Shown in pieces: positions 1 to 64,000 of a DNA stretch of 64,000 nucleotides. The translations under genes and the position numbers were made by a program. The stretch lies in NCBI RefSeq assembly GCF_031157255.1, contig NZ_JAVIFX010000004.1:62001-126000 (forward strand). The letters run 5' to 3'. The notes beneath the pieces were generated by a model. That model saw nothing but the letters and a program-made list of their open reading frames with translations, had not been told where the DNA came from and made no database searches. Position 1 is the stretch's first letter; each line of letters opens with the position of its first letter. Origin of the DNA: Bradyrhizobium sp. LHD-71. GTDB lineage: Bacteria > Pseudomonadota > Alphaproteobacteria > Rhizobiales > Xanthobacteraceae.

Positions 1-1769
1 CCCGCTCGGGCCTTCCGGTAGTGGCCCTTCGGATCGCGCGCCTCGCAAACCTCGGCAGAGGTCGCAACATGGACCTCATGGAATAACTCGTCGGCGATAC
101 GGCGCGCCTGCGCCCGGTCGGCGAACCCCGGTGAAACCGCGGCAACGATCGCGACATGGCCGTTGCGGGCAAGATGCGAGGCGACTTCGGCGAGGCGACG
201 GATGTTTTCGCTGCGATCTTCGGCGGAGAAGCCGAGGTCACCATTCAGACCGGCACGCAAGGTGTCGCCATCGAGCATGATCGGCGAGCCGCCGCGGCTG
301 AACAAGCGCCGTTCCAGCGCCCGCGCCAGCGTGGACTTGCCGGACGCCGGAAGCCCCGTCAGCCAGATCACCGCGCCCTTATGCCGGAAGCGCGCGGAGC
401 GTTCGTCGGGACGAAGGGCGGATTCCACCGGCACGATATCGACCGGCACCCCGCGCGCCCCGGCATCGACGCTCAACACCAGGCCGCCGCCGGCGATGCG
501 GCCGTTGACCTCGATCACGAGCCGGCCGGTACGCGGATTGTCCGAGTAAGTGTCCGCCGCTATCGGTTGAGCCAGCGAAAGATCAATCTCGCCGACATGG
601 TTGCGACCGATCGATCGCGTGCCCACGCTGGAGAGTTCGCCCGGATCGACAGCATTTTCAATTGCGACCACAGTCGCGCGGCTTTCCATTGTGCCAAGAC
701 GGACCAGCATGGTCGCGCCTGCCGTCACCGGCGTATCGTGCAGCCAGAAGATCCGCGCCTTCAGACGCCGCGTGTCACGCACCAATGCCGATGAATGCGC
801 TATCACATCGCCGCGTTCGAGAAACAGCTCGCGGTCGAGCGTAATGCCGACCGAACGGCCGGCGCCTTGGGGCGCTGACACCGGCGTGACAGGCCAGCCC
901 TCGACCGTCTTGACCCGCGCGATCTTGCCTGCAGGCATGATGACGATCTCGTCGCCGACCTTGAGCGCGCCCGATTCGACACGTCCGGCGACAATCCGGC
1001 GATCGTCGAACTTGTAGACGGCCTGGACCGGAAGCCGCAGCGGCAACTCGTCCATCTGCCGCGCGGGCGCCAGTTGATCGAGCGCCTCCACCACGGTCGG
1101 CCCCACGTACCAGCCGATCTGGGGCGTGCGTGCCGCGACACCGTCGCCGTCACGCGCGGAAATCGGAATCACCGCTGTCGGACTGACGCCGAGGCCATCG
1201 AGATGGGCGCAGATCTCGTCGCTGATCTCGCGATAGCGCGCATGACTGAAGCCAACGCGGTCCATCTTGTTGATGACCACCGCCACCTGGCGAATGCCCA
1301 AGAGGTGCAGCAAATAGCCGTGACGACGCGTCTGGTCACGCACGCCCTCGGCGGCGTCGATGATCAGCACCGCGGCGTCGGCCTGCGAGGCGCCGGTGAT
1401 CATATTGCGCAGGAATTCAGCGTGGCCGGGCGCGTCGATCAGCACGACTTCGCGCGCATTGGTGCGAAAACGGATCTGCGTGGTGTCGATGGTGATGCCC
1501 TGATCGCGCTCGGTCTGCAGCGCGTCGAGCAGGAACGACCACTCGAACGGCATACCGCGGCGTGCGCTGACGGCCTTCAGCATCTCCAGCTTGCCGTCCG
1601 GCAGGCTGCCCGTCTCATGCAGCAGCCGCCCGACCAGCGTCGACTTGCCGTGATCGACATGGCCGACAATGACGATACGTACCTGCGGCCGGGCCTGACC
1701 TTGAACCAATTCAGGCGGTACGGCGCGAAGATCGTGTGCGCTTGCGGAGCTTGCGAGCTGGATATTCAT
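1..1769 (-). CDS. cysNC: Bifunctional sulfate adenylyltransferase large subunit / APS kinase (CysN-CysC fusion), C-terminus cut by the window
   Basis: With CysD this enzyme makes APS from sulfate and ATP, driven by GTP hydrolysis; the fused C-terminal kinase phosphorylates APS to PAPS. The N-terminal GTPase shows the P-loop GHVDHGKST near residues 36-44, DAPGH and NKMD. A second P-loop, GLPASGKST, lies near residues 471-479 and marks the APS kinase; the last visible residues ([12 protein letters not shown]) are typical late CysC sequence. About 589 codons are visible and roughly 40 are missing beyond base 1. The ATG at 1769 gives MNIQLASS. It lies 15 bp after cysD, so the two are one operon. 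The fusion resembles rhizobial NodQ/CysNC. Confidence 0.93.
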
Positions 1770-1784
1770 CGCGATGACTCGAAT

Positions 1785-2579
1785 TTACAGGTAGCCGGAG
1801 ACACGCAGGCGTTCGAAGGCGTCCTCGGTCTCGTGATCAAGCGCGCGCCCCGCCCGTTCCGGCACCTTCGTTTGCTCGAGCTCGTGCAGGATCTCGGCGA
1901 TCGTCGAGGCAGCTGAAGCGACCGGGAACGTAATGTCGGCATCGCCAAGCGAACGATAGCGCTTGCCGTTCTTCGACAGGTACAGCGGGATGATCGGAAT
2001 ATTTTCGCGCTGGGTGTAGGCCCAGATGTCGGCCTCGGTCCAATGCAGGATCGGGTGAACGCGCAAGTGCGCGCCAGGCGGCGGTGAGGCGTTGAACTGA
2101 TCCCAGAACTCCGGCGGCTGATCGCGCACGTCCCAGCCACCTTCAGTCCCGCGCGGCGAGAACACCCGCTCCTTCGCGCGTGTCGCCTCTTCGTCGCGGC
2201 GGATGCCGGCGATCAGACCATCGAAGCCGTGCTTGGCCAGCGCGAGCTTCAACCCTTCGGTCTTGCGCGCGGCGGAGCGGGCCGCCGGCGGCAGGGTCGG
2301 ATCGACTGCATCGATCGGCGGGCACGGCTCGATCCTCACATCCAGACCCCACTCCTTCACATACTGATCGCGGAACGCGTACATTTCCGGGAACTTCTTG
2401 CCGGTGTCGACGTGCATCGCCGGAAACGGCACGCGCCCGAAGAAGGCCTTGCGCGCGAGCCAGATCATCACGTTCGAATCCTTGCCGAGGGACCACAGCA
2501 GCGCGAGCTTCTTCAGCCGCGCGAACGCCTCCCGGAGAATGTAGATGCTCTGCGCTTCAAGCTGATCGAGGTGATCCAC
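1785..2579 (-). CDS. cysD: Sulfate adenylyltransferase small subunit CysD
   Basis: This is the catalytic ATP sulfurylase subunit, which adenylylates sulfate to APS in complex with CysN. It is an N-type ATP-pyrophosphatase with the PP-loop SLGKDS at residues 30-35, followed by the family hallmarks HVDTGKKFPEMYAFRD and GIRRDEEATRAKERVFS. It has 264 residues, shorter than the roughly 300 of E. coli CysD. The start is GTG at 2579: an in-frame stop lies two codons upstream, so no longer form is possible, and a GGGAGG ribosome-binding site sits about 9 nt before it. It is the first gene of the leftward cysD-cysNC operon and diverges from cysG across a 273-bp AT-rich control region. Confidence 0.95.
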   Translation of the reverse strand: MDHLDQLEAQSIYILREAFARLKKLALLWSLGKDSNVMIWLARKAFFGRVPFPAMHVDTGKKFPEMYAFRDQYVKEWGLDVRIEPCPPIDAVDPTLPPAARSAARKTEGLKLALAKHGFDGLIAGIRRDEEATRAKERVFSPRGTEGGWDVRDQPPEFWDQFNASPPPGAHLRVHPILHWTEADIWAYTQRENIPIIPLYLSKNGKRYRSLGDADITFPVASAASTIAEILHELEQTKVPERAGRALDHETEDAFERLRVSGYL

Positions 2580-2733
2580 GAGCTATGCCCTCCCCGCCGA
2601 TCGGACGAAAAGCGTTGAGCCGGCGGCTCGGAATTTGCTTCGCGAACGTTGAGCCGTTGCTGCTGCAAAGGAGCGCCAGTTCGGCCCGAAATCGTGGCTG
2701 GGAAGATGCATCTCTGGCGCTTTGATTTCGTGG

Positions 2734-2820
2734 AGAAAAATTCTATATTTGGATGGCGGCGTAGAAGAAATAATTTTCTCTTTACGTCGCCTGCGCCAGA
2801 CATATATAGAAAATAATTCT
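2734..2820. promoter_or_regulatory. Three AT-rich AGAA...TTCT palindromes between cysD and cysG
   Basis: The divergent cysD/cysG spacer contains three imperfect palindromes of the same form: AGAAAAATTCT at 2734-2744, AGAAATAATTTTCT at 2766-2779 and AGAAAATAATTCT at 2808-2820. The outer two are flanked by TATA on one side. They stand out as AT-rich islands in GC-rich DNA and sit where a sulfur-responsive regulator could control both operons. I cannot name the regulator. Similar arms can also arise by chance in AT-rich promoter DNA. Confidence 0.5.
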
Positions 2821-2852
2821 AGTCAACCCCGACACGGGGCGCGGAGCGTTGA

Positions 2853-4289
2853 ATGCGATTCTTGCCGGTCTTTCTCGACCTGAGGGCGGGCCCCATCATT
2901 TTGGTGGGCGACGGTGAGCTGGCGCTGGCCAAGCTGCGCGTGCTCACGGCAGCTGGCGCGCATATCCGCTGGTACGCGACCGACAAGTCGATTTCGCCCT
3001 CCGATCGCCTTGCCGCGCTTGGCGCAGACGCGGCGCGGCAAGTCGAAATTCTTCTCGACGATCCGCTCGCCGCCGACCTGCATGGCGCGATTGCCGTGCT
3101 GAGCGCCGGCGCAGGCGAGATTGGCCCGGCTGTCTCCGCGTGGGCACGCGCGCACGGCATTCCCGTCAACGTGATGGACGACCTTGCGCATTCGACCTTC
3201 ATCTCGCCTGCAATCGTCGACCGCGGCGACGTGATCGTTGCTGTCGGCACCAACGGCACGTCGCCCGTCGTCGCGCGTCGGCTGCGCGAACGAATCGAAG
3301 CAATGTTGCCCGCGCGCATTGGCGACCTTGCCGGCTTCATCGGCCAACGGCGGAAGGAATTTCATGCACGCATTGCCGATTTCCCGCTGCGACGACGCTT
3401 CTGGGAGCGGGTGATCGACGGACCGATCGGCGAACTGGTGCTTGCCGGCAAGACCCGCGAGGCGGAGGCAGCGCTGGAGGCGATCGACAACCCGTCCGCA
3501 TTCGCCGAAGGTCCGGCCAAAGGTTTCGTCACCCTGGTCGGCGCCGGTCCTGGCGATCCCGACCTCCTCACGATCAAAGCGCTACGCGCGTTGCAGGATG
3601 CCGATGTCGTATTCTACGACGAGCTTGTTTCGCCCGAAATTCTTGATCGCGTCCGCCGCGATGCATCACGTGTCCTGGTCGGCCGCCGCATCGGCAACCC
3701 GGGAATCGGGCAGGACGCCATCAATCACTTCCTCATCGAAGCGGCGCAATCCGGCAAGCGTGCAGTCCGTCTGAAGGGCGGTGACCCCTTTATCTTCGGC
3801 CGCGGCGGCGAGGAAATCGAAGTGTTGCGCAAGGCCGGCGTCGCCTACGCGGTGGTGCCGGGCATCACAGCCGGCATCGGCGCCGCTGCCGCCTCCGAGG
3901 TACCGCTGACGTTCCGCCATGAAGCGCTGCGCATCACCTTGCTGACGGCGCACAAGGCAAAAGACGCCGAGGTCGTCGACTGGTCGGCGCTGACCGACAC
4001 GAAGATGACCGTCGTGGTCTACATGGGCATGACGGCGGCCCCCGCGATCCGCGCCGGCTTGCTGGCGGCGGGGCGCCCTCCTCAGACCCCAGTCGGCGTG
4101 TTTGCACGGGCTACGCGCCCGGATGCGAAATCCGTCGTCGGAACGCTCGACGAATTGCCGGCGCTTGCCGCGCAGGTCGATCGGGGTCCGGCAATCCTGA
4201 TCATCGGCGACGTGGTGGCGCACTCCGCACCCTGGCGCGACGCCGGGCTGAAACATCTCCTTTCGACACTTGAAATGGCGGCCGAATGA
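2853..4289 (+). CDS. cysG: Siroheme synthase CysG
   Basis: This multifunctional enzyme makes siroheme from uroporphyrinogen III for the sulfite reductase encoded two genes downstream. The N-terminal half (about 1-215) is the precorrin-2 dehydrogenase/ferrochelatase domain with a nucleotide-binding GDGELALAK. The C-terminal half, from about residue 226 (VTLVGAGPGDPDLLT), is the SAM-dependent uroporphyrinogen III methyltransferase with RLKGGDPFIFGRGGEE. It has 478 residues, close to enterobacterial CysG. A GGAG lies 7 nt before the ATG at 2853. It is the first gene of a tightly packed rightward operon, and its stop overlaps the next start by 4 bp. Confidence 0.95.
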   Translation: MRFLPVFLDLRAGPIILVGDGELALAKLRVLTAAGAHIRWYATDKSISPSDRLAALGADAARQVEILLDDPLAADLHGAIAVLSAGAGEIGPAVSAWARAHGIPVNVMDDLAHSTFISPAIVDRGDVIVAVGTNGTSPVVARRLRERIEAMLPARIGDLAGFIGQRRKEFHARIADFPLRRRFWERVIDGPIGELVLAGKTREAEAALEAIDNPSAFAEGPAKGFVTLVGAGPGDPDLLTIKALRALQDADVVFYDELVSPEILDRVRRDASRVLVGRRIGNPGIGQDAINHFLIEAAQSGKRAVRLKGGDPFIFGRGGEEIEVLRKAGVAYAVVPGITAGIGAAAASEVPLTFRHEALRITLLTAHKAKDAEVVDWSALTDTKMTVVVYMGMTAAPAIRAGLLAAGRPPQTPVGVFARATRPDAKSVVGTLDELPALAAQVDRGPAILIIGDVVAHSAPWRDAGLKHLLSTLEMAAE

Positions 4290-4600
4290 CATCTCCTCTC
4301 CAACAAAAGCTGAAAATCACCGGACCTTCGATCGTCACCGCCAATCGCACGGGCGACGGCGCTGTGATCTACCGGACATCGTCCAACGGCTGGTCCACCG
4401 AGCTGTCGGACGCGGCCGTCGTGCGTACCGCCGATGACGCCAAGGCGCTGTGGGCCGAAGCCATGGCTGACGATCTCGGCGCGATCGGCTCCTACATTGC
4501 GCCGGTGGAGGTTGGCTCGGACGGCTCGATCGAGCCCGGCAATATCCGCGAAGCGATCCGCTTGCGCGGCACAACTTTCGCACTTCCGGCGAGCGCCTGA
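4286..4600 (+). CDS. DUF2849 family protein of the cys operon
   Basis: This small 104-residue protein has no known biochemical role. It has no signal peptide or membrane segment and is probably cytoplasmic. It matches the DUF2849 family, which in alphaproteobacteria usually sits between cysG and cysI, as here. Its start overlaps the cysG stop (ATGA) and it ends 14 bp before cysI, so it is translated with them. The fixed position suggests a helper function for siroheme insertion or sulfite reductase, but that is inference from context only. Confidence 0.8.
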   Translation: MTSPLQQKLKITGPSIVTANRTGDGAVIYRTSSNGWSTELSDAAVVRTADDAKALWAEAMADDLGAIGSYIAPVEVGSDGSIEPGNIREAIRLRGTTFALPASA

Positions 4601-4614
4601 CAGGTCAATTTCCC

Positions 4615-6270
4615 ATGTATATTCATGACGAATTCGACAGCACCCTCCTCAAGGAGCGGGTCGATGAATTCCGCGATCAGGTCCGACGCCGTCTATCCGG
4701 TGAACTGACCGAGGACGAATTCAAGTCGCTGCGCCTGATGAACGGCGTCTATCTGCAGCTGCACGCCTACATGCTGCGGATCGCCATCCCCTACGGCACG
4801 CTGTCGTCGACGCAGATGCGCATGCTGGCGCATGTCGCACGCAAATACGATCGCGGCTACGGGCACTTCACGACGCGCCAGAACATCCAGTTCAACTGGA
4901 TCAAGCTGTCCGATCTTCCCGATGCGACGGCGGATCTCGCCTCTGTGGGCGTGCACGGCATCCAGACCAGCGGCAACTGCATTCGCAACGTCACCACGGA
5001 CCAGTGGGCGGGCGTAGCGCCAGGCGAGGTCGACGACCCGCGCATCTGGGCGGAGCTGCTGCGCCAATACTCGACGCTGCATCCGGAGTTCTCGTTCCTG
5101 CCACGCAAGTTCAAGATCGCGGTCACTGCGTCCGATCACGATCGGGCGGCCGTGAAGATCCACGACATCGGGCTGCGCCTGCATCGCAATGGCGCGGGCG
5201 AAATGGGCTTCGAGGTCCTGGTCGGCGGCGGGCTCGGCCGCACGCCATTCATCGGCAAGACTATCAAACCATTCGTCGCACGGCGGGACATCCTCACCTA
5301 CATCGAGGCAATCCTGCGCGTGTACAACCAGTATGGCCGCCGCGACAATATCTATAAGGCGCGCATCAAGATTTTGGTGCACGAGCTCGGCATCGACAAG
5401 TTCGCGCGCGAGGTCGAAGACGAATGGCTCTCGATCAAGGACGGCGCGCTGGCGCTGGACGAGGCGGTGATCGCCGACATCCGCTCTCGGTTCAAATATC
5501 CAGCTTACGAGAAGCTCACCGACAACCCTGACGAACTGAAGCAGGCGCTTGCCGATCCGACGTTCAAGGCCTGGTACCGCAATTCAGTCAGCCACCATCG
5601 CGTGCCCGGCTATGGCATCGTTACGCTGTCGCTGAAGCCAGTCGGCGGTCCGCCCGGCGACGCCACCGCCGAGCAGATGGATGCGATCGCCGATCTGGCA
5701 GATCGCTATGCATTCGGCGAAATCCGCGTCGGCCACGAACAGAACCTCTGCTTTCCGAGCGTCGCCAAACGCGATCTGCCCGCGCTGTGGCGCGGGCTCG
5801 ATGCCATCGGTGTCGCCACGCCCAACGTCAATCTGGTCTCCGACATCATCGCCTGCCCCGGCCTCGACTACTGCTCGCTGGCGAACGCCCGCGCTATCCC
5901 GGTGGCGCAGGAGATCACCCGCCGCTTTGCCGATCATGACACCGCCAACCTGATCGGCAGGCTGCACATCAACATCTCGGGCTGCATCAATGCCTGCGGT
6001 CACCATCACGTCGGCCATATCGGCATCCTCGGCGTCGAAAAGAACGGCGAGGAGTTCTACCAGGTGACGATCGGCGGCCGCGCTGACGAAGGCGCGGTGG
6101 TCGGCACGCTGATCGGCCCTGCTGTCCCTTATGCTCAGGTCGCAAATGTCGTCGAGGATATCGTCGAAGCCTATCTCGACCTGCGGCTCAGGCCCGACGA
6201 ACTGTTCATCGATACCGTCAAGCGCCTGGGCGTCGAACCCTTCAAGGAGCGTGCCTATGCCACTGGTTAA
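4615..6270 (+). CDS. cysI: Sulfite reductase hemoprotein subunit CysI (nitrite/sulfite reductase family)
   Basis: This siroheme and [4Fe-4S] enzyme carries out the six-electron reduction of sulfite to sulfide in the cytoplasm. The cofactor-binding cysteines are C414-x5-C420 and C457-x3-C461, within CPGLDYC and NISGCINACGHHHVG. The 551 residues hold the two expected ferredoxin-like and siroheme-domain repeats. A related nitrite reductase is the alternative, but the flanking cysG, DUF934 and cysH argue for sulfite. No flavoprotein partner CysJ is encoded nearby, so electrons probably come from ferredoxin or another donor. Its end overlaps the next gene by 14 bp. Confidence 0.93.
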   Translation: MYIHDEFDSTLLKERVDEFRDQVRRRLSGELTEDEFKSLRLMNGVYLQLHAYMLRIAIPYGTLSSTQMRMLAHVARKYDRGYGHFTTRQNIQFNWIKLSDLPDATADLASVGVHGIQTSGNCIRNVTTDQWAGVAPGEVDDPRIWAELLRQYSTLHPEFSFLPRKFKIAVTASDHDRAAVKIHDIGLRLHRNGAGEMGFEVLVGGGLGRTPFIGKTIKPFVARRDILTYIEAILRVYNQYGRRDNIYKARIKILVHELGIDKFAREVEDEWLSIKDGALALDEAVIADIRSRFKYPAYEKLTDNPDELKQALADPTFKAWYRNSVSHHRVPGYGIVTLSLKPVGGPPGDATAEQMDAIADLADRYAFGEIRVGHEQNLCFPSVAKRDLPALWRGLDAIGVATPNVNLVSDIIACPGLDYCSLANARAIPVAQEITRRFADHDTANLIGRLHINISGCINACGHHHVGHIGILGVEKNGEEFYQVTIGGRADEGAVVGTLIGPAVPYAQVANVVEDIVEAYLDLRLRPDELFIDTVKRLGVEPFKERAYATG

Positions 6271-6787
6271 GGGCGGCCAGATCGTCGCCGACCGCTACGT
6301 CCGTATCCTCGACGATGCGCCGATCCCTGCGAACGGCGCGATGCTCGTTCCTGCAGAACGCTTTCTCGCCGACGCATCCGAGCTCATCGCGCGGCAAGCC
6401 GAGACCGGCGTCATCTGGCCGAACAACCGCGATATTGACGAACTCGGTCCGTATCTCGACCGGCTGGCGCTGGTCGCGCTGGTCTTCCCGAAGTTTCAGG
6501 ACGGCCGTGCTTACAGCCAGGCTCGTATCCTGCGCGAACGGCTCGGCTATCGCGGCGAATTGCGGGCGACAGGACAGGTCCTGCGCGACCAGTTCGTCTT
6601 CATGCTGCGCGCCGGCTTCGACACCTTCGAAGTGAAGAAAGAGGCCGACGCCAAGGTCTTCGGCGAGGTGGCGCAGCGCTACAGCGTCTTCTATCAGCCG
6701 ACGGGCGACGGCCGCTCGCCGGCGTTTCGCCAGCGGCTGCAAGGCTTTGCCACGCGCGCGCCTGCATTGAGGGGCGCGGGCCGATGA
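6257..6787 (+). CDS. DUF934 family protein of the cys operon
   Basis: This 176-residue protein of the DUF934 family is found almost always beside cysI and cysH in proteobacteria. Its exact function is not established; a role as accessory or electron-transfer partner of the CysJ-less sulfite reductase has been considered from context. The motif PKFQDGRAYSQARILRERLGYRGELRATG is the family core. The ATG at 6257 gives MPLVKGG and lies inside the cysI end, preceded by AAGGAG. A longer in-frame reading from further upstream is cysI shadow. Its stop overlaps the cysH start by 4 bp. Confidence 0.85.
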   Translation: MPLVKGGQIVADRYVRILDDAPIPANGAMLVPAERFLADASELIARQAETGVIWPNNRDIDELGPYLDRLALVALVFPKFQDGRAYSQARILRERLGYRGELRATGQVLRDQFVFMLRAGFDTFEVKKEADAKVFGEVAQRYSVFYQPTGDGRSPAFRQRLQGFATRAPALRGAGR

Positions 6788-7515
6788 CGTTCCTGGATTC
6801 GGCGCAGCGGTCCGCTCTTCCCGCCGTGGAAGCAACCGCGGCTGCGCTGGATCACGAGCTTAGCGACGCCACGCCGACCGAGATCGTGCGCAGCGCGCTG
6901 CGCACTGTCGGCTGCGACAAGCTTGCGGTGGTGTCGTCCTTCGGCACCGAGTCCGCTGCGCTGTTGAAGGTCGTGGCCGACGTCGACCCGGCGATCCCTG
7001 TCGTCTTTCTGGATACCGGCTGGCTCTTTCAGGAAACGCTCGACTATCGCGACCAGCTCACGGAGCTGCTGGGCCTGCGCGACGTGCGCACGGTCAAGCC
7101 GCTTGACGCGACGCTTCGCCGCAACGATCCGGACAACGATCTCTGGTTCTCCGACGCCGACGCCTGCTGCCGGATCCGGAAGGTGGAGCCGCTGGCGCGT
7201 GCGCTCGAGCCCTTTTCGGCCTGGCTGAACGGCCGCAAGCGGTTCCAGGGCGGCGATCGCGCCATGCTCGCCGTGGTCGAGGCGGACGGCGCGCGACTGA
7301 AATTCAATCCCCTCGCCAATGCAACCGCCGACGACCTGAAGGCGTTATACGCCGCGGCGAAGCTGCCACCGCATCCCTTGCTGGGCCAAGGGTTCACGTC
7401 GATCGGCTGCATGCCGTGCACGACGCGAACGAAACCCGGCGAGGACCCGCGCGCGGGCCGCTGGCGCGATCGCGGCAAGACGGAATGCGGCATCCATGTC
7501 GACAAGGTTTCATAG
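6784..7515 (+). CDS. cysH: Adenylylsulfate (APS/PAPS) reductase CysH, iron-sulfur type
   Basis: It reduces activated sulfate to sulfite using thioredoxin or glutathione. The PAPS-reductase fold shows SSFGTES and FLDTGWLFQET. The cysteine pairs C128-C129 and C209-x2-C212 are the ligands of the [4Fe-4S] cluster that marks APS-preferring reductases, and catalytic C235 sits in ECGIH near the C-terminus. At 243 residues it has the usual length. Because APS kinase is also present (cysNC), PAPS may be used by this enzyme too, or be diverted to sulfotransferases. It is the last gene of the cysG-cysH operon and is 121 bp before the sulfate-binding protein gene. Confidence 0.93.
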   Translation: MTFLDSAQRSALPAVEATAAALDHELSDATPTEIVRSALRTVGCDKLAVVSSFGTESAALLKVVADVDPAIPVVFLDTGWLFQETLDYRDQLTELLGLRDVRTVKPLDATLRRNDPDNDLWFSDADACCRIRKVEPLARALEPFSAWLNGRKRFQGGDRAMLAVVEADGARLKFNPLANATADDLKALYAAAKLPPHPLLGQGFTSIGCMPCTTRTKPGEDPRAGRWRDRGKTECGIHVDKVS

Positions 7516-7636
7516 CAGGCTGAACCAGCCCGCCACCGAAATACAAAAACGCATTTCATTGACAGTTGAGCTTCTGGTCCCGACTTTAGCGCGCCTTTCG
7601 GCGATACCCTGTTCGCCGGCATGAATGGAGATCGAG

Positions 7637-8629
7637 ATGCGCTTGACGATCGCGCTCACAGTTGCCGCGCTTGCTTTCGGCCTCAACGCCGCCGGCGCCC
7701 AGACTACGTCGCTGCTGAACGTGTCGTACGACCCAACCCGCGAACTCTACGCCGAGTTCAACAAGGCATTCGCCACCGCCTACCAGAAGGAAACGGGCAA
7801 GAAGGTCGAGATCAAGCAGTCGCATGGCGGCGCGGGTGCGCAGGCGCGCGCGGTGATGGACGGCCTGCAGGCCGACGTCGTGACGTTGGCGCTTGCCTAT
7901 GACATCGACGCGATTGCCGCGCGAGGACTGATCGACAAGAATTGGCAGGCGCGGTTGCCGCAGAACTCATCGCCCTACACGTCGACGATCATCTTTCTGG
8001 TGCGCAAGGGTAATCCGAAAGCCATCAAGGACTGGGACGATCTTGCGAAGCCCGGCGTGAGCGTGATCACGCCCAATCCGAAGACCTCCGGCGGAGCACG
8101 CTGGAATTATCTCGCCGCCTGGGGTTATGCCCTGAAGAAGGGCCAGACACAGGATCAGGCGAAGGCATTCGTCGCCAGCATCTACAAGAACGTTCCGGTG
8201 CTCGACACCGGCGCGCGTGGCTCCACCGTGACATTCGTCGAGCGGGGCGTCGGCGACGTGCTGCTGGCGTGGGAGAATGAGGCTTTCCTGGCGCTGAAGG
8301 AATTCGGCGCAGACAAGTTCGAGATCGTCGTGCCGCCCCTGTCCATCCTCGCCGAGCCGCCCGTGACCATCGTCGACAAGGTCGTGGACAAGAAGGGCAC
8401 CCGCGAGATCGCTGACGCGTATTTGCGTTACTGGTACACACCCGAAGGCCAGGAAATCGCGGCAAGGAACTCCTATCGACCGCGCGACGCCGCGGTGGCC
8501 CAGAAATATGAGACATCCTTCGCCAAGGTGAACCTGTTCACGATCGACGAGTTGTTCGGCGGCTGGGCCAAGGCCCAGAAGGACCATTTTGCCGAAGGCG
8601 GTGTGTTCGACCAGATCTACAAGAACTGA
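7637..8629 (+). CDS. sbp: Periplasmic sulfate-binding protein Sbp
   Basis: It captures sulfate in the periplasm for the CysTWA importer encoded directly downstream. A signal peptide of about 21 residues ([20 protein letters not shown]) ends before [18 protein letters not shown], the conserved start of mature Sbp/CysP proteins. The motifs [39 protein letters not shown] and the LLAWENEA segment are typical of Sbp. I start at the ATG at 7637, preceded at 6 nt by GGAG, rather than the ATG four codons earlier, which lacks a site. Mature length is about 309 residues. A strong hairpin separates it from cysT. Confidence 0.94.
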
Positions 8630-8684
8630 GACATCTACGAAAAAGCGCGCGAGATTTAACGGGCGCGATCGACGAATTCCGGAG

Positions 8685-8714
8685 CATGCTCCGATCCGCC
8701 AGGATCGGGGCATG
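8685..8714 (+). promoter_or_regulatory. 13-bp hairpin in the sbp-cysT spacer
   Basis: CATGCTCCGATCC (8685-8697) pairs with GGATCGGGGCATG (8702-8714) across a 4-nt loop GCCA, with one G-U pair. The left arm also overlaps a perfect 14-bp palindrome, CGGAGCATGCTCCG (8680-8693). No T-run follows, so it is not a classic terminator. Hairpins here in transporter operons commonly protect the binding-protein message or reduce permease expression; that role is inferred. The hairpin includes an ATG at 8712, which argues against that ATG as the cysT start. Confidence 0.6.
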
Positions 8715-8738
8715 TTCCTTGTTACAAGAGGAGCCGAA

Positions 8739-9572
8739 GTGAGCGCCGCGGCACAGCGAAGGACGTTACCGGGCTTCGGCCTGACGATGGGCGTGACCCT
8801 GACGCTGCTGTCGATCATCGTCATCATTCCGTTGGCGGGACTGTTCATCAAGACTCTGGAGCTGTCGCCGAACCAGTTCTGGTCGATCATCTCGAGTACC
8901 CGCACCTTGAATGCGCTGAAACTCTCGTTCGGGCTGGCGCTCGCCGCCGCGGTGGTCAACCTCTTCATGGGCATGGTGATCGTCTGGGCGCTGGTTCGTT
9001 ACCGCTTTCCGGGTCGGCGCATCTTCGACGCGATCGTCGACATTCCGTTCGCGCTCCCTACGGCGGTCGCCGGCGTGGCGTTGACGGCATTGTTCGCGCA
9101 GAACGGCTGGCTTGGTGCGCCGCTCGCCGGCGCAGGCATCAAGGTCGCATTCACCCCGCTTGGTATTTTCGTGGCGATGGTATTCATCGGCATTCCGTTC
9201 GTGATCCGCACCGTCCAGCCGGTGCTGATCGACCTCGATCCCGAGATCGAAGAAGCCGCCGCCAGTCTCGGCGCCAGCCGCTGGCACACGGTTTCGAAGG
9301 TCATCCTGCCAGGACTGCTCCCGGCCATGCTGACAGGTTTTGCGCTTGCCTTCGCTCGCGCGGTCGGCGAATTCGGTTCGGTCATCTTCATCGCCGGCAA
9401 CCTGCCGAACGTTTCCGAAATCGCCCCGCTGCTGATCGTCATCCGCCTGTCGGAATTCCGCTATGCCGACGCGACCGCCATCGCCGTCGTCATGCTGCTG
9501 GTCTCGTTCGCGATCATCTTCCTCATCAATCGTCTGCAGCGCTGGTCGCAAACCCGCGGCATCGCCCATTGA
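8739..9572 (+). CDS. cysT: Sulfate ABC transporter permease CysT
   Basis: This is one of two inner-membrane permeases of the sulfate/thiosulfate importer. Several hydrophobic segments are seen, from TMGVTLTLLSIIVIIPLAGLF onward, and the EAA loop that contacts the ATPase reads EEAAASLGASRWHTVSKVILPGL. I choose GTG 8739 (MSAAAQRRTLPGFGL), which has AAGAGGAG 5 nt upstream and gives 277 residues, the usual CysT length. The in-frame ATG at 8712 lies in the preceding hairpin and has no ribosome-binding site. It ends 1 bp before the cysW start. Confidence 0.93.
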   Translation: MSAAAQRRTLPGFGLTMGVTLTLLSIIVIIPLAGLFIKTLELSPNQFWSIISSTRTLNALKLSFGLALAAAVVNLFMGMVIVWALVRYRFPGRRIFDAIVDIPFALPTAVAGVALTALFAQNGWLGAPLAGAGIKVAFTPLGIFVAMVFIGIPFVIRTVQPVLIDLDPEIEEAAASLGASRWHTVSKVILPGLLPAMLTGFALAFARAVGEFGSVIFIAGNLPNVSEIAPLLIVIRLSEFRYADATAIAVVMLLVSFAIIFLINRLQRWSQTRGIAH

Positions 9573-9573
9573 G

Positions 9574-10449
9574 ATGACGATGAGCGAGACCCTGCCATTG
9601 CGCGATCTGACGAAAGCGAAAGAAAGCTCGCGCAGCGAACCGGCGCTCGTCCGGTACATCATCATCGCGCTGGCGGTGACTTTCCTGACGATATTCGTCG
9701 TGCTGCCGCTGATCGTCGTGTTCACAACGGCCTTCTCACGCGGCATCGGCGCCTACCTCGCCGCGCTCGCCGGTGAGGAGGCTCTGGCCGCGATCCGGTT
9801 GACGCTGATCGTCGCGGCGATCTCCGTGCTGCTCAACCTGGTGTTCGGCATTGCCGCCGCCTGGGCGATCTCGAAGTTCGAGTTTCCCGGCAAGACATTT
9901 CTGAACACGCTGATCGATCTGCCCTTCTCTGTCAGCCCGGTGATCTCCGGTCTCGTGTTCGTGCTCCTGTTCGGTGCGCAGGGGTTGCTCGGCCCGTGGC
10001 TGCTGGCCAACGATATCCAGATCATCTTTGCCGTTCCCGGCATCGTCCTGGCGACGACATTCGTCACGTTTCCGTTCGTTGCCCGGGAAATGATCCCGCT
10101 GATGCAGGACCAGGGAACGTCGGAAGAAGAAGCTGCCCTGTCGCTCGGCGCCTCTGGCCTCAAGACGTTCTGGCGGGTGACACTGCCGAATGTTAAGTGG
10201 GGTCTCTTGTATGGCGTCCTGCTCTGCAACGCCCGGGCGATGGGCGAATTCGGCGCGGTCTCGGTGGTCTCCGGGCACATCCGCGGCGAAACCAACACCA
10301 TGCCGTTGCTGGTGGAAATCCTATATAATGAGTACCAGTTCGTGGCGGCTTTTGCGATCGCATCGCTTCTGGCAATGCTCGCGCTGATCACGCTGGTGAT
10401 CAAGATCATCCTCGAAGGCCGTCTGGAAAGGCACCACAGTGACCATTGA
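9574..10449 (+). CDS. cysW: Sulfate ABC transporter permease CysW
   Basis: This is the second permease of the sulfate importer and pairs with CysT. It has about six membrane segments and the EAA loop [24 protein letters not shown]. The short N-terminal cytoplasmic arm precedes the first helix [20 protein letters not shown]. The ATG at 9574 immediately follows the cysT stop; a second ATG two codons later (9580) is equally possible. From 9574 the protein has 291 residues. Its end overlaps the cysA start by 11 bp, so translation is coupled. Confidence 0.93.
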
Positions 10450-11488
10450 AGTCAGGAATATCGTCAAGCGCTTCGGCGACTTTACGGCGCTGGACAACGT
10501 CGACCTCAAGGTGGAGAGCGGCGAATTGCTGGCTTTGCTGGGGCCGTCCGGTTCCGGCAAGACGACGCTGTTGCGTATCATCGCAGGGCTGGAGTGGCCG
10601 GACGCCGGCACCATCAGCTTCGACGGCGAGGACGCGCTGGCCCGCGGCGCCGGCGAGCGCAATGTGGGGTTCGTGTTCCAGCACTATGCGCTGTTCCGCC
10701 ATATGAACGTGTTCGAAAACGTCGCCTTCGGCCTGCGCGTGCAGCCGCGGTCCGTGCGGATGAACGAAGCCGGCATCAAAAAGCGGGTGACGGAGCTGCT
10801 CGACCTCGTCCAGCTTGGCTGGCTCGCCAATCGCTATCCGAGCCAGCTCTCCGGTGGTCAGCGTCAGCGCATCGCGCTCGCCCGCGCGCTCGCAATCGAG
10901 CCGCGCATTCTCCTGCTGGACGAGCCGTTCGGCGCACTTGACGCCAAGGTTCGCAAGGAGCTGCGCCAATGGCTCCGCTCGTTGCACGAGGAAATTCACG
11001 TCACCTCGATCTTCGTCACGCACGACCAGGAAGAGGCGCTCGAAGTCGCCAACCGCGTCGTGGTGATGGACAAGGGCAGGATCGAGCAGATCGGCACGCC
11101 GGAAGAGGTCTATGACCGGCCGCAGACGGCGTTCGTGCACTCGTTCATCGGCGAGTCGATCGTGCTGCCGGTGAATATCGAGGCCGGCCGAGTCCAGCTC
11201 GGCGACAAGGTGCTGGACATTGCGCCGAACGGCGCGACCCCGGGCCCCTCGCAGCTTTTCATCCGCAGGCACGACGTAATTCTGCAGCCACCCGGCAATG
11301 GCGACCTCGAAGGCGCCGTGCGCCGCGTGCGCGCGTTCGGCCCGGTCCAGCGCGCCGACATCGCGCTGCGCACCAATGGCAACGAGACGATGATCGAGAT
11401 CGACGCGCCGCGCGACCGCGAGCTGAAGGTCGGCGAGGTGATCGGCCTGAAGCCGAAGCGCTACCGGATTTTCGCCAGCGGCGCTTAG
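10439..11488 (+). CDS. cysA: Sulfate ABC transporter ATP-binding protein CysA
   Basis: This ATPase powers sulfate import through CysTW. Walker A is GPSGSGKT at residues 35-42, the ABC signature LSGGQRQR at 137-144, and Walker [13 protein letters not shown] follows. The C-terminal 110 residues form the regulatory TOBE-like domain of CysA/MalK-type subunits. The start is GTG at 10439 inside the cysW end; 349 residues is the family norm. Its stop TAG (11486-11488) overlaps tail-to-tail with the stop of the convergent RND gene, so the two operons share the bases TTAG. Confidence 0.95.
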
Positions 11489-14400
11489 GCCGTCCGCGCT
11501 TGCCGCCATTGGCGAAAGCGCGCGCCGAGCATGCGGCGCCGCACCGCCAGGTTCTCGATCGCCATCAGCGCCGCAGGCGTCACAACCAGCGTCAGCACGG
11601 TTGCAAAGCCGAGACCGAACACGATCGCGGTGGAGAGATTCACCCACCACTGCGTCGCCGGCGCACCGAACAGGACCTCACGGGTCAGGAAGTCGATGTT
11701 CACGCCGAAGGCGATCGGCAGAACGCCGAGAATGGCCGTGACCGCGGTCAGCACGACCGGGCGCGCTCGCTCGCGGCAGGTCTCGAGGATCGCCTCGCGC
11801 GCCGCAACACCCTCGCTCCGCAGCCGGTCGTAGGTGTCGATCAGCACGATGTTGTTGTTGACGATCACACCGGCGTTGGCGATCACGCCGATGCCACCCA
11901 TTACCACGCCGAACGCCTGCCCCATGATCATCATGCCGAGCAGGACGCCGATGGTCGAGAGCAGGACCGCGCTCAGGACCAGCGCCACCGACGTCAGCTT
12001 GTTGAACTGCGCCAAAAGAATCGCGAAGATCAGGAACATCGCCGTACCAAACGCCTTCACAAGGAACGATGACGCCTTTGCGCGCTCTTCGTCCTCACCC
12101 TTCAGCTTGAAGGTCACGCCGGGGCCAAGGTCGGTCTTGTTCAGGACGTCGGTGATCTCCTGCTGCACGATCGCCGACTGCACGCCTTCGGCGACGTTCG
12201 AGGAGACCACCATCACGCGCGCGGCGCCGACACGGTTGATATAGCCGATGCGGGCGGCCGGGACGCGCTCGACGAAATTGCCGATCGGCACGTTGCCCGC
12301 GGTCGTCTGCACCCGCAGATCGTCCATGTGGTCGAGGCTGCGACGATCGCTCGGGAAGCGGACCAGGATATCGACCTCCTTGTCGGTCTCCGAGGGACGG
12401 TATTCGGTAATCTTGGTACCGTTGGTCACGAGTTGCACCGCATTGCCGACGATGGTGATGCTGGCGCCGTACTTGGCCGCTTCCGCCTTGTCGACCTGCA
12501 GCTTCCAGTCGATGCCCGGCAGCGGCTGGCCGTCGTCGAGATCCTGGACCGCCGGCATCTTTGCGAGGATGGCCGTCACTTTCTTCGCGGCCTCAGGCAG
12601 TCTATCGGGATCGACTGACGACAACTGCACCTGGATCGGCTTGCCGGTCGGAGGGCCGGCGCGCGGCGCAGTCACCTCGACAAGCACGCCGGGAATGTCC
12701 GACGTGAGCTTGCGGATTTCGTCCATGATCGCATGCGCAGGCGCGCGATTCTGCCAGTCGGCAAACTCGAACTGGATCACGCCGATCGTGTCCTCGGTGA
12801 TCTCGCCGGAGCCGCGCGGCTGCTCGCCGACCCGCGTATAGACCGTCTCAAGCCCGGGGTTGCCGAGGATCCGCTTCTCCACCTGGCGCGCGATCTGATC
12901 CTTCTCCTCCAGCGAAATGTTGCCACGGGCGTGGATCAACGCCTGCCCGAAATCGGGCTCGACGGTCGGAAAAAACTCGACGCCGTTGCCGAACCTTCCG
13001 TAGGCCGTCTGCACGACGACCAGCATCGCCGCCGCTGCCATCAGCGTCTTGCCAGGATGTGCGACGGCCAGATGCACCAGTCGCATATACGGGCCCGTGT
13101 CCTTCACCCGTTCGTCGTGCGGGACCGGCGCGGCACGACCGAGCAGCGCGCCGAGCGTCGGGGTGAAGAACAGGGCGACGACCAGTGAAGCCGAAAGCGT
13201 CGCAATCAACGTGATCGGCAGGTACTTCATGAACTCGCCGACCGTGCCCGGCCAGAACAACAGCGGCGAGAAGGCGGCGACGCGTGTGGCGGTCGCTGCG
13301 ATCACCGGTCCCGACATGCGCTTCGCCGCGAGCGAATAGGCGTCGCGCGGCGGCATGCCTTCGGCCATGCGCCGCTCGGCGAACTCGGAGACGATGATCG
13401 CGTCGTCCACCAGCATGCCGACGGCAAGGATCAGCGAGAACAGAACGACGATGTTGATCGTCAGCCCCGCAAGCTGCAGCCCGAGGATACCGGCGAGGAA
13501 CGAGGCGGGAATGGCGATGCCGATGAACAGCGACGAGCGGAAGCCGAGCGAAAACAGGATGATGACGACGACCAGCAGCACGCCGGTCGCGACCGAGTTC
13601 TGCAGGTCTGCGAGCATCTGGCGGATCAGCTTCGACTTGTCCTGGGTGAACGAAACCTTCAGCTCGTTCGGCCAGGTCTGTTGCAACCGCTCGACCACCT
13701 TCTTCACGCCGTCGACGGTCTCGATCAGGTTTGCGCCCGATCGCTTGGACACCTCGATGGTCATCGCAGGCACGCCGTTGACGCGGGTGATCGAGATCGC
13801 GTCCTTGAAGGTCGGCCGCACCTCGGCAACATCGCCGAGCGTGACCGAAGCGCCCGATGAAGCGACCACCGGGATCTTCAGCACATCCTCGGGCTTCTCG
13901 ATCAGCGCCGGAACCTTGACCGCGAAACGGCCGGTCGCGCCCTCGAGCGCTCCGGCGGCAACCAGGCTGTTGGAGGCGGTGGTAGCGGTAATCAGCTGAT
14001 CGAGCGAAACGTTGTAGCTTTTCAACAGCGACGGCTCGGCGATGATCTCCACCGCCTCGTCGCGCGCACCACGCAGCTCGGCGGAGATGACGCCCGGAGA
14101 CTGTTCGATGGCGTTCTTGGCATTGCGCGCGATCTGCAACATCGTCCGCTCGGGCACGTTGCCGGAGAGCGCAACGACAAGCACCGGATAGAGCGACAGG
14201 TTGACTTCCGACACCGTCGGCTCGTCGGCGTCGCGCGGCAGGTCGCGCTTGGCGTCGTCGACCTTGGCGCGAACGTCGGCCAGCGCGGCGTTGGAATTGA
14301 AGCCCGCCTCGAACTCGAGCAGCACGTAGCCGCCGCCCTCGTAAGCCGTCGAACGCATCTCCTTGACGTTCGGCACCGACTTCAGCTTGGTCTCGATCGG

Positions 14401-14598
14401 CCGCAGCAGCAGCCGTTCGGAGTCTTCCGGACTGATGCCACGCTGGGTAAGCTGGGTGTAGATGATCGGGATCTTGACGTCCGGCTCGGCTTCCTTGGCG
14501 ATGGTCTGATACGATACGTACCCGGCCAACAGCAGGAACACGAGCGCAGCAATGGTCAGCCGCGCATGCGAGATCGCGTAGTCGATCATTCCGGACAT
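11485..14598 (-). CDS. RND efflux pump inner-membrane permease
   Basis: This is a proton-driven efflux transporter of the AcrB/HAE1-like class, with 1037 residues. The first transmembrane helix ([19 protein letters not shown]) is followed by the large periplasmic porter domain. The membrane part contains [20 protein letters not shown] in the proton-relay helix region, and a second half repeats the layout. It lies 12 bp after the adaptor gene in a tetR-adaptor-permease operon. Substrates cannot be read from sequence; drugs, solvents or plant compounds are usual for the class. No outer-membrane channel gene is adjacent. Its last 4 bp overlap cysA. Confidence 0.92.
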
Positions 14599-14610
14599 GG
14601 CAGAGTGCCC

Positions 14611-15702
14611 CTAACCCGCCGAAGCGGACGCCGCCTGGTACGGCACCGGCGCGACGTGCTGACCTTCGCGCACGAAATCCTGCCCCTGCACGATCACCCG
14701 CGAGCCGGATGCGACGCCGTCCACCCACATCTGCGTCTGGCCGTCAGCCATCACATGCACCGGCACGAACTCAACGAGGTCCTGCGCGTTGACGATCCGC
14801 ACGCCGAGCTCACCTGCGGCCGAGAACGTCAGCGACGAACGCGGTACACGCACGGCCTGGACCGGCGCCAGCGACAGCTTGACCTCGCAGGTGATGCCGT
14901 CCGGGATCGCGCCGTCCGCATTGTTGATCGCCACTTCCACGCGATAGGTCCGCGTCATCGCGCTGGCGGATTTCGAGACATGGCGCACGCGGCCCTTCGC
15001 GACCTGTCCGTCCACCAGCTTGATCTTGGCGTCGCCGCCAACCTTGACGCCGCCGAGCTTGCGTTCGGAGACCTCGACAATCGCCAGCATCGGATCGAGC
15101 GACACGAGCTGGGCAATTTCCTTGCCCGGTGACATCGGCTGACCGGCGACTGCGGGCACGTCGGTGACGATCCCGGCCCAGGGCGCACGAATGACGCCGC
15201 GGTCGCGCTCGGCCTCCGCCGCCGCCAATGCGGCAGCCGCCGTGCGGTACTGCGATTCCAGATTGACGCCATCGAGCCGCGGCAGGGTGCCCTGCTCGAT
15301 CAGCTTGCGGCGCGCCTCGAGCTCGGCTTTGCGCTGGTTCATCAAGGCGGCCGCCTGCTCGACCTGTGCCTCGCGCGCCTCGTCCGAAAGCACCGCGACG
15401 ATTTCGCCTTCCTGCACCGCCTGGCCGCGCTTGACGTTCAGCTTGTCGAGAAGTCCGCTGGTGCGCGAAGTGATCATCACCTTGTGCTCGGCCTCGGTGC
15501 GGCCGGAGAGATAGAGCTGGCGCACATGTGGCGCGACGTCCGCGGTGATCACGCTAACGCGAAACAGCGGTGCGGCCGGCTGCGCCGCCGGACGATTGGC
15601 CGCCGCGCTTTCACCTTGACCGTGCGGCCCGAGATGGCCTGAGAAAATCCACGCCGCAGCGACCGCCACCAGGCCAACCGCCGCGTACCGGCTCCCCTTC
15701 AT
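14611..15702 (-). CDS. RND efflux periplasmic adaptor (membrane fusion protein)
   Basis: It bridges the RND permease and an outer-membrane channel. The N-terminal anchor is MKGSRYAAVGLVAVAAAWIFSG. A hairpin follows with a lipoyl-like half (SGLLDKLNVKRGQAVQEGEIVAVLS), a coiled coil (EAQVEQAAALMNQRKAELEARRKL), a second half (IRAPWAGIVTDVPAVAGQPMS) and beta-barrel sequence. It has 363 residues, normal for the family. The ATG at 15702 has GGAGG 8 nt upstream and overlaps the tetR stop by 4 bp, so the regulator and pump are co-translated. Confidence 0.92.
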   Translation of the reverse strand: MKGSRYAAVGLVAVAAAWIFSGHLGPHGQGESAAANRPAAQPAAPLFRVSVITADVAPHVRQLYLSGRTEAEHKVMITSRTSGLLDKLNVKRGQAVQEGEIVAVLSDEAREAQVEQAAALMNQRKAELEARRKLIEQGTLPRLDGVNLESQYRTAAAALAAAEAERDRGVIRAPWAGIVTDVPAVAGQPMSPGKEIAQLVSLDPMLAIVEVSERKLGGVKVGGDAKIKLVDGQVAKGRVRHVSKSASAMTRTYRVEVAINNADGAIPDGITCEVKLSLAPVQAVRVPRSSLTFSAAGELGVRIVNAQDLVEFVPVHVMADGQTQMWVDGVASGSRVIVQGQDFVREGQHVAPVPYQAASASAG

Positions 15703-16328
15703 GACTTCACCCTCCGGCTCAATTCATTCTGCAGGGCTGGCTTTCCGAGCAAGTCTTCGACCATCTTGAAAACCAGTGGCAGCAGGCGCTCCACCTTGAA
15801 GTCGGGATCCGCGACCTGGCGCATCGATAGCCCATCGGCCATCACCATCAGCATGGTGGCGGCGCTCTCGTAATCTGCCTTCGGATTAATTTCGCCGCGC
15901 TCGGCGGCACTCCGCAGCAGCTTCACCAGCCGCGCCTTCACGTCGTCTTCAAGGTCACGAAACAGCTTCGCGATCGCCGGGTTACGCCGGCACTCCGCCA
16001 TGATCTCCATGCAGAGATCGAGCTCCGAGCCACCCCGCTCCACCATGCAGACCTGTGCCATGGCGGCGAGCCCTTCGTAGAAGGAGGGCGCGTTCTCCAC
16101 CGCGTCGAAATCCGCTGCAGTCTGCAGGCGAAAACGCTCGGTGATGCCGGCGATGATCGCCTCCTTGGACGGGAAGTAACGATAGAGATTGCCCGGACTC
16201 ATGCCGGCGGCCTGGCAGATGTCGTTCATCGACGTCTGGTGGAAGCCGGCGCGGGAAAAGCACTGCTCGGCCGCATCCAGAATCGTCGACCGCCGGTCGA
16301 TCTGGTGTTTGAGGTTGGCCGTTCGCAT
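15699..16328 (-). CDS. TetR-family repressor of the RND efflux operon
   Basis: The N-terminal helix-turn-helix reads TILDAAEQCFSRAGFHQTSMNDICQAAGMSPGNLYRYFPSKEAI, the TetR signature; the C-terminal domain would bind an inducing ligand. I start at the ATG at 16328 (MRTANLKHQ), giving 209 residues; a GTG four codons earlier is possible, and a much longer reading through the palindromic operator is spurious. It is the first gene of the tetR-adaptor-RND operon. A 24-bp palindrome 20 bp upstream is the probable site of autorepression. Confidence 0.9.
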   Translation of the reverse strand: MRTANLKHQIDRRSTILDAAEQCFSRAGFHQTSMNDICQAAGMSPGNLYRYFPSKEAIIAGITERFRLQTAADFDAVENAPSFYEGLAAMAQVCMVERGGSELDLCMEIMAECRRNPAIAKLFRDLEDDVKARLVKLLRSAAERGEINPKADYESAATMLMVMADGLSMRQVADPDFKVERLLPLVFKMVEDLLGKPALQNELSRRVKS

Positions 16329-16348
16329 AAAATGGTGCACTGCGCTAA

Positions 16349-16372
16349 ATGAGAATGATCGTTCATTCTCAT
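16349..16372. promoter_or_regulatory. 24-bp palindromic TetR operator
   Basis: The perfect arms ATGAGAATGA and TCATTCTCAT flank the centre TCGT. The site lies between the start of the tetR-efflux operon and the divergent CAP-lipoprotein gene. Its symmetry and the GAATGA-N4-TCATTC core are typical of AcrR/TetR operators. It probably represses the efflux operon and may also affect the lipoprotein gene. Confidence 0.8.
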
Positions 16373-16490
16373 GATCGCCGCGAGAAGTCAATTTTGATTT
16401 AAAATGGCCAAAAATCGCCCCGAGCCGGCCATTGTTCACCATTCGGCCACGGTCGCTATGCAACAAGCGCCGCGAAGGTTTGGGGGTTCG

Positions 16491-17003
16491 ATGAAGCGAT
16501 CGGGATTCGGGCTGTGTGCCCTGTTGCTGCTTGCGGGGTGCGCGGGCGACCGTGAACCGCCCGCCGGCCAGCCGGCCTTCTACATCAGCATGGCCAATCC
16601 GAATGCGCAGCTCGACAGCAATGTCGCCGCATCGATGATTTCCGGCTATCGCCAGAATAACGGCCTGTCGGCCGTCGCCATCGACCCACAGCTGACGCAA
16701 GCGGCCCGCGCGCAGGCCGAGGCGATGGCGCGGCGAAACAAACTCGACCACGACGTGATCGGCGGACTCGGCAAGCGAGTGAAATCGTCAGGCTTCGATG
16801 CAGCGATCGCGGTCGAGAACATCTCGGCCGGATACCACACGCTGGCCGAAGCTTTCTCAGGTTGGCGCGACTCGCCCTCGCATCGTGCCAACATGCTGAA
16901 AAGCGGCGTGACCCGAATGGGAATCGCCGCCGTCTACTCGCCGGAGAGCAAATATAAAGTGTTCTGGGCGCTGATCCTCGCCGAGCCGGACCGGCCGAGC
17001 TGA
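16491..17003 (+). CDS. CAP/SCP-domain lipoprotein
   Basis: This is a probable secreted lipoprotein with a lipobox (LLLLAGC, lipidated Cys at residue 17) after the signal MKRSGFGLCA. The rest is a CAP (SCP/PR-1-like) domain with HDVIGGLGKRVKSSGF and AVENISAGYHTLAEAFSGWRDSPSHRANML. The last motif is the conserved CAP cleft. Bacterial CAP proteins have unclear function; some bind lipids or act as proteases. The start is the ATG at 16491, 170 residues. An upstream in-frame extension of 29 codons is not plausible before a lipoprotein signal. Confidence 0.85.
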   Translation: MKRSGFGLCALLLLAGCAGDREPPAGQPAFYISMANPNAQLDSNVAASMISGYRQNNGLSAVAIDPQLTQAARAQAEAMARRNKLDHDVIGGLGKRVKSSGFDAAIAVENISAGYHTLAEAFSGWRDSPSHRANMLKSGVTRMGIAAVYSPESKYKVFWALILAEPDRPS

Positions 17004-17094
17004 GGCATTTACTGAAATGGCGCACTGGATAGGATCCACATGCGATCGTGATCCGCGTGGCCTCGCAGTACGGTAGACATCGGCGTGACGCCGC

Positions 17095-18294
17095 GTGAGT
17101 ATGCATGCGATGACCGATGCAGTTGCGCCTTCGCTGTCCGCGCCATGTCCGGCCGACGCCAGGCGCGTGCTGGTCCTGCAGGGCGGCGGCGCGCTGGGAT
17201 CGTATCAAGCCGGCGCCTATGACGCGCTTTGCACCCATGGTTTCGATCCGGCATGGGTCGCCGGAATCTCGATCGGCGCGATCAACGCAGCGATCATAGC
17301 CGGCAATCCGAAAGAACGACGCGTTGCGCGCCTGAAGGAATTCTGGGAGCTGGTGTCGTCGCCGGTGATGTGGCGGCCGATCCTGAACGGCGAGCAGTCG
17401 CGCTCGCTCTTCAACGAAGCCAGCGCGGCCTTCATTGCGACCTTCGGCGTCCCCGGCTTCTTCACACCGCGCGTGCCACCGGCACCGCTGTGGCCGCGCG
17501 GAACGCCGCAGGCGATCAGCTACTACGACACCGCCCCGTTGCGCGAGACGCTGGAGCGCCTGGTCGATTTTGATCTCATCAACTCCAAGCAGGTGCGCCT
17601 CAGCGTCGGCGCCGTGAACGTGCGCACCGGCAACTTCGCGTACTTCGACAACGCCACGCAGAAGATAGGACCCGAGCACATCATGGCGTCCGGCGCGCTA
17701 CCGCCGGGATTTCCACCCGTCGAAATTGACGGCGAGCATTACTGGGACGGCGGGCTGGTGTCGAATACGCCGCTCGATTACGTGCTGGATCAGGAGAAGA
17801 ACGAGGACCTGTTGATCTTCCAGGTCGATCTCTTCTCAGCGCGCGGGCCGTTGCCGGATTCGATCCTGGAAGCGAGCGAGCGCGAGAAGGACATCCGTTA
17901 TTCCAGCCGCACCCGGCTGATTACCGACGCCAACAAAAAGCTGCACAACACGCGCAAGGCGTTGCGCGAGCTGATCACCCGCCTGCCCGAGGAGCTGAAG
18001 AGCGATCCGCTGGTCGCAACCTTGTCGGAGGCTGCGAAGGAGAACAGCGTCACGGTGGTCCACCTGATCTACAAGAGCAAGATCTTCGAGTCCGGTTCGA
18101 AGGACTACGACTTTTCCCGCATCGGCATGCTGGAACACTGGCGCGCCGGTGAAGAGGACGTGCGCGTGACCATGCAGCACCCCGAGTGCTTCGCCCAACC
18201 CCAGGCCGGCGAGACCATGGTCGCCTACGACCTGACCGGCGACGGCCGTCAACGACATCCGAAACAGACCGTAGAAGGAGCATCAAGTGGCTGA
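17095..18294 (+). CDS. Patatin-like phospholipase with DUF3734 C-terminal domain
   Basis: This is a serine acyl hydrolase. The oxyanion motif LQGGGALGSYQAGAYDAL is followed by GISIG with nucleophile S59, and the catalytic Asp of the dyad is D218 in WDGGL. The second half matches the DUF3734 extension found in Bradyrhizobium-type patatins. At 399 residues it starts at GTG 17095; ATGs at 17101 and 17110 are alternatives. It overlaps bdhA by 8 bp, and the pairing suggests a job in polyhydroxybutyrate or lipid turnover, which is inference. No signal peptide is seen. Confidence 0.9.
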   Translation: MSMHAMTDAVAPSLSAPCPADARRVLVLQGGGALGSYQAGAYDALCTHGFDPAWVAGISIGAINAAIIAGNPKERRVARLKEFWELVSSPVMWRPILNGEQSRSLFNEASAAFIATFGVPGFFTPRVPPAPLWPRGTPQAISYYDTAPLRETLERLVDFDLINSKQVRLSVGAVNVRTGNFAYFDNATQKIGPEHIMASGALPPGFPPVEIDGEHYWDGGLVSNTPLDYVLDQEKNEDLLIFQVDLFSARGPLPDSILEASEREKDIRYSSRTRLITDANKKLHNTRKALRELITRLPEELKSDPLVATLSEAAKENSVTVVHLIYKSKIFESGSKDYDFSRIGMLEHWRAGEEDVRVTMQHPECFAQPQAGETMVAYDLTGDGRQRHPKQTVEGASSG

Positions 18295-19075
18295 TCTCAA
18301 GGGCAGGACCGCGGTTGTCACCGGATCGACCAGCGGCATCGGGCTTGCCATCGCGCGCAAGATGGCCGGCGCCGGCGCCAACGTCGTCATCAACGGCTTC
18401 GGCGACGCAGCTGCGATCGAAAAGGAGCGCGCTGCAATCGAAAGCGAGTTCAAGGTCAAGGCCGTCTATTCACCGGCCGATATGACCAAGCCTGCCGAGA
18501 TCGCCGAGATGATCGCGCTCGGGGAGAAGACGTTCGGCTCGGTCGACGTCCTCGTCAACAACGCCGGCATCCAGTTCGTTTCGCCGGTCGAGGATTTCCC
18601 GATCGAGAAGTGGGATGCGATTATCGCCATCAACCTGTCGTCGGCGTTTCACGGCATCCGCGCCGCGATCCCGGGCATGAAGAAGCGCAAGTGGGGCCGC
18701 ATCATCAATACCGCGTCAGCGCACTCGCTGGTCGCTTCCCCCTTCAAGGCAGCCTATGTCGCGGCCAAGCACGGCATCGCTGGCCTGACAAAAACGGTGG
18801 CGCTGGAAGTCGCGACCTACAAGATCACCTGCAACTGCATTTCGCCAGGCTACGTCTGGACGCCGCTGGTGGAAAAACAGATTCCGGACACCATGAAGGC
18901 TCGCAACATGACCAAGGAGGAGGTGATCAACGACGTGCTGCTGCAGGCGCAGCCGACCAAGGAATTTGTGACCTCCGATCAGGTCGCGGCGCTGGCCCTG
19001 TATCTGTGCAGCGACGATGCGAGCCAGATCACCGGCGCCAACCTGTCGATGGATGGCGGCTGGACGGCCGCGTAA
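18287..19075 (+). CDS. bdhA: D-3-hydroxybutyrate dehydrogenase
   Basis: It interconverts 3-hydroxybutyrate and acetoacetate with NAD in polyhydroxybutyrate breakdown. It is a classical SDR: TGSTSGIG cofactor motif near residue 12, NNAG, and catalytic S144, Y157 and K161 (YVAAK). The substrate-specific stretch NTASAHSLVASPFKAAYVAAKHG and the C-terminal SMDGGWTAA are those of BdhA. It has 262 residues, with a GTG start at 18287 inside the patatin gene end and GAAGGAG upstream. Translation is coupled to the patatin. Confidence 0.92.
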   Translation: MADLKGRTAVVTGSTSGIGLAIARKMAGAGANVVINGFGDAAAIEKERAAIESEFKVKAVYSPADMTKPAEIAEMIALGEKTFGSVDVLVNNAGIQFVSPVEDFPIEKWDAIIAINLSSAFHGIRAAIPGMKKRKWGRIINTASAHSLVASPFKAAYVAAKHGIAGLTKTVALEVATYKITCNCISPGYVWTPLVEKQIPDTMKARNMTKEEVINDVLLQAQPTKEFVTSDQVAALALYLCSDDASQITGANLSMDGGWTAA

Positions 19076-19112
19076 TGAGCCGCAATAGCGGAGGCGTTTA
19101 GTCTGCCCGGAG

Positions 19113-19147
19113 TCTAGCCCCCGGGTCGCTTCGCTCGCCCGGGCTAC
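19113..19147 (-). repeat. Palindromic intergenic repeat (GTAGCCCGG type) at the flippase 3' end
   Basis: Read on the minus strand it begins GTAGCCCGGGCGAGCGAAGC and closes with GGGGGCTA, an imperfect hairpin of the same family as the units at 25351-25439. The flippase stop codon (TAG, 19146-19144) is part of the repeat. It probably acts as a 3' end or transcript-stabilising element between the convergent bdhA and flippase genes. Confidence 0.7.
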
Positions 19148-20499
19148 AGGCCGCTTCCAAACGGCAGCACGTGGAGGCCCAAGCGCGCGCGGGTGATCCA
19201 GAACAGCAGCGCCGATTCGACCACCAGTGAGATCGAGGTCGCAGCGGCCGCGCCGTAGATGCCGTAGCTCGGCACCAGGGCCACGCACAGGATCAGGTTC
19301 AAGACGAACGCAAGCGCATAGGCGAGCGCGCAGGCCTTCTGGTGTCCCAGCATGTTCAAAAGCCGCTCGACCGGTCCGACGGCGGAGCGCGCAATCAGGC
19401 CGACGGCGGCGACGAACATCGGCGCATATCCCGACGTGAACTGCGGGCCGAAGAGCCACAGCAGCGGCTTGCCGAACGCAAGCAGCAGGCAGGTCGCTGC
19501 GACCGATGGCCAGAACGTCCATCTGATGGAGTGCTGCAGATAGGCCGACAGCCGCGCGCGGTCACCGGCTGCATGATATTCGGCGAAGCGATGCGCGGTG
19601 GTCGCCGACATCGCGTAGTGGATGAACGACACCAGTGCCAGCGTCTTCACGACCGCATGGTAGATGCCGACCTCGTCCGACGACCGAAAGGCCTGCAGCA
19701 CCAGGATGTCGACGTGACTCAGCAGCAGGTAGAAACCCTCGACCATCAGAATCGGCAGCGAAATCGCCAGCCAGCCGCGATAGTCGTAGTGGCGCGGCCC
19801 GGGTGCGACGACGCCCTTCAGCGACCGGTCGAGAAAGATCATCTGGCCGAGCGTGGCGACCCAGACGGCGATGGCGCTGAACGCCATCGCCTCGCCGGCG
19901 CCGACGTTTGCGCCGAGTGCGAACGCGCCGACGACGAAACCGATGATCAGCGCCTGGCGGAAAATGGATTGCGGCGTCAGCGCGAGGCGCATCCAGTCGT
20001 GGGAACGGGCGATGCCGTCCTGCACGTTGGCGAGCACCAGGGCGGGGAGGATCGTGCAGCCGATATAGAGCGGAACGACCGTGTTCGGCTCGATCCACGG
20101 TGACAGCAGATACACCAGTCCAGCCAGCACGCAGGAAGTGGCCAGCGAAACGGCGAAAGTCAGGTTGCGGCTGCCATACAGAAAACCGCGCAGCAGGTTG
20201 AGCTGGTTCTTGCCGCGATATTCAGGAATGACTTTCTGCGCGGAGACAGAGATGCCGAAATCCATCATGCTGCCGAGTAGGAGCACCCAGGTCCAGGCAT
20301 AGACGTAGACGCCGTAATCTGCGCTTCCCATCCAGCGCGCGAGCAGGACGTGCGAGACATAGGCGAGGCCCGCGCTGGCCACACGGATGACGAAGATCAT
20401 TCCCGCAAGACGTTTGGTCAGGGACGCGTCGCTGGAATCGCCGAGCGCTGCACGCAACCGCGCACGCAAGCCGACCGGCCCTGCCTCTTGACCGTCCAT
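19144..20499 (-). CDS. Polysaccharide flippase (MATE/MVF-type, Wzx-like)
   Basis: This is a multi-spanning membrane protein of the lipid-linked oligosaccharide flippase type, with about 12-14 hydrophobic helices. Typical segments include LLARWMGSADYGVYVYAWTW near the N-terminus and a C-terminal LNMLGHQKACALAYALAFVLNLILCVALVPSYGIYGAAAATSIS. It would move sugar-lipid precursors for exopolysaccharide, O-antigen or capsule. I start at the ATG at 20499 (MDGQEAG), 451 residues; ATG 20523 or TTG 20547 are alternatives and none has a good ribosome-binding site. No glycosyltransferase is adjacent, so it stands alone here. Confidence 0.8.
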   Translation of the reverse strand: MDGQEAGPVGLRARLRAALGDSSDASLTKRLAGMIFVIRVASAGLAYVSHVLLARWMGSADYGVYVYAWTWVLLLGSMMDFGISVSAQKVIPEYRGKNQLNLLRGFLYGSRNLTFAVSLATSCVLAGLVYLLSPWIEPNTVVPLYIGCTILPALVLANVQDGIARSHDWMRLALTPQSIFRQALIIGFVVGAFALGANVGAGEAMAFSAIAVWVATLGQMIFLDRSLKGVVAPGPRHYDYRGWLAISLPILMVEGFYLLLSHVDILVLQAFRSSDEVGIYHAVVKTLALVSFIHYAMSATTAHRFAEYHAAGDRARLSAYLQHSIRWTFWPSVAATCLLLAFGKPLLWLFGPQFTSGYAPMFVAAVGLIARSAVGPVERLLNMLGHQKACALAYALAFVLNLILCVALVPSYGIYGAAAATSISLVVESALLFWITRARLGLHVLPFGSGL

Positions 20500-20596
20500 T
20501 GCCACCACAAATTCCCCGCGCATCCGGCCCGAAGAGAAGGCTAGCAACGATCTGTTAACGCTTGGTTGGGTGAGCGAGGCCCGAAATCAGTCCTCT

Positions 20597-20633
20597 GTCG
20601 TCCCGGCCAAGCAAAGCGCAGAGCCGGGACGAC
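20597..20633. repeat. Intergenic palindromic repeat
   Basis: GTCGTCCCGGC (20597-20607) pairs with GCCGGGACGAC (20623-20633) across 15 nt. It lies between the flippase start and the tctA end. The form is that of the short GTCCCGGC repeats scattered through Bradyrhizobium-type intergenic DNA, and it may serve as a terminator for tctA on the other strand. Confidence 0.6.
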
Positions 20634-20657
20634 GCCGAGGAATGGCCGTTGACGGCG

Positions 20658-22157
20658 TCAATCTTCCTTCGCGCCGAAGCGGCTCATGTTTTTCAAGATG
20701 AAGGGGGCCACAAGCGCGATGAGGGCGATGGCGAGCAGGGTCGCCGAAATCGGGCTTTGCAGCAGGATCATCGGATCGCCGAGGCTAATCGAGAGCGCGC
20801 GCCGCAACTGGCTTTCCGCCATCGGCCCGAGGATCAACCCGACGACGACAGGTGCGATGGGAAAATCATAGCGCCGCATCAGGAAGCCGAGCACGCCGAA
20901 GCAGGCGAGCATCGTCAACTCGACGACGGACGGCTTGACTGCAATCGTCCCCATGGTCGCGAACACCAGAATGCCTGCGTAGAGCCACGCCTGCGGGATG
21001 GTCAGAAGTCTCACCCACAGTCCGACCAGCGGCAGATTGAGAACGAGCAGCATCAGGTTGGCGATGAAGAGGCTCGCGATCAGGCCCCACACCAGATCGG
21101 GCTTCTCGGCGAACAACAGCGGCCCCGGATTCAAGCCGTACTGCTGGAAACCCGCGAGCATCATCGCTGCGGTCGCCGATGTCGGCAGCCCGAGCGTCAA
21201 CAGCGGCACCAGCGTGCCGGCGGCGGACGCATTGTTGGCGGCTTCGGGGCCTGCCACGCCTTCGATCGCCCCTTTACCGAAGTCTTCCGGATGTTTCGTC
21301 AGACGTTTCTCGGTGGAATAGGACAGGAAGGTCGGAATCTCCGCACCACCCGCCGGTAGCGCGCCGATCGGAAAGCCGAAGCCGAAGCCGCGCAGCCACG
21401 CCTTCCACGAGCGCTTCCAGTCCTCTTTCGTCATCCAGAGCGAACCGCGCACCGCCTCGATCTTCTCCTCGACCTGGTGCCTGCGCGAGGCGACGTACAA
21501 CGCCTCGCCGATCGCAAACAGGCCCACCGCAAGCGTCGTCACCTCGACGCCATCGAGCAGCTCGGGCACGCCGAACGCAAGGCGCGGCTGCCCGGTCAGC
21601 TTGTCGATACCGACGAGGCCGAGCGTGAGGCCGATGAAGAGACTGGTCAGTCCCCGCACGGGAGAATTGCCGAACGTCGCCGAAACGGTCACGAACGCCA
21701 CGCACATCAGCGCGAAATAATCCTCCGGCCCGAACATGACTGCGAGGTCGACCAGCCACGGCGCGACGAAGGCAAGACCTATGGTCGCCAGCGTGCCGGC
21801 CACGAACGAACCGATCGCGGCGGTGGCGAGCGCCGGCCCGCCACGCCCGGCCTTGGCCATCTTGTTGCCCTCGAGCGCCGTAGCCATCGACGCGCTTTCG
21901 CCCGGCGCGTTGATCAGGATCGCGGTGGTCGATCCGCCATACATGCCGCCATAGTAGATGCCCGCGAACATGATCAGCGAGCCGCCGGGATCGAGCTTGT
22001 AGGTGACAGGCAACAGCAGCGCGACGGTCAGCGCCGGCCCGATCCCGGGCAGCACGCCGACCGCAGTGCCGAGGAACACGCCGATCAGCGCGAACAGCAG
22101 GTTCATCGGCTGCAAGGCCACGGCCATGCCATTGGCCAACGCGGCAAACGTATCCAT
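20658..22157 (-). CDS. tctA: Tripartite tricarboxylate transporter large permease TctA
   Basis: This is the large membrane subunit (about 12 helices) of a TTT-family secondary transporter for tricarboxylates or related organic acids, working with TctB and the periplasmic TctC. Family motifs are [48 protein letters not shown] and [25 protein letters not shown] start at the ATG at 22157 (MDTFAAL) with GGAGG 8 nt upstream, giving 499 residues; a longer reading runs into the intergenic repeat and is discarded. It is the last gene of tctC-tctB-tctA. Confidence 0.93.
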
Positions 22158-22202
22158 CGCGATGCCTCCGGCAGACGCTAGTGAGTGATAAACTCTAGTG
22201 TA

Positions 22203-22323
22203 GTCCTCGCGAAAGCGAGGACCCATATTCCAGAGCGTCCGAAGCTCAATCGCTGTCGCTCTGGAATATGGATCCCTGCGTTGGCATAGGCGAGCGAAGC
22301 GACGCCGTTCTTCGAACGGCTAT
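22203..22323. repeat. Composite intergenic repeat of three hairpins between tctB and tctA
   Basis: Three stems follow one another. GTCCTCGC and GCGAGGAC flank a GAAA tetraloop (22203-22222). CCATATTCCAGAGCG (22223-22237) pairs perfectly with 22257-22271 over a 19-nt loop. GCCGTTC and GAACGGC flank TTC (22304-22320). The last 35 bp (22289-22323) recur with one mismatch and opposite orientation at 26681-26715. It fills most of the 214-bp tctB-tctA spacer and may set the relative level of the two messages. Confidence 0.75.
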
Positions 22324-22371
22324 GGATGACGCCGAGTGTCGTGGTGTCGGCTTTCGAACCGAAACTCATCG

Positions 22372-22860
22372 TTAGAACAATTGCTCGAGCGGGCCCGCCG
22401 GCAGGCTCAGCGTCAGAAGCTTGCTGAAGGCGAGATAGATCACGGTACCGATGACAAAGCCGATGACGAGATCGGTTATGACCGAACGGCGGCCGAACGC
22501 GGTCGCCGTGGCGGCGAACAGTACCGTCATCGCCGGAATGAAGCCGCCGCCAAGGCCGATGATAGCGATCATCATCGCAAGACCGGCGAGTATCAGCATC
22601 ACCGGGCGGAAATCCATCGCCTCCGGTACAGCGTCGCCGCCGCGCAGCGCATTGACGAAATTGCCGACTGCGAGGAGGCCGAGACCGATGGCGACGACGA
22701 TGGGCATCGCCTCCGGACCGAGGCCATAGACGACGTTCGCCTGAATGCGCAGCGCATCGACGACCAGCACCGCGGCAACAGCTGCCAGTGCCAGCGCGAT
22801 GACGACGCCGGCGCGGTCGATGCCGCGCTTACCCTCGCCCGAGCGATCCGTCGCGGTCAC
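22372..22860 (-). CDS. tctB: Tripartite tricarboxylate transporter small permease TctB
   Basis: This small four-helix membrane subunit of the TTT transporter has 162 residues. Hydrophobic segments begin at AGVVIALALAAVAAVLVVDAL and end with VITDLVIGFVIGTVIYLAFSKLLTLSLP, the latter being the recognisable TctB C-terminus. Its ATG at 22860 overlaps the tctC stop by 4 bp. TctB proteins are poorly conserved, so identification rests on position between tctC and tctA, size and topology. Confidence 0.85.
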   Translation of the reverse strand: MTATDRSGEGKRGIDRAGVVIALALAAVAAVLVVDALRIQANVVYGLGPEAMPIVVAIGLGLLAVGNFVNALRGGDAVPEAMDFRPVMLILAGLAMMIAIIGLGGGFIPAMTVLFAATATAFGRRSVITDLVIGFVIGTVIYLAFSKLLTLSLPAGPLEQLF

Positions 22861-23831
22861 GACTTCACGAGGCCGATGGATTTCAGCACGTCGGTGACGC
22901 GAACGGTTTCCTTCTTCAGGAAATCGGCGAAGGCGTCGCCGCCCAGATAGGCATCATCCCATCCCTTTTGCTTCAGGATGTCCTGCCACGCCGGCGACTT
23001 GACCATGCGCTCGACGGCGTCGCCCAGCACCTTCTTCTGTTCAGCCGTGATACCTGGCGCAGCGACGACCGAACGCCAGTTGGTCAGCACCAGGTCGACG
23101 CCCTGCTCCTTGAAGGTTGGAACGTCGATGCCCGGCCGGCGCTCCGGCGCGCTGATGCCGATCGCGCGAAGCTTGCCGGCCTTAATCTGGCCCTCGTATT
23201 CGCTGTAGCCGGAGATGCCGGCCGTCACCTTGCCGCCGAGGATCGCGGCGAGCGACTCGCCGCCGCCGGAGAACGGCACGTAATTCACCTTCTTCGGGTC
23301 CGCGCCGGCGGCGTCCGCGAGCAACGCGGCCATGATGTGGTCAATGCCGCCGGCCGAGCCGCCTGCAAAGGTCGCCTTGGCGATGTCGGCCTTCAGCGCG
23401 GCGGCCAGATCCTTCGCATTCTTGATCGGCGAGCTGGCCGGCACGACGACGACCTGAATTTCTTCGGTCAGGCGGGCGATCGGCGTCACCTGCTCGAGGG
23501 TGACCGGTGACTTGTTCATCGCCAGCGCACCGACCATGACGAAGCCGTTCACCATCAACTGGTTGCCGTCGCCCTTCGCCGTGTTGACGAACTGGGCGAT
23601 GCCGACCGCGCCTCCAGCGCCGCCGACATTCGTGACCTGTGCGCTCTTGGCGATACCTGCGGTGACCAGCGCCTGCTGCATCGCGCGTGCGGTCTGGTCC
23701 CAGCCGCCGCCAGGGTTGGCCGGCGCCATGATCTTCAATTCAAGCGGCTGTTGCGACAGCGCGGGTGTAGCCACCAGCGCCCCCAGAAGCGCAAGTCCGG
23801 TCACACCAAGAAAAGCGTTGCGGATTGTCAT
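22857..23831 (-). CDS. tctC: Tripartite tricarboxylate transporter substrate-binding protein TctC
   Basis: This is the periplasmic Bug-family binding protein of the TTT system. The signal peptide (MTIRNAFLGVTGLALLGALVATPALS) precedes QQPLELKIMAPANPGGGWDQTARAMQQAL, the family hallmark. GGAGGAVGIAQF and the C-terminal AYLGGDAFADFLKKE also fit. The ATG at 23831 gives 324 residues; a longer reading lacks a signal at its N-terminus. It is the first gene of the leftward tctCBA operon. The ligand is not predictable; citrate or other carboxylates are usual. Confidence 0.92.
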   Translation of the reverse strand: MTIRNAFLGVTGLALLGALVATPALSQQPLELKIMAPANPGGGWDQTARAMQQALVTAGIAKSAQVTNVGGAGGAVGIAQFVNTAKGDGNQLMVNGFVMVGALAMNKSPVTLEQVTPIARLTEEIQVVVVPASSPIKNAKDLAAALKADIAKATFAGGSAGGIDHIMAALLADAAGADPKKVNYVPFSGGGESLAAILGGKVTAGISGYSEYEGQIKAGKLRAIGISAPERRPGIDVPTFKEQGVDLVLTNWRSVVAAPGITAEQKKVLGDAVERMVKSPAWQDILKQKGWDDAYLGGDAFADFLKKETVRVTDVLKSIGLVKS

Positions 23832-23890
23832 GTCTGTCCTCCCACTGCAGCGCAGGACAGGATCTTTAGGCCGCCCGCGACGGAATGTCG

Positions 23891-24439
23891 CTAACCGGAA
23901 AAGCCGCCCGAGTCCAGAAACGCCTGCTCTTCTGCCGTCGTCGTCCGCCCCAGCAGGCGGTTGCGATGAGGGAAGCGGCCGAACCGGCGGACAATGTCCG
24001 CGTGGTGCACCGCCCATTTCGCGTTTTCGGTCTGACCCAGCGCTTCGAACAGGGCGACGCAACGCTCGTGGTCGGCCAGTTCCTCCGAATGCATGAACGG
24101 CATATAGAGGAAATTGCGCAGATCGGCCGGCAGGCGCGTATCTACGCCGCGCTCGACTGCACGCCGAGCGACGTCCTGCGCAAGCAGGTCGGTCGCATAA
24201 GTGCGCGGATCGTCACGGAACATGTTGCGCGGAAACTGGTCGAGCACGATCGCAAGTGCCAGCGCACCTTCATCGCTCTCCTGCCAATGCGCGAACTTGC
24301 CGGCGGCGGCCTCGGTCCAGAGATCAAGGAACTTTGCGCGGATCTCGGCGTCGAACGCCTCGTCCTTCTCCCACCAGCGTTTCTCGCCGGCATTGCGCCA
24401 GAACGAAAGCACATCTTCAGGCGAAATGTCGGTGCTCAT
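23891..24439 (-). CDS. DUF924 family protein
   Basis: This 182-residue cytoplasmic protein belongs to the DUF924 family, an all-helical tetratricopeptide-like fold of unknown function. Conserved features seen are DVLSFWRNAGEKRWWEKDEAFDAEIRAKFLDL, IVLDQFPRNMFRDDPR, FLYMPFMHSE and the C-terminal GRFPHRNRLLGR. The ATG at 24439 is preceded by GGGAGG at about 8 nt. It lies between tctC and an SDR gene, all leftward, with no clear functional link. Confidence 0.88.
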   Translation of the reverse strand: MSTDISPEDVLSFWRNAGEKRWWEKDEAFDAEIRAKFLDLWTEAAAGKFAHWQESDEGALALAIVLDQFPRNMFRDDPRTYATDLLAQDVARRAVERGVDTRLPADLRNFLYMPFMHSEELADHERCVALFEALGQTENAKWAVHHADIVRRFGRFPHRNRLLGRTTTAEEQAFLDSGGFSG

Positions 24440-24524
24440 TGCTTCTGCCTCCCGCGCGCTCCACCCTCCTTTGAGGAAACATGAGGGGCCCTTCAAGTGA
24501 AGGGTACCACGAAGCGCCGCCCGC

Positions 24525-25295
24525 TCACACAGCCGCGGTGGTCACGCCGCCATCGATGACGACCGTCTGGCCCGTCATGAAAGTCGATGCATCGGAGCCA
24601 AGAAATGCCACGGCACCGGCGATCTCGTGCGGCTCGCCGATCCGCCGTAGCGGCGAGGTGGCGTTGCGACGGTCGAGCAGTTCCTTGTCCTCCCACAGCG
24701 CGCGGGCGAAATCGGTCTTTACCAGGCCGGGCGCGATGCAATTGATGCGCACGTTCTTCGGTCCCCACTCGCCAGCAAGCGTGCGCGCGAGGGCAAAATC
24801 CGCCGCCTTCGACACCCCGTACATACCAATAGTGGTCGAGCCGCGCATGCCGCCGATCGACGAAATGATGATCACCGATCCGCCGCCGCGCGTCGCCATG
24901 TCCGGCATCACCAGATTGCAGAGCCAGATGTTGCTCTTGACGTTCGAGCCCATGATCTTGTCAAAGGCCTCGTCGGTCAGCGTCGTCATCGGGCCGTAAT
25001 GCGGGTTCACGGCCGCATTGCAGACGAGGATGTCGATCTTGCCGTAATGCGCGTTGGCGTCCTTCACCAGTCGCTCGACTTCCTCCTTGCGACCGATGTT
25101 GCAGGGGATCACATGGGCGTCGCCGCCCTGCTCGCGAATGCCCTTGACCACCGCCTCGCAGGCCTCGGCCTTGCGGCTCGAGACAACCACCTTCGCACCG
25201 AGCTGGGCAAGCAGCTCAGCCGAGGCACGGCCGATGCCGCGGCTCGAACCGGTGACGACAGCGACCTTTCCCGTCAGATCGAACGGCGATTTCAT
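24525..25295 (-). CDS. SDR-family oxidoreductase linked to the pim-type beta-oxidation genes
   Basis: This short-chain dehydrogenase/reductase has 256 residues. The cofactor motif TGSSRGIG is near residues 16-23; CNAAV replaces the usual NNAG, and the catalytic set includes SSIGG, YGVSK and the C-terminal FMTGQTVVIDGG. It is last in the leftward pimF-pimC-pimD-SDR set and probably acts on a CoA-linked or free hydroxy/keto intermediate of that pathway. The substrate is unknown. A purine-rich stretch ending GAGGAAGAAG precedes the ATG at 25295. Confidence 0.88.
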   Translation of the reverse strand: MKSPFDLTGKVAVVTGSSRGIGRASAELLAQLGAKVVVSSRKAEACEAVVKGIREQGGDAHVIPCNIGRKEEVERLVKDANAHYGKIDILVCNAAVNPHYGPMTTLTDEAFDKIMGSNVKSNIWLCNLVMPDMATRGGGSVIIISSIGGMRGSTTIGMYGVSKAADFALARTLAGEWGPKNVRINCIAPGLVKTDFARALWEDKELLDRRNATSPLRRIGEPHEIAGAVAFLGSDASTFMTGQTVVIDGGVTTAAV

Positions 25296-25350
25296 TTTGT
25301 TTTTCTTCTTCCTCTTGAGCGCTCACCGGGCACGGGCGGCGCGAAAGACC

Positions 25351-25439
25351 GTAGCCCGGATGAAGCGAAGCGAATCCGGGGTCAGCAGCAGACCAATTGC
25401 GAGGCTGTCCCGGATCTCGCTGCGCTTCATCCGGGCTAC
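25351..25439. repeat. Paired inverted palindromic repeats (BIME-like) between pimD and the SDR gene
   Basis: GTAGCCCGGATGAAGCG (25351-25367) is repeated exactly in inverse at 25423-25439. Each copy is itself an imperfect hairpin (ATCCGGG at 25374-25380 and CCCGGAT at 25409-25415), so the element is two head-to-head units about 30 bp long. It lies in the 158-bp spacer of a probable operon and could influence message decay or act as a terminator in either direction. Confidence 0.8.
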
Positions 25440-25453
25440 AGACTCGTCGAACT

Positions 25454-26602
25454 TCAGTTCTTGAACAACCCGCCTTGGGCTGCGATCCGTCTCAGGTGGT
25501 AGTCGGCGTCGCCGAAGGTCGACTCGATCATGGTCAGCCGCTTGAAGTAGTGTCCGATCTTATACTCCATGGTCATGCCGACGCCGCCGTGCAGCTGGAT
25601 CGACTGCTGGCCGATATACTTCAGCGAACGGCCGACCTGCACCTTGGTGGCGGCGATCGCGGTCGCGCGCTCTTCGGCGTTGTCGTAGGACACCGCCATG
25701 GTGCCGTACATGGTGATGCCGCGCGCCTGCTCGAGCGCGACGAACATGTCCGAGCCACGATGCTGCAGCGCCTGGAACTTGCCGATGTTCTGGCCGAACT
25801 GCTGGCGCGTCTTCAGATACTCGATCGTCGTCTTCAGCGACTCGTCCATCGCGCCGACCGCTTCCGAGCACAGCGCGATCCGCGCCTCGTCGACCACGCG
25901 TTCAACCAGCGGCAAGCCGTTCTCCGGATCGCCGAGAGCCGCGTCAGCGCCGACCTCGACCTGTTCGAAGGTGACATTGGCGGCGCGCAGACCATCCTGG
26001 GTCGGATAACCTTTCGCGCGCACGCCCTTGGCGTCTGCGGGCACAAGAAACACGCCGACGCCCGCGCGATCACGCTGACCGCCCTTGGTACGCGCAGTGA
26101 CGACGAATGTGTCCGCGGTCTCGCCGTTCGCAACCACGAACTTCTCGCCGCTGATGACGTAGCCCGAACCCTTCTTCTTGGCGGCGGTCGCCACGTCGCC
26201 GAGATCGTACCGCGAGTTCTTCTCGAGCTGGGCAAAGGCAAGCGTCTTCGATCCGTCGATGATCGAGGGAATATGCGCCTGGCGCTGCGCATCCGAGCCG
26301 CCATGCCGCAGGAAGCCGCCGCCGATCACGACCGTTGCGAGATACGGCTCGACGACCAGCGCCTTGCCCATCGCTTCCATGACGATCATGGTCTCGATTG
26401 CGCCGGCGCCGAAACCGCCATCGGCCTCCGCGAACGGCAGGCCGAGCAGGCCCTGCTCGGCGAACTTCTTCCAGGCGTCGTCGCTCCAGCCCTTTTTTGC
26501 AGCGATGTTCTTCTTGCGCTGCTCGAAGTCGTAACCGTCGTTCAGCAGGCCTTCCACGCTATCCTTGAGAAGCCGCTGCTCCTCGGACAAATCGAAATCC
26601 AT
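25454..26602 (-). CDS. pimD: Acyl-CoA dehydrogenase, pimeloyl-CoA dehydrogenase small-subunit type
   Basis: This is a FAD-dependent acyl-CoA dehydrogenase that by close resemblance to Rhodopseudomonas PimD would oxidise dicarboxyl-CoA such as pimeloyl-CoA together with PimC. Features include the N-terminal MDFDLSEEQRLLKDSVEGLL, FAQLEKNSRYDLGDVAT, DEARIALCSEAVGAMDESL and the C-terminal QSIQLHGGVGMTMEYKIGHYFKRL. It has 382 residues. AAGGAG lies 6 nt before the ATG at 26602. It follows pimC after a 217-bp spacer filled with repeats. Another medium-chain or ring-derived acyl-CoA is possible as substrate. Confidence 0.85.
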   Translation of the reverse strand: MDFDLSEEQRLLKDSVEGLLNDGYDFEQRKKNIAAKKGWSDDAWKKFAEQGLLGLPFAEADGGFGAGAIETMIVMEAMGKALVVEPYLATVVIGGGFLRHGGSDAQRQAHIPSIIDGSKTLAFAQLEKNSRYDLGDVATAAKKKGSGYVISGEKFVVANGETADTFVVTARTKGGQRDRAGVGVFLVPADAKGVRAKGYPTQDGLRAANVTFEQVEVGADAALGDPENGLPLVERVVDEARIALCSEAVGAMDESLKTTIEYLKTRQQFGQNIGKFQALQHRGSDMFVALEQARGITMYGTMAVSYDNAEERATAIAATKVQVGRSLKYIGQQSIQLHGGVGMTMEYKIGHYFKRLTMIESTFGDADYHLRRIAAQGGLFKN

Positions 26603-26680
26603 TTTGACTCCTTGGACTCTCAGACAAGGTCATCGACCCGGATGATGCGTTCTATGTCTTGTCATCACCGGGCTTGACCG

Positions 26681-26780
26681 ATAGCCGTTCGAAGAACGGC
26701 GTCGCTTCGATCGCCCATGGTGATCCTGCTTAGGCGGGCGGTGCCTCCCTGAGCGGGATGGCCGGGTCAGGCCCGGCCAT
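26681..26780. repeat. Intergenic palindromic repeats between pimC and pimD, with the 35-bp unit shared with 22289-22323
   Basis: The block 26681-26715 is the reverse complement of 22289-22323 with 34 of 35 bases identical and includes a GCCGTTC-GAA-GAACGGC hairpin. Further on, ATGGCCGGG (26758-26766) pairs with CCCGGCCAT (26772-26780) over 5 nt. The spacer is 217 bp long and I see no gene in it. Confidence 0.75.
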
Positions 26781-26819
26781 GACAGCGGTGGTAGTGGCAG
26801 CATGCGAGCCGCCTTGGAC

Positions 26820-28013
26820 TCACAGCCCCAGCACCGCCTTGGCGATGATGTTGCGCTGGATCTCGTTCGAGCCGCCGTAGATCGACACCTTGCGGTAGTT
26901 GAAATACCCGGGCGCGATCATCGTGGTCCAGTCGTCCAGCTCGTTCGAGCCGTCGCTTTCGCCGGTGTTGGCAGGTGCTGCAAACGGGCCGATCACGTCC
27001 ATCATCAACTCGGTGGTCGCCTGCTGCAGCTCGGAGCCCTTGATCTTCAGAATGGACGACGCAGGATCCGGCTTGCCCTTTTCACGATGCTTCTCGCCGG
27101 CGACGACCCGCATCTGGTTCATCTCGAGCGCCTTCAGCTCGATCTCGACGGCAGTCAGCTTTTCGAGGAAGCGCTGATCCTCGATGATCGGCTTGCCGCC
27201 GCTCTGCACCTGCGCGGCGAGCTGACGGATGCGGCGCAACCGCTCCTTCGAGGCGCCGATGCGGGCGATGCCGGTACGTTCGTTGCCGAGCAGGAATTTG
27301 CCGTAATCCCAGCCCTTGTTCTCCTCGCCGACGAGGTTGGCGACGGGGACCTCGACATTGTCGAAGAACACCTCGTTGACCTCATGCCCACCGTCGATGG
27401 TGATGATCGGGCGAACAGTGATGCCGCGGGACTTCATGTCCACCAGCAGGAAGGAGATGCCCGACTGGCGGTTCTTCGCATTGGGATCGGTGCGGACCAG
27501 GCAGAAGATCCAGTCGGCGTGCTGAGCAAGCGTCGTCCAGGTCTTCTGGCCGTTGACGACATAGACGTCGCCCTTGCGCTCGGCCTTGGTCTTCAGCGAC
27601 GCAAGGTCGGAGCCCGCGCCGGGCTCGGAGAAGCCCTGACACCACCAGTCGTCGAGATTGGCGATGCGCGGCAGGTAGTATTTCTTCTGCTCCTCGTTCG
27701 CCACGTTGAACAGCACCGGCCCCAGCATGTTGACGCCGAAGGCGAGCGGCTGCGGTGCCGGCGCAAGCTGCAGCTCCTCATTGAAGATATAGAGCTTCAC
27801 CGCGTCCCAGCCGGTGCCACCCCACTCCTTCGGCCAGTGCGGAACGGCCCAGCCCTTTTTGTTGAGGATACGCTGCCAGGTGACCATGTCCTCCTTGCTG
27901 AGGTGGCGGCCTTCCTGAAGCTTCTTCCTGGTCTCGGCCGGGACAGCCGTCTTGAAGAAGTCCCGCACTTCCTGGCGAAACGCCACTTCTTCCTTGCTGT
28001 AGCTCAGATCCAT
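26820..28013 (-). CDS. pimC: Acyl-CoA dehydrogenase, pimeloyl-CoA dehydrogenase large-subunit type
   Basis: This 397-residue FAD enzyme closely resembles PimC, the partner of PimD in dicarboxyl-CoA oxidation. Seen are the N-terminal MDLSYSKEEVAFRQEVRDFF, CQGFSEPGAGSDLASLKT (flavin/substrate region), GQKTWTT and the C-terminal IYGGSNEIQRNIIAK. Where medium-chain enzymes have catalytic Glu in YEGT, this has YGGS; the base may instead be the Glu in GNERTGIA, as in isovaleryl-CoA-type enzymes (inference). AAGGAG precedes the ATG at 28013. It sits 39 bp after pimF. Confidence 0.87.
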   Translation of the reverse strand: MDLSYSKEEVAFRQEVRDFFKTAVPAETRKKLQEGRHLSKEDMVTWQRILNKKGWAVPHWPKEWGGTGWDAVKLYIFNEELQLAPAPQPLAFGVNMLGPVLFNVANEEQKKYYLPRIANLDDWWCQGFSEPGAGSDLASLKTKAERKGDVYVVNGQKTWTTLAQHADWIFCLVRTDPNAKNRQSGISFLLVDMKSRGITVRPIITIDGGHEVNEVFFDNVEVPVANLVGEENKGWDYGKFLLGNERTGIARIGASKERLRRIRQLAAQVQSGGKPIIEDQRFLEKLTAVEIELKALEMNQMRVVAGEKHREKGKPDPASSILKIKGSELQQATTELMMDVIGPFAAPANTGESDGSNELDDWTTMIAPGYFNYRKVSIYGGSNEIQRNIIAKAVLGL

Positions 28014-28052
28014 GATCGTTCTCCTTAAAGCTTTGGATAGCGACGAGCAGGC

Positions 28053-30137
28053 TCACGCCGCGGCAAGCGACGCGAAGGTCTTGCCCTCATCGGCGAGCTT
28101 CTTCAGAAGCGGCGCGGGCTCCAGCGACGGATCGCCGGTTTCCTTTGCATAGTAAGAAAGCCGTTCGGCCACCTTCTTCAGGCCGACGCTGTCGGCGTAG
28201 AACATCGGGCCGCCGCGATAGATCGGCCAGCCGTAGCCGTAGAGCCAGACCACGTCGATGTCGCTCGGGCGCGCCGCGATCTTCTCTTCGAGGATTCGCG
28301 CGCCCTCGTTCACCATCGGGTAGACCATGCGCTCGAGGATCTCCTCGTCGCTGACCGCGCGCGGCTTCTTGCCCATCTTCGCCAGCGTCTTGGCGATCAA
28401 ATCCTCCACCTCCGGATCGGGGATCGGCGCGCGACCGCCTTCATACTTGTAATAGCCCTTGCCGGTCTTCAGGCCGAAGCGACCGGCTTCGCAAAGCGCA
28501 TCCGGAATTTCCGCCTTGACGCCGCGGTCCTTGCGCGAACGCCAGCCGATGTCGAGACCGGCCATGTCGCTCATGGTGAACGGTCCCATCGGGATGCCGA
28601 ACCTGGTGACCACCGCATCGATCTGCTGCGGCAGCGCGCCTTCATACAACAGCTTGTCGGACTGCTTGCCGCGCGCCGCCAGCATGCGGTTGCCGACGAA
28701 GCCGTCGCAGTTGCCGACCACGGCCGGAACCTTGGCGATGCGCTTTGCGATCGCAACAGCTGTCGCCAGCACGTCCGGCGCGGTCTTGGCGCCACGCACG
28801 ATCTCGCACAGCTTCATGACATTGGCCGGGCTGAAGAAGTGCATGCCAAGCACGTCCTGCGGCCGCTTGGTGCTGGAGGCGATCTCGTCGATATTGAGAT
28901 AGGACGTGTTCGACGCGAGCACCGCGCCGGGCTTGGCGATCGCGTCGAGCTTGGCGAAAACCTCTTTCTTGATCGCCATGGTCTCGAACACCGCCTCGAT
29001 GATGAGGTCGGCATCCTTGGCGTGTTCAAGGCCGACCTTGCCTGTGATCATGCCCATCCGCCGGGTGACGTCTTCCGGCTTCAGCCCGCCGCGCGCGGCG
29101 GTGGCATCGTAATTCTTCTTCATCACGCCGAGCCCGCGATTGAGCTGCTCCTCGCCCATCTCGATGATGGTGACCGGGATGCCGGCGTTGGCGAACGACA
29201 TGGAGATACCGCCGCCCATGGTGCCCGCGCCGACGACGGCGACGCGCTCGATCTTGCGCGGCTTGGTCTCGGCGGAGACGCCCGCGACCTTCGCGGCCTC
29301 GCGCTCGGCGAAGAAGGCGTAGCGCTGCGCCTTCGACTGCTCGCCGTTCATCAGCTCGAGGAACTTCTTGCGCTCGAATGCGAGCCCCTCATCGAACGTG
29401 CCCTCAAGCGTCTGGCCCACGCATTCCGCGCAGGCGAGCGGCGCGATCAGGCCGCGATTGCGCTTGTTGGCGGCGGCTGCCGCGTCGGTGAAGATGGACC
29501 GATCGGCCTTCGCCGCGGCAAGCTTCGAATCATCGTCGCGCACACGCTTCAGCGCCCGCTTCTCGGCGATCACCTTGCGGGCGAACGCTTCTCCGGCCTT
29601 CGCCGGGTCGCCCTCGAACAGTTCATCGACCAATCCGACCTTCAAGCCTTCGTCGCCGTTGATCGGATCGCCGGACACGATCATCTGTACGGCCTTGGCC
29701 GGACCGACCACGCGCGGCAGACGCTGGGTGCCGCCCGCGCCGGGCAGCAGACCGAGCTTCACCTCGGGAAGGCCGAGCTTGGTGTCCTTGGTGGCGATGC
29801 GGAAATGGCAGCACAGCGCGGTCTCAAGTCCGCCGCCGAGCGCGTTGCCATGGATCGCGGCGACGATCGGACGGGGGAAGTTCTCGAGCTGGTCAAGAAT
29901 TTCGTGCAGGCCCGGCGGCTGCGGCGGCTTGCCGAACTCGCGGATGTCGGCGCCAGAGATGAAACTGCGACCCGCACAGGCAAGAACCACCGCCTTCACG
30001 CCTGCGTCACCCGCAGCCTTCGCGAGCTCCTCATTGAGGCCCACCCGGACCGAGTGGCTCAAGGCGTTCACCGGCGGATTGTCGATGGTGAGAACGAGAA
30101 CCCCGTCACGATTTTCGGCTTTTACGGTTGCACTCAC
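28053..30137 (-). CDS. pimF: Bifunctional enoyl-CoA hydratase / 3-hydroxyacyl-CoA dehydrogenase (PimF/FadB type)
   Basis: It performs hydration and NAD-dependent oxidation of enoyl-CoA in one chain. The crotonase domain (about 1-190) has the oxyanion loop SFISGADIREFG and GNALGGGLETALCCHFRIA...GLPEVKLGLLPGAGGTQRL. The dehydrogenase domain carries VAVVGAGTMGGGISMSFANAG, GMHFFSPANVMKLCEIV and GFVGNRM. I start at GTG 30137 (MSATVKAENRDGVLVLT), preceded by GGAGAGG, giving 694 residues; the upstream in-frame ATG at 30194 would run into promoter DNA. It is the first gene of the leftward pim-type operon, divergent from the IclR gene. Confidence 0.88.
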   Translation of the reverse strand: MSATVKAENRDGVLVLTIDNPPVNALSHSVRVGLNEELAKAAGDAGVKAVVLACAGRSFISGADIREFGKPPQPPGLHEILDQLENFPRPIVAAIHGNALGGGLETALCCHFRIATKDTKLGLPEVKLGLLPGAGGTQRLPRVVGPAKAVQMIVSGDPINGDEGLKVGLVDELFEGDPAKAGEAFARKVIAEKRALKRVRDDDSKLAAAKADRSIFTDAAAAANKRNRGLIAPLACAECVGQTLEGTFDEGLAFERKKFLELMNGEQSKAQRYAFFAEREAAKVAGVSAETKPRKIERVAVVGAGTMGGGISMSFANAGIPVTIIEMGEEQLNRGLGVMKKNYDATAARGGLKPEDVTRRMGMITGKVGLEHAKDADLIIEAVFETMAIKKEVFAKLDAIAKPGAVLASNTSYLNIDEIASSTKRPQDVLGMHFFSPANVMKLCEIVRGAKTAPDVLATAVAIAKRIAKVPAVVGNCDGFVGNRMLAARGKQSDKLLYEGALPQQIDAVVTRFGIPMGPFTMSDMAGLDIGWRSRKDRGVKAEIPDALCEAGRFGLKTGKGYYKYEGGRAPIPDPEVEDLIAKTLAKMGKKPRAVSDEEILERMVYPMVNEGARILEEKIAARPSDIDVVWLYGYGWPIYRGGPMFYADSVGLKKVAERLSYYAKETGDPSLEPAPLLKKLADEGKTFASLAAA

Positions 30138-30201
30138 GGCGCCTCTCCCGGACTGTTTCGCATCGCGAAATTGAATTTCACATCTTGACATCGTGGGGTA
30201 A

Positions 30202-30224
30202 GTTGACGAGCGTCGATTGTCAAC
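30202..30224. promoter_or_regulatory. Inverted repeat in the pimF/iclR divergent promoter
   Basis: GTTGAC (30202-30207) and GTCAAC (30219-30224) are perfect 6-bp arms 11 bp apart, midway between the divergent pimF and IclR-family genes. The location fits an operator for the IclR protein encoded alongside. The short arms make chance occurrence possible. Confidence 0.4.
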
Positions 30225-30258
30225 GATCTCAAGTAACGACCACAAGTTCGGTAGCGGG

Positions 30259-31125
30259 ATGAAGCGCGTAAAGAAGAAGGCCGCGACGGATCGCAAATTC
30301 GTCGTCGCACTCTCCAGAGGTCTCGACGTGCTTCGCGCATTCCATCCTCGTGATGGCCTCCTGGGCAATCAGGAGATTGCAGCCCGCACCAAGCTTCCGA
30401 AGCCTACCGTGTCGCGGCTGACTTATACACTCACGAAAATGGGTTACCTCGCCCAGGTCTCCCGGTTCGACAAATATCAGCTTGCACCGCCCGCCATGGC
30501 GATCGGCTATGCTGCACTTGCTAACCTCGGCATTCGCGGCATTGCCGAAGGTCACATGCGCAAGCTCGCCGAGGCGACCGGCGGCGACGTCGCCGTCGGT
30601 GCGCGCGACCGTCTCAGCATGATGTACTTCGCGCAATGCCGTGGCGCCTCGTCGTGGAGCGCAGGCCTCGACACCGGCTCGCGCATTCCCATTTCGACGA
30701 CCGCCATGGGGCGCGCCTATCTCTATACACTGCCGGAAAACGAGCGCGCGGAACTGCTGGACAGGATCAAGAGCCGCGCCGCGGAGAAGTGGCCTACTAT
30801 TTATGCAGGCATTCAGCGCGCCGGCGAAACAATGGCCAGGTACGGCTTCACGATTTCCGCCGGCGAATGGCTCGATGATGTGCACGGCGTCGGCGTTGCC
30901 CTTCGCATGAACGACGGAACCGGCCCTTATGCCTTCAATTGCGGCGCTCCATCGTTCCGCTTCAACGAAGAGAAGTTGATCAATGAGGTTGGACCGCGCC
31001 TCGTGGCGATGGTAAGGGACATAGAAGCCGTACTAAACGGTGCAATCACGCCTTCCAAGAACAATGAAAACAAAAGGCTGAGCATGCGAGGGAGAGCGAC
31101 ACGTGAAACAGAGGGACTCCGCTAG
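30259..31125 (+). CDS. IclR-family transcriptional regulator
   Basis: The N-terminal winged helix (VVALSRGLDVLRAF...NQEIAARTKLPKPTVSRLTYTLTKMGYLAQ) and the C-terminal effector domain (AMGRAYLYTLPENERAELLDRI; GVGVALRMNDGTGPYAFNCG) identify an IclR protein. I start at ATG 30259 (MKRVKKKAATDRKF), giving 288 residues; a TTG at 30217 lies within the inverted repeat of the promoter. It probably controls the divergent pim-type operon and perhaps the downstream transporter genes, responding to a carboxylic acid or its CoA ester. Confidence 0.9.
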   Translation: MKRVKKKAATDRKFVVALSRGLDVLRAFHPRDGLLGNQEIAARTKLPKPTVSRLTYTLTKMGYLAQVSRFDKYQLAPPAMAIGYAALANLGIRGIAEGHMRKLAEATGGDVAVGARDRLSMMYFAQCRGASSWSAGLDTGSRIPISTTAMGRAYLYTLPENERAELLDRIKSRAAEKWPTIYAGIQRAGETMARYGFTISAGEWLDDVHGVGVALRMNDGTGPYAFNCGAPSFRFNEEKLINEVGPRLVAMVRDIEAVLNGAITPSKNNENKRLSMRGRATRETEGLR

Positions 31126-31182
31126 CACACGAGCGCGGAAAATCAGGCGGGGTGTCTCGCAGCTTGACGGAATTCACCGCGC

Positions 31183-31974
31183 ATGAGGGCTGCTTCCGTG
31201 CAGGGCCAGCCCCTGCTCGCCGTTCGCGACGTCAGCGTCGTCTTCGGTGGCATCGTCGCCTTGAATAATGTTTCATTCGATCTGCGCCAGGGCAACATTC
31301 TCGGTCTGATCGGACCGAACGGCGCCGGCAAGACGACGCTTTTCAATTGCCTCAGCCGGCTTTACCAACCGAGCAAGGGCGACATCCTGGTTGACGGCGC
31401 GAGCATCCTCAGCCGGCCTGCCCACAAGATCTGCGATGTCGGAATCGGCCGCACCTTCCAGAACGTGGCGCTGTTTCCGAACCTGTCTGTCGCCGACAAC
31501 ATCCGCGTCGGCGCCCATTCGCACACCAAAAGCGACATCGTCAGCGATGCACTGCATCTGCCATGGACGCGCAGGCAGGAGCATACGCTGAACGAGCGCG
31601 TGGACGAGATCATCGCCTATCTCGACCTGCAGGCTGTGCAGGATCAACTCGTCTCGGGCCTGCCATTCGGCACGCAGAAGCGCGTCGAACTCGCCCGGGC
31701 GCTCGCGGCGGAGCCGAAGATCCTGCTGCTGGACGAACCGGCCGGCGGGCTCAACCACGAAGAGGTTCATGTACTCGGCGACCTGATCCGGCGGATCCGC
31801 GACGATCGCAAGATCACCGTGCTCCTGGTCGAGCACCACATGGGCCTCGTGATGTCGATCGCCGACCATGTGGTTGCGCTGAACTTCGGCAGCAAGCTGG
31901 CCGAAGGCACCCCGGCACAGGTGCAGTCCAATCCCGACGTCATCAAAGCCTATCTCGGGAGCAAGGACCAATGA
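31183..31974 (+). CDS. livG: Branched-chain amino acid-type ABC transporter ATPase LivG
   Basis: This is one of two ATPases of a HAAT-family importer. Walker A is GPNGAGKTT near residues 45-53, the Q-loop is GIGRTFQNVALF, the signature region is LPFGTQKRVELARALA and Walker B is ILLLDEPAGGLN. The LivG-specific insert between the Q-loop and signature is present. At 263 residues it starts at ATG 31183 with a weak ribosome-binding site. Its stop overlaps the livF start by 4 bp. In this position the transporter may carry aromatic or dicarboxylic acids rather than amino acids. Confidence 0.92.
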   Translation: MRAASVQGQPLLAVRDVSVVFGGIVALNNVSFDLRQGNILGLIGPNGAGKTTLFNCLSRLYQPSKGDILVDGASILSRPAHKICDVGIGRTFQNVALFPNLSVADNIRVGAHSHTKSDIVSDALHLPWTRRQEHTLNERVDEIIAYLDLQAVQDQLVSGLPFGTQKRVELARALAAEPKILLLDEPAGGLNHEEVHVLGDLIRRIRDDRKITVLLVEHHMGLVMSIADHVVALNFGSKLAEGTPAQVQSNPDVIKAYLGSKDQ

Positions 31975-32684
31975 CCGCATCGCTCAATGTCCGCGACCTT
32001 CGCGCCTATTACGGGCAGGTTCAGGCCCTGCACGGCCTCAACTTCTCGCTCGAGGAAGGCAGCGTCACGACGCTGCTCGGCGCCAACGGCGCAGGAAAGA
32101 CGACAACCCTGCGGGCGATCTGCAACATGGTCCGGACCACCGGCACCATCGAGTTCGACGGCAAGCCGATCACCCACATGTCGACCGAGCACATCGTCAA
32201 GCTCGGCATCGCCCAGGTTCCGCAGGGCCGCGGCACCTTCACGCGCATGAATGTGGAAGAGAACCTGCAGCTCGGCGCCATCACCCGCGGCGACAAGGCC
32301 GGCATCGCCTCCGACATCGAGCGGATGTACGCCCTGTTCCCGGTTCTGAAGCAGCGGCGCACCCAACAGGCGGGCCTGCTTTCCGGCGGCGAGCAACAGA
32401 TGCTGGCGGTGGCGCGCGCACTGATGCTGCGGCCGCGCGTCTTGCTGCTCGACGAACCGTCCTTCGGCCTTGCCCCGCTCGTGGTGCGGGACGTGTTCAA
32501 GGTGCTGGAGCAGATCAACCGCGACGACAAGGTGACGATCCTCGTCGTCGAACAGAACGCCCAGCTCGCACTCGAGCTTGCGGACCAGGCCTACGTCATC
32601 GAGACCGGCGAGATCGTGCAGTCCGGTCCGGCGGCGGAGATCGCCAGCAACGAAGACATCCGCAAATCCTATCTCGGCTACTGA
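31971..32684 (+). CDS. livF: Branched-chain amino acid-type ABC transporter ATPase LivF
   Basis: This is the second ATPase of the importer, with 237 residues. Walker A is GANGAGKTT near residue 36, the signature is LSGGEQQMLAVARALM and Walker B LLLDEPSFGLAPL, followed by the LivF-typical VEQNAQLALELADQAYVIETGEIVQSG. The ATG at 31971 overlaps the livG stop; a longer in-frame reading through livG is a shadow. It is 12 bp before livH, in the same transcript. Confidence 0.93.
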   Translation: MTASLNVRDLRAYYGQVQALHGLNFSLEEGSVTTLLGANGAGKTTTLRAICNMVRTTGTIEFDGKPITHMSTEHIVKLGIAQVPQGRGTFTRMNVEENLQLGAITRGDKAGIASDIERMYALFPVLKQRRTQQAGLLSGGEQQMLAVARALMLRPRVLLLDEPSFGLAPLVVRDVFKVLEQINRDDKVTILVVEQNAQLALELADQAYVIETGEIVQSGPAAEIASNEDIRKSYLGY

Positions 32685-32696
32685 GGGCCAAAGACC

Positions 32697-33572
32697 ATGG
32701 AGCTTTTCACCAACCAGGTCCTGTCAGGCATAGCCACGGGCGCGATCTACGCCTGCATGGCGCTCGCCGTGGTCATGATCTACGAGGCGATCGATCACCT
32801 GAACTTCGCGCAAGGCGAAATGGCGATGTTCTCCACGTTCGCCGCGTGGCAGTTCATGCAGTGGGGCATTCCCTACTGGGGCGCGTTCGTGCTTTCGGTC
32901 GTCCTGTCGTTCGCCGCCGGCATTGCCATCGAGCGCGCGCTGTTCCGCCCGCTCGGGCACGCCTCGGTCCTCGTGCAGATCGCGGGCTTCATCGCCTTGT
33001 TCGCGATCATCAACAGCGTTGCCGGACTGATCTGGGACTTCACCATTAAGCCGTTCCCGACGCCATTCGGCTCGACGCCGCTGCTCGGCGGGGTGATCTC
33101 GTCGCATCAGGCCGGAATGATCGCGGTCACGATATTGCTGCTCGGATTTCTCTATGTCTTCTTCAGCTTCACCCGCGTCGGCCTTGCGATGCGGGCAGCG
33201 GCGACGATGCCCGAATCGGCCAAGCTCGTCGGCGTCAATGTCGGCTGGATGATCGCGCTCGGCTGGGGCCTTGCGGCGGCGATCGGCGCCATCGCCGGCA
33301 TCATGATCGCGCCCGTGATCTTCCTCGAGCCGAACATGATGGGCGGCGTGCTGCTGTACGGCTTTGTCGGCGCCGTTCTCGGCGGCTTGAGCAGCCCGGC
33401 GGGCGCAGTGGCCGGCGGCTTCATCGTCGGCGTGCTGGAGAACCTGGCCGGCACCTATATCCCCGGCGTCGGCAACGAGCTGAAGCTGCCGATCGCGCTG
33501 GCGATGATCATTGCCGTCCTCGTCTTCAAACCCAACGGCCTGTTCGGCCGCGTCCAGGTTCAGCGAGTTTGA
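32697..33572 (+). CDS. livH: Branched-chain amino acid-type ABC transporter permease LivH
   Basis: This is an inner-membrane permease with about eight helices and 291 residues. The LivH signature is seen in IATGAIYACMALAVVMIYEAIDHLNFAQGEMAMFSTF and in LVGVNVGWMIALGWGLAAAIGAIAGIM, the loop contacting the ATPases. The start at ATG 32697 lies 12 bp after livF. The gene ends 1 bp before livM. Confidence 0.92.
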   Translation: MELFTNQVLSGIATGAIYACMALAVVMIYEAIDHLNFAQGEMAMFSTFAAWQFMQWGIPYWGAFVLSVVLSFAAGIAIERALFRPLGHASVLVQIAGFIALFAIINSVAGLIWDFTIKPFPTPFGSTPLLGGVISSHQAGMIAVTILLLGFLYVFFSFTRVGLAMRAAATMPESAKLVGVNVGWMIALGWGLAAAIGAIAGIMIAPVIFLEPNMMGGVLLYGFVGAVLGGLSSPAGAVAGGFIVGVLENLAGTYIPGVGNELKLPIALAMIIAVLVFKPNGLFGRVQVQRV

Positions 33573-33573
33573 C

Positions 33574-34596
33574 ATGAGCACCGCACAGGATACCTCTGCC
33601 GACATCGCCGGAACGCGCCCTGCCGCCGGAAAGTCGATTCTGACGGTGCCGCTCGTCGCCAGCCTCGCCACGCTGGGACTGCTGATCGTCGTTCCGCTGT
33701 TCCTGAAGAATTTCGTGGTGTTCCAGCTCACCATGATCGTCATCTACGCGATCGCGATCCTGTCGCTGAACATCCTCACCGGGGCGAGCGGCCAGGTCTC
33801 GCTCGGGCACAGCGCGTTCTTTGCTGTCGGCGCCTACGCCACCGGCATCATGATGGAGCACGCCAACGTCCCGTATCTGCTGGCAATCCCGATCGCCGGG
33901 GTGATCTGCTTCGTCATCGGCTTCCTGTTCGGCTTCCCGGCACTGCGCCTGAAGGGCGTCTATCTGGCGCTTGCCACCTTCGCGCTGGCGGTCGCGGCAC
34001 CGCCGCTGTTCAAGCTCGGGACGTTCGAGCATTGGACCGGCGGCGTTCAGGGCCTGCTCGTCACCAAGCCCGAACCGCCGTTCGGCCTGGACATCAGCCA
34101 GGACCGGTACGTCTATTATCTGTCGCTCACCATCGCGCTGATCATCTACCTGCTGTCGGTCAATCTCCTGAATTCCCGCTCCGGCCGGGCGCTGATGGCG
34201 ATCCGGGACAACGAAATCGCCGCCTCGTCGATGGGCGTCGATCTTGCCCTCTACAAGACGCTGGCGTTCGGGATCAGCGCCGGCTTCACCGGGATTGCAG
34301 GCGCGCTCGGTGCCATCACCGTCGCCTACGTGGCGCCGGACGCCTACACCTTCAACTTCGCCATCGCCCTGTTTCTCGGCATGGTGATCGGCGGCGTAGG
34401 CTGGCTGCCAGGATCGCTCGCCGGTGCGGCGTTTATCGTGTTCGTGCCGAACATTGCCGAGGGCATTTCGAAAGGGCTGTCCTATGCCGTGTTCGGCGTA
34501 TTTATCTTTGCTGTAATCTTCCTGTTGCCGAATGGCGCGCGGCAACTCGCTTACTATCTGTATGCTCAAATCAAGAAGCTAGTGTCCCGGTTCTAA
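33574..34596 (+). CDS. livM: Branched-chain amino acid-type ABC transporter permease LivM, C-terminus formed by a repeat element
   Basis: This is the second permease of the importer, 340 residues with about nine helices. The LivM core YAIAILSLNILTGASGQVSLGHSAFFAVGAYATGI and the ATPase-contact loop RDNEIAASSMGVDLALYKTLAFGISAGFTGIAGAL are clear. ATG 33574 follows livH by 1 bp. The last five codons (Leu-Val-Ser-Arg-Phe) and the stop lie inside the left arm of the long hairpin element beginning at 34578, so the natural end of the protein was probably replaced when the repeat arrived. Confidence 0.92.
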   Translation: MSTAQDTSADIAGTRPAAGKSILTVPLVASLATLGLLIVVPLFLKNFVVFQLTMIVIYAIAILSLNILTGASGQVSLGHSAFFAVGAYATGIMMEHANVPYLLAIPIAGVICFVIGFLFGFPALRLKGVYLALATFALAVAAPPLFKLGTFEHWTGGVQGLLVTKPEPPFGLDISQDRYVYYLSLTIALIIYLLSVNLLNSRSGRALMAIRDNEIAASSMGVDLALYKTLAFGISAGFTGIAGALGAITVAYVAPDAYTFNFAIALFLGMVIGGVGWLPGSLAGAAFIVFVPNIAEGISKGLSYAVFGVFIFAVIFLLPNGARQLAYYLYAQIKKLVSRF

Positions 34597-34655
34597 CGTT
34601 CGCATCACTTGCGGCAACCTCGTCTGCGAACGTTAGAACCAACAGGGACACTAGC
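34578..34655. repeat. Long hairpin repeat, copy A (27-bp stem)
   Basis: GCTAGTGTCCC (34578-34588) pairs with 34645-34655, and GGTTCTAACGTTCGCA (34589-34604) pairs with 34625-34640. Only a 4-nt bulge (AACA, 34641-34644) interrupts the stem. The 20-nt loop contains ACTTGCGGCAA. It overlaps the last codons and stop of livM. Copy B follows 13 bp later with the same plan but different paired bases. It may be a miniature mobile hairpin or a processed RNA structure, and it could also terminate the livGFHM message. Confidence 0.85.
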
Positions 34656-34668
34656 AATTTTATTAAGC

Positions 34669-34746
34669 TAGTGCGCTTTATGGATTTGACGTTCGTACTG
34701 AGGACTCGCGGCAAATGCTGGTACGAACGTCAAATCCAGCGCACTA
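34669..34746. repeat. Long hairpin repeat, copy B (26-bp stem)
   Basis: TAGTGCGCT (34669-34677) pairs with 34738-34746, and GGATTTGACGTTCGTAC (34682-34698) with 34721-34737. A 4-nt bulge (34678-34681) lies on the left strand. The 22-nt loop carries ACTCGCGGCAA, nearly the same as in copy A. Both copies begin AAGCTAGTG and share the stem core ACGTTCG. Copy B lies 43 bp before the first binding-protein gene. Confidence 0.85.
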
Positions 34747-34789
34747 TCCAAGTAACGCCAATCCGAAGCAGCTTAAGGAGAGGAACTGA

Positions 34790-36022
34790 ATGAGTATCAA
34801 GGTTCGTTCGCGTCTTGCGGCCCTGTCGGCAGCGACGCTCGCCGTAACGATGATGAGCGGCGCAGCCTTTGCGCAGAAGAAGTACGACACCGGGGCGACC
34901 GACACCGAGATCAAGATCGGCAACATCATGCCCTACAGTGGGCCCGCGTCGGCCTACGGCGTGATCGGCAAGACGATCGATGCGTACTTCAAGAAGATCA
35001 ACGCCGAGGGCGGCATCAACGGTCGCAAGATCAGTTTCATTTCCTATGACGATGGCTACAGTCCGCCGAAGGCGGTCGAGCAGGTGCGCAAGCTGGTGGA
35101 AAGCGACGAGGTCCTGCTCGTGTTCGACCCGCTCGGAACGCCGAGCAACACCGCGATCCAGAAGTACCTGAACCAGAAGAAGGTGCCGCAGCTGTTCGTC
35201 GCCACCGGCGCGACCAAGTGGAACGACCCGAAGAGTTTCCCGTGGACGATGGGCTGGCAGCCCAACTACCAGACCGAAGGTCAGATCTACGCCAAGTACG
35301 TCCTGAAGGAGAAGCCGAACGCCAAGATCGCGGTGCTCTATCAGAACGACGACTACGGCAAGGACTATCTGAAGGGTTTCAAGGACGGTCTCGGCGCCAA
35401 GGCCGCCAGCATGATCGTCGCCGAAAGCAGCTACGAAGTCTCCGAACCGACCATCGACTCCCATATCGTCAAGCTGAAGTCGTCGGGCGCCGACGTGTTC
35501 TTCAACATCGCCACGCCGAAATTCGCGGCGCAGGCGATCAAGAAGGCGGCCGAGATCGACTGGAAGCCGATGCAGTTCCTGAACAACGTCTCGGCCTCGA
35601 TCGGCAGCGTGATCAAGCCCGCAGGCTTCGAGAATGCGCAAGGCATCATCTCCGCAGCCTACCTGAAGGACGCGACCGATCAGCAGTGGAAGAACGATGC
35701 AGGCATGAAGCGCTTCGACGAATTTCTGGCGAAGTACTTTCCCGAGGGAAATCGCATCGACCTGAATGTCATCTTCGGTTACAGCGTCAGCCAGACGATG
35801 GTACAGGTGCTCAAGCAGGCCGGAGACAACCTGACCCGCGCCAACGTGATGAAGGAAGCGGCGAGCCTGAAGGACCTGGAGCTGGACCTGCTGCTGCCGG
35901 GCATCAAGATCAACACCGGCCCGACCGACTTCGCCCCGATCTCGTCGGTGCAGTTGATGCGGTTCAAGGGCGATACCTGGGAGCGCTTCGGCGACGTCCT
36001 GAGCGCCGACGCGACCAACTGA
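34790..36022 (+). CDS. ABC transporter substrate-binding protein (LivK/HAAT type), paralogue 1
   Basis: This is the periplasmic ligand-binding protein for the upstream LivGFHM-type importer. The signal peptide (MSIKVRSRLAALSAATLAVTMMSGAAFA) is followed by a type I periplasmic-binding fold: IKIGNIMPYSGPASAYGVIGKTIDAYFKKINAEGGINGRKI and AVLYQNDDYGKDYLKG. It has 410 residues, with AAGGAGAGG before the ATG. A strong terminator follows the gene. A second protein of equal length and roughly four-fifths identical by eye is encoded next. The family includes binders of amino acids, amides and aromatic acids, so the ligand is open. Confidence 0.93.
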   Translation: MSIKVRSRLAALSAATLAVTMMSGAAFAQKKYDTGATDTEIKIGNIMPYSGPASAYGVIGKTIDAYFKKINAEGGINGRKISFISYDDGYSPPKAVEQVRKLVESDEVLLVFDPLGTPSNTAIQKYLNQKKVPQLFVATGATKWNDPKSFPWTMGWQPNYQTEGQIYAKYVLKEKPNAKIAVLYQNDDYGKDYLKGFKDGLGAKAASMIVAESSYEVSEPTIDSHIVKLKSSGADVFFNIATPKFAAQAIKKAAEIDWKPMQFLNNVSASIGSVIKPAGFENAQGIISAAYLKDATDQQWKNDAGMKRFDEFLAKYFPEGNRIDLNVIFGYSVSQTMVQVLKQAGDNLTRANVMKEAASLKDLELDLLLPGIKINTGPTDFAPISSVQLMRFKGDTWERFGDVLSADATN

Positions 36023-36054
36023 CCGCCACTCGACTTTCGAGCTGTTGAAGTGGA

Positions 36055-36091
36055 CACCCCCGCAGGCCGCCTGCGGGGGTGCTTTCGTTTC
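36055..36091 (+). terminator. Rho-independent terminator after binding-protein paralogue 1
   Basis: A perfect 12-bp stem, CACCCCCGCAGG with CCTGCGGGGGTG (36070-36081), encloses a 3-nt loop and is followed by CTTTCGTTT. It lies 33 bp after the stop. Nearly the same terminator follows paralogue 2. Confidence 0.85.
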
Positions 36092-36416
36092 CAGGTGGCA
36101 TCACGGTCCTGTTTGCAAGCGCACGGCTATACCTTGGGTCCGCCGATTGCGCTAAGCTTGCCGGGCGACCGACGGCACCGGCCGGCTGCCTGACCAGCCC
36201 GCCGAGACTGCATTCATCTTGCCGGCGCACGATATCGCAGAGGCGATTTTACAAGACCTCTCGTTTTCCAAGACCTTTCGGCGCCGTGTGTGTGGCGCCT
36301 CGTCCTTGCAATGGTCCGTTGCCGTTGAGCGCGCGGCAGCCTGCTTTTTCCTTGTCGCGCTCGAACAACAAGAAACTGGAGAAGCCAATCGCCTGAACCA
36401 ACAGAGGAGCAACGTG
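36092..36416 (+). other. 325-bp spacer between the two binding-protein genes
   Basis: I see no gene here. In-frame codons upstream of paralogue 2 exist from about 36219 but have no signal peptide or ribosome-binding site. A GGCGCC pair (36280-36285 and 36294-36299) can form a small hairpin. AGAGGAG at 36403-36409 serves paralogue 2. With a terminator just before it, the spacer should hold an independent promoter, though I cannot point to a clear one. Confidence 0.5.
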
Positions 36417-37649
36417 ATGACACTCAACCTTCGCTTCCATCTTGCAGCGTTGGCGGCGACTGCCCTTGCCGTCACCGCGACGGGAGGCACCGCCCTAGCC
36501 CAAAAACAATACGACACCGGTGCGAGCGACACCGAGATCAGAATCGGCAACGTCAATCCCTACAGCGGACCGGCATCGTCCTACGGCGTGATCGGCAAGA
36601 CGATCGACGCCTACTTCAGGAAGATCAACGCGGAAGGCGGCATCAATGGCCGCAAGATCACGTTCATCAGCTATGACGACGGCTACAGCCCACCGAAGAC
36701 GGTGGAGCAGGTGCGCAAGCTCGTCGAAAGCGACGAGGTGCTGTTCGTCTTCCAGCCGCTTGGAACGCCCGGCAACACCGCCATCCACCGCTACATGAAT
36801 CAGAAGAAGGTGCCGCAGCTGTTCGTCGCCACCGGTGCGACCAAGTGGAACGATTCTCAGAACTTTCCCTGGACCATGGGCTGGCAGCCCAACTACCAGA
36901 CCGAGGGACAGATCTATGCGCAGTACGTCATGAAGGAGAAGCCGACTGCCAAGATCGCGGTGCTCTATCAGAACGACGATTACGGCAAGGACTACCTGAA
37001 GGGCCTGAAGGACGGCCTCGGCGCCAAGGCCGCCAGCATGATCGTCGCCGAAAGCAGCTACGAGGTGTCCGAGCCGACAGTCGATTCGCACATCGTCAAG
37101 CTCAGGTCCTCGGGCGCCGATGTCTTCTTCAACATCGCCACACCGAAGTTCGCGGCACAGGCGATCAAGAAGATGGCCGAGATCGACTGGCGGCCGCTGC
37201 ACATTCTGAACAACGTGTCCGCCTCGATCGGGAGCGTGATCAAGCCAGCCGGCTTCGACAACGCGCAAGGGATCATCTCTGCGATCTACGCCAAGGACGT
37301 GACCGATCCGGAGTGGAAGAATGACCCGGGCATCAAGAAATTCGACGAGTTCCTCACCAAATACTATCCGGAAGGAAACCGCATCGATGCCTTCGTGATG
37401 TACGGCTACAACGTGTCGCAAACCATGGAGCGGGTGCTGCATCAGGTGGGCGACAACCTGACGCGCGCGAACATCATGAAGGAGGCCGCCAACCTGAAGA
37501 ACGTCGAGCTCGACGGCCTGCTGCCAGGCATCCGCCTGAACACCAGCCCGACCAACTTCGCGCCCATCAGCCAGGTGCAGCTCGTGCGCCTGAAAGGCGA
37601 GACGTGGGAGCGGTTCGGCCCGATCCTCGGCGCGCAAATGACCAACTGA
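36417..37649 (+). CDS. ABC transporter substrate-binding protein (LivK/HAAT type), paralogue 2
   Basis: This is a second periplasmic binding protein, again 410 residues, with signal MTLNLRFHLAALAATALAVTATGG. Most of the mature chain matches paralogue 1, including GVIGKTIDAYF, YDDGYSPPK, KVPQLFVATGATKWND and LYQNDDYGKDYLKG. Differences cluster near binding-site loops (for example VFDPLGTPSNTAIQK against VFQPLGTPGNTAIHR) and could shift ligand preference. I start at ATG 36417 (AGAGGAG 7 nt upstream), not the GTG just before. It has its own terminator, so it can be expressed apart from the transporter operon. Confidence 0.93.
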   Translation: MTLNLRFHLAALAATALAVTATGGTALAQKQYDTGASDTEIRIGNVNPYSGPASSYGVIGKTIDAYFRKINAEGGINGRKITFISYDDGYSPPKTVEQVRKLVESDEVLFVFQPLGTPGNTAIHRYMNQKKVPQLFVATGATKWNDSQNFPWTMGWQPNYQTEGQIYAQYVMKEKPTAKIAVLYQNDDYGKDYLKGLKDGLGAKAASMIVAESSYEVSEPTVDSHIVKLRSSGADVFFNIATPKFAAQAIKKMAEIDWRPLHILNNVSASIGSVIKPAGFDNAQGIISAIYAKDVTDPEWKNDPGIKKFDEFLTKYYPEGNRIDAFVMYGYNVSQTMERVLHQVGDNLTRANIMKEAANLKNVELDGLLPGIRLNTSPTNFAPISQVQLVRLKGETWERFGPILGAQMTN

Positions 37650-37682
37650 TCGAGCACAGGCTCGGTTTCGAGCCGTGAAATC

Positions 37683-37720
37683 GACACCCCCGCAAGGCCC
37701 CTTGCGGGGGTGTCTTCATT
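37683..37720 (+). terminator. Rho-independent terminator after binding-protein paralogue 2
   Basis: GACACCCCCGCAAG (37683-37696) pairs with CTTGCGGGGGTGTC (37701-37714) over the loop GCCC, followed by TTCATT. The core is the same as in the terminator at 36055, so the gene and terminator were duplicated together. Confidence 0.85.
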
Positions 37721-37763
37721 CCGCTCTATGGTCGATCGGACAAACGTTGATGTGACCTTAAAG

Positions 37764-39047
37764 ATGATCGACCGCCGCCCCCTCCTTCGCACGATCTTCG
37801 ACGCCGCCGTGGCGCGCGCGCACCCCGACCGCGTGCTGGCACAGCATCTGCCGCAACCTCCGGAGGGCCGCATTCTCTGCCTCGCCGCCGGCAAGGGCGC
37901 GGCGGCGATGGCGGCGGCGGCGGAGCACCACTACCTCGACACACTCGGGCTGTCGCCGGAGCGTCTCCTCGGCCTGGCGACGACCCGACACGGCCATGGC
38001 CGCCCGACGCGGCGGATCGAAGTGATCGAGGCGGGACATCCGGTGCCCGATCAGGCGAGCCAACAGGCCGCCGAACGCACGCTGCAACTGGCGGGAACCG
38101 CTGCGGCAGACGACCTCGTGCTCGTGCTGCTCTCCGGAGGCGGCTCGGCCAATTGGATCGCCCCGGCCAACGGCGTCACGCTGGCGCAGAAGCAGGAGCT
38201 GAACCGCGCGCTGCTGCGGTCGGGCGCCTCGATCGGCGCGATCAACACGGTCCGCAAGCACCTGTCGCGCATCAAGGGCGGCCGGCTGGCGCGAGCAGCG
38301 CAGCCCGCGCCGGTGGTGACACTCGCGATCTCCGACGTCCCGGACGACGATCCGGCCGTGATCGCCTCCGGCCCGACTGTGGCCGATCCGACCACGCTGC
38401 TGGACGCCCGCGCCGTGCTGGAGCGTTTTGCGATCGTTCCCGACGCCGCCATCCAGCGCGCGCTCATGGATCCGGCAAACGAAAGCTGCAAGGCCGATGA
38501 TCCCGTGTTCGCGAATGCGCGGTTCACGATGATCGCGCGCCCGCGCGACTCCCTCGATGCCGCCATCGCAGCCGCGACTGCTTCGGGTTTCGAGGTCATG
38601 GATCTAGGCGAGCTCGAGGGTGAGGCACGCGAGGTCGCGGCCGCCCATGCACAATTGGCGCGCAAGGCGCACGACGCCGGCCGAAAGCTCGCGATTCTGT
38701 CCGGAGGCGAGTTGACCGTGACGGTGCGCGGCCGAGGCCGCGGCGGTCCCAACCAGGAATACGTGCTGGCGCTCACCTCGGCATTGCGTGATCTGGATGG
38801 GATCGCGGCGCTTGCTGCCGATACCGACGGCGCCGATGGCGGCGGCGGGTCGCCCGGCGATCCGGCCGGCGCATTCTTCGATGCGACAACGCTGCAGAAG
38901 ATGCAGAGCGCTGACCTCGATCCGGACGCGTATCTTGCGGAGAACGATGCCACGACATTCTTCGAGCGGACGGACGACCTTGTGACCACGGGACCGACGC
39001 TCACCAATGTCAACGACATCCGGGTGCTATTGGTGGATCCGAAGTAG
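37764..39047 (+). CDS. Glycerate 2-kinase (DUF4147/MOFRL family)
   Basis: It phosphorylates glycerate to 2-phosphoglycerate, feeding glyoxylate, serine-cycle or tartrate carbon into glycolysis. The N-terminal DUF4147 domain shows LAAGKGAAAMAAAAEHH, LVLLSGGGSANW and INTVRKHLSRIKGGRLA; the C-terminal MOFRL domain shows GGPNQEYVLALT and ADTDGADGGGG. I start at ATG 37764 (MIDRRPLLRTIFDAAVA), giving 427 residues, the family norm; upstream starts reach into the preceding terminator. It has no obvious tie to its neighbours. Confidence 0.9.
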   Translation: MIDRRPLLRTIFDAAVARAHPDRVLAQHLPQPPEGRILCLAAGKGAAAMAAAAEHHYLDTLGLSPERLLGLATTRHGHGRPTRRIEVIEAGHPVPDQASQQAAERTLQLAGTAAADDLVLVLLSGGGSANWIAPANGVTLAQKQELNRALLRSGASIGAINTVRKHLSRIKGGRLARAAQPAPVVTLAISDVPDDDPAVIASGPTVADPTTLLDARAVLERFAIVPDAAIQRALMDPANESCKADDPVFANARFTMIARPRDSLDAAIAAATASGFEVMDLGELEGEAREVAAAHAQLARKAHDAGRKLAILSGGELTVTVRGRGRGGPNQEYVLALTSALRDLDGIAALAADTDGADGGGGSPGDPAGAFFDATTLQKMQSADLDPDAYLAENDATTFFERTDDLVTTGPTLTNVNDIRVLLVDPK

Positions 39048-39052
39048 CGCGT

Positions 39053-39082
39053 CGTCCGGATCCCGCTTTCGCGGGCAGGACG
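39053..39082. terminator. Short hairpin after the glycerate kinase gene
   Basis: CCCGC-TTTC-GCGGG (39062-39075) is capped by outer arms CGTCC (39053-39057) and GGACG (39078-39082). The TCCCGCTTTCGCGGG form is a common intergenic palindrome in this bacterial group and could end the upstream transcript. No T-run follows. Confidence 0.45.
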
Positions 39083-39146
39083 GCATTGGAGTTGTTCAGG
39101 CTCGTTGTGCCGCCTTCTCCGTCGCCGCGATTTGGTTTAGCAGTAG

Positions 39147-40358
<1,212 letters not shown>

Positions 40359-40384
40359 GGCCGTCGCGCTCGCGCATTCAGCTA

Positions 40385-40403
40385 GTTTAGACACATTCTA
40401 AAC
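40385..40403. promoter_or_regulatory. Irr-type iron control element upstream of exbB
   Basis: GTTTAGACACATTCTAAAC has perfect 7-bp arms (GTTTAGA and TCTAAAC) around five bases. It matches the rhizobial iron control element TTTAGAA-N3-TTCTAAA bound by Irr, so the exbB-exbD-tonB operon is probably iron or haem responsive. It lies about 140 bp before the chosen exbB start. Confidence 0.75.
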
Positions 40404-40460
40404 GTTTTCCGGCCGACCCGGCGCGCGTTCCCGAAACTTAGATATCTTCAAAAACCAGTT

Positions 40461-40515
40461 GCCGGAAATGGGTGTACTGATGCGACGGCACCCCTTTCCG
40501 GGTGCCGTTTCCGGC
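40461..40515 (+). promoter_or_regulatory. Structured leader RNA before exbB
   Basis: GCCGGAAA (40461-40468) can pair with TTTCCGGC (40508-40515), and CGGCACCC (40486-40493) with GGGTGCCG (40500-40507). The two right arms are contiguous, so the RNA would form a 16-bp stem with a 17-nt bulge on the left and a 6-nt loop. It lies between the Irr box and exbB. The role is unknown: attenuator, stabiliser or ligand-sensing leader are all open. Confidence 0.5.
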
Positions 40516-40542
40516 CAGCCATTTATCAAGGAAGCGGCTTGC

Positions 40543-41322
40543 ATGCGGCAGAGCAAATGTAACATTATAACGTTGTCCACCCTCATTGCCGCGACAGCTT
40601 CAGAGACCGCAATGGCCAACGTTCCCAACGCGCTGCTGCCACAGGACCTCTCCCCCTGGGGCATGTTCATGAACGCCGACATTGTCGTGAAAGCGGTGAT
40701 GATCGGGCTGGCCTTCGCCTCGCTGGTGACGTGGACGGTCTGGCTGGCAAAGACCATCGAGCTCGCGCGCGTGACCGCGAAGGCGAAGAAGCGTATCCGG
40801 ATGCTGGAGAACGGGCCCGGCCTGATGGCGGCGGCACGCGCCTGCGGCAGCGACAAGGACGCGGTGGCGCAGATCATCTGCTCGGCCGAACGCGAGGCGA
40901 GCCTCTCCGGCGACGACTTTAGCGACGGCTTTCGCGAGCGCACCGAGTTGCGGATCGAGCGCGTACAGCATGCGATGACGCGGCGGATCGCCCGCGGCAC
41001 GGGCATCCTCGCCACCATCGGCTCGACGGCACCGTTCGTCGGCCTGTTCGGCACGGTATGGGGCATCATGAATTCCTTCATCGGCATCTCCGAATCCAAG
41101 ACCACCAGCCTTGCGGTGGTTGCACCTGGCATTGCAGAGGCGCTGCTCGCGACTGCGCTCGGCCTCGTCGCTGCAATTCCCGCGGTGGTGATCTACAACC
41201 ACCTCGCACGCTCGACCTCCGGCTATCGCGCACTGCTCGGTGATGCCGCGGCGCAGGTCATGCTGATGATCAGCCGCGACCAGGACCGACGCACGATGCG
41301 GCTCTCCCGCGCGGCGGAGTAA
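40543..41322 (+). CDS. exbB: TonB-system energiser ExbB
   Basis: This inner-membrane proton channel component powers TonB-dependent uptake of ferric siderophores or haem. The MotA/TolQ/ExbB domain is seen in IERVQHAMTRRIARGTGILATIGSTAPFVGLFGTVWGIMNSF and SLAVVAPGIAEALLATALGLVAAIPAVVIYNHL. I start at ATG 40543 (MRQSKCNIITLS), which has AAGGAAG upstream and a hydrophobic N-terminus; this gives 259 residues. ATG 40459 would lie at the edge of the structured leader and ATG 40612 has no ribosome site. It is the first gene of exbB-exbD-tonB under an Irr-type box. Confidence 0.92.
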   Translation: MRQSKCNIITLSTLIAATASETAMANVPNALLPQDLSPWGMFMNADIVVKAVMIGLAFASLVTWTVWLAKTIELARVTAKAKKRIRMLENGPGLMAAARACGSDKDAVAQIICSAEREASLSGDDFSDGFRERTELRIERVQHAMTRRIARGTGILATIGSTAPFVGLFGTVWGIMNSFIGISESKTTSLAVVAPGIAEALLATALGLVAAIPAVVIYNHLARSTSGYRALLGDAAAQVMLMISRDQDRRTMRLSRAAE

Positions 41323-41326
41323 GCCG

Positions 41327-41761
41327 ATGGGCGCGAAGCTCGGATCGAACCTCGCCGAGGACGACCTCGTCGAGCAGCACGAGATCAACGTGACGCCGTT
41401 CATCGACGTCATGCTGGTGCTTCTGATCATCTTCATGGTGGCGGCACCGCTTGCGACCGTCGATATCGGTGTCGACCTTCCGGCGAGCTCCGCGCAGATG
41501 CAGCCCCGCCCCGACAAGCCGGTGTTCGTGACGGTAAAGACCGATCTCAGCGTTGCCGTGGGTGAAAACACGACATCGAAAGACGGCCTTGCAAGCGCGC
41601 TCGATGCTGCGACCAACAATCACAAGGACGAGCGAATCTTCCTGCGCGCCGACAAGGCCGTGAGCTACGGCGACCTGATGGAGATCATGAACGCGCTGCG
41701 CGACTCTGGTTACTTGAAGATCGCGCTGGTCGGCCTGGAAACACCTCCCGCCGCCCCATGA
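41327..41761 (+). CDS. exbD: TonB-system protein ExbD
   Basis: This partner of ExbB has 144 residues. The single N-terminal membrane helix with its proton-relay Asp reads EINVTPFIDVMLVLLIIFMVAAPLATVDIGVDLP, followed by a periplasmic domain (FLRADKAVSYGDLMEIMNALRDSGYLKIALVGLE). The start at ATG 41327 is 4 bp after exbB and the end overlaps tonB by 4 bp. Confidence 0.94.
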   Translation: MGAKLGSNLAEDDLVEQHEINVTPFIDVMLVLLIIFMVAAPLATVDIGVDLPASSAQMQPRPDKPVFVTVKTDLSVAVGENTTSKDGLASALDAATNNHKDERIFLRADKAVSYGDLMEIMNALRDSGYLKIALVGLETPPAAP

Positions 41762-42549
41762 GTGCACTGGCGCTCCATCATCATCCCGATGAGCGGGAGT
41801 TTCGCCGCTATGGCGCGGCAGCCGTCGCCGTCGTGCTGGCGGCCGCGGCGCTGATCGCGGCGGCACTGTTCTGGTACGAGCGCACCGAGCCGGAAGGGGT
41901 CAGCATCCCCGCGATCCTTGTCGACCTTGCGCCGGCGCCGGCTGCGCAGCAGATCCAGACACAGGACATCGCTCCGGGGCCGGAAATGCAGGAGGCCGAG
42001 GCGCCGCCGCCCGAGCCGCCGAAAGAGGAAAAGATCGAGGAACAGCTGCCGCCGACGCCAGAGCAACCAGAACCCGTGGTGGCCGCGCCGCCGAAGGTCG
42101 AGCCAAAGCCTGAGCCGGAGCCGGTCAAGCCGCAACCGGTGCGCAAGGAGGTCAAGAAGCCGACCAAGAAGCCGCCCGCGCCTCGCACCACAGCGGCCCC
42201 GAAGGCTGACAGGGTTGCGCCGGACTCGCCGGCGCCGGCATCGGGAGCGAGCGCCGCGGCAGCGGCGGCGTCCTACCGCTCGATCCTCGCGTCGCATCTG
42301 CAGCGCTACAAGCAGTATCCGAGCGGCGCCCGCGCCAATAATGAACAGGGGACGAGCGCGCTGACCTTCACCGTCACCCGCAACGGGCGGGTCACCAGCA
42401 GCCGGCTGGCGCGATCGTCCGGCCACGCCTCACTCGATCAGGAAACACTGGCGCTGATCCGGCGCGCGCAGCCGCTGCCGGCGTTCCCCTCGGACATGCG
42501 CGAAGCGTCAGTGACGTTTACGGTGCCGTTCAGCTTCACGATGCGCTGA
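41758..42549 (+). CDS. tonB: Energy transducer TonB
   Basis: It links the ExbBD motor to outer-membrane receptors. It has a membrane anchor (AAVAVVLAAAALIAAALFW, about residues 20-38), a long periplasmic spacer rich in Pro, Glu and Lys (residues about 55-160) and the C-terminal receptor-binding domain (YPSGARANNEQGTSALTFTVTRNGRVTSSRLARSSGHASLDQETL). At 263 residues it is normal. No receptor or haem/siderophore gene lies beside the operon, so the partners are elsewhere. Confidence 0.93.
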   Translation: MSALALHHHPDEREFRRYGAAAVAVVLAAAALIAAALFWYERTEPEGVSIPAILVDLAPAPAAQQIQTQDIAPGPEMQEAEAPPPEPPKEEKIEEQLPPTPEQPEPVVAAPPKVEPKPEPEPVKPQPVRKEVKKPTKKPPAPRTTAAPKADRVAPDSPAPASGASAAAAAASYRSILASHLQRYKQYPSGARANNEQGTSALTFTVTRNGRVTSSRLARSSGHASLDQETLALIRRAQPLPAFPSDMREASVTFTVPFSFTMR

Positions 42550-42578
42550 ACGGCAACCGCCTGATCGTTTCCGCGACC

Positions 42579-43355
42579 TCAGAAAATTCCCGGCACCAGC
42601 ATGGCCACGCGCGCCTTGTACTGCCGGTATTGCTCGCCAAAGGTCGCGACCAGGTCGCGTTCCTCGAGTGCAATGCCGACAAAGATGTAGGCGGTCGTCA
42701 CCGCAGCGAACAAAAGATGCCCTGCCGTCATCATCGGCGTCGCCCAGAAAGCGATGATGAAGCCGAGATAGATCGGGTGGCGGATGACCCGGTAGAGGCC
42801 GGGGGTCTTGAAATGCGCCTCCGGTACCGCGCGGCCGATGAAATTCAGCACGACCTGCTTCAGGCCGAACAGCTCGAAGTGGCTGATCAGGAAGGTGCTG
42901 TAGAGCACGATGAGCCAGCCAAGCGCGGACAGACATCGCACTGCAAGCGCGACCGCAGGGTTTTCGATCTGCCATACCACCGTCGGTATCGGTTGCCAGA
43001 AGGTGAAGAGCGCAATCAGCACGAGGCTGGAGCAAAGCACATAAGTGCTGCGCTCGATCACCGGCGATACGAGCTGGGTAAGCACACGCTTGAACCCTCG
43101 GCGCGCCATGCCGCTGTGCTGAACGGCAAACAGGCTCATGAGCGCAAGATTGACCACCAGCGCGTAAAGCGGCGGCACGGCCTCTCCCGAATTCACGGTC
43201 TTCGGCACGATGAGCCCCGTGATGAAGCCGATCGCATAGAGGAACGTGCCGAAGAAGATCGCGTAGACGACCGTGCCATAGACAAGCCCGAGGGTCCTTG
43301 AAGCCAGGCCGGTGGCGGAACGGGTGTCCGACTGCATGCGACTTGTAGTGGTCAT
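42579..43355 (-). CDS. mddA: MddA-like methanethiol S-methyltransferase (NnrU/ICMT superfamily membrane protein)
   Basis: This is a probable SAM-dependent membrane methyltransferase that makes dimethyl sulfide from methanethiol. It has about six helices; LFAVQHSGMARRGFKRVLTQLVSPVIERSTYVLCSSLVLIALFTFWQPIPTVVWQ is the MddA core, and the C-terminal GLYRVIRHPIYLGFIIAFW...ALEERDLVATFGEQYRQYKARV is the isoprenylcysteine-methyltransferase-like SAM region. The ATG at 43355 gives 258 residues with GGAGG upstream. An unrelated ICMT-family role is possible. It is in a leftward set with an alpha/beta hydrolase and a DUF1127 gene. Confidence 0.72.
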   Translation of the reverse strand: MTTTSRMQSDTRSATGLASRTLGLVYGTVVYAIFFGTFLYAIGFITGLIVPKTVNSGEAVPPLYALVVNLALMSLFAVQHSGMARRGFKRVLTQLVSPVIERSTYVLCSSLVLIALFTFWQPIPTVVWQIENPAVALAVRCLSALGWLIVLYSTFLISHFELFGLKQVVLNFIGRAVPEAHFKTPGLYRVIRHPIYLGFIIAFWATPMMTAGHLLFAAVTTAYIFVGIALEERDLVATFGEQYRQYKARVAMLVPGIF

Positions 43356-43386
43356 GACAGCAATCCTCCTGTGGTGAAGTTGCTCC

Positions 43387-44259
43387 TTACGAAGACAGCG
43401 CGAACTGCGGCGCGCAGGCGGGCGCCTTCGCCGCACGTGCGGCGCGCTCGTCCGCATCGGCGATATGGTCGGCGATGTCGGGGATGAGTTCGGCAGCATG
43501 GGTCACCGCCAGCATGTGGCCGGCAGACGGCACGTGGATCTCCCGCGCGTTGGCGATCGTCGACGCCAGACGCGCTGCCATGCGCTGCGTCACGAGGGGT
43601 GACCGACCTCCTGAGAACAGGAGAGCCGGAGCGATGAACCGACGGGCGGCCTCCCGGACGCCGGCCTCGGCGAACGCTGCGGTGAAATCGAAGGCAAGCT
43701 TGTCAGCGCAGCGCTCCAACCGCAGCCGGGCCTGTGGCGACAGGCCCGCGCTTGCCTGCCTTCCGTTCCAGAAGGTCAGAAAATGGTCGAGCGCAGCCGT
43801 CGTGTCTCCGCCCCAGAGCGTTTTGCAAATGCGGTTCGCAAGCGTCGCGAACTGCTCGTAGAGATGCCGATCCTGGGCCTCTTCGATCAGGATGTCGGGC
43901 AGGATCGGCTCTATCAGCGTGAGACTGCGAACGCGCGTGGCGAACCGCGATGCCGTGGCGATCCTGAAGGCGATCGCGCCGCCATAGGAATGACCAACGA
44001 GATGAACGGCTCCCGGCAGCGAGGCGAGCTGGCTGCCGAGGAATTCGACTTCGCTGGCCAGCGTTGCCGGAGCGTGCACGGCCAATGTTCCGGCGCCGTA
44101 GCCGGAGATATCCGGCGCAAGGACCCGGTGCCGGTGACCGAGTGCGGCAATCAGGGGCGCCCACTGCCGCCCTGAACCCAGCGAACCATGCAAGGCGACG
44201 ATGCAGCTCGGCTCGTCTCTGGTCGACGTATGGAAACTGGCCGAATAATTCATGGGCAT
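43387..44259 (-). CDS. Alpha/beta hydrolase
   Basis: This 290-residue alpha/beta-hydrolase-fold enzyme has no signal peptide. Features are VALHGSLGSGRQWAPLIAAL (oxyanion region), the nucleophile elbow GHSYGG, and a C-terminal SAGHML with the catalytic His; the acid is probably the Asp or Glu near LLFSGGRSPLV. The substrate is unknown. GAAGGGGG precedes the ATG at 44259. It is 31 bp upstream of mddA in the same direction and so probably co-transcribed. Confidence 0.88.
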   Translation of the reverse strand: MPMNYSASFHTSTRDEPSCIVALHGSLGSGRQWAPLIAALGHRHRVLAPDISGYGAGTLAVHAPATLASEVEFLGSQLASLPGAVHLVGHSYGGAIAFRIATASRFATRVRSLTLIEPILPDILIEEAQDRHLYEQFATLANRICKTLWGGDTTAALDHFLTFWNGRQASAGLSPQARLRLERCADKLAFDFTAAFAEAGVREAARRFIAPALLFSGGRSPLVTQRMAARLASTIANAREIHVPSAGHMLAVTHAAELIPDIADHIADADERAARAAKAPACAPQFALSS

Positions 44260-44271
44260 TCCCCCTTCTGT

Positions 44272-44505
44272 CTAGGATGGGTGGCGCCAGAGGCCGTGAA
44301 CGATCTCCGCCTGCGCAAACCGTTCGATCTCGCAGCGTGCGATGCCGATCTGCGACAGCGTCCGATCGTCGAGCGCCTGCAGCACACCGACCAGGTGAAG
44401 GATGCGGCGCTTCGCTACGGGCCGCGTCTCCGGCTGCGTATGCTGCGACAGGTGCCGGATACCTTTCACCATCCGAATGGATGATGCCGTGAGCGCGCTT
44501 GCCAT
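44272..44505 (-). CDS. DUF1127 small protein
   Basis: This 77-residue protein ends with the DUF1127 motif LDDRTLSQIGIARCEIERFAQAEI. Such small arginine-rich proteins in alphaproteobacteria can bind RNA or affect phosphate and carbon metabolism, but the role of this one is not known. The N-terminal 40 residues are variable. It starts at 44505 and stops 12 bp before the hydrolase gene, so it may be the first gene of the leftward mddA set. It diverges from the AraC regulator. Confidence 0.8.
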   Translation of the reverse strand: MASALTASSIRMVKGIRHLSQHTQPETRPVAKRRILHLVGVLQALDDRTLSQIGIARCEIERFAQAEIVHGLWRHPS

Positions 44506-44734
44506 ATCTTTTTCCCGTCTCAGCGATCGGACTGTGCGCTACCTCACAGGCGTGCAGGGCAGCGATCGTCTACTCGCAAGAATAGGGCTCAGCAGGCGCC
44601 GAAAAGTTCAGCACATCGATTGACAGAACCGCCGCGAAGTTTGACCGGTCGTCCGATTTCGCCTTATCTCTTGCTCAATCGTCCGGATGGACTGCTCGCG
44701 CGTCTGTGGCATCTCACTCGGGAGATTTGACGTT

Positions 44735-45718
44735 ATGGGTGCGGACGCACTGTCGGACGTGTTGCGCGCGGTCCGGTTGACCGGAGCAGTATTCTTCAAT
44801 CTCGACGTGAAGGCGCCATGGGTCGCCGAAACGCCCACGGCCGCGGAGTGCGTGCCGTACGTAATGCCCGACGCGGGCTTTCTGATCGAATACCACGTCA
44901 TTACGCGTGGCAGCTGCTGGGCCGGATTGACCGACGACACGCCAGTTCGGCTCGAAACCGGCGACATCATCGTCTTCCCGCAGGGCGATGCGCACGTGCT
45001 CTCCAGCAAGCCGGGCATGCGCTTCAAACCCGACATGGCCAATTTCGAGGGTGCGGACAGGACCCAGCTGCCGTTCCTGCTCCAGTTCGGCGGCGACGGC
45101 CCCGACGAAGTCGGCGTCGTCTGCGGCTTTCTCGGCTGCGATGCGCGACCGTTCAATCCGCTTCTGACCGCGCTGCCACGCTTCCTGCATCTGCCTGCGG
45201 CGTCGCCGCATCGTTCCAGCTGGCTCAATCACATCGTCCAGGCGGCAATCGAGGAATCGGTCAACAAGCGCTCCGGCGGCGAGAGCGTACTCGGACGCTT
45301 AAGCGAACTGATGTTTATCGAGGTCGTGCGCAGTTACATCCAGACGCTGTCGACCAGCGAAACCGGCTGGCTGGCCGGCCTCGCCGACAAGCACGTCGCC
45401 GCGGCACTGAACGCGATGCACGGCAAGCCGTCGCAGGGATGGACGCTGGAAGAGCTGGCCAAACTCGCCGGGCTCTCGCGCTCCGCCTTCGCCGAGCGCT
45501 TCACGCATGTGCTGGGCCAACCGCCGATCCAATACCTCGCCGAATGGCGGATGCAGCTTGCCACCGGGTTGCTTACCAACACCAAGGACAGCATCGCGCA
45601 GATCGCCGCCCAGGTCGGTTACGAATCCGAAGCCGCCTTCAGCCGCGCTTTCAAGAAGCTGATCGGATCACCACCGGCGGAGTGGCGGCGCGCGCATGCG
45701 TCGCGAAAGGCGCCCTGA
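44735..45718 (+). CDS. AraC-family regulator with cupin sensor domain
   Basis: The N-terminal cupin (AraC_binding type; AGFLIEYHVITRGSCWAGLTDDTPVRLETGDIIVFPQGDAHVL) senses a small molecule. Two C-terminal helix-turn-helix motifs bind DNA (WTLEELAKLAGLSRSAFAERFTHVLGQPPIQYLAEWRM; SIAQIAAQVGYESEAAFSRAFKKLIGSPPAEWR). I start at ATG 44735 (MGADALSDVLRAVRLTG) with GGGAG at 11 nt, giving 327 residues; an ATG 16 codons earlier is less likely. It diverges from the DUF1127-hydrolase-mddA set and probably controls it. Confidence 0.9.
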   Translation: MGADALSDVLRAVRLTGAVFFNLDVKAPWVAETPTAAECVPYVMPDAGFLIEYHVITRGSCWAGLTDDTPVRLETGDIIVFPQGDAHVLSSKPGMRFKPDMANFEGADRTQLPFLLQFGGDGPDEVGVVCGFLGCDARPFNPLLTALPRFLHLPAASPHRSSWLNHIVQAAIEESVNKRSGGESVLGRLSELMFIEVVRSYIQTLSTSETGWLAGLADKHVAAALNAMHGKPSQGWTLEELAKLAGLSRSAFAERFTHVLGQPPIQYLAEWRMQLATGLLTNTKDSIAQIAAQVGYESEAAFSRAFKKLIGSPPAEWRRAHASRKAP

Positions 45719-45745
45719 CCGGGGCCGCACGAGGATGAAGGCCGT

Positions 45746-47062
45746 TCAGCGGTTCGCCCGCTCGAACTGGCGCAGCAGGCGATTGCCGCGTTCGACCGCG
45801 GCGTCCATCGCCTGCTGTGCGGACTTCCGGCCAGCGAAGGCGTGCTCCATCTCTTCCTCGATCGCATCGCGAATAAGCACGAAGGAGCCCAGCCGCAGAC
45901 CTCTGGAATTCTCGGTCGGCATCGTCAGAATCATCTGCTGGACGGAAATTGCGGCGCCCGGGTTGCGATCATAGAAGCCGCGGTCACGGCTCAGCTCGTA
46001 GGCATCCTTGGTGATCGGCAGATAGCCGGTCGCCTCATGCCAGGCCGACTGTACCTCGGCTTTCGACAGGAAGGCGAAGAACTGCGCGACACCTTTGTAT
46101 TCCAGCTTTGGCCGATCGCGCAAAACCCACAAGGTCGCGCCACCGATAATCGTGTTGCGCGGCGCGCCCTGCACGTCTGGCCAGTATGGCAACGCGCCAA
46201 ACCCGACCGCGAACTTCGCATTCTTCAAAATGTCCGCCCGCGTTGCCGACGAGCCGAGGAAGATTCCGCACTCGCCCTTTTGAAAGCGAGGCTCCGCCGA
46301 AGTCGCGCGGCCGCCGTAATCGTACACTTTGGTCTTCTGCCATTCCGCGAGCTGGGTGATATGCCGCACCACCAGCGGATTGTTGATCGTCAACGCCGCA
46401 TCGAGCCCGCCGAAACCGTTGAACTTGGTCGCGATGGGCACGTCGTGCAGCGCCGAGAGATTCTCGATATTGACCCATGACGGCCAATGCGTGGTGAAGC
46501 CGCACGGCACGCCCGACGCGCGCAGCCGCTGCGCCGCTGCGCCAAGCTCCGGCCAGGTCTTGGGCGCTGCGTCGGGATCAAGGCCGGCTTTGCGAAACAG
46601 CTCCTTGTTGTAGTAGAGAATCGGCGTCGATGCGTTGAATGGAAACGACAGCATGTTGCCGACGAGATCGGTGTAGTAGCCACTGATCGCCGGCAGGTAG
46701 GTCGTCGGTCGAAACGATTCCGCTTCGTCGCGCATCAACTCGTAAACCGGATAGATCGCCCCTTTCGCCGCCATCATCGTCGCGGTGGCAATCTCGTTGA
46801 CCTGAACGATTGCCGGCTGCGAGCGCGAGCGAAACGCAAAGATCGCCGCGCCGACGGTTTCCGCGTAGCTGCCCTTATGGACCGGTACGATGCGATAGTT
46901 CGTCTGCGAGGCATTGAAGTCGGCCGCAAGCCTGTCGACCTGCCGGCCGAGCTCGCCGGACATGGCATGCCACCAGACAATGTCAGTCGCCGCGCGAAGC
47001 GGCTGCAGCGACAACAGCAGGGACGCGGCAACAATGGCAGCACGAAAACCGGCCTTCAACAT
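45746..47062 (-). CDS. Orphan extracellular solute-binding protein, family 1 (UgpB-like)
   Basis: This is a periplasmic binding protein with signal MLKAGFRAAIVAASLLLSLQPLRA and a mature chain starting ATDIVWWHAMSGELGRQVDRLAADFN, as in UgpB (glycerol-3-phosphate). MLSFPFNASTPILYYNKELFRKAGLDP, ECGIFLGSSATRADI and GGATLWVL are also typical. It has 438 residues. No permease or ATPase genes are near. It diverges from a sensor kinase with a large periplasmic domain, so it may present a ligand to that kinase instead of a transporter; this is inference. Confidence 0.88.
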   Translation of the reverse strand: MLKAGFRAAIVAASLLLSLQPLRAATDIVWWHAMSGELGRQVDRLAADFNASQTNYRIVPVHKGSYAETVGAAIFAFRSRSQPAIVQVNEIATATMMAAKGAIYPVYELMRDEAESFRPTTYLPAISGYYTDLVGNMLSFPFNASTPILYYNKELFRKAGLDPDAAPKTWPELGAAAQRLRASGVPCGFTTHWPSWVNIENLSALHDVPIATKFNGFGGLDAALTINNPLVVRHITQLAEWQKTKVYDYGGRATSAEPRFQKGECGIFLGSSATRADILKNAKFAVGFGALPYWPDVQGAPRNTIIGGATLWVLRDRPKLEYKGVAQFFAFLSKAEVQSAWHEATGYLPITKDAYELSRDRGFYDRNPGAAISVQQMILTMPTENSRGLRLGSFVLIRDAIEEEMEHAFAGRKSAQQAMDAAVERGNRLLRQFERANR

Positions 47063-47413
47063 CTATCCACCCCACGAGCCTTCTGGCCAAAAAAGAAGCA
47101 ACTATTTGAAATCACAATCAAATTGTATTGAGCCCGATGCCGCAGCGCAGTCCGACCCAGCGCAGCCAAACACGGCCGAACGCCAACCGCGGTGACGTCC
47201 CGATAGCAAAAACCCCGGCCTTTGGCTAAAATTGCACCGCAGCAGCGGCTTAAAGCGCGTGTCGCCCAAGTCTGTGTCCCGTCACCTTTTTTTCGAACCC
47301 CAGGCCCGCTGGTCGCGACATCGTCACAAAGAGGATACCCTTGCCACCGGCCAGACCGATCTTTGCCCTGTGGCTTGCAGCGGCTGGCTCTCCGGATACC
47401 CAGTGAGCACGCA
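47063..47413. other. 351-bp divergent control region between the binding protein and the sensor kinase
   Basis: I see no gene here; an open frame continuous with the kinase gene extends back to about 47222 but codes for no recognisable sequence and has no ribosome site. AT-rich stretches near 47100-47135 could hold the promoter of the leftward gene. No long palindrome was found. Confidence 0.5.
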
Positions 47414-49501
47414 TTGACAGTCGTCGATCAAAACGGACCGACACCGCCGGACGCCAGCGTGAACCTCACGAGCCGGTCCGGGCTGGTCAATCTGGTGCGC
47501 GCGATCCCGATTCGCTGGCGCATCCTGTCGATTGCGGCCTTGAACTCCGCCGTGGTCCTGGTGCTCGCCGCAATGATCTGGACCGGTTCCAGGGGGCTCG
47601 ACAGCGCCTGGGACGAGGTTCGCCAGGTTCGGGAATCCGACAAGATCCTTGCGGTGATGGAGAGCGAGACCTCCAGGCTGCAGAACCTGATCCATCGCTA
47701 CATCAACCAGCCAAGCCCGGAGCTTTTCGCCGAGATCCTGCTGTTGCGAGAGGCCGTGCTCGGCACCCTGACCACACGCGCGGCCACCGACCCGATGCTG
47801 TCCGGATCGGTGAAGGAGCTCGAGCAGGTGATCGAGAAATTCCTCGACGGCTTCGGCGAAGTGCGCGCCGTCCAGGCGACGATCGCCAAGACCTACGAAG
47901 AGCAGGTGCTGACGCCCGCACGCGAGATGGCGGGCCTGTACGCCATCGTCGACGGCGCCACGGGAAAGCGCGACGCCCTGATCGTGCCTCCGCTCGGCAA
48001 GTCGCGTGAAGCCTTCACCTCGATGCTGGTCGCAGCGAATGCCTACTATCTCTCGCTGGCATCCGCATCCGCCGAGGAGGCCAAACGCGCGACCGATACG
48101 ATCGAAAAGACCATCCCGGTGATGCTCGATCTCGCGGAGAATGACCTGCAGCGGCTCGCCCTGCAGCGGCTCGGCCAGCGCGCCGCGGCGCTGCGCGAAG
48201 GGCTGAGCGAACTGGCGGAGCACTTCGCTGCGCGGACCAACCTGCTGCAGACGGAAATTGACGCCAATCAGGCGGCGACCATCGCAGCGATCGACGGCCT
48301 GTCGGTGAAGATGCGGCAACGCGAGCAGGCGGCACAGACGCGGTTCGATCGTACGCTACGCAGCATTTCAACCCGCGTCGGAACCGTGTCGCTGATCTTC
48401 ATCTTCATCATCATCGTTGCCGGCGTCATCATCGCGCTTTCGATCCGCCTGCCACTGCAGCAGATCATGACGGGCATGCGCGCGATCACCACGGGCAACC
48501 TCGACCGGCGCGTGCTCGGCACCGGCGCCAGGGACGAGGTCGGCGCCATGGCGCGGGCGGTCGAGATCTTCCGCGAGAACGCGATCGCCAAACAGACGGC
48601 CGAGAACGAGCTGCGCGCCTCCAAGGAGCGGGCCGAGAACGCCCTCGCCGAACTGCGCGCGACGCAGCAGAACCTGATCGACGCGGAGCGGCTCGCAGCG
48701 CTCGGCGGGCTGGTCGCCGGCGTCGCGCACGAGGTCAACAATCCCGTCGGTATCAGCCTGACCGTGGCTTCGAGCTTCGAGCGCCGCGCCGCCGCGTTCG
48801 AAGCCGACCTGCTGGCGAAGGCGCCGCTGCGCCGCTCGCAACTCGAGGAGTTCGTGCGATCCTCGAAGGACGCCTCGCAGCAACTGGTCTCCAATCTGCA
48901 GCGCGCGGCCGAGCTGATCCAATCGTTCAAACAGGTCGCCGTCGATCGCTCGCACGCGGAACGCCGCGAGTTCGACCTGCTGGAGGCGACCGAGCAGATC
49001 ATCGCCAGCTTGCGGCCGGTGCTGAAGAAGTCGCCGGTCACGTTGCAGTTGAACGTTCCGGAAGGGTTGATCGTCAACAGCTATCCGGGCTCCTATGGAC
49101 AGGTCCTGACCAACCTCTTCCTGAACGCGATCAACCATGCGTTTGCCGACGGCCGCCCCGGCACGATCAAGTTAGAGGCGAAAGCGCGCGGACCTGACGA
49201 TATCGAGGTCGTGTTCGCCGACGACGGCGCGGGCATGACGCCGGAGGTGCAGCGGCAGGCGTTCAATCCGTTCTTTACGACGCGCCGCAGCGAGGGCGGC
49301 ACGGGCCTCGGCCTGCATATCGTCTACAATCTCGTCACCCAGCAGCTCGGCGGGCGCATGATGCTTGATTCCCGGCCGGGACAAGGGACGACGTTTCGCA
49401 TTATCATCCCACGGGCCGCGCGCCACAGCGTTGCGGACCGCCCTGCAGTGTCAACCCCCGGAAGCGAGCAATGGCCGATCAGGACGATGTCCTCCACTTA
49501 A
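47414..49501 (+). CDS. Membrane sensor histidine kinase with large periplasmic helical domain
   Basis: It is anchored by two helices (about residues 37-57 and 325-345) around a roughly 265-residue, mostly helical, periplasmic sensor. HAMP follows (LPLQQIMTGMRAITTGNLDRRVLGTGARDEVGAMARAVEIF), then a coiled coil (ENELRASKERAENALAELRATQQ), the HisKA site GVAHEVNNPVG with H439, and HATPase with GQVLTNLFLNAINHAF, DDGAGM and GTGLGL. The start is uncertain: I use TTG 47414, giving 695 residues, because no better start precedes TM1. It overlaps the next gene by 31 bp, so the signalling proteins are co-expressed. Confidence 0.85.
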   Translation: MTVVDQNGPTPPDASVNLTSRSGLVNLVRAIPIRWRILSIAALNSAVVLVLAAMIWTGSRGLDSAWDEVRQVRESDKILAVMESETSRLQNLIHRYINQPSPELFAEILLLREAVLGTLTTRAATDPMLSGSVKELEQVIEKFLDGFGEVRAVQATIAKTYEEQVLTPAREMAGLYAIVDGATGKRDALIVPPLGKSREAFTSMLVAANAYYLSLASASAEEAKRATDTIEKTIPVMLDLAENDLQRLALQRLGQRAAALREGLSELAEHFAARTNLLQTEIDANQAATIAAIDGLSVKMRQREQAAQTRFDRTLRSISTRVGTVSLIFIFIIIVAGVIIALSIRLPLQQIMTGMRAITTGNLDRRVLGTGARDEVGAMARAVEIFRENAIAKQTAENELRASKERAENALAELRATQQNLIDAERLAALGGLVAGVAHEVNNPVGISLTVASSFERRAAAFEADLLAKAPLRRSQLEEFVRSSKDASQQLVSNLQRAAELIQSFKQVAVDRSHAERREFDLLEATEQIIASLRPVLKKSPVTLQLNVPEGLIVNSYPGSYGQVLTNLFLNAINHAFADGRPGTIKLEAKARGPDDIEVVFADDGAGMTPEVQRQAFNPFFTTRRSEGGTGLGLHIVYNLVTQQLGGRMMLDSRPGQGTTFRIIIPRAARHSVADRPAVSTPGSEQWPIRTMSST

Positions 49502-51219
49502 TCGAAGATGACGCCCGGCCACACCCTCCGCCAAGCACCCGCAAGTGGAAGGTCGCGGTGATCGACGATGACGCGGCAGTGCATGAGGGCACACGCTTTG
49601 CGCTCAGCGACTATGTGCTGAACGGCCAGACGCTCGAAATCCTCTCTGCCTATTCGGGTGCCGAAGGCGAGAAGCTGATGCGCGACAACCCCGACGTTGC
49701 CGCCGTGCTGCTCGACGTGATCATGGAGACCGATGCGGCGGGCCTGCAGCTTGTCGAGTACATCCGCAATCAGCTGAAGAACGAGACCGTTCGCATCATC
49801 CTGCGCACCGGACAGCCCGGCCAGGCGCCCGAACGTCGCGTGATCGTCGATTACGACATCAACGACTACAAGGCGAAGACCGAGCTCACCGCCGACAAGC
49901 TGTTCACGTCGCTCACGGCCGCACTGCGGAGCTACCAGCAGCTCGAGCGCATGGTGCAGACCCGACGGGGGCTTGAGATCATCATCGACGCGGCGTCCAC
50001 GCTCTACGACTTCAAGTCGATGCAGCGGCTGGCCGAGGGCGTGCTGACGCAGATCGCGTCGCTGCTGAACGTCGATTGTGCAGGAATCCTGGTGCTGCGC
50101 GATGGCAAGGATGTCGACGACGAGTTCTCCGTGCTCGCCGGTTCGGGTTGCTATCGCCGCTACATTGCCGCGAACAGCGGCGCCCAACCGCTTGATCCGG
50201 AAGTCCGGCAGTTGGTGAAATCGGCCTTCGAGAAGCGCATGCACGAGTTCGTCGAGAATCGTTCCGTGCTTTATGTTCGCACGGGCAGCGGCCGTGAAGT
50301 CGTCGTGCTTCTGGAGGCGGCGAAAGACCTGTCCGACACCGATCGGGCGCTGGTGGAGATCTTCTCCAGCCGCCTGTCGGTCGCATTCGACAACGTCATT
50401 CTGTACGAGCAATTGCAGCAGGCGAACACCCAACTGGAAGACCGCGTCGCGCAGCGGACCCGCGCCCTGATGTCGGCCAATCGGCGACTGTCCGCGCAGT
50501 GGCTGCGGTTGCAGCGCGCCAACGCCTTCAAGAACGAGGTGCTCGGAACGGTTGCACACGACCTGAAAAACCCGTTGGGCGTCATCCTCGGCCGGACCGA
50601 GATGCTGAAGGAACTGATCAGCAGTGCGATGGCCTCGAAGGACAGCAGCATCTCCCAGGTCGACCACATCCGCGACGCCACCAAGCGGTTGACCTTGATG
50701 GTCGACCATCTGATCTCAGATGCGATGGCGGATGCATTCGACATCACGATCCGCCGAGAGCCCGTCGATATCGCCGCGCTGGTGCTGGAGATCGTCGAGG
50801 CGAACCGGCCGTCCGCGGCCAACAAGCAGCAGACCATCAACGTGTCGGCGCCGCCGGAGCGCATGACCATGTGCGATGGCGACAGGATGCGCGAGGCGAT
50901 CGACAACCTCCTCAGCAATGCGATTAAATACAGCCCGATCGGCGGCAAGATCGGACTAACTGTCGCATATGAGGGCGACAATGCACTGATCCACGTCGCT
51001 GACCAGGGGCCCGGGCTGTCGCCGGAGGATCAGAGCCGTCTTTTTGGCCGGTTTCAGCGGCTGTCCGCCAAGCCGACCGGCGGCGAAAGCTCCACGGGAC
51101 TTGGTCTGTCGATTGTGAAACGGATTGTTGATATGCATGGCGGCAAGGTCACGGCCAGTAGTGCCGGACCAGGCGAAGGCTCAACCTTCACCATTTCGCT
51201 GCCGGCATCCGCGGAGTGA
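49471..51219 (+). CDS. Cytoplasmic receiver-DUF3369-histidine kinase hybrid
   Basis: This 582-residue protein has no membrane segment. The order is: receiver domain (about 25-155; VAVIDDDAAVH, phosphoacceptor D82 in LLDVIM, KAKTE), DUF3369/GAF-like sensor (about 160-320), coiled coil, HisKA with H363 in GTVAHDLKNPLG, and HATPase (EAIDNLLSNAIKYSP, DQGPGL, STGLGLSI). Placing the receiver at the N-terminus ahead of a kinase suggests it takes phosphate from the upstream membrane kinase and passes it on. It lies 24 bp before the response regulator gene. Confidence 0.9.
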   Translation: MADQDDVLHLIEDDARPHPPPSTRKWKVAVIDDDAAVHEGTRFALSDYVLNGQTLEILSAYSGAEGEKLMRDNPDVAAVLLDVIMETDAAGLQLVEYIRNQLKNETVRIILRTGQPGQAPERRVIVDYDINDYKAKTELTADKLFTSLTAALRSYQQLERMVQTRRGLEIIIDAASTLYDFKSMQRLAEGVLTQIASLLNVDCAGILVLRDGKDVDDEFSVLAGSGCYRRYIAANSGAQPLDPEVRQLVKSAFEKRMHEFVENRSVLYVRTGSGREVVVLLEAAKDLSDTDRALVEIFSSRLSVAFDNVILYEQLQQANTQLEDRVAQRTRALMSANRRLSAQWLRLQRANAFKNEVLGTVAHDLKNPLGVILGRTEMLKELISSAMASKDSSISQVDHIRDATKRLTLMVDHLISDAMADAFDITIRREPVDIAALVLEIVEANRPSAANKQQTINVSAPPERMTMCDGDRMREAIDNLLSNAIKYSPIGGKIGLTVAYEGDNALIHVADQGPGLSPEDQSRLFGRFQRLSAKPTGGESSTGLGLSIVKRIVDMHGGKVTASSAGPGEGSTFTISLPASAE

Positions 51220-51243
51220 ACACCCAAGGAAGACGCGCAACGC

Positions 51244-51978
51244 ATGAGTCAGAGCCAGCATATCATTGTCGTCGATGACGAGGCACCGGCCCGCGAGATG
51301 GTCGGCGACTACCTGAAGATGCACGGCTTCGCGGTCACCCTGTGCGACGGCGGCAAAAGCTTGCGCAAGGAGATCGAAGGCGGCATGCCGGACCTGGTCG
51401 TGCTCGACCTCAACATGCCCGAGGAAGACGGCCTGTCGATCGTCCGCGACCTGAAGAGCCGCAGCAACGTGCCGGTGATCATGCTGACGGCGACGGCGAG
51501 CCCGATCGATCGCGTGGTCGGTCTGGAGCTCGGGGCCGATGACTATCTCGCCAAACCTTGCGAACTGCGCGAATTGATGGCCCGCATTCGTTCGGTGCTG
51601 CGACGGAGCGGACCAGCAAAGGCCGTCGCCGCCGCACATGCTTCAGCCGCCGCCAAACCGACGCAGGTTCGCTTCGGCACCAAATGGTTCGACGACGAGG
51701 CCCAGATCCTGCGCGACGACGACGGCAACGAGCATCCGCTCACGGCTTCCGAATACGGCCTGCTCAAGGTATTCGCGGCCAACCCGAAACGAGTGCTGTC
51801 GCGCGAGCGGCTGCTGGAGCTCGCCAATGCGCGGGATGCGGAAGCATTTGACCGCGCCATCGACCTGCGGATCATGCGCATCCGGCGCAAGATCGAGCCT
51901 GATCCGAGCCGTCCGACGGTGATCCGCACGATCCGCGGCGGCGGCTACGTGTTCTCCCCCGCTGGCGAGAAGCCCTGA
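51244..51978 (+). CDS. OmpR-family response regulator
   Basis: This 244-residue regulator has a receiver (IIVVDDEAPAREMVGDYLK; D55 in VVLDLNMP; switch Thr in MLTATA; Lys in LAKP) and a winged-helix DNA-binding domain (HPLTASEYGLLKVFAANPKRVLSRERLLELANARDAEAFDRAIDLRIMRIRRKIEPDPSRPTVIRTIRGGGYVF). It is the probable output of the two kinases encoded just upstream. Targets are not known; the divergent binding-protein gene is an obvious candidate. Confidence 0.94.
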   Translation: MSQSQHIIVVDDEAPAREMVGDYLKMHGFAVTLCDGGKSLRKEIEGGMPDLVVLDLNMPEEDGLSIVRDLKSRSNVPVIMLTATASPIDRVVGLELGADDYLAKPCELRELMARIRSVLRRSGPAKAVAAAHASAAAKPTQVRFGTKWFDDEAQILRDDDGNEHPLTASEYGLLKVFAANPKRVLSRERLLELANARDAEAFDRAIDLRIMRIRRKIEPDPSRPTVIRTIRGGGYVFSPAGEKP

Positions 51979-52161
51979 CCCGCCCCATCATCTGAAAACG
52001 TTGGTCTTTTTCGCCCAATGTTTCGTCCCCTGGCCTGCGACGACATATTTCGCCAGTTGCAAGAAACCATTTTCCGCTTTTGACGCAGAAATCCTGAAAC
52101 CGTGGCTGCCTATCACTCCCGAACGACGCGCCGGACAGGCGCCCGGCAGGGAGTTCCGATT

Positions 52162-52776
52162 ATGCAGTCCTCTTTCGCAATCAGCACCGGATCAGCCGCA
52201 CGGGGCATCATCGCCGCGCAGGCCACGTCTGACGAGATGCTCCTGGAGAGCATTGCCTCTGGCGAAAAAGCGGCCATGCACGTGCTCTACGCCCGCCACA
52301 ATGTTCGCGTCTATCGCTTCATTCTTCGTATCGTCGGCGATGCCACCGTGGCGGAGGACCTGGTCAGCCAGGTGTTCCTGGACGTGTGGCGGACCGCCGG
52401 CCAGTTCGAAGGCCGCTCGCAGGTTTCAACCTGGATGCTGGCGATCGCCCGCTTCAAGGCCCTGACGGCCCTCCGCAACCGCCGCCACGAAGATCTCGAT
52501 CAGGAGGAAGTACTCCAGATCGCCGACACCGGCGATACGCCGGAGATCGCGATGGCCCGTCGCCAGACCTCGCTGACCTTGCGCAAGGCCATCAGCCAGC
52601 TTTCGCCGGCTCATCGCGAGATCATCGACCTCGTCTACTATCACGAGAAGTCGGTGGAAGAGGTCGGCCAGATCATCGGCATCCCGCAGGCGACCGTGAA
52701 GACCCGCATGTTCTACGCCCGCAAGCACCTGGCCGAATTGCTCAAGGAAGCCGGTTTCGAGCGCAAGGCCGCCTGA
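52162..52776 (+). CDS. ECF-type RNA polymerase sigma factor
   Basis: This is a sigma-70 group 4 factor with 204 residues. Region 2 reads LYARHNVRVYRFILRIVGDATVAEDLVSQVFLDVWRTAGQFEGRSQVSTWMLAIARFKALTALR; region 4 reads LTLRKAISQLSPAHREIIDLVYYHEKSVEEVGQIIGIPQATVKTRMFYARKHLAELLK. The ATG at 52162 has GGGAG 9 nt upstream. No anti-sigma gene lies directly beside it; the next gene encodes an MxKDx repeat protein, which may be its target. Confidence 0.9.
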   Translation: MQSSFAISTGSAARGIIAAQATSDEMLLESIASGEKAAMHVLYARHNVRVYRFILRIVGDATVAEDLVSQVFLDVWRTAGQFEGRSQVSTWMLAIARFKALTALRNRRHEDLDQEEVLQIADTGDTPEIAMARRQTSLTLRKAISQLSPAHREIIDLVYYHEKSVEEVGQIIGIPQATVKTRMFYARKHLAELLKEAGFERKAA

Positions 52777-52834
52777 TCGACCGAACCAAATACGGGTCAC
52801 AAGCGGCCCGTCGAACTCAACTCTGAAAGACCTC

Positions 52835-52884
52835 CCGTGGCTCGGACGGATGCCCCCGTCCAGGCCATCGTCTTTTTGCCACGG
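52835..52884 (+). other. Nested inverted repeats in the sigma factor-MxKDx spacer
   Basis: CCGTGGC (52835-52841) pairs with GCCACGG (52878-52884) and encloses a hairpin GGACGG-ATGCCC-CCGTCC (52844-52861) and a T-run. It may be a terminator for the sigma gene, a leader structure or a small RNA. The 201-bp spacer has no gene that I can see, and AAGGAG at 52963-52968 serves the downstream gene. Confidence 0.4.
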
Positions 52885-52977
52885 CAGGTGGATGCGCGCG
52901 TAACGAACGGCACGGTTCCGCCGAAGCTTCGGAAGGGTGGCTGAGTTCACCCCGCAGCGATAAGGAGAAACCATCAG

Positions 52978-53208
52978 ATGACAAAACGAACAGCGCTCGC
53001 ACTTTCAGCGTCCATCCTTTCGATCGGTCTGGCGCTGACGCCAGCCGCCGCCCAGGACAAGATGAGCAAGGAAGGCATGTCCAAGGATTCCATGTCCAAA
53101 GACAGCATGAAGAAGGACGGCATGAAGAAGGACACGATGCACAAGGACAAAATGTCCAAGGACACGATGTCCAAAGACACGATGTCCAAGGACGGCATGA
53201 AGAAATGA
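52978..53208 (+). CDS. Pentapeptide MxKDx repeat protein, secreted
   Basis: This 76-residue protein has a signal peptide (MTKRTALALSASILSIGLALTPAAA, cleavage about residue 26). Nine consecutive pentapeptides of form M-[SKH]-K-[DE]-x fill residues 29-73, followed by MKK. It belongs to the MxKDx repeat family (TIGR02953), whose function is not known. The regular Met every fifth residue in a charged, probably helical chain would suit metal binding or methionine oxidation scavenging, which is inference. AAGGAG precedes the ATG. The repetitive DNA (15-bp units) is coding, not a CRISPR or satellite. Confidence 0.88.
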   Translation: MTKRTALALSASILSIGLALTPAAAQDKMSKEGMSKDSMSKDSMKKDGMKKDTMHKDKMSKDTMSKDTMSKDGMKK

Positions 53209-53341
53209 TCGGCTCTTGATGCCTGCGGCCGGCTTCGCCTCGCCGTTCGTCGTCACCTGCGACGGGTAAGAGGCGGAGCCGCCTGCGTTTTCGTCGTCGT
53301 CCAGGGCGCGCAAGGCATGAAACTCCGCCGACGCGCGCAAT

Positions 53342-53365
53342 CGTTAAAATTAGCTGTTGTTAACG
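53342..53365. promoter_or_regulatory. Inverted repeat upstream of the bd oxidase genes
   Basis: CGTTAA (53342-53347) and TTAACG (53360-53365) are 12 bp apart in the 253-bp spacer before cydA. I looked for an FNR/FixK box (TTGAT-N4-ATCAA) and did not find one. A GC hairpin, AGGCG-GAGC-CGCCT (53271-53284), followed by GCGTTTT may terminate the MxKDx gene. Confidence 0.35.
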
Positions 53366-53461
53366 CCACCTCGACGCCTCGATCGCAGGTGGTCGCACGG
53401 CGATGCGTTTTTTCTCTCAGCGCACGTATGCTAAAGACGACATCACGTTTGCCGGTAACGG

Positions 53462-54889
53462 ATGTTCGCCATGTTCGAGGCCCTCGACGCCGTCGTCCTT
53501 GCGCGTGTGCAGTTCGCGTTCACGATGACATTCCACATCGTGTTTCCGTCCTTCACCATCGGCCTTGCGAGCTACCTCGCGGTTCTTGAGGCGCTCTGGC
53601 TCTGGACCGGCCGGTCCGTATTCCTCGACCTGTTCAAATACTGGCTGAAGATCTTCTCCATCGCCTTCGGCATGGGCGTCGTGTCCGGCGTCGTGATGGC
53701 CTATCAGTTCGGCACAAACTGGTCGGTGTTCGCCGACAGGACCGGCCCGATCATAGGTCCATTGATGGCCTATGAGGTCCTCACCGCGTTCTTCCTGGAA
53801 GCCGGCTTTCTCGGTGTCATGCTGTTCGGCATGAACCGCGTCGGCAAGGGCCTGCACTTCTTTGCGACGTTGATGGTCGCGGTCGGCACACTGATCTCCG
53901 CCTTCTGGATCCTGTCCGCAAACTCGTGGATGCAGACGCCGGCCGGATACACGATCAGTGCCGAGGGCCAGTTCCTGCCCGCAAGCTGGTGGGAGATCGT
54001 GTTCAATCCCTCGTTCCCCTACCGGCTCGTGCACATGGTGCTGGCGGCCTATTTGACCACAGCTCTCGTGGTTGGCGCCGCCGGTGCGTTTCATCTGCTG
54101 CGCGACAATCGCAACGAAGGCGCGCGCGTCATGTTCTCCATGGCGATGTGGATGGCGGCGCTGGTCACGCCGGTACAAATCCTCGCCGGCGATCAGCATG
54201 GGCTCAACACCCTCGAACATCAGCCAGTGAAAGTCATGGCGATGGAGGGGCATTTCACCAGCCACCCTGACGGCGCACCCCTGGTCCTGTTCGGATTGCC
54301 GGATCAGACACGTGGTGAGATGCGCTATGCGATCGAAATCCCGAAAGCATCGTCGCTGATCCTCAAGCATTCGCTCGATGCGCCGCTGAACGGGTTGGAT
54401 ACCGTGCCGCGCGAAAATTGGCCACATGTGGGCCTTGTGTTCTGGGCTTTCCGGATCATGGTCGGACTTGGGGTTCTGATGCTGGTGCTCGGCGTGTTCA
54501 GCCTGTTCCTGCGCTGGCGCGGCACGTTCTATGAATCGAAATTGCTGCATCGCTTTGCGCTCGCGATGGGCCCGGCAGGTTTCGTTGCGGTGCTCGCGGG
54601 CTGGACCGTCACCGAGACCGGTCGCCAGCCGTTCACTGTTTATGGCCTGCTGCGTACCATCGACTCGGCCTCGCCGCTCGCTGCTCCCGCCGTGACCATG
54701 TCGCTGCTTGCGTTTGCCGTGGTGTACGTGCTCGTCTTCGCGATGGGCATCTACTACATCCTTCATCTGATGGCCGCGCCGCCGCATGCTGACGAGGAAG
54801 GCCCTGCGGCGGATGAGCCGACGCATGCCGCAGGCATTACTCCTGTCCCCGCAATGGCGACAGTGACCGGGCCCAAGAGGGAACCGTAG
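53462..54889 (+). CDS. cioA: Cytochrome bd-type quinol oxidase subunit I (cyanide-insensitive CioA type)
   Basis: This is the haem-bearing subunit of a terminal oxidase that reduces oxygen with quinol. Haem ligands are visible: His in FTMTFHIVFPSFTIG (b595), His in YRLVHMVLAAYL and Met in MVGLGVLML (b558); the conserved acidic pair is in YEVLTAFFLEAGFLGVM. The Q-loop is short, and GRQPFTVYGLLRT fits the CIO branch. It has 475 residues. The start is ATG 53462 or ATG 53471. It is 2 bp before cioB. Such oxidases often support respiration under cyanide, sulfide or low oxygen. Confidence 0.93.
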   Translation: MFAMFEALDAVVLARVQFAFTMTFHIVFPSFTIGLASYLAVLEALWLWTGRSVFLDLFKYWLKIFSIAFGMGVVSGVVMAYQFGTNWSVFADRTGPIIGPLMAYEVLTAFFLEAGFLGVMLFGMNRVGKGLHFFATLMVAVGTLISAFWILSANSWMQTPAGYTISAEGQFLPASWWEIVFNPSFPYRLVHMVLAAYLTTALVVGAAGAFHLLRDNRNEGARVMFSMAMWMAALVTPVQILAGDQHGLNTLEHQPVKVMAMEGHFTSHPDGAPLVLFGLPDQTRGEMRYAIEIPKASSLILKHSLDAPLNGLDTVPRENWPHVGLVFWAFRIMVGLGVLMLVLGVFSLFLRWRGTFYESKLLHRFALAMGPAGFVAVLAGWTVTETGRQPFTVYGLLRTIDSASPLAAPAVTMSLLAFAVVYVLVFAMGIYYILHLMAAPPHADEEGPAADEPTHAAGITPVPAMATVTGPKREP

Positions 54890-54891
54890 CG

Positions 54892-55902
54892 ATGAACCTC
54901 GCCATCGACCTGCCGGTAATCTGGGCCTTCATCATCGCCTTCGCGGTGTTCGCCTATGTCGTCATGGATGGTTTCGATCTTGGGCTCGGCCTGCTGTTTC
55001 CGTTTTTCCCCAGGCGCGAAGATCGCAACGTCATGATGAATTCCGTCGCGCCGGTGTGGGACGGCAACGAGACCTGGCTGGTGCTCGGTGGCGGCGGACT
55101 GTTTGCGGCCTTTCCGCTCGCATATTCCATCCTGATGCCGGCTCTCTACACACCGATGATCGCCATGCTGCTCGGCCTGGTGTTGCGCGGCGTGGCGTTC
55201 GAATTCCGCTGGCGGACGACGGCTGAGCGCAATCTCTGGGACATCGCCTTTGCCGCCGGCTCGCTGATCGCTGCGCTGGCGCAGGGCATCGCGCTTGGCG
55301 CGATCCTGCAGGGCGTTGCTGTTGCCGAGCGGCAATACGCCGGCGGCTGGTGGGACTGGCTGACGCCGTTCTCGCTGCTGACCGGCGTGTCCCTGGTGAT
55401 CGGTTATGGTCTTTTGGGCGCGACCTGGCTGGTGATGAAATCAACCGGAAGCCTGCGCGAGCGCGCCTACACCTTCAGCTGGTGGCTGCTGGTCGCCATG
55501 CTGGGTGGGCTCGGAGCCGTCAGCCTCGCAACGCCGTTCTTGCAGGCTGAGTACTGGCGCCGCTGGTTTGAGTGGCCGAACATCGCCTTCACGTCGGTAG
55601 TGCCGCTGGCCGTTGTCGTTGTCACAATCCTGCTGTTGCGCAGCTTGGCGGAGCGGCAGGATTATCGCCCGTTCTTTTTGTCGCTCGTGCTGTTCGTCAT
55701 CACCTATGCCGGGCTCGGCATCAGCATGTGGCCCTACGTCGTCCCGCAGAGCGTGACGATCTGGCAGGCTGCCGCGCCCGAGAAGAGCCAGTTATTCATG
55801 CTTTTCGGCGTCGCCGTGATGATACCGATCATTCTGGCCTACACGGCGTTTGCCTACTGGGTGTTCCGCGGCAAGGTCGAAGCGGAGACTGGCTACCACT
55901 GA
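54892..55902 (+). CDS. cioB: Cytochrome bd-type quinol oxidase subunit II
   Basis: This is the second membrane subunit, with 336 residues and about nine helices. The family start (WAFIIAFAVFAYVVMDGFDLGLGLLFPFF), VAPVWDGNETWLVLGGGGLFAAFP and GLGISMWPYVVP are all present. It begins 2 bp after cioA and its last base is the first base of the small-subunit start codon, so the three are one operon. Confidence 0.94.
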   Translation: MNLAIDLPVIWAFIIAFAVFAYVVMDGFDLGLGLLFPFFPRREDRNVMMNSVAPVWDGNETWLVLGGGGLFAAFPLAYSILMPALYTPMIAMLLGLVLRGVAFEFRWRTTAERNLWDIAFAAGSLIAALAQGIALGAILQGVAVAERQYAGGWWDWLTPFSLLTGVSLVIGYGLLGATWLVMKSTGSLRERAYTFSWWLLVAMLGGLGAVSLATPFLQAEYWRRWFEWPNIAFTSVVPLAVVVVTILLLRSLAERQDYRPFFLSLVLFVITYAGLGISMWPYVVPQSVTIWQAAAPEKSQLFMLFGVAVMIPIILAYTAFAYWVFRGKVEAETGYH

Positions 55903-56024
55903 TGACGACCTCGCCCGACAAGTCCTCCCTGCTTCTTCGGCTGATGTGGTTCGCCGGTCTCTGGCTCGCAGGTGTCGGTACGGTTACGGCTGTCGCCTAC
56001 GGAATAAGGCTTTTCATCGCGTAG
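55902..56024 (+). CDS. DUF2474 small membrane subunit of the bd oxidase (CydX-like)
   Basis: This 40-residue single-span protein reads MTTSPDKSSLLLRLMWFAGL and then a helix WLAGVGTVTAVAYGIRLFIA. It belongs to the DUF2474 group, encoded right after CIO subunit II, equivalent in position and size to CydX, which stabilises the haem of bd oxidases. The ATG at 55902 overlaps the cioB stop by one base (TGATG). Because of its size it is easily missed by gene finders. Confidence 0.85.
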   Translation: MTTSPDKSSLLLRLMWFAGLWLAGVGTVTAVAYGIRLFIA

Positions 56025-56070
56025 CCGATATCCCGTCTGCTATCAGGCAAGAGGTCTGCCAGGGCCGCCC

Positions 56071-57039
56071 CTACTCCGCGCGAACATTGTTCTCCGAGAT
56101 GATTTTCGCCCATTCGGGAACTTCGCTTGCAATGATGTCTGCAAACCGTTCCGGCGTGCTGCTCTTCGCTTCGTGCCCGATCGCTGCGAATTTGGCCTTG
56201 ATCTCGCTCTGCGCAAGTACGCTGACAAGCGCCGAGTTGAGCCTGGCGATGACCGGCGGCGGTGTCTTGGACGGAGCCAGGATTCCGAACCATACATCGA
56301 CGGCGTAGCCTTTTACGGTCTCACCGATCGACGGCACATTGGGCACCACCGAAGACGGCTCAGCCGACGAAATGCCGAGCACCTTGAGCTTCTTGTCTTG
56401 AACGTAGTCATTCAACGTCTGATTGCTCGTGCTGAAAAAGACCTTCACGTCGCCGGTCAGCACCGCCATGGTGGCCGGCGCCTGCCCCTTGTACGGCACG
56501 TGATTCATCTTGATGCCCGCGCGCTCGGTGAGCAATTCCGCGCTGAGATGGCCGAGCGAGCCGGGGCCGGCTGAACTGTAGAACAGTCCGCCCGGCTGGG
56601 CCTTCGCATAGCTGATGAACTCGGCAACGTTCTCGACTGGAACGCTTGCGTGAACGATCAGCACCAGCGGCGCGACCGCAACCAAAGACACCGGCGCAAA
56701 GCTTTTCGAGTCGTAGCCGGCATCCTTCTGCATCGCCGGCGCGATCGAGGTCGGACCGTTGTTCGAGAAGACGAGCGTGTGGCCGTCGGCCGGCGCGTTG
56801 GCGACCTCGCGCGAACCAATGGCGCCGGCTGCGCCGGGGCGATTGTCGACAATCACCGGCTGCCCGAGCAACTTCGCGAGCGGCTCCTGCAGCATGCGGG
56901 CCATGAGATCGGTCGACCCGCCGGCCGGATAAGGAACGACAAGACGGATCGGCTTCGTCGGGAAGGTCTGCGCATCCGCCTCACCTGCGGCGCAAAGAGT
57001 CAAAGCCACACACCAGAGCGCAATCCAGATTCCTCTCAT
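56071..57039 (-). CDS. Bug-family (TctC-like) periplasmic binding protein
   Basis: This is an extracytoplasmic solute receptor with signal MRGIWIALWCVALTLCAAGEADA and the mature start QTFPTKPIRLVVPYPAGGSTDLMARMLQEPLAKLLGQPVIVDNRPGAAG, the Bug signature. HVPYKGQAPATMAVLTGDV and DVWFGILAPSKTPPPVIARLN also fit. The ATG at 57039 gives 322 residues with GGGAGGG upstream. No TctAB permease is adjacent. It diverges from the CoA-transferase cluster, so it may bind the substrate of that pathway. Confidence 0.9.
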   Translation of the reverse strand: MRGIWIALWCVALTLCAAGEADAQTFPTKPIRLVVPYPAGGSTDLMARMLQEPLAKLLGQPVIVDNRPGAAGAIGSREVANAPADGHTLVFSNNGPTSIAPAMQKDAGYDSKSFAPVSLVAVAPLVLIVHASVPVENVAEFISYAKAQPGGLFYSSAGPGSLGHLSAELLTERAGIKMNHVPYKGQAPATMAVLTGDVKVFFSTSNQTLNDYVQDKKLKVLGISSAEPSSVVPNVPSIGETVKGYAVDVWFGILAPSKTPPPVIARLNSALVSVLAQSEIKAKFAAIGHEAKSSTPERFADIIASEVPEWAKIISENNVRAE

Positions 57040-57125
57040 GAACGCCCTCCCATTCGTTCTTTGCGGTCGCGGAGATCGCGGCTTGCGCAACGGGCCGATC
57101 AGGCCCGCGGGCAATCTCTTGCATA

Positions 57126-57146
57126 TGACCAATTGTTGAACCATTG
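57126..57146. promoter_or_regulatory. Operator-like half-sites in the Bug gene promoter
   Basis: TGACCAATTGTTGAACCATT lies 87 bp before the Bug start. On the minus strand it reads AATGGTTCAAC, almost the same as AATGGTTGAAC upstream of caiB (61114-61124). It probably belongs to the same regulator as the palindrome at 57251-57265, though it is less symmetrical. Confidence 0.4.
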
Positions 57147-57250
57147 ACGCTATGGCTCGCAATCGCCCGAGTCAAGCGCGCGACAAGTCCGTTGTTAGGT
57201 TCACGCAGCAACCCCGGCTCCCGAACACCTATGCCCGTCGGTTGACAGCC

Positions 57251-57265
57251 ATTGGTCCTACCAAT
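57251..57265. promoter_or_regulatory. FadR/GntR-type palindromic operator before the CoA-transferase cluster
   Basis: ATTGGTCCTACCAAT has perfect 6-bp arms around CCT and matches the TTGGT-N3-ACCAA shape bound by FadR-subfamily GntR repressors, one of which is encoded at 60204-60989. It ends 32 bp before the start of the CoA-transferase beta gene. Confidence 0.7.
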
Positions 57266-57297
57266 AAGAAGGCGGACCAACCCGGGAGGAAAACAGC

Positions 57298-58137
57298 ATG
57301 CCGATCGCCACTTCGGACGCTGCCATGGGCGAGATGTTGGCGGTGCTGCTGGCGCGCGACATGGCCGACGGTGAACGGGCGATCGTTGGCACGAACTCCG
57401 ACATTCAGGTCGCCGCATGCAATCTCGCCCGGCAGCGCCACGCTCCGCATCTGTGGTGGGTATCCGGCCCCGGCGGCATGACGAACGCCTCGGAGGGCAT
57501 CATTCGTCCGGCAGCGGATGCAGAGAATATCGCCGTTGCAGAAGCGGTGATGGATCTGCCGCAGATGATCGATTTCATCGATTGGCAGGTCCATTTCTTC
57601 GATTTCGCGATCCTTGGTGCTCTGCAGACCGACCGCTTCGGCAACATCAACACTGTTTGCATCGGGGACCACGCGCGGCCGAAGCTGCGCGGTCCCGGCA
57701 CCGTCGGCATCAGCGCACTGTGCGGACTGTCGCACCGGTTCTACATCATGATGACGCGGCACGATCGAAGCGCATTCGTGCCAAAGGTCGATTTTGTCTG
57801 CGGCGCCGGCTTTCTCGATGGCGGCACGTCCCGCACCGACCGTGGCCTGCCGGAAGGCGGACCGAAGCTCGTAGTGACCCCGCTCGGGGTGTTCGACTTC
57901 GAGCCGGCGAACAAGGCGATGCGCGTGAAATCATTGCACGATGGAGTCACGCTGGACGAAGTCCGCGACAATACCGGCTTCGATCTCCTCGTACCTGAAA
58001 CGCTGCAGCATACAGTGCCACCGACGGCGGAGGAGCTGTTCACACTGAGGCGGCTGGTCGACTCGACGGGCGTTCTCGCGCGCAAATTTCCCTGGCCGAC
58101 ATCAAGACACGCTGCCAACTCGAAGGGCGTCCGATGA
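57298..58137 (+). CDS. Class I CoA-transferase family beta subunit (GctB/IpdB-like), catalytic glutamate not seen
   Basis: This 279-residue protein has the glutaconate CoA-transferase beta fold: GNINTVCIGD, KLRGPGTVGISALCGLSHRFYIMM, KVDFVCGAGFLDGG, TPLGVFDFEP and NTGFDLLVPE. In GctB the catalytic Glu lies in IIVESG; here the aligned stretch is LWWVSGPGGM and no Glu is present. IpdB, part of a steroid-ring hydrolase, also lacks it, so this may be a ring-opening hydrolase and not a transferase. The alpha subunit is two genes downstream. A GGGAGGA site precedes the ATG. It overlaps the next gene by 4 bp. Confidence 0.83.
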   Translation: MPIATSDAAMGEMLAVLLARDMADGERAIVGTNSDIQVAACNLARQRHAPHLWWVSGPGGMTNASEGIIRPAADAENIAVAEAVMDLPQMIDFIDWQVHFFDFAILGALQTDRFGNINTVCIGDHARPKLRGPGTVGISALCGLSHRFYIMMTRHDRSAFVPKVDFVCGAGFLDGGTSRTDRGLPEGGPKLVVTPLGVFDFEPANKAMRVKSLHDGVTLDEVRDNTGFDLLVPETLQHTVPPTAEELFTLRRLVDSTGVLARKFPWPTSRHAANSKGVR

Positions 58138-59285
58138 ACACCTATCATTTTGAGGAACATCATCTTCTGCTGCGCGACCAGGTACGCCGCATGGCAGAAA
58201 AGCACGTGGCGCCGATCGCATCCGAAATCGACGAGACCTGCCGCTTTCCCGAGGAACTCGTCGAGGTCTTCGGCGATATGGGCCTTTTGCAACTGTGGGT
58301 CCCGCAGGAATACGGCGGCCCCGGCGGCGACCTGACTTCGGTCTGCCTCGTGAAGGAAGAAATCGCGAAGATATCCGAGTCGGCGGCATTGCTTGCCGCC
58401 AACAATTCCTTCGGCTTGATCCTGCCAGTCCTCAATTTCGGCACCGAAGAGCAGAAGCGGCACTATCTCGGCCTCGCCGCAAAAGGCCGCACCCTGACCG
58501 CAGTCGCGATCACCGAGGCCGACACCGGCTCGGATGTCTCGTCGATGAAGACGCGCGCAGTCAAGGACGGCGCAAGCTGGGTGCTGAACGGGGCGAAGAT
58601 CTATATCACATTCGGCCCCGTTGCCCATTTCATCCTTGTGTTCGCGCGCACCAGCGAAGGTAGGGGTACCGACGGCATCTCCGCCTTTCTGCTCGACACC
58701 TCAACCAAGGGATTCTCCGTTGGAAAGGAGGATCGCAAGATGGGCATCCGCGGCGTGCCGAATGCACCGATCTTCTTCGACAATGTGCGCATTCCCGAGG
58801 AAAACATGATCGGCCCCGAAGGCCAGGCCTTCAAGACCTGCATGCGTATCCTTGATCTCAACCGTCCGACCGTCGGCGCCACGGCCGTCGGCCTTGCCCA
58901 GGGCGCGATCGATCACGCGGCGCGCTATGCCCGCGAACGCAAGCAGTTTGGTCGTTCGATCTCGGAATTTCAGGGCATCCAGTTCATGCTCGCCGACATG
59001 CAGATGCAAACCGAGGCCGCGCGCTGTATGCTCTACGACTGCACGCGCATGGCGGACCGCCAGGACTGGGACGGGTTTTCGGCCAAGGCCTCGATGGTCA
59101 AGTGCTTTGCCAGCGACACCGCGATGAAAGTCACGACCGACGCGGTACAGATCTTCGGCGGCGCCGGCTACATGCGCGACTTTCCGATCGAACGCTACAT
59201 GCGGGACGCCAAGATCAACCAGATCTTCGAAGGCACCAACCAGATCCAGCGCCTGATCATCGCGCGTCACATGCTCAGGCATTGA
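58134..59285 (+). CDS. Acyl-CoA dehydrogenase
   Basis: This is a FAD-dependent acyl-CoA dehydrogenase with 383 residues. Seen are VAITEADTGSDVSSMKTRAV (flavin/substrate motif), GAKIYITFG, RKQFGRSISEFQGIQFMLADM and IFGGAGYMRDFPIERYMRDAKINQIFEGTNQIQRLII, with the catalytic base E366. It resembles short/branched-chain enzymes. The gene lies between the two CoA-transferase subunit genes, overlapping the beta gene by 4 bp and 2 bp before the alpha gene, so all three form one transcript and one pathway. Confidence 0.92.
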   Translation: MNTYHFEEHHLLLRDQVRRMAEKHVAPIASEIDETCRFPEELVEVFGDMGLLQLWVPQEYGGPGGDLTSVCLVKEEIAKISESAALLAANNSFGLILPVLNFGTEEQKRHYLGLAAKGRTLTAVAITEADTGSDVSSMKTRAVKDGASWVLNGAKIYITFGPVAHFILVFARTSEGRGTDGISAFLLDTSTKGFSVGKEDRKMGIRGVPNAPIFFDNVRIPEENMIGPEGQAFKTCMRILDLNRPTVGATAVGLAQGAIDHAARYARERKQFGRSISEFQGIQFMLADMQMQTEAARCMLYDCTRMADRQDWDGFSAKASMVKCFASDTAMKVTTDAVQIFGGAGYMRDFPIERYMRDAKINQIFEGTNQIQRLIIARHMLRH

Positions 59286-59287
59286 TC

Positions 59288-60175
59288 ATGACGTCATCAG
59301 GCAAGATCGTCTCTCTCGACGCCGCCCTGTCGGTTGTGCAGAACGGAATGACTCTGGGTATCGGCGGCTGGATCTTTCATGGCCAGCCGATGGCGCTGGT
59401 GCGCGGCCTGATCCGCAAAGGCGTGCGCGACCTCACACTCGTTCCGGCACCCGGCAGCATTGCGCCGGACATGTTGATCGGCGCCGGCTGCGTGACGACA
59501 ACCGCTTGCGTGTTCATCAGCTTCGAGCATCTCGGGCTGGCGCCGAATTTCCGGCGCGCGGTGCAGTCAGGCGCGATCAAGGTCCTCGAAATGGACGGGC
59601 CCGGCATTGCTGGAGGCTTGCGCGCCGGGGCCTGCGACTTGCCCTACGGGCTTATTCCGGACCTCGGCACCGATCTGCCCCGCGTCAATCCCGAAGGATA
59701 TCGGCGCGCGCGGACGCAGGACGGCGACCGCCCGCTGCTGGAAGTGCCGGCGATCAAGCCCGACGTCGTGTTCCTGCACGGCCAGCAGGCCGACCAGGAA
59801 GGGAATGTCCAGTATTTCGGCGCCAGCTACTTCGATCTCCTGATGGCGCAGGCGGCGAAGCATGTGATCTGCCTGGTCGACCGCATCGTGCCGTCGAGCG
59901 CTGTGCGCCAGTCTGCGCGGCTGACAAAAATTCCATCCGCTTTCGTCAATGCCGTCGTGGTATCGCCGTTCGGCGCGCACCCGGGCGCAAGCTCCGGTCT
60001 TTACGAGCAGGACGAGGCGCATCTTGCTGCCTATGTCGCAGCCAGCCGCGACCAGGCGACGTTCGACGCCTACATCGCCTCTCACGTACGCGACACCGCG
60101 GGCGAAGACGGCTATCAGGATAGAATCGGCGCGCGAACCCTGGCGCAGCTGTCAGGCGGAGAGGCGGGGCGCTGA
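59288..60175 (+). CDS. Class I CoA-transferase family alpha subunit (GctA/IpdA-like)
   Basis: This 295-residue partner of the beta subunit at 57298 starts VSLDAALSVVQNGMTLGIGGWIFHGQPMALVRGLIRKGVRDLTLV and continues with SGAIKVLEMDGPG and AIKPDVVFLHGQQADQEGNVQYFG, all typical of GctA/IpdA. The Glu of LEMD aligns with an acidic residue conserved in IpdA. I start at ATG 59288, 2 bp after the dehydrogenase gene; an upstream in-frame reading lies inside that gene. Whether the pair acts as transferase or hydrolase is open. Confidence 0.88.
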   Translation: MTSSGKIVSLDAALSVVQNGMTLGIGGWIFHGQPMALVRGLIRKGVRDLTLVPAPGSIAPDMLIGAGCVTTTACVFISFEHLGLAPNFRRAVQSGAIKVLEMDGPGIAGGLRAGACDLPYGLIPDLGTDLPRVNPEGYRRARTQDGDRPLLEVPAIKPDVVFLHGQQADQEGNVQYFGASYFDLLMAQAAKHVICLVDRIVPSSAVRQSARLTKIPSAFVNAVVVSPFGAHPGASSGLYEQDEAHLAAYVAASRDQATFDAYIASHVRDTAGEDGYQDRIGARTLAQLSGGEAGR

Positions 60176-60203
60176 CCGGAGCGTTTGAAGCGATCAAACG
60201 GAT

Positions 60204-60989
60204 TCAGGCACGTACAGTTCTCTTTTTTGCTTTTGGCTCCTGCTCGATGCGGGACAAATAGCTTCGCTGCAACCTCTTCAGGCAAAGCTCCATCTCGGCG
60301 ACCGCCGCATCGGCGTCGCCGGCGGTCAAGTGCTTCACGAAACGAACGCGCGACGGCAGCACGAACGCATTGTCATAGTTTCCGATCTTGCTGATGAAGT
60401 GCCGCAAGACGTCCAGCACACCATTCATTACGATCACCATGATCGGATTTCGCGTCATCCTGGCCAGGATGCGGTGAAACTCGATGTTCTTTTCGGCGCG
60501 CAGCGCGAAGTTTCCGGCAGACGCGGCTGCTCGCGTTTCCTCGATATTGCGGTTGAGCGCCTCGATGTCCGCTTTGGTGGCGCGGCGGCAAGCCTGGCGG
60601 ACAATGACCGATTCGAGCCAGATGCGCGCTTCGGTCAACTCCTCCGGCTGCACCGAGCCGAGGTGATACATGTCCATCAAGCCGCTCGTGATCGCCCGGC
60701 CGCCACCTTCGGTGATGAAGGCTCCGCCATGCGCTCCCTTATGCAGCTGGATCAGGCCTGCGTGCTCGAGTGAACGCAGCGCCTCTCGCAACGTATTACG
60801 TGACACGCCGAACTGTTCGGACATCGCGCGCTCGGACGGGAGGCGTTGACCCACGCGCAGCCGCCCCTGGGCCAGTTCCTCCCTGATCTGCCCGGCGATT
60901 TCATCGAATGCGCGCGACGATCGGATCCGGCGGAACTTGGCCGGCGCCGCCGGCGGCGTCCCCGAGCGAGGCGGTTCGCCAACGGACAT
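60204..60989 (-). CDS. FadR-subfamily GntR transcriptional regulator
   Basis: The N-terminal winged helix reads IREELAQGRLRVGQRLPSERAMSEQFGVSRNTLREALRSLEHAGLIQLHKGAHGGAFI; the C-terminal FCD domain is helical and has the metal-site style residues in ARIWLESVIVRQACRRA and IEFHRILARMTRNP. It would sense an organic acid or CoA ester. I start at ATG 60989 (MSVGEPPRSG), with GGAG 9 nt upstream, giving 261 residues. It faces caiB across a spacer with operator-like sites and probably controls the whole cluster. Confidence 0.9.
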   Translation of the reverse strand: MSVGEPPRSGTPPAAPAKFRRIRSSRAFDEIAGQIREELAQGRLRVGQRLPSERAMSEQFGVSRNTLREALRSLEHAGLIQLHKGAHGGAFITEGGGRAITSGLMDMYHLGSVQPEELTEARIWLESVIVRQACRRATKADIEALNRNIEETRAAASAGNFALRAEKNIEFHRILARMTRNPIMVIVMNGVLDVLRHFISKIGNYDNAFVLPSRVRFVKHLTAGDADAAVAEMELCLKRLQRSYLSRIEQEPKAKKRTVRA

Positions 60990-61085
60990 CGAGAAATTCT
61001 CCAAAGAGTCAAAGGTCTATCCCGATATAGCAGCCGCTGCCGACTCGCCGCAAATCGCCACGATGCAAAGCCCACAGCATGCGCG

Positions 61086-61125
61086 GGTTATTGACCAATA
61101 ATCGTTCAAATGTAGAATGGTTGAA
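61086..61125. promoter_or_regulatory. Two operator-like palindromes in the gntR/caiB divergent promoter
   Basis: TTATTGACCAATAA (61086-61099) has perfect 6-bp arms. GGTTGAACC (61117-61125) is a second palindrome and sits within AATGGTTGAAC, which recurs before the Bug gene. The ACCAATAA half also occurs at 57260-57267. They are candidate sites for the FadR-type regulator. Confidence 0.5.
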
Positions 61126-61223
61126 CCTATAGGCCGACAACGCGGGTATCGGCCTGGACGACCGAAAATTTTTAGTTGTCGCACGCCCTGCTGCCGGATT
61201 GCCGGAATAACGAGGTCGATCAC

Positions 61224-62441
61224 ATGACGAATGAGCAAAGTCTCGATGCAGCTCCCCTCGCCGGCATCCGGGTCGTGGACTTCTCGCATTTCATCGCCGG
61301 GCCGATCTGCACGATGCTGCTTGCAGACATGGGAGCCGAGGTCATCAAGATCGAGAACGTCGCCGCAGGCGACGACCTCCGCCGCTTCCCGCCGCAGCTG
61401 GAAGGCCAGTCCTCCGCGTTTCTCTGGACCAATCGCAACAAGCTCGGACTGGCGCTTGACCTGAAGCAGGAGGAGGGGATCGAGATCGCCCGGCAGTTGA
61501 TCGCCTCGGCGGACGTTCTGGTGGAGAATTTCTCGTCCGGAGTCATGGAGCGGTTCGGGCTCGGCTACCCTGCTCTATCGGAGATCAATCCGCGCCTGAT
61601 CTACTGCAGCATATCCGCCTACGGCCGCGAAGGTGCGTTGGCCGGACGCGCCGGCTTCGATCCGATGATCCAGGCGGAAACCGGCTTCATGTCGCTCAAC
61701 GGATTTCCGGACGGGCCCGAGATGCGCACGGGGCCTGCCGTCATGGATATTTCGACCGGGATGATGGCCACCATCGCGACACTCGGTGCGCTCACAGCGC
61801 GGGAGCGAACCGGGCGCGGGCAACGAGCCGAGGTGTGCCTGTTCGACGTGGCGACCCTGATGCTTGGCTTTCACGCCATGAATTATCTTGTGAGCGGCAA
61901 GAACCCGACCCGTTTCGGCAACAACAGCGCCGACAGCGCCCCAACCGGAGTGTTCAATGCCGCCGACGGTCCGCTGTACATCGCTTGCGCGAACGACCGC
62001 ACCTATCAACGACTGGTCAGCGCACTGCAGCGCGCCGATCTGGCCGATCATGCTGATTTCAGCACGAATGCGGATCGTGCGCGCAATCGGCAGAAGCTTG
62101 CCGCGATCATCGACGGCGAGCTCGGCAAGCAGGATCGCGCGTCGTGGCTGCCGAGACTGCGTGAGGCCGGCGTTCCTGTTGCCGCGGTCCGCACCGTGGC
62201 GGAGGCGTTCCAGTCGGAGGAGATGGCACTGCGAAAGCTGGTCAGCCATATCCCCCACCCGACCGCAGGCGAGATTCCGAATATTGCTTCACCGCTGCGG
62301 TTTGGCAGCACACCTGTGGTGCCGCCGCGCGCCGCCCCGACGCTGGGACAGCACACCCGAGATGTGCTCGCCGACACGCTCCAGTACGACAGCGCGAAGA
62401 TCGGTGCCCTCGAGGCGGCGGGTGTCATCCGCAAGGCGTAG
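61224..62441 (+). CDS. CaiB/BaiF family (class III) CoA-transferase
   Basis: It transfers CoA to a carboxylic acid, usually from a succinyl- or acyl-CoA donor, to activate a pathway substrate. The domain starts LAGIRVVDFSHFIAGPICTMLLADMGAEVIKIE; the catalytic Asp is D146 in GFDPMIQAETGFMSLNG. It continues with GRGQRAEVCLFDVATLMLGFH and CANDRTYQRLV. I start at ATG 61224 (MTNEQSLDAAPLAG), giving 405 residues; a TTG start 16 codons earlier is unlikely. Its partner acid is probably the compound handled by the adjacent dehydrogenase and Rieske oxygenase. Confidence 0.92.
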   Translation: MTNEQSLDAAPLAGIRVVDFSHFIAGPICTMLLADMGAEVIKIENVAAGDDLRRFPPQLEGQSSAFLWTNRNKLGLALDLKQEEGIEIARQLIASADVLVENFSSGVMERFGLGYPALSEINPRLIYCSISAYGREGALAGRAGFDPMIQAETGFMSLNGFPDGPEMRTGPAVMDISTGMMATIATLGALTARERTGRGQRAEVCLFDVATLMLGFHAMNYLVSGKNPTRFGNNSADSAPTGVFNAADGPLYIACANDRTYQRLVSALQRADLADHADFSTNADRARNRQKLAAIIDGELGKQDRASWLPRLREAGVPVAAVRTVAEAFQSEEMALRKLVSHIPHPTAGEIPNIASPLRFGSTPVVPPRAAPTLGQHTRDVLADTLQYDSAKIGALEAAGVIRKA

Positions 62442-62458
62442 CAAAGGTTCATATCGCG

Positions 62459-62806
62459 ATGGCGAACGCCGGACAGATGCAGCTCTGCGACTATCTCAGC
62501 GTCCCCTATCTGCTCGAGGCGCGTCTGGTCGAACTGTCGCCTGGCATCTGGATCAACCAGGTGTCGTATCCGGAACTGCCGGACTGCTCAGCGCAATCGC
62601 CGCTCCTGGAGGCGGCGCTGCGTCAGCTTGAAAGGCAGCGCATCATCATCGTCGCGCGCCTGCTCGCGGAAGGGAAAGTTCCGCCAATGCCGCGGCCGCC
62701 GCTCGGTTCGACTGATCCGCTCTGGATCGCCGAACAGAGCGATGTGCCGACCGAGATCATCCAATGCATTCGCAACAACACGGCTGCGACGATCAGTCCG
62801 GCCTGA
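62459..62806 (+). CDS. Small protein of unknown function between caiB and the Rieske oxygenase
   Basis: I do not recognise this 115-residue protein. It has no signal peptide or membrane helix and a mixed composition with Cys at residues 10, 43 and 102. The middle (QSPLLEAALRQLERQRIIIVARLLAEGKVP) is probably helical; the C-terminal part is Pro rich (PPMPRPPLGSTDPLW). Its codon use matches the neighbours, and it is spaced 17 bp after caiB and 22 bp before the oxygenase, so it is likely to be a real gene of this operon. It could be an accessory or regulatory subunit. Confidence 0.6.
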   Translation: MANAGQMQLCDYLSVPYLLEARLVELSPGIWINQVSYPELPDCSAQSPLLEAALRQLERQRIIIVARLLAEGKVPPMPRPPLGSTDPLWIAEQSDVPTEIIQCIRNNTAATISPA

Positions 62807-62828
62807 TCTTTCGCCGAGGGAGGACGAG

Positions 62829-64000
62829 ATGCTGTCCCATCAGGACAATGAACTGCTGGTGCGCACCGGGCCCGCGACGCCCATGGGCGCCCTCTTCCGC
62901 CTTTACTGGGTCCCGTTCATGCTGTCGAAGGATCTCATGGCGGACGGCCAACCCAAGCGCGTGATGCTGCTCGGCGAGGACCTGGTCGCCTTTCGCGATT
63001 CACAGGGCCGCGTCGGTCTCGTTGCCAATGCGTGCGCGCATCGCGGCGCGCCGATGATGTTTGGCCGCAACGAGGATTGCGGACTGCGTTGTGTCTATCA
63101 CGGCTGGAAATACGACGTGACCGGCGCGATCACTGATGTGCCGGCCGAACCGCCGAAGAGCCGGATCAAGGACAAGGTCAAGATCACGGCTTACCCATGC
63201 CGCGAGCGAAACGGGGTCATCTGGACCTACATGGGACCGCAATCCGAAGCTCCGCCTCCGCTGCCGAATATGGAATGGAATCTCGTTCCGGAGGAGAACG
63301 TCAAGCTCTCGATCCGCATTCAGGAATGCAACTGGCTGCAGGCGCTGGAGGGCGAAATCGATTCGGCCCACGCACCGATCCTGCACGGCAGGCTCGACGA
63401 GAAAGGGCAAGTCAATGCCTGGCTGGCGAAGCGCGATCTCAAACCGACATTCGAGTGCGTCCGGCAGGACTTCGGCATGAGCATCGCCGCACGTCGCAGG
63501 CTCGGTGAAAGCAATCTCTATTGGAGGGTCAACCAGTTCATCATGCCCTTCTATACCCTCGTGCCGCCGCAATCGAAGTTTCCAGATCTCAGCGGCCATG
63601 CCTGGGTGCCAATGGATGACACTCACACGATCTGCCTGATGTTCTCCTATCATCCTTCGCAACCTTTGGCGCCGCGAACGCGGCAAATCTTTGAGCAAGG
63701 GCATGAGGGACGTGAGACGGGACATGCCAGCTTGAACGCATTTGCCAAGAAAGACCCGGTGGTACCGTTCGCCGATTACTGGACGAAATTCACTCCGGAG
63801 AACGGCTTCCAGTTCGACTATCAAAGTCAGGTGGAGACCTGGTTTTCCGGCCTGCCCGGACTGTGGGTGCAGGACGCTGCCTGTCAGAGCGGCACCCGTC
63901 CGATTTTCGATCGAACCAAGGAGCATCTCAGCGCGAGCGACGCCGGCATCGCCATGTCCCGGCGCGTGCTTCTGGAGGCCGCCGCGGCCTTTCGCGATCG
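62829..64000 (+). CDS. Rieske aromatic-ring oxygenase alpha subunit (phthalate-dioxygenase-like), cut by the window end
   Basis: This is a non-haem iron oxygenase of the phthalate 4,5-dioxygenase type. The Rieske cluster ligands are C69-x-H71 and C88-x2-H91 (CAHRGAPMMFGRN...CVYHGWKYD). The mononuclear iron site has H181 and H186 in EIDSAHAPILHG, with a bridging acidic residue nearby. The start at ATG 62829 has GGGAGGA upstream. 390 codons are visible and the 3' end is missing. No ferredoxin or reductase partner is seen inside the window. It would hydroxylate an aromatic or cyclic acid. Confidence 0.9.
   Translation, partial: MLSHQDNELLVRTGPATPMGALFRLYWVPFMLSKDLMADGQPKRVMLLGEDLVAFRDSQGRVGLVANACAHRGAPMMFGRNEDCGLRCVYHGWKYDVTGAITDVPAEPPKSRIKDKVKITAYPCRERNGVIWTYMGPQSEAPPPLPNMEWNLVPEENVKLSIRIQECNWLQALEGEIDSAHAPILHGRLDEKGQVNAWLAKRDLKPTFECVRQDFGMSIAARRRLGESNLYWRVNQFIMPFYTLVPPQSKFPDLSGHAWVPMDDTHTICLMFSYHPSQPLAPRTRQIFEQGHEGRETGHASLNAFAKKDPVVPFADYWTKFTPENGFQFDYQSQVETWFSGLPGLWVQDAACQSGTRPIFDRTKEHLSASDAGIAMSRRVLLEAAAAFRD

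Follow-up and report, generated by a model that had tools for sequence, protein, structure and literature searches.

The window analysed here, a stretch of 64,000 nucleotides from Bradyrhizobium sp. LHD-71, carries livM on its plus strand, followed by a gene whose product we take, judging by its translation, to be a branched-chain amino acid substrate-binding protein. A second substrate-binding-protein gene lies directly downstream (36219-37649) and is 83% identical to the first over 604 bp, a tandem duplication. At the junction of livM and the first of these genes is a pair of long hairpins, arranged as follows.

34579..34747, plus strand: whole two-hairpin element, 169 bp, with CTAG at its left end and CTAT at its right end
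34579..34654, minus strand when oriented as the family's unit, with the bulge 5': hairpin A, 81.1 bits with covariance model R1; outer stem 34579-34588/34645-34654, inner stem 34589-34604/34625-34640, loop 34605-34624, bulge 34641-34644
34594..34596, plus strand: present livM stop codon, TAA, within the 5' arm of hairpin A
34655..34667, plus strand: linker of 13 nt, CAATTTTATTAAG in the window copy and CAAnnTTATGAnT in the family form, resembling the IHF consensus
34668..34747, plus strand: hairpin B, 70.2 bits with R1; outer stem 34669-34676/34739-34746, inner stem 34681-34698/34721-34738, bulge 34677-34680, loop 34699-34720
34744..34755, plus strand: CTA TCC AAG TAA, the probable former 3' end of livM behind the element (CTG ATC AAG TGA in congener G001)
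34790..36022, plus strand: next gene, substrate-binding protein

A preliminary description of this DNA had reported two long hairpins with one 4-nt bulge each and with conserved loop words, and these are indeed present: in the centroid fold of single-stranded DNA each hairpin has 26 pairs and a single 4-nt bulge, and the loop words ACTTGCGGCAA and ACTCGCGGCAA are found in the two hairpins. As single-stranded DNA, both fold far better than shuffled sequences (z-scores of -7.9 for A and -9.5 for B, with equally good folds in 0 of 200 shuffles); as RNA, with a few flanking bases added, the z-scores are -9.9 and -6.9, respectively. The same description took the hairpins for tandem copies, whereas they make up a single 169-bp element, of which they are the two halves, inverted on either side of a 13-nt linker. 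The bulge lies on the 3' side in hairpin A and on the 5' side in hairpin B, in both cases on the linker-adjacent arm, and a search of the whole window with R1 (E up to 1) returned exactly two hairpins, with A scoring best on the minus strand and B on the plus strand; it is these opposite bulge sides and opposite strands that identify the halves as inverted. R1 is a single-hairpin covariance model, for which 54 hairpins were taken from other copies, a close relative within this genome among them. That the loop word appears in direct orientation in both hairpins is due to its GCSGC centre, which is nearly palindromic.

The hairpins had been placed after livM, but the element begins inside the last codons of that gene and provides its stop codon, and the new C-terminus of LivM, VSRF, is encoded by the element. 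Congener G001 is without the element at livM, and only 44 bp separate its aligned livM and binding-protein regions, as opposed to 214 bp in the window. Its livM ends in AAG CTG ATC AAG TGA; in the window, AAG CTA is followed by the remaining element and then by CTA TCC AAG TAA. Because of this difference in spacing, and because a probable former livM 3' end lies behind the element, the insertion most likely split the last codons of livM. The G001 site has CTGATC and no CTAG, and the right end of the window element reads CTAT.

Copies and distribution of the family

The hairpins had been suggested to belong to a miniature element family, and many further copies were found, both in the same genome and in other Alphaproteobacteria, together with compensating changes in their arms. 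In its own genome, where 40 of 192 candidates were scored, the window element has at least 76 matches at at least 40 places, some places being incomplete or mixed in type. That genome also holds a second, young subfamily: with 40 of 172 candidates scored, it occupies at least 42 places that align over 166 or more of the 168 bases and are 96-100% identical. A pattern for the outer ends matched 90 times forward and 85 times in reverse, compared with 0 and 0 for the backwards control. Since at least 19 of the 100 end matches listed (of 175) lie within ~200 bp of a contig end, the repeat breaks the assembly.

The distribution of the element in the Alphaproteobacteria is wide but patchy. It was found in 11 of the 41 genomes of a search among relatives (own genome counted), and R1 matched in 16 of 289 genomes of a class-wide draw (13 of the 235 of good quality) under strict filters, the own genome again included. 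The linker pattern occurs in at least 87 stretches of the genome collection, in Bradyrhizobium, Nitrobacter, Afipia, Hyphomicrobium, Mesorhizobium, Rhizobium, Hoeflea, Stappia, Phyllobacterium, Asticcacaulis, Brucella (tritici, grignonensis and pituitosa) and Parvularculaceae, among others. No match to the element was found in PLSDB (distant blastn, E 1e-5), and the exact linker pattern was absent from the viral contigs searched; carriage by plasmids or viruses was rejected on these results.

Most of the extracted elements (97/111) are 165-170 bp in length. A double hairpin with short loops, ~121 bp in genome G231, is found at L313-L318 (G231 and G449). Moreover, mosaics in which hairpins A and B of different lineages are joined occur in the own genome (L245, L250, L251 and L252) and in Hyphomicrobium (L049 and L062), where the TCCC-type hairpin sits on the right instead of the left. 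From these mixtures and this switch of side, the hairpins seem to be exchanged as modules.

Insertion at CTAG

We show herein that copies of the family insert at CTAG, and that filled sites carry one CTAG more than empty sites. CTAG stands at both outer ends and both inner junctions of the family element; all 30 young copies have it on the left and 28 of the 30 on the right, and adjacent copies have one CTAG in common. When 35 Brucella-genus genomes were set against a filled site of that genus (L095), the flanks of the site overlapped by exactly 4 bp in G078, G079 and G080. The empty site in G078 and G079 is a single CTAG, ...acagCTAGaattg, and the filled site has CTAG at both ends; other genomes of the genus (e.g. 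G095, G088 and G077) align less cleanly there. Mobility, which the preliminary description proposed to check by looking for empty sites, is thus borne out by clean empty sites in three Brucella-genus genomes, in addition to the missing element in congener G001. The Bradyrhizobium site L054 gave no clean empty site, as the flanking sequence in relatives picks up again far past the element. A duplication of the target that extends past CTAG is ruled out, because flanks agree for a further 3, 4 and 5 nt in only 2, 0 and 1 of 108 elements. The 4-bp overlap fits either TA or CTAG as the true duplication. The target itself is rare, with 13 CTAGs in the 64-kb window, 3 of them inside the element, as against 216 expected from base composition.

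Some of these targets are stop codons. The TAG of an outer CTAG is the stop codon of the adjacent called gene in 39 of 108 elements, while other CTAGs of the same loci are stop codons in 32 of 258 cases. Where a gene ends within an element, it does so at the TAG of the outer CTAG in 44 of 45 cases, and none of the 108 elements lies inside a called gene. The 108 come from four locus sets of 24, 60, 14 and 10 elements, two of which overlap at some Bradyrhizobium sites; the count omits elements close to the end of a locus and those whose linker has more than two mismatches, and the gene calls are predictions of a home-made finder trained on the codon usage of long frames. For the four sets, the enrichment of stop codons has p = 0.04, 0.01, 0.0015 and 0.19 against all other CTAGs, and p = 0.15, 0.19, 0.005 and 0.25 against non-coding CTAGs alone. 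Since the values weaken in the latter comparison, we say only that the target is CTAG, CTAG stop codons included, and that the stop is kept. Because the duplication preserves the stop, an insertion at a TAG stop codon would leave the protein unharmed, and the element thereby illustrates a way for mobile DNA to insert at stop codons without harm.

Other sequences were seen at the same kind of site. Short palindromes of the AGCGCTTTCCGATT...AATCGGAAAGCGCTCTAG type are joined to the element through its outer CTAG in L323, L327 and L370. In L023 and L032 (genome G009), a sequence starting GGCCGTGTTGAC follows a broken element at CTAG, and is probably an insertion sequence with the same target. Another two-hairpin repeat, ~100 bp long and with GAATC in a loop (by eye) and an apparent TA duplication, lies within the inner CTAG of an element in L223 (1333-1431), and looks like a CIR-type element with the same target.

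Base pairing, stem core and linker

The preliminary description read covariation into the differences between the arms of A and those of B. As A and B are two halves of one element, that comparison is not evidence of covariation; the comparison between lineages is. Alignment A1 holds the window element and 43 of 69 non-redundant rows from 111 extracted elements. It is biased towards intact copies, as a near-exact linker pattern supplied 34 of the 44 rows. In this alignment 97.5% of cells are paired, compared with at most 43% in slid controls, and double changes occur at 33 of 47 base pairs, with 374 cells changed on both sides (the rows are related, and the cells therefore not independent). 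G-U accounts for 26 of 2012 standard cells (1.3%), as against 253 of 2730 (9.3%) in the RNase P of 30 genomes of the same order, and the ratio of one-sided to two-sided changes is 21:374 as against 156:287. The RNase P figures are for 30 of 41 matches and 93 of 99 predicted pairs; with all 99 pairs, G-U rises to 9.6%. Between lineages, G-U (26) is no commoner than A-C (24), as expected for DNA, in which G-T would be a mere mismatch. Thus, the pairing looks to be enforced on DNA and not on RNA. Equal transcription of both orientations under RNA selection could equalise G-U and A-C, but could hardly make G-U this rare.

Within the own genome the picture is reversed. Among 32 old copies, one-sided changes number 304 and double Watson-Crick changes 21, where independence would predict 8.6, and G-T and A-C come to 91 each; under the same counting rule, comparison between lineages gives 60 one-sided and 369 double changes, although those cells are not independent and the set leans to intact copies. 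The within-genome count used the window's own fold, and excluded L245, L250, L251 and L252 (other or mixed hairpin types), L258 (the same place as L018) and L256 (incomplete). Among 30 young copies there are 28 one-sided and 2 double changes, and stems vary by 1.03% as compared with 2.81% for loops. Single-change intermediates can be read from the young sequences, L334 being changed in one arm, L358 in the other and L337 in both. Because they decay one side at a time after insertion, resident copies are not kept folded in place; it is in the moving lineages that pairing is restored, whether through selection, through template correction or through the two together. Part of it may be mutational and not selected, since template correction of quasi-palindromes also yields covariation; in L346 and L350 the bulge has been copied into the opposite arm, and L370 and L382 contain hairpins that have no bulge.

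Both hairpins have in common a stem core, A(A/C)(G/A)TT(C/T)G, which covaries between A and B. Core position 8 is identical in A and B in 42 of 44 elements (mutual information 0.70, null 0.02), and the mutual information is 0.17 and 0.33 at core positions 9 and 12, and 0.33 at position 5, outside the core. Inner stems are 97% identical between the arms of A and only 71% identical between A and B. That the core changes together while the whole inner stems differ suggests that one factor reads both hairpins, although relatedness of the elements inflates this signal.

In all 44 elements the putative IHF-like linker agrees with the IHF consensus at 11-12 of its 13 positions, as against 184 of 3999 control stretches. 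As the linker is one inherited sequence, this fit is no more than suggestive. Of the 44 elements, 43 contain GANTC, but only 6 have it wholly inside a loop; it is found in the linker of 33 and in the arms of hairpin A in 28 and 30. The linker of the window copy is without GANTC, as are those of all seven old-subfamily copies checked in the own genome.

Mobilisation and relation to known repeats

Taken together, the feature in the window is probably an old, decaying copy of a mobile DNA element beside an amino-acid transporter gene. We favour, with reasonable confidence, a non-autonomous element of ~167 bp that is moved by an enzyme acting in trans. This enzyme would recognise the element as a hairpin, in single-stranded or cruciform DNA, read the stem core of both hairpins, and cut at CTAG. 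If only copies whose two hairpins still fold go on moving, then compensatory changes would build up in the mobile lineage and not in the resident copies, most of which would be selfish passengers between genes or at gene ends.

The insertion sites might alternatively be produced by an ordinary miniature inverted-repeat transposable element (MITE), the ends of which are bound in double-stranded form by a DDE transposase, for example of the IS5/IS630 kind, and the arms of which are complementary mainly through copying of one arm from the other by replication slippage. DDE transposases of this kind target CTAG/YTAR or TA, which agrees with the CTAG target and its 4-bp overlap. The arm-copying in L346 and L350 and the excess of double changes within the genome also speak for slippage. 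In Brucella, IS711 duplicates TA at YTAR and favours the Bru-RS repeats (PMC2266754, PMC3163539). Nonetheless, we consider this explanation rather unlikely. One-sided changes outnumber double ones in old and young copies alike, so template correction is slow; moreover, young stems vary less than young loops, though correction could also cause that. The two ends of the element resemble each other, but no transposon with these ends was identified. No autonomous copy, in which a gene would lie between the two hairpins, was seen in five Bradyrhizobium genomes or among the 100 of 175 end matches listed for the own genome. In the five genomes, the spacing is 165 bp in 17 of 18 end pairs, the remaining pair (266 bp) has another two-hairpin repeat within its inner CTAG, and three ends have no partner within two mismatches. 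Ends lacking a close partner in L364, L370, L377, L379 and L382 have diverged mates at about the normal distance, and an autonomous gene-carrying copy was rejected on that ground among the ends inspected.

Selection of the hairpins as RNA, whether as a 3'-end stabiliser, terminator, attenuator or small RNA, here tuning livM against the binding-protein gene, would agree with the very stable RNA fold, the place within a transporter gene cluster, and the fact that some copies begin at a stop codon. However, the scarcity of G-U and the one-sided decay of resident copies make such a role very unlikely, and a search of Rfam gave 0 matches at gathering scores, by which membership of an RNA family was ruled out. 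Of the proposal in the preliminary description that folding is under selection, as RNA or as DNA, the pairing kept across lineages is supported, and selection as RNA is not.

That a transposase or REP-type enzyme moves the hairpins had also been proposed, and paired hairpins with a linker do resemble the BIMEs moved by RAYT, a Y1 tyrosine transposase; mobilisation of this kind is scarcely credible, however, as the Y1 profile PF01797 gave a match in no more than 8 of the 23 genomes that carry the element, and the sole match in the own genome is stop-interrupted and flanked on either side by a different palindrome. Among the 15 genomes without a match is G042, a metagenome assembly with several nearly identical copies, in which absence is weak evidence. 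An IS200-type Y1 gene does lie ~150 bp from hairpins in two different genomes (L136, hairpins 1187-1351 and gene near 1501-1857; L137, hairpins 16-91 and gene 238-594), that is, in 2 of 17 PF01797 loci; in L136 it has another short palindrome on both sides, and its position would reflect either chance or a target preference of that IS. No enzyme moving the element was found by the PF01797 profile, end-pair spacing or inspection of unpaired ends, which weighs against the reading that we prefer, a hairpin-recognising enzyme acting in trans; so do the less clean sites in Bradyrhizobium and in some Brucella-genus genomes, and the missing CTAG at livM in G001. As an observation apart, the stop-interrupted RAYT-like gene of the own genome (L047 1174-2158, contig C19) has palindromes of 32-42 nt of its own on both sides, sharing GTAGCCCGCATGAGCGCAG, and would seem to be an ordinary, separate REP system.

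Among known repeats, the Caulobacter CcrM-associated intergenic repeats (CIR) reportedly go back to Chen and Shapiro (2003), Bru-RS1 and Bru-RS2 of Brucella are said to go back to Halling and Bricker (1994), and the Rhizobium-specific intergenic mosaic elements (RIME), which carry large palindromes, are likewise said to go back to Osteras (1995). In a 2007 review, CIR are intergenic repeats of ~110 bp, abundant in Alphaproteobacteria, with two long-inverted-repeat arms and a linker, TA termini, and GANTC at or partly in a terminal loop, and the mechanism of their mobility is left open (PMC2229807). The present element likewise has two long hairpin arms joined by a linker, and TA at both termini. 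Unlike CIR, it is ~167 bp long with larger loops, the short-loop form of G231 lying between the two in length, and GANTC sits for the most part in its linker and in the arms of hairpin A. By description, the architecture appears to be that of CIR while the length is not, and two-arm repeats such as CIR would be the closest known kind.

Other repeats are likened to the element by description as well. Bru-RS1 and Bru-RS2 are palindromic intergenic repeats of 103-106 bp (PMC10800456, PMC2266754, PMC3163539, PMC2267715); these too belong to an alphaproteobacterium and are tied to IS711 insertion at YTAR, but are shorter than the ~167-bp element. In 200 kb of G072, a 3.3-Mb genome of the genus Brucella and perhaps not of the right species, R1 found nothing significant (best E 0.85), and a 14-mer scan of the same 200 kb found no Bru-RS-like repeat. 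RIME are similarly repeated and intergenic in Rhizobium (PMC2573895). REPs and BIMEs are dispersed palindromes, often in inverted pairs, and the CGTC repeats are described as having stems of 8-9 bp, loops of mostly 4-5 bases and no associated transposase (PMC3733652). While that last feature is common to both, the present element has bulged stems of 26 bp, conserved CTAGTG/CACTAG ends and a 13-nt linker; neither a GTAG/CGTC tag beside a short palindrome nor a Y1 transposase flanked by these repeats was found in the element or in the genomes surveyed with PF01797. Br-REP1 and Br-REP2 are palindromic repeats from the same bacterial group, located in Bradyrhizobium 3' UTRs, but their printed consensus sequences are, by eye, unlike the stems described here (PMC5082802). 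A literature search, to which most subscription papers were beyond reach, gave no evident printed record of this very element among the matches listed.

With its clean empty sites and a young subfamily that has single- and double-sided intermediates, the family makes the question of CIR movement testable. Its signature, in which compensation occurs between lineages, G-U is hardly present and copies decay in place, separates selection for DNA movement from RNA function, and the same test is applicable to any hairpin repeat thought to be regulatory. A more tentative suggestion is that an alphaproteobacterial, CTAG-specific system of DNA-hairpin mobilisation other than RAYT might move ~40-bp palindromes, ~100-bp CIR-like repeats, and the ~121-bp short-loop and ~167-bp long-loop double hairpins, which join one another end to end via CTAG. 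Such a system could be timed with replication by way of the GANTC (CcrM) site that is present in most copies and of the IHF-like linker.

Elsewhere in the window, a tandem array with periods of 15 and 30 bases is located at 53067-53193.
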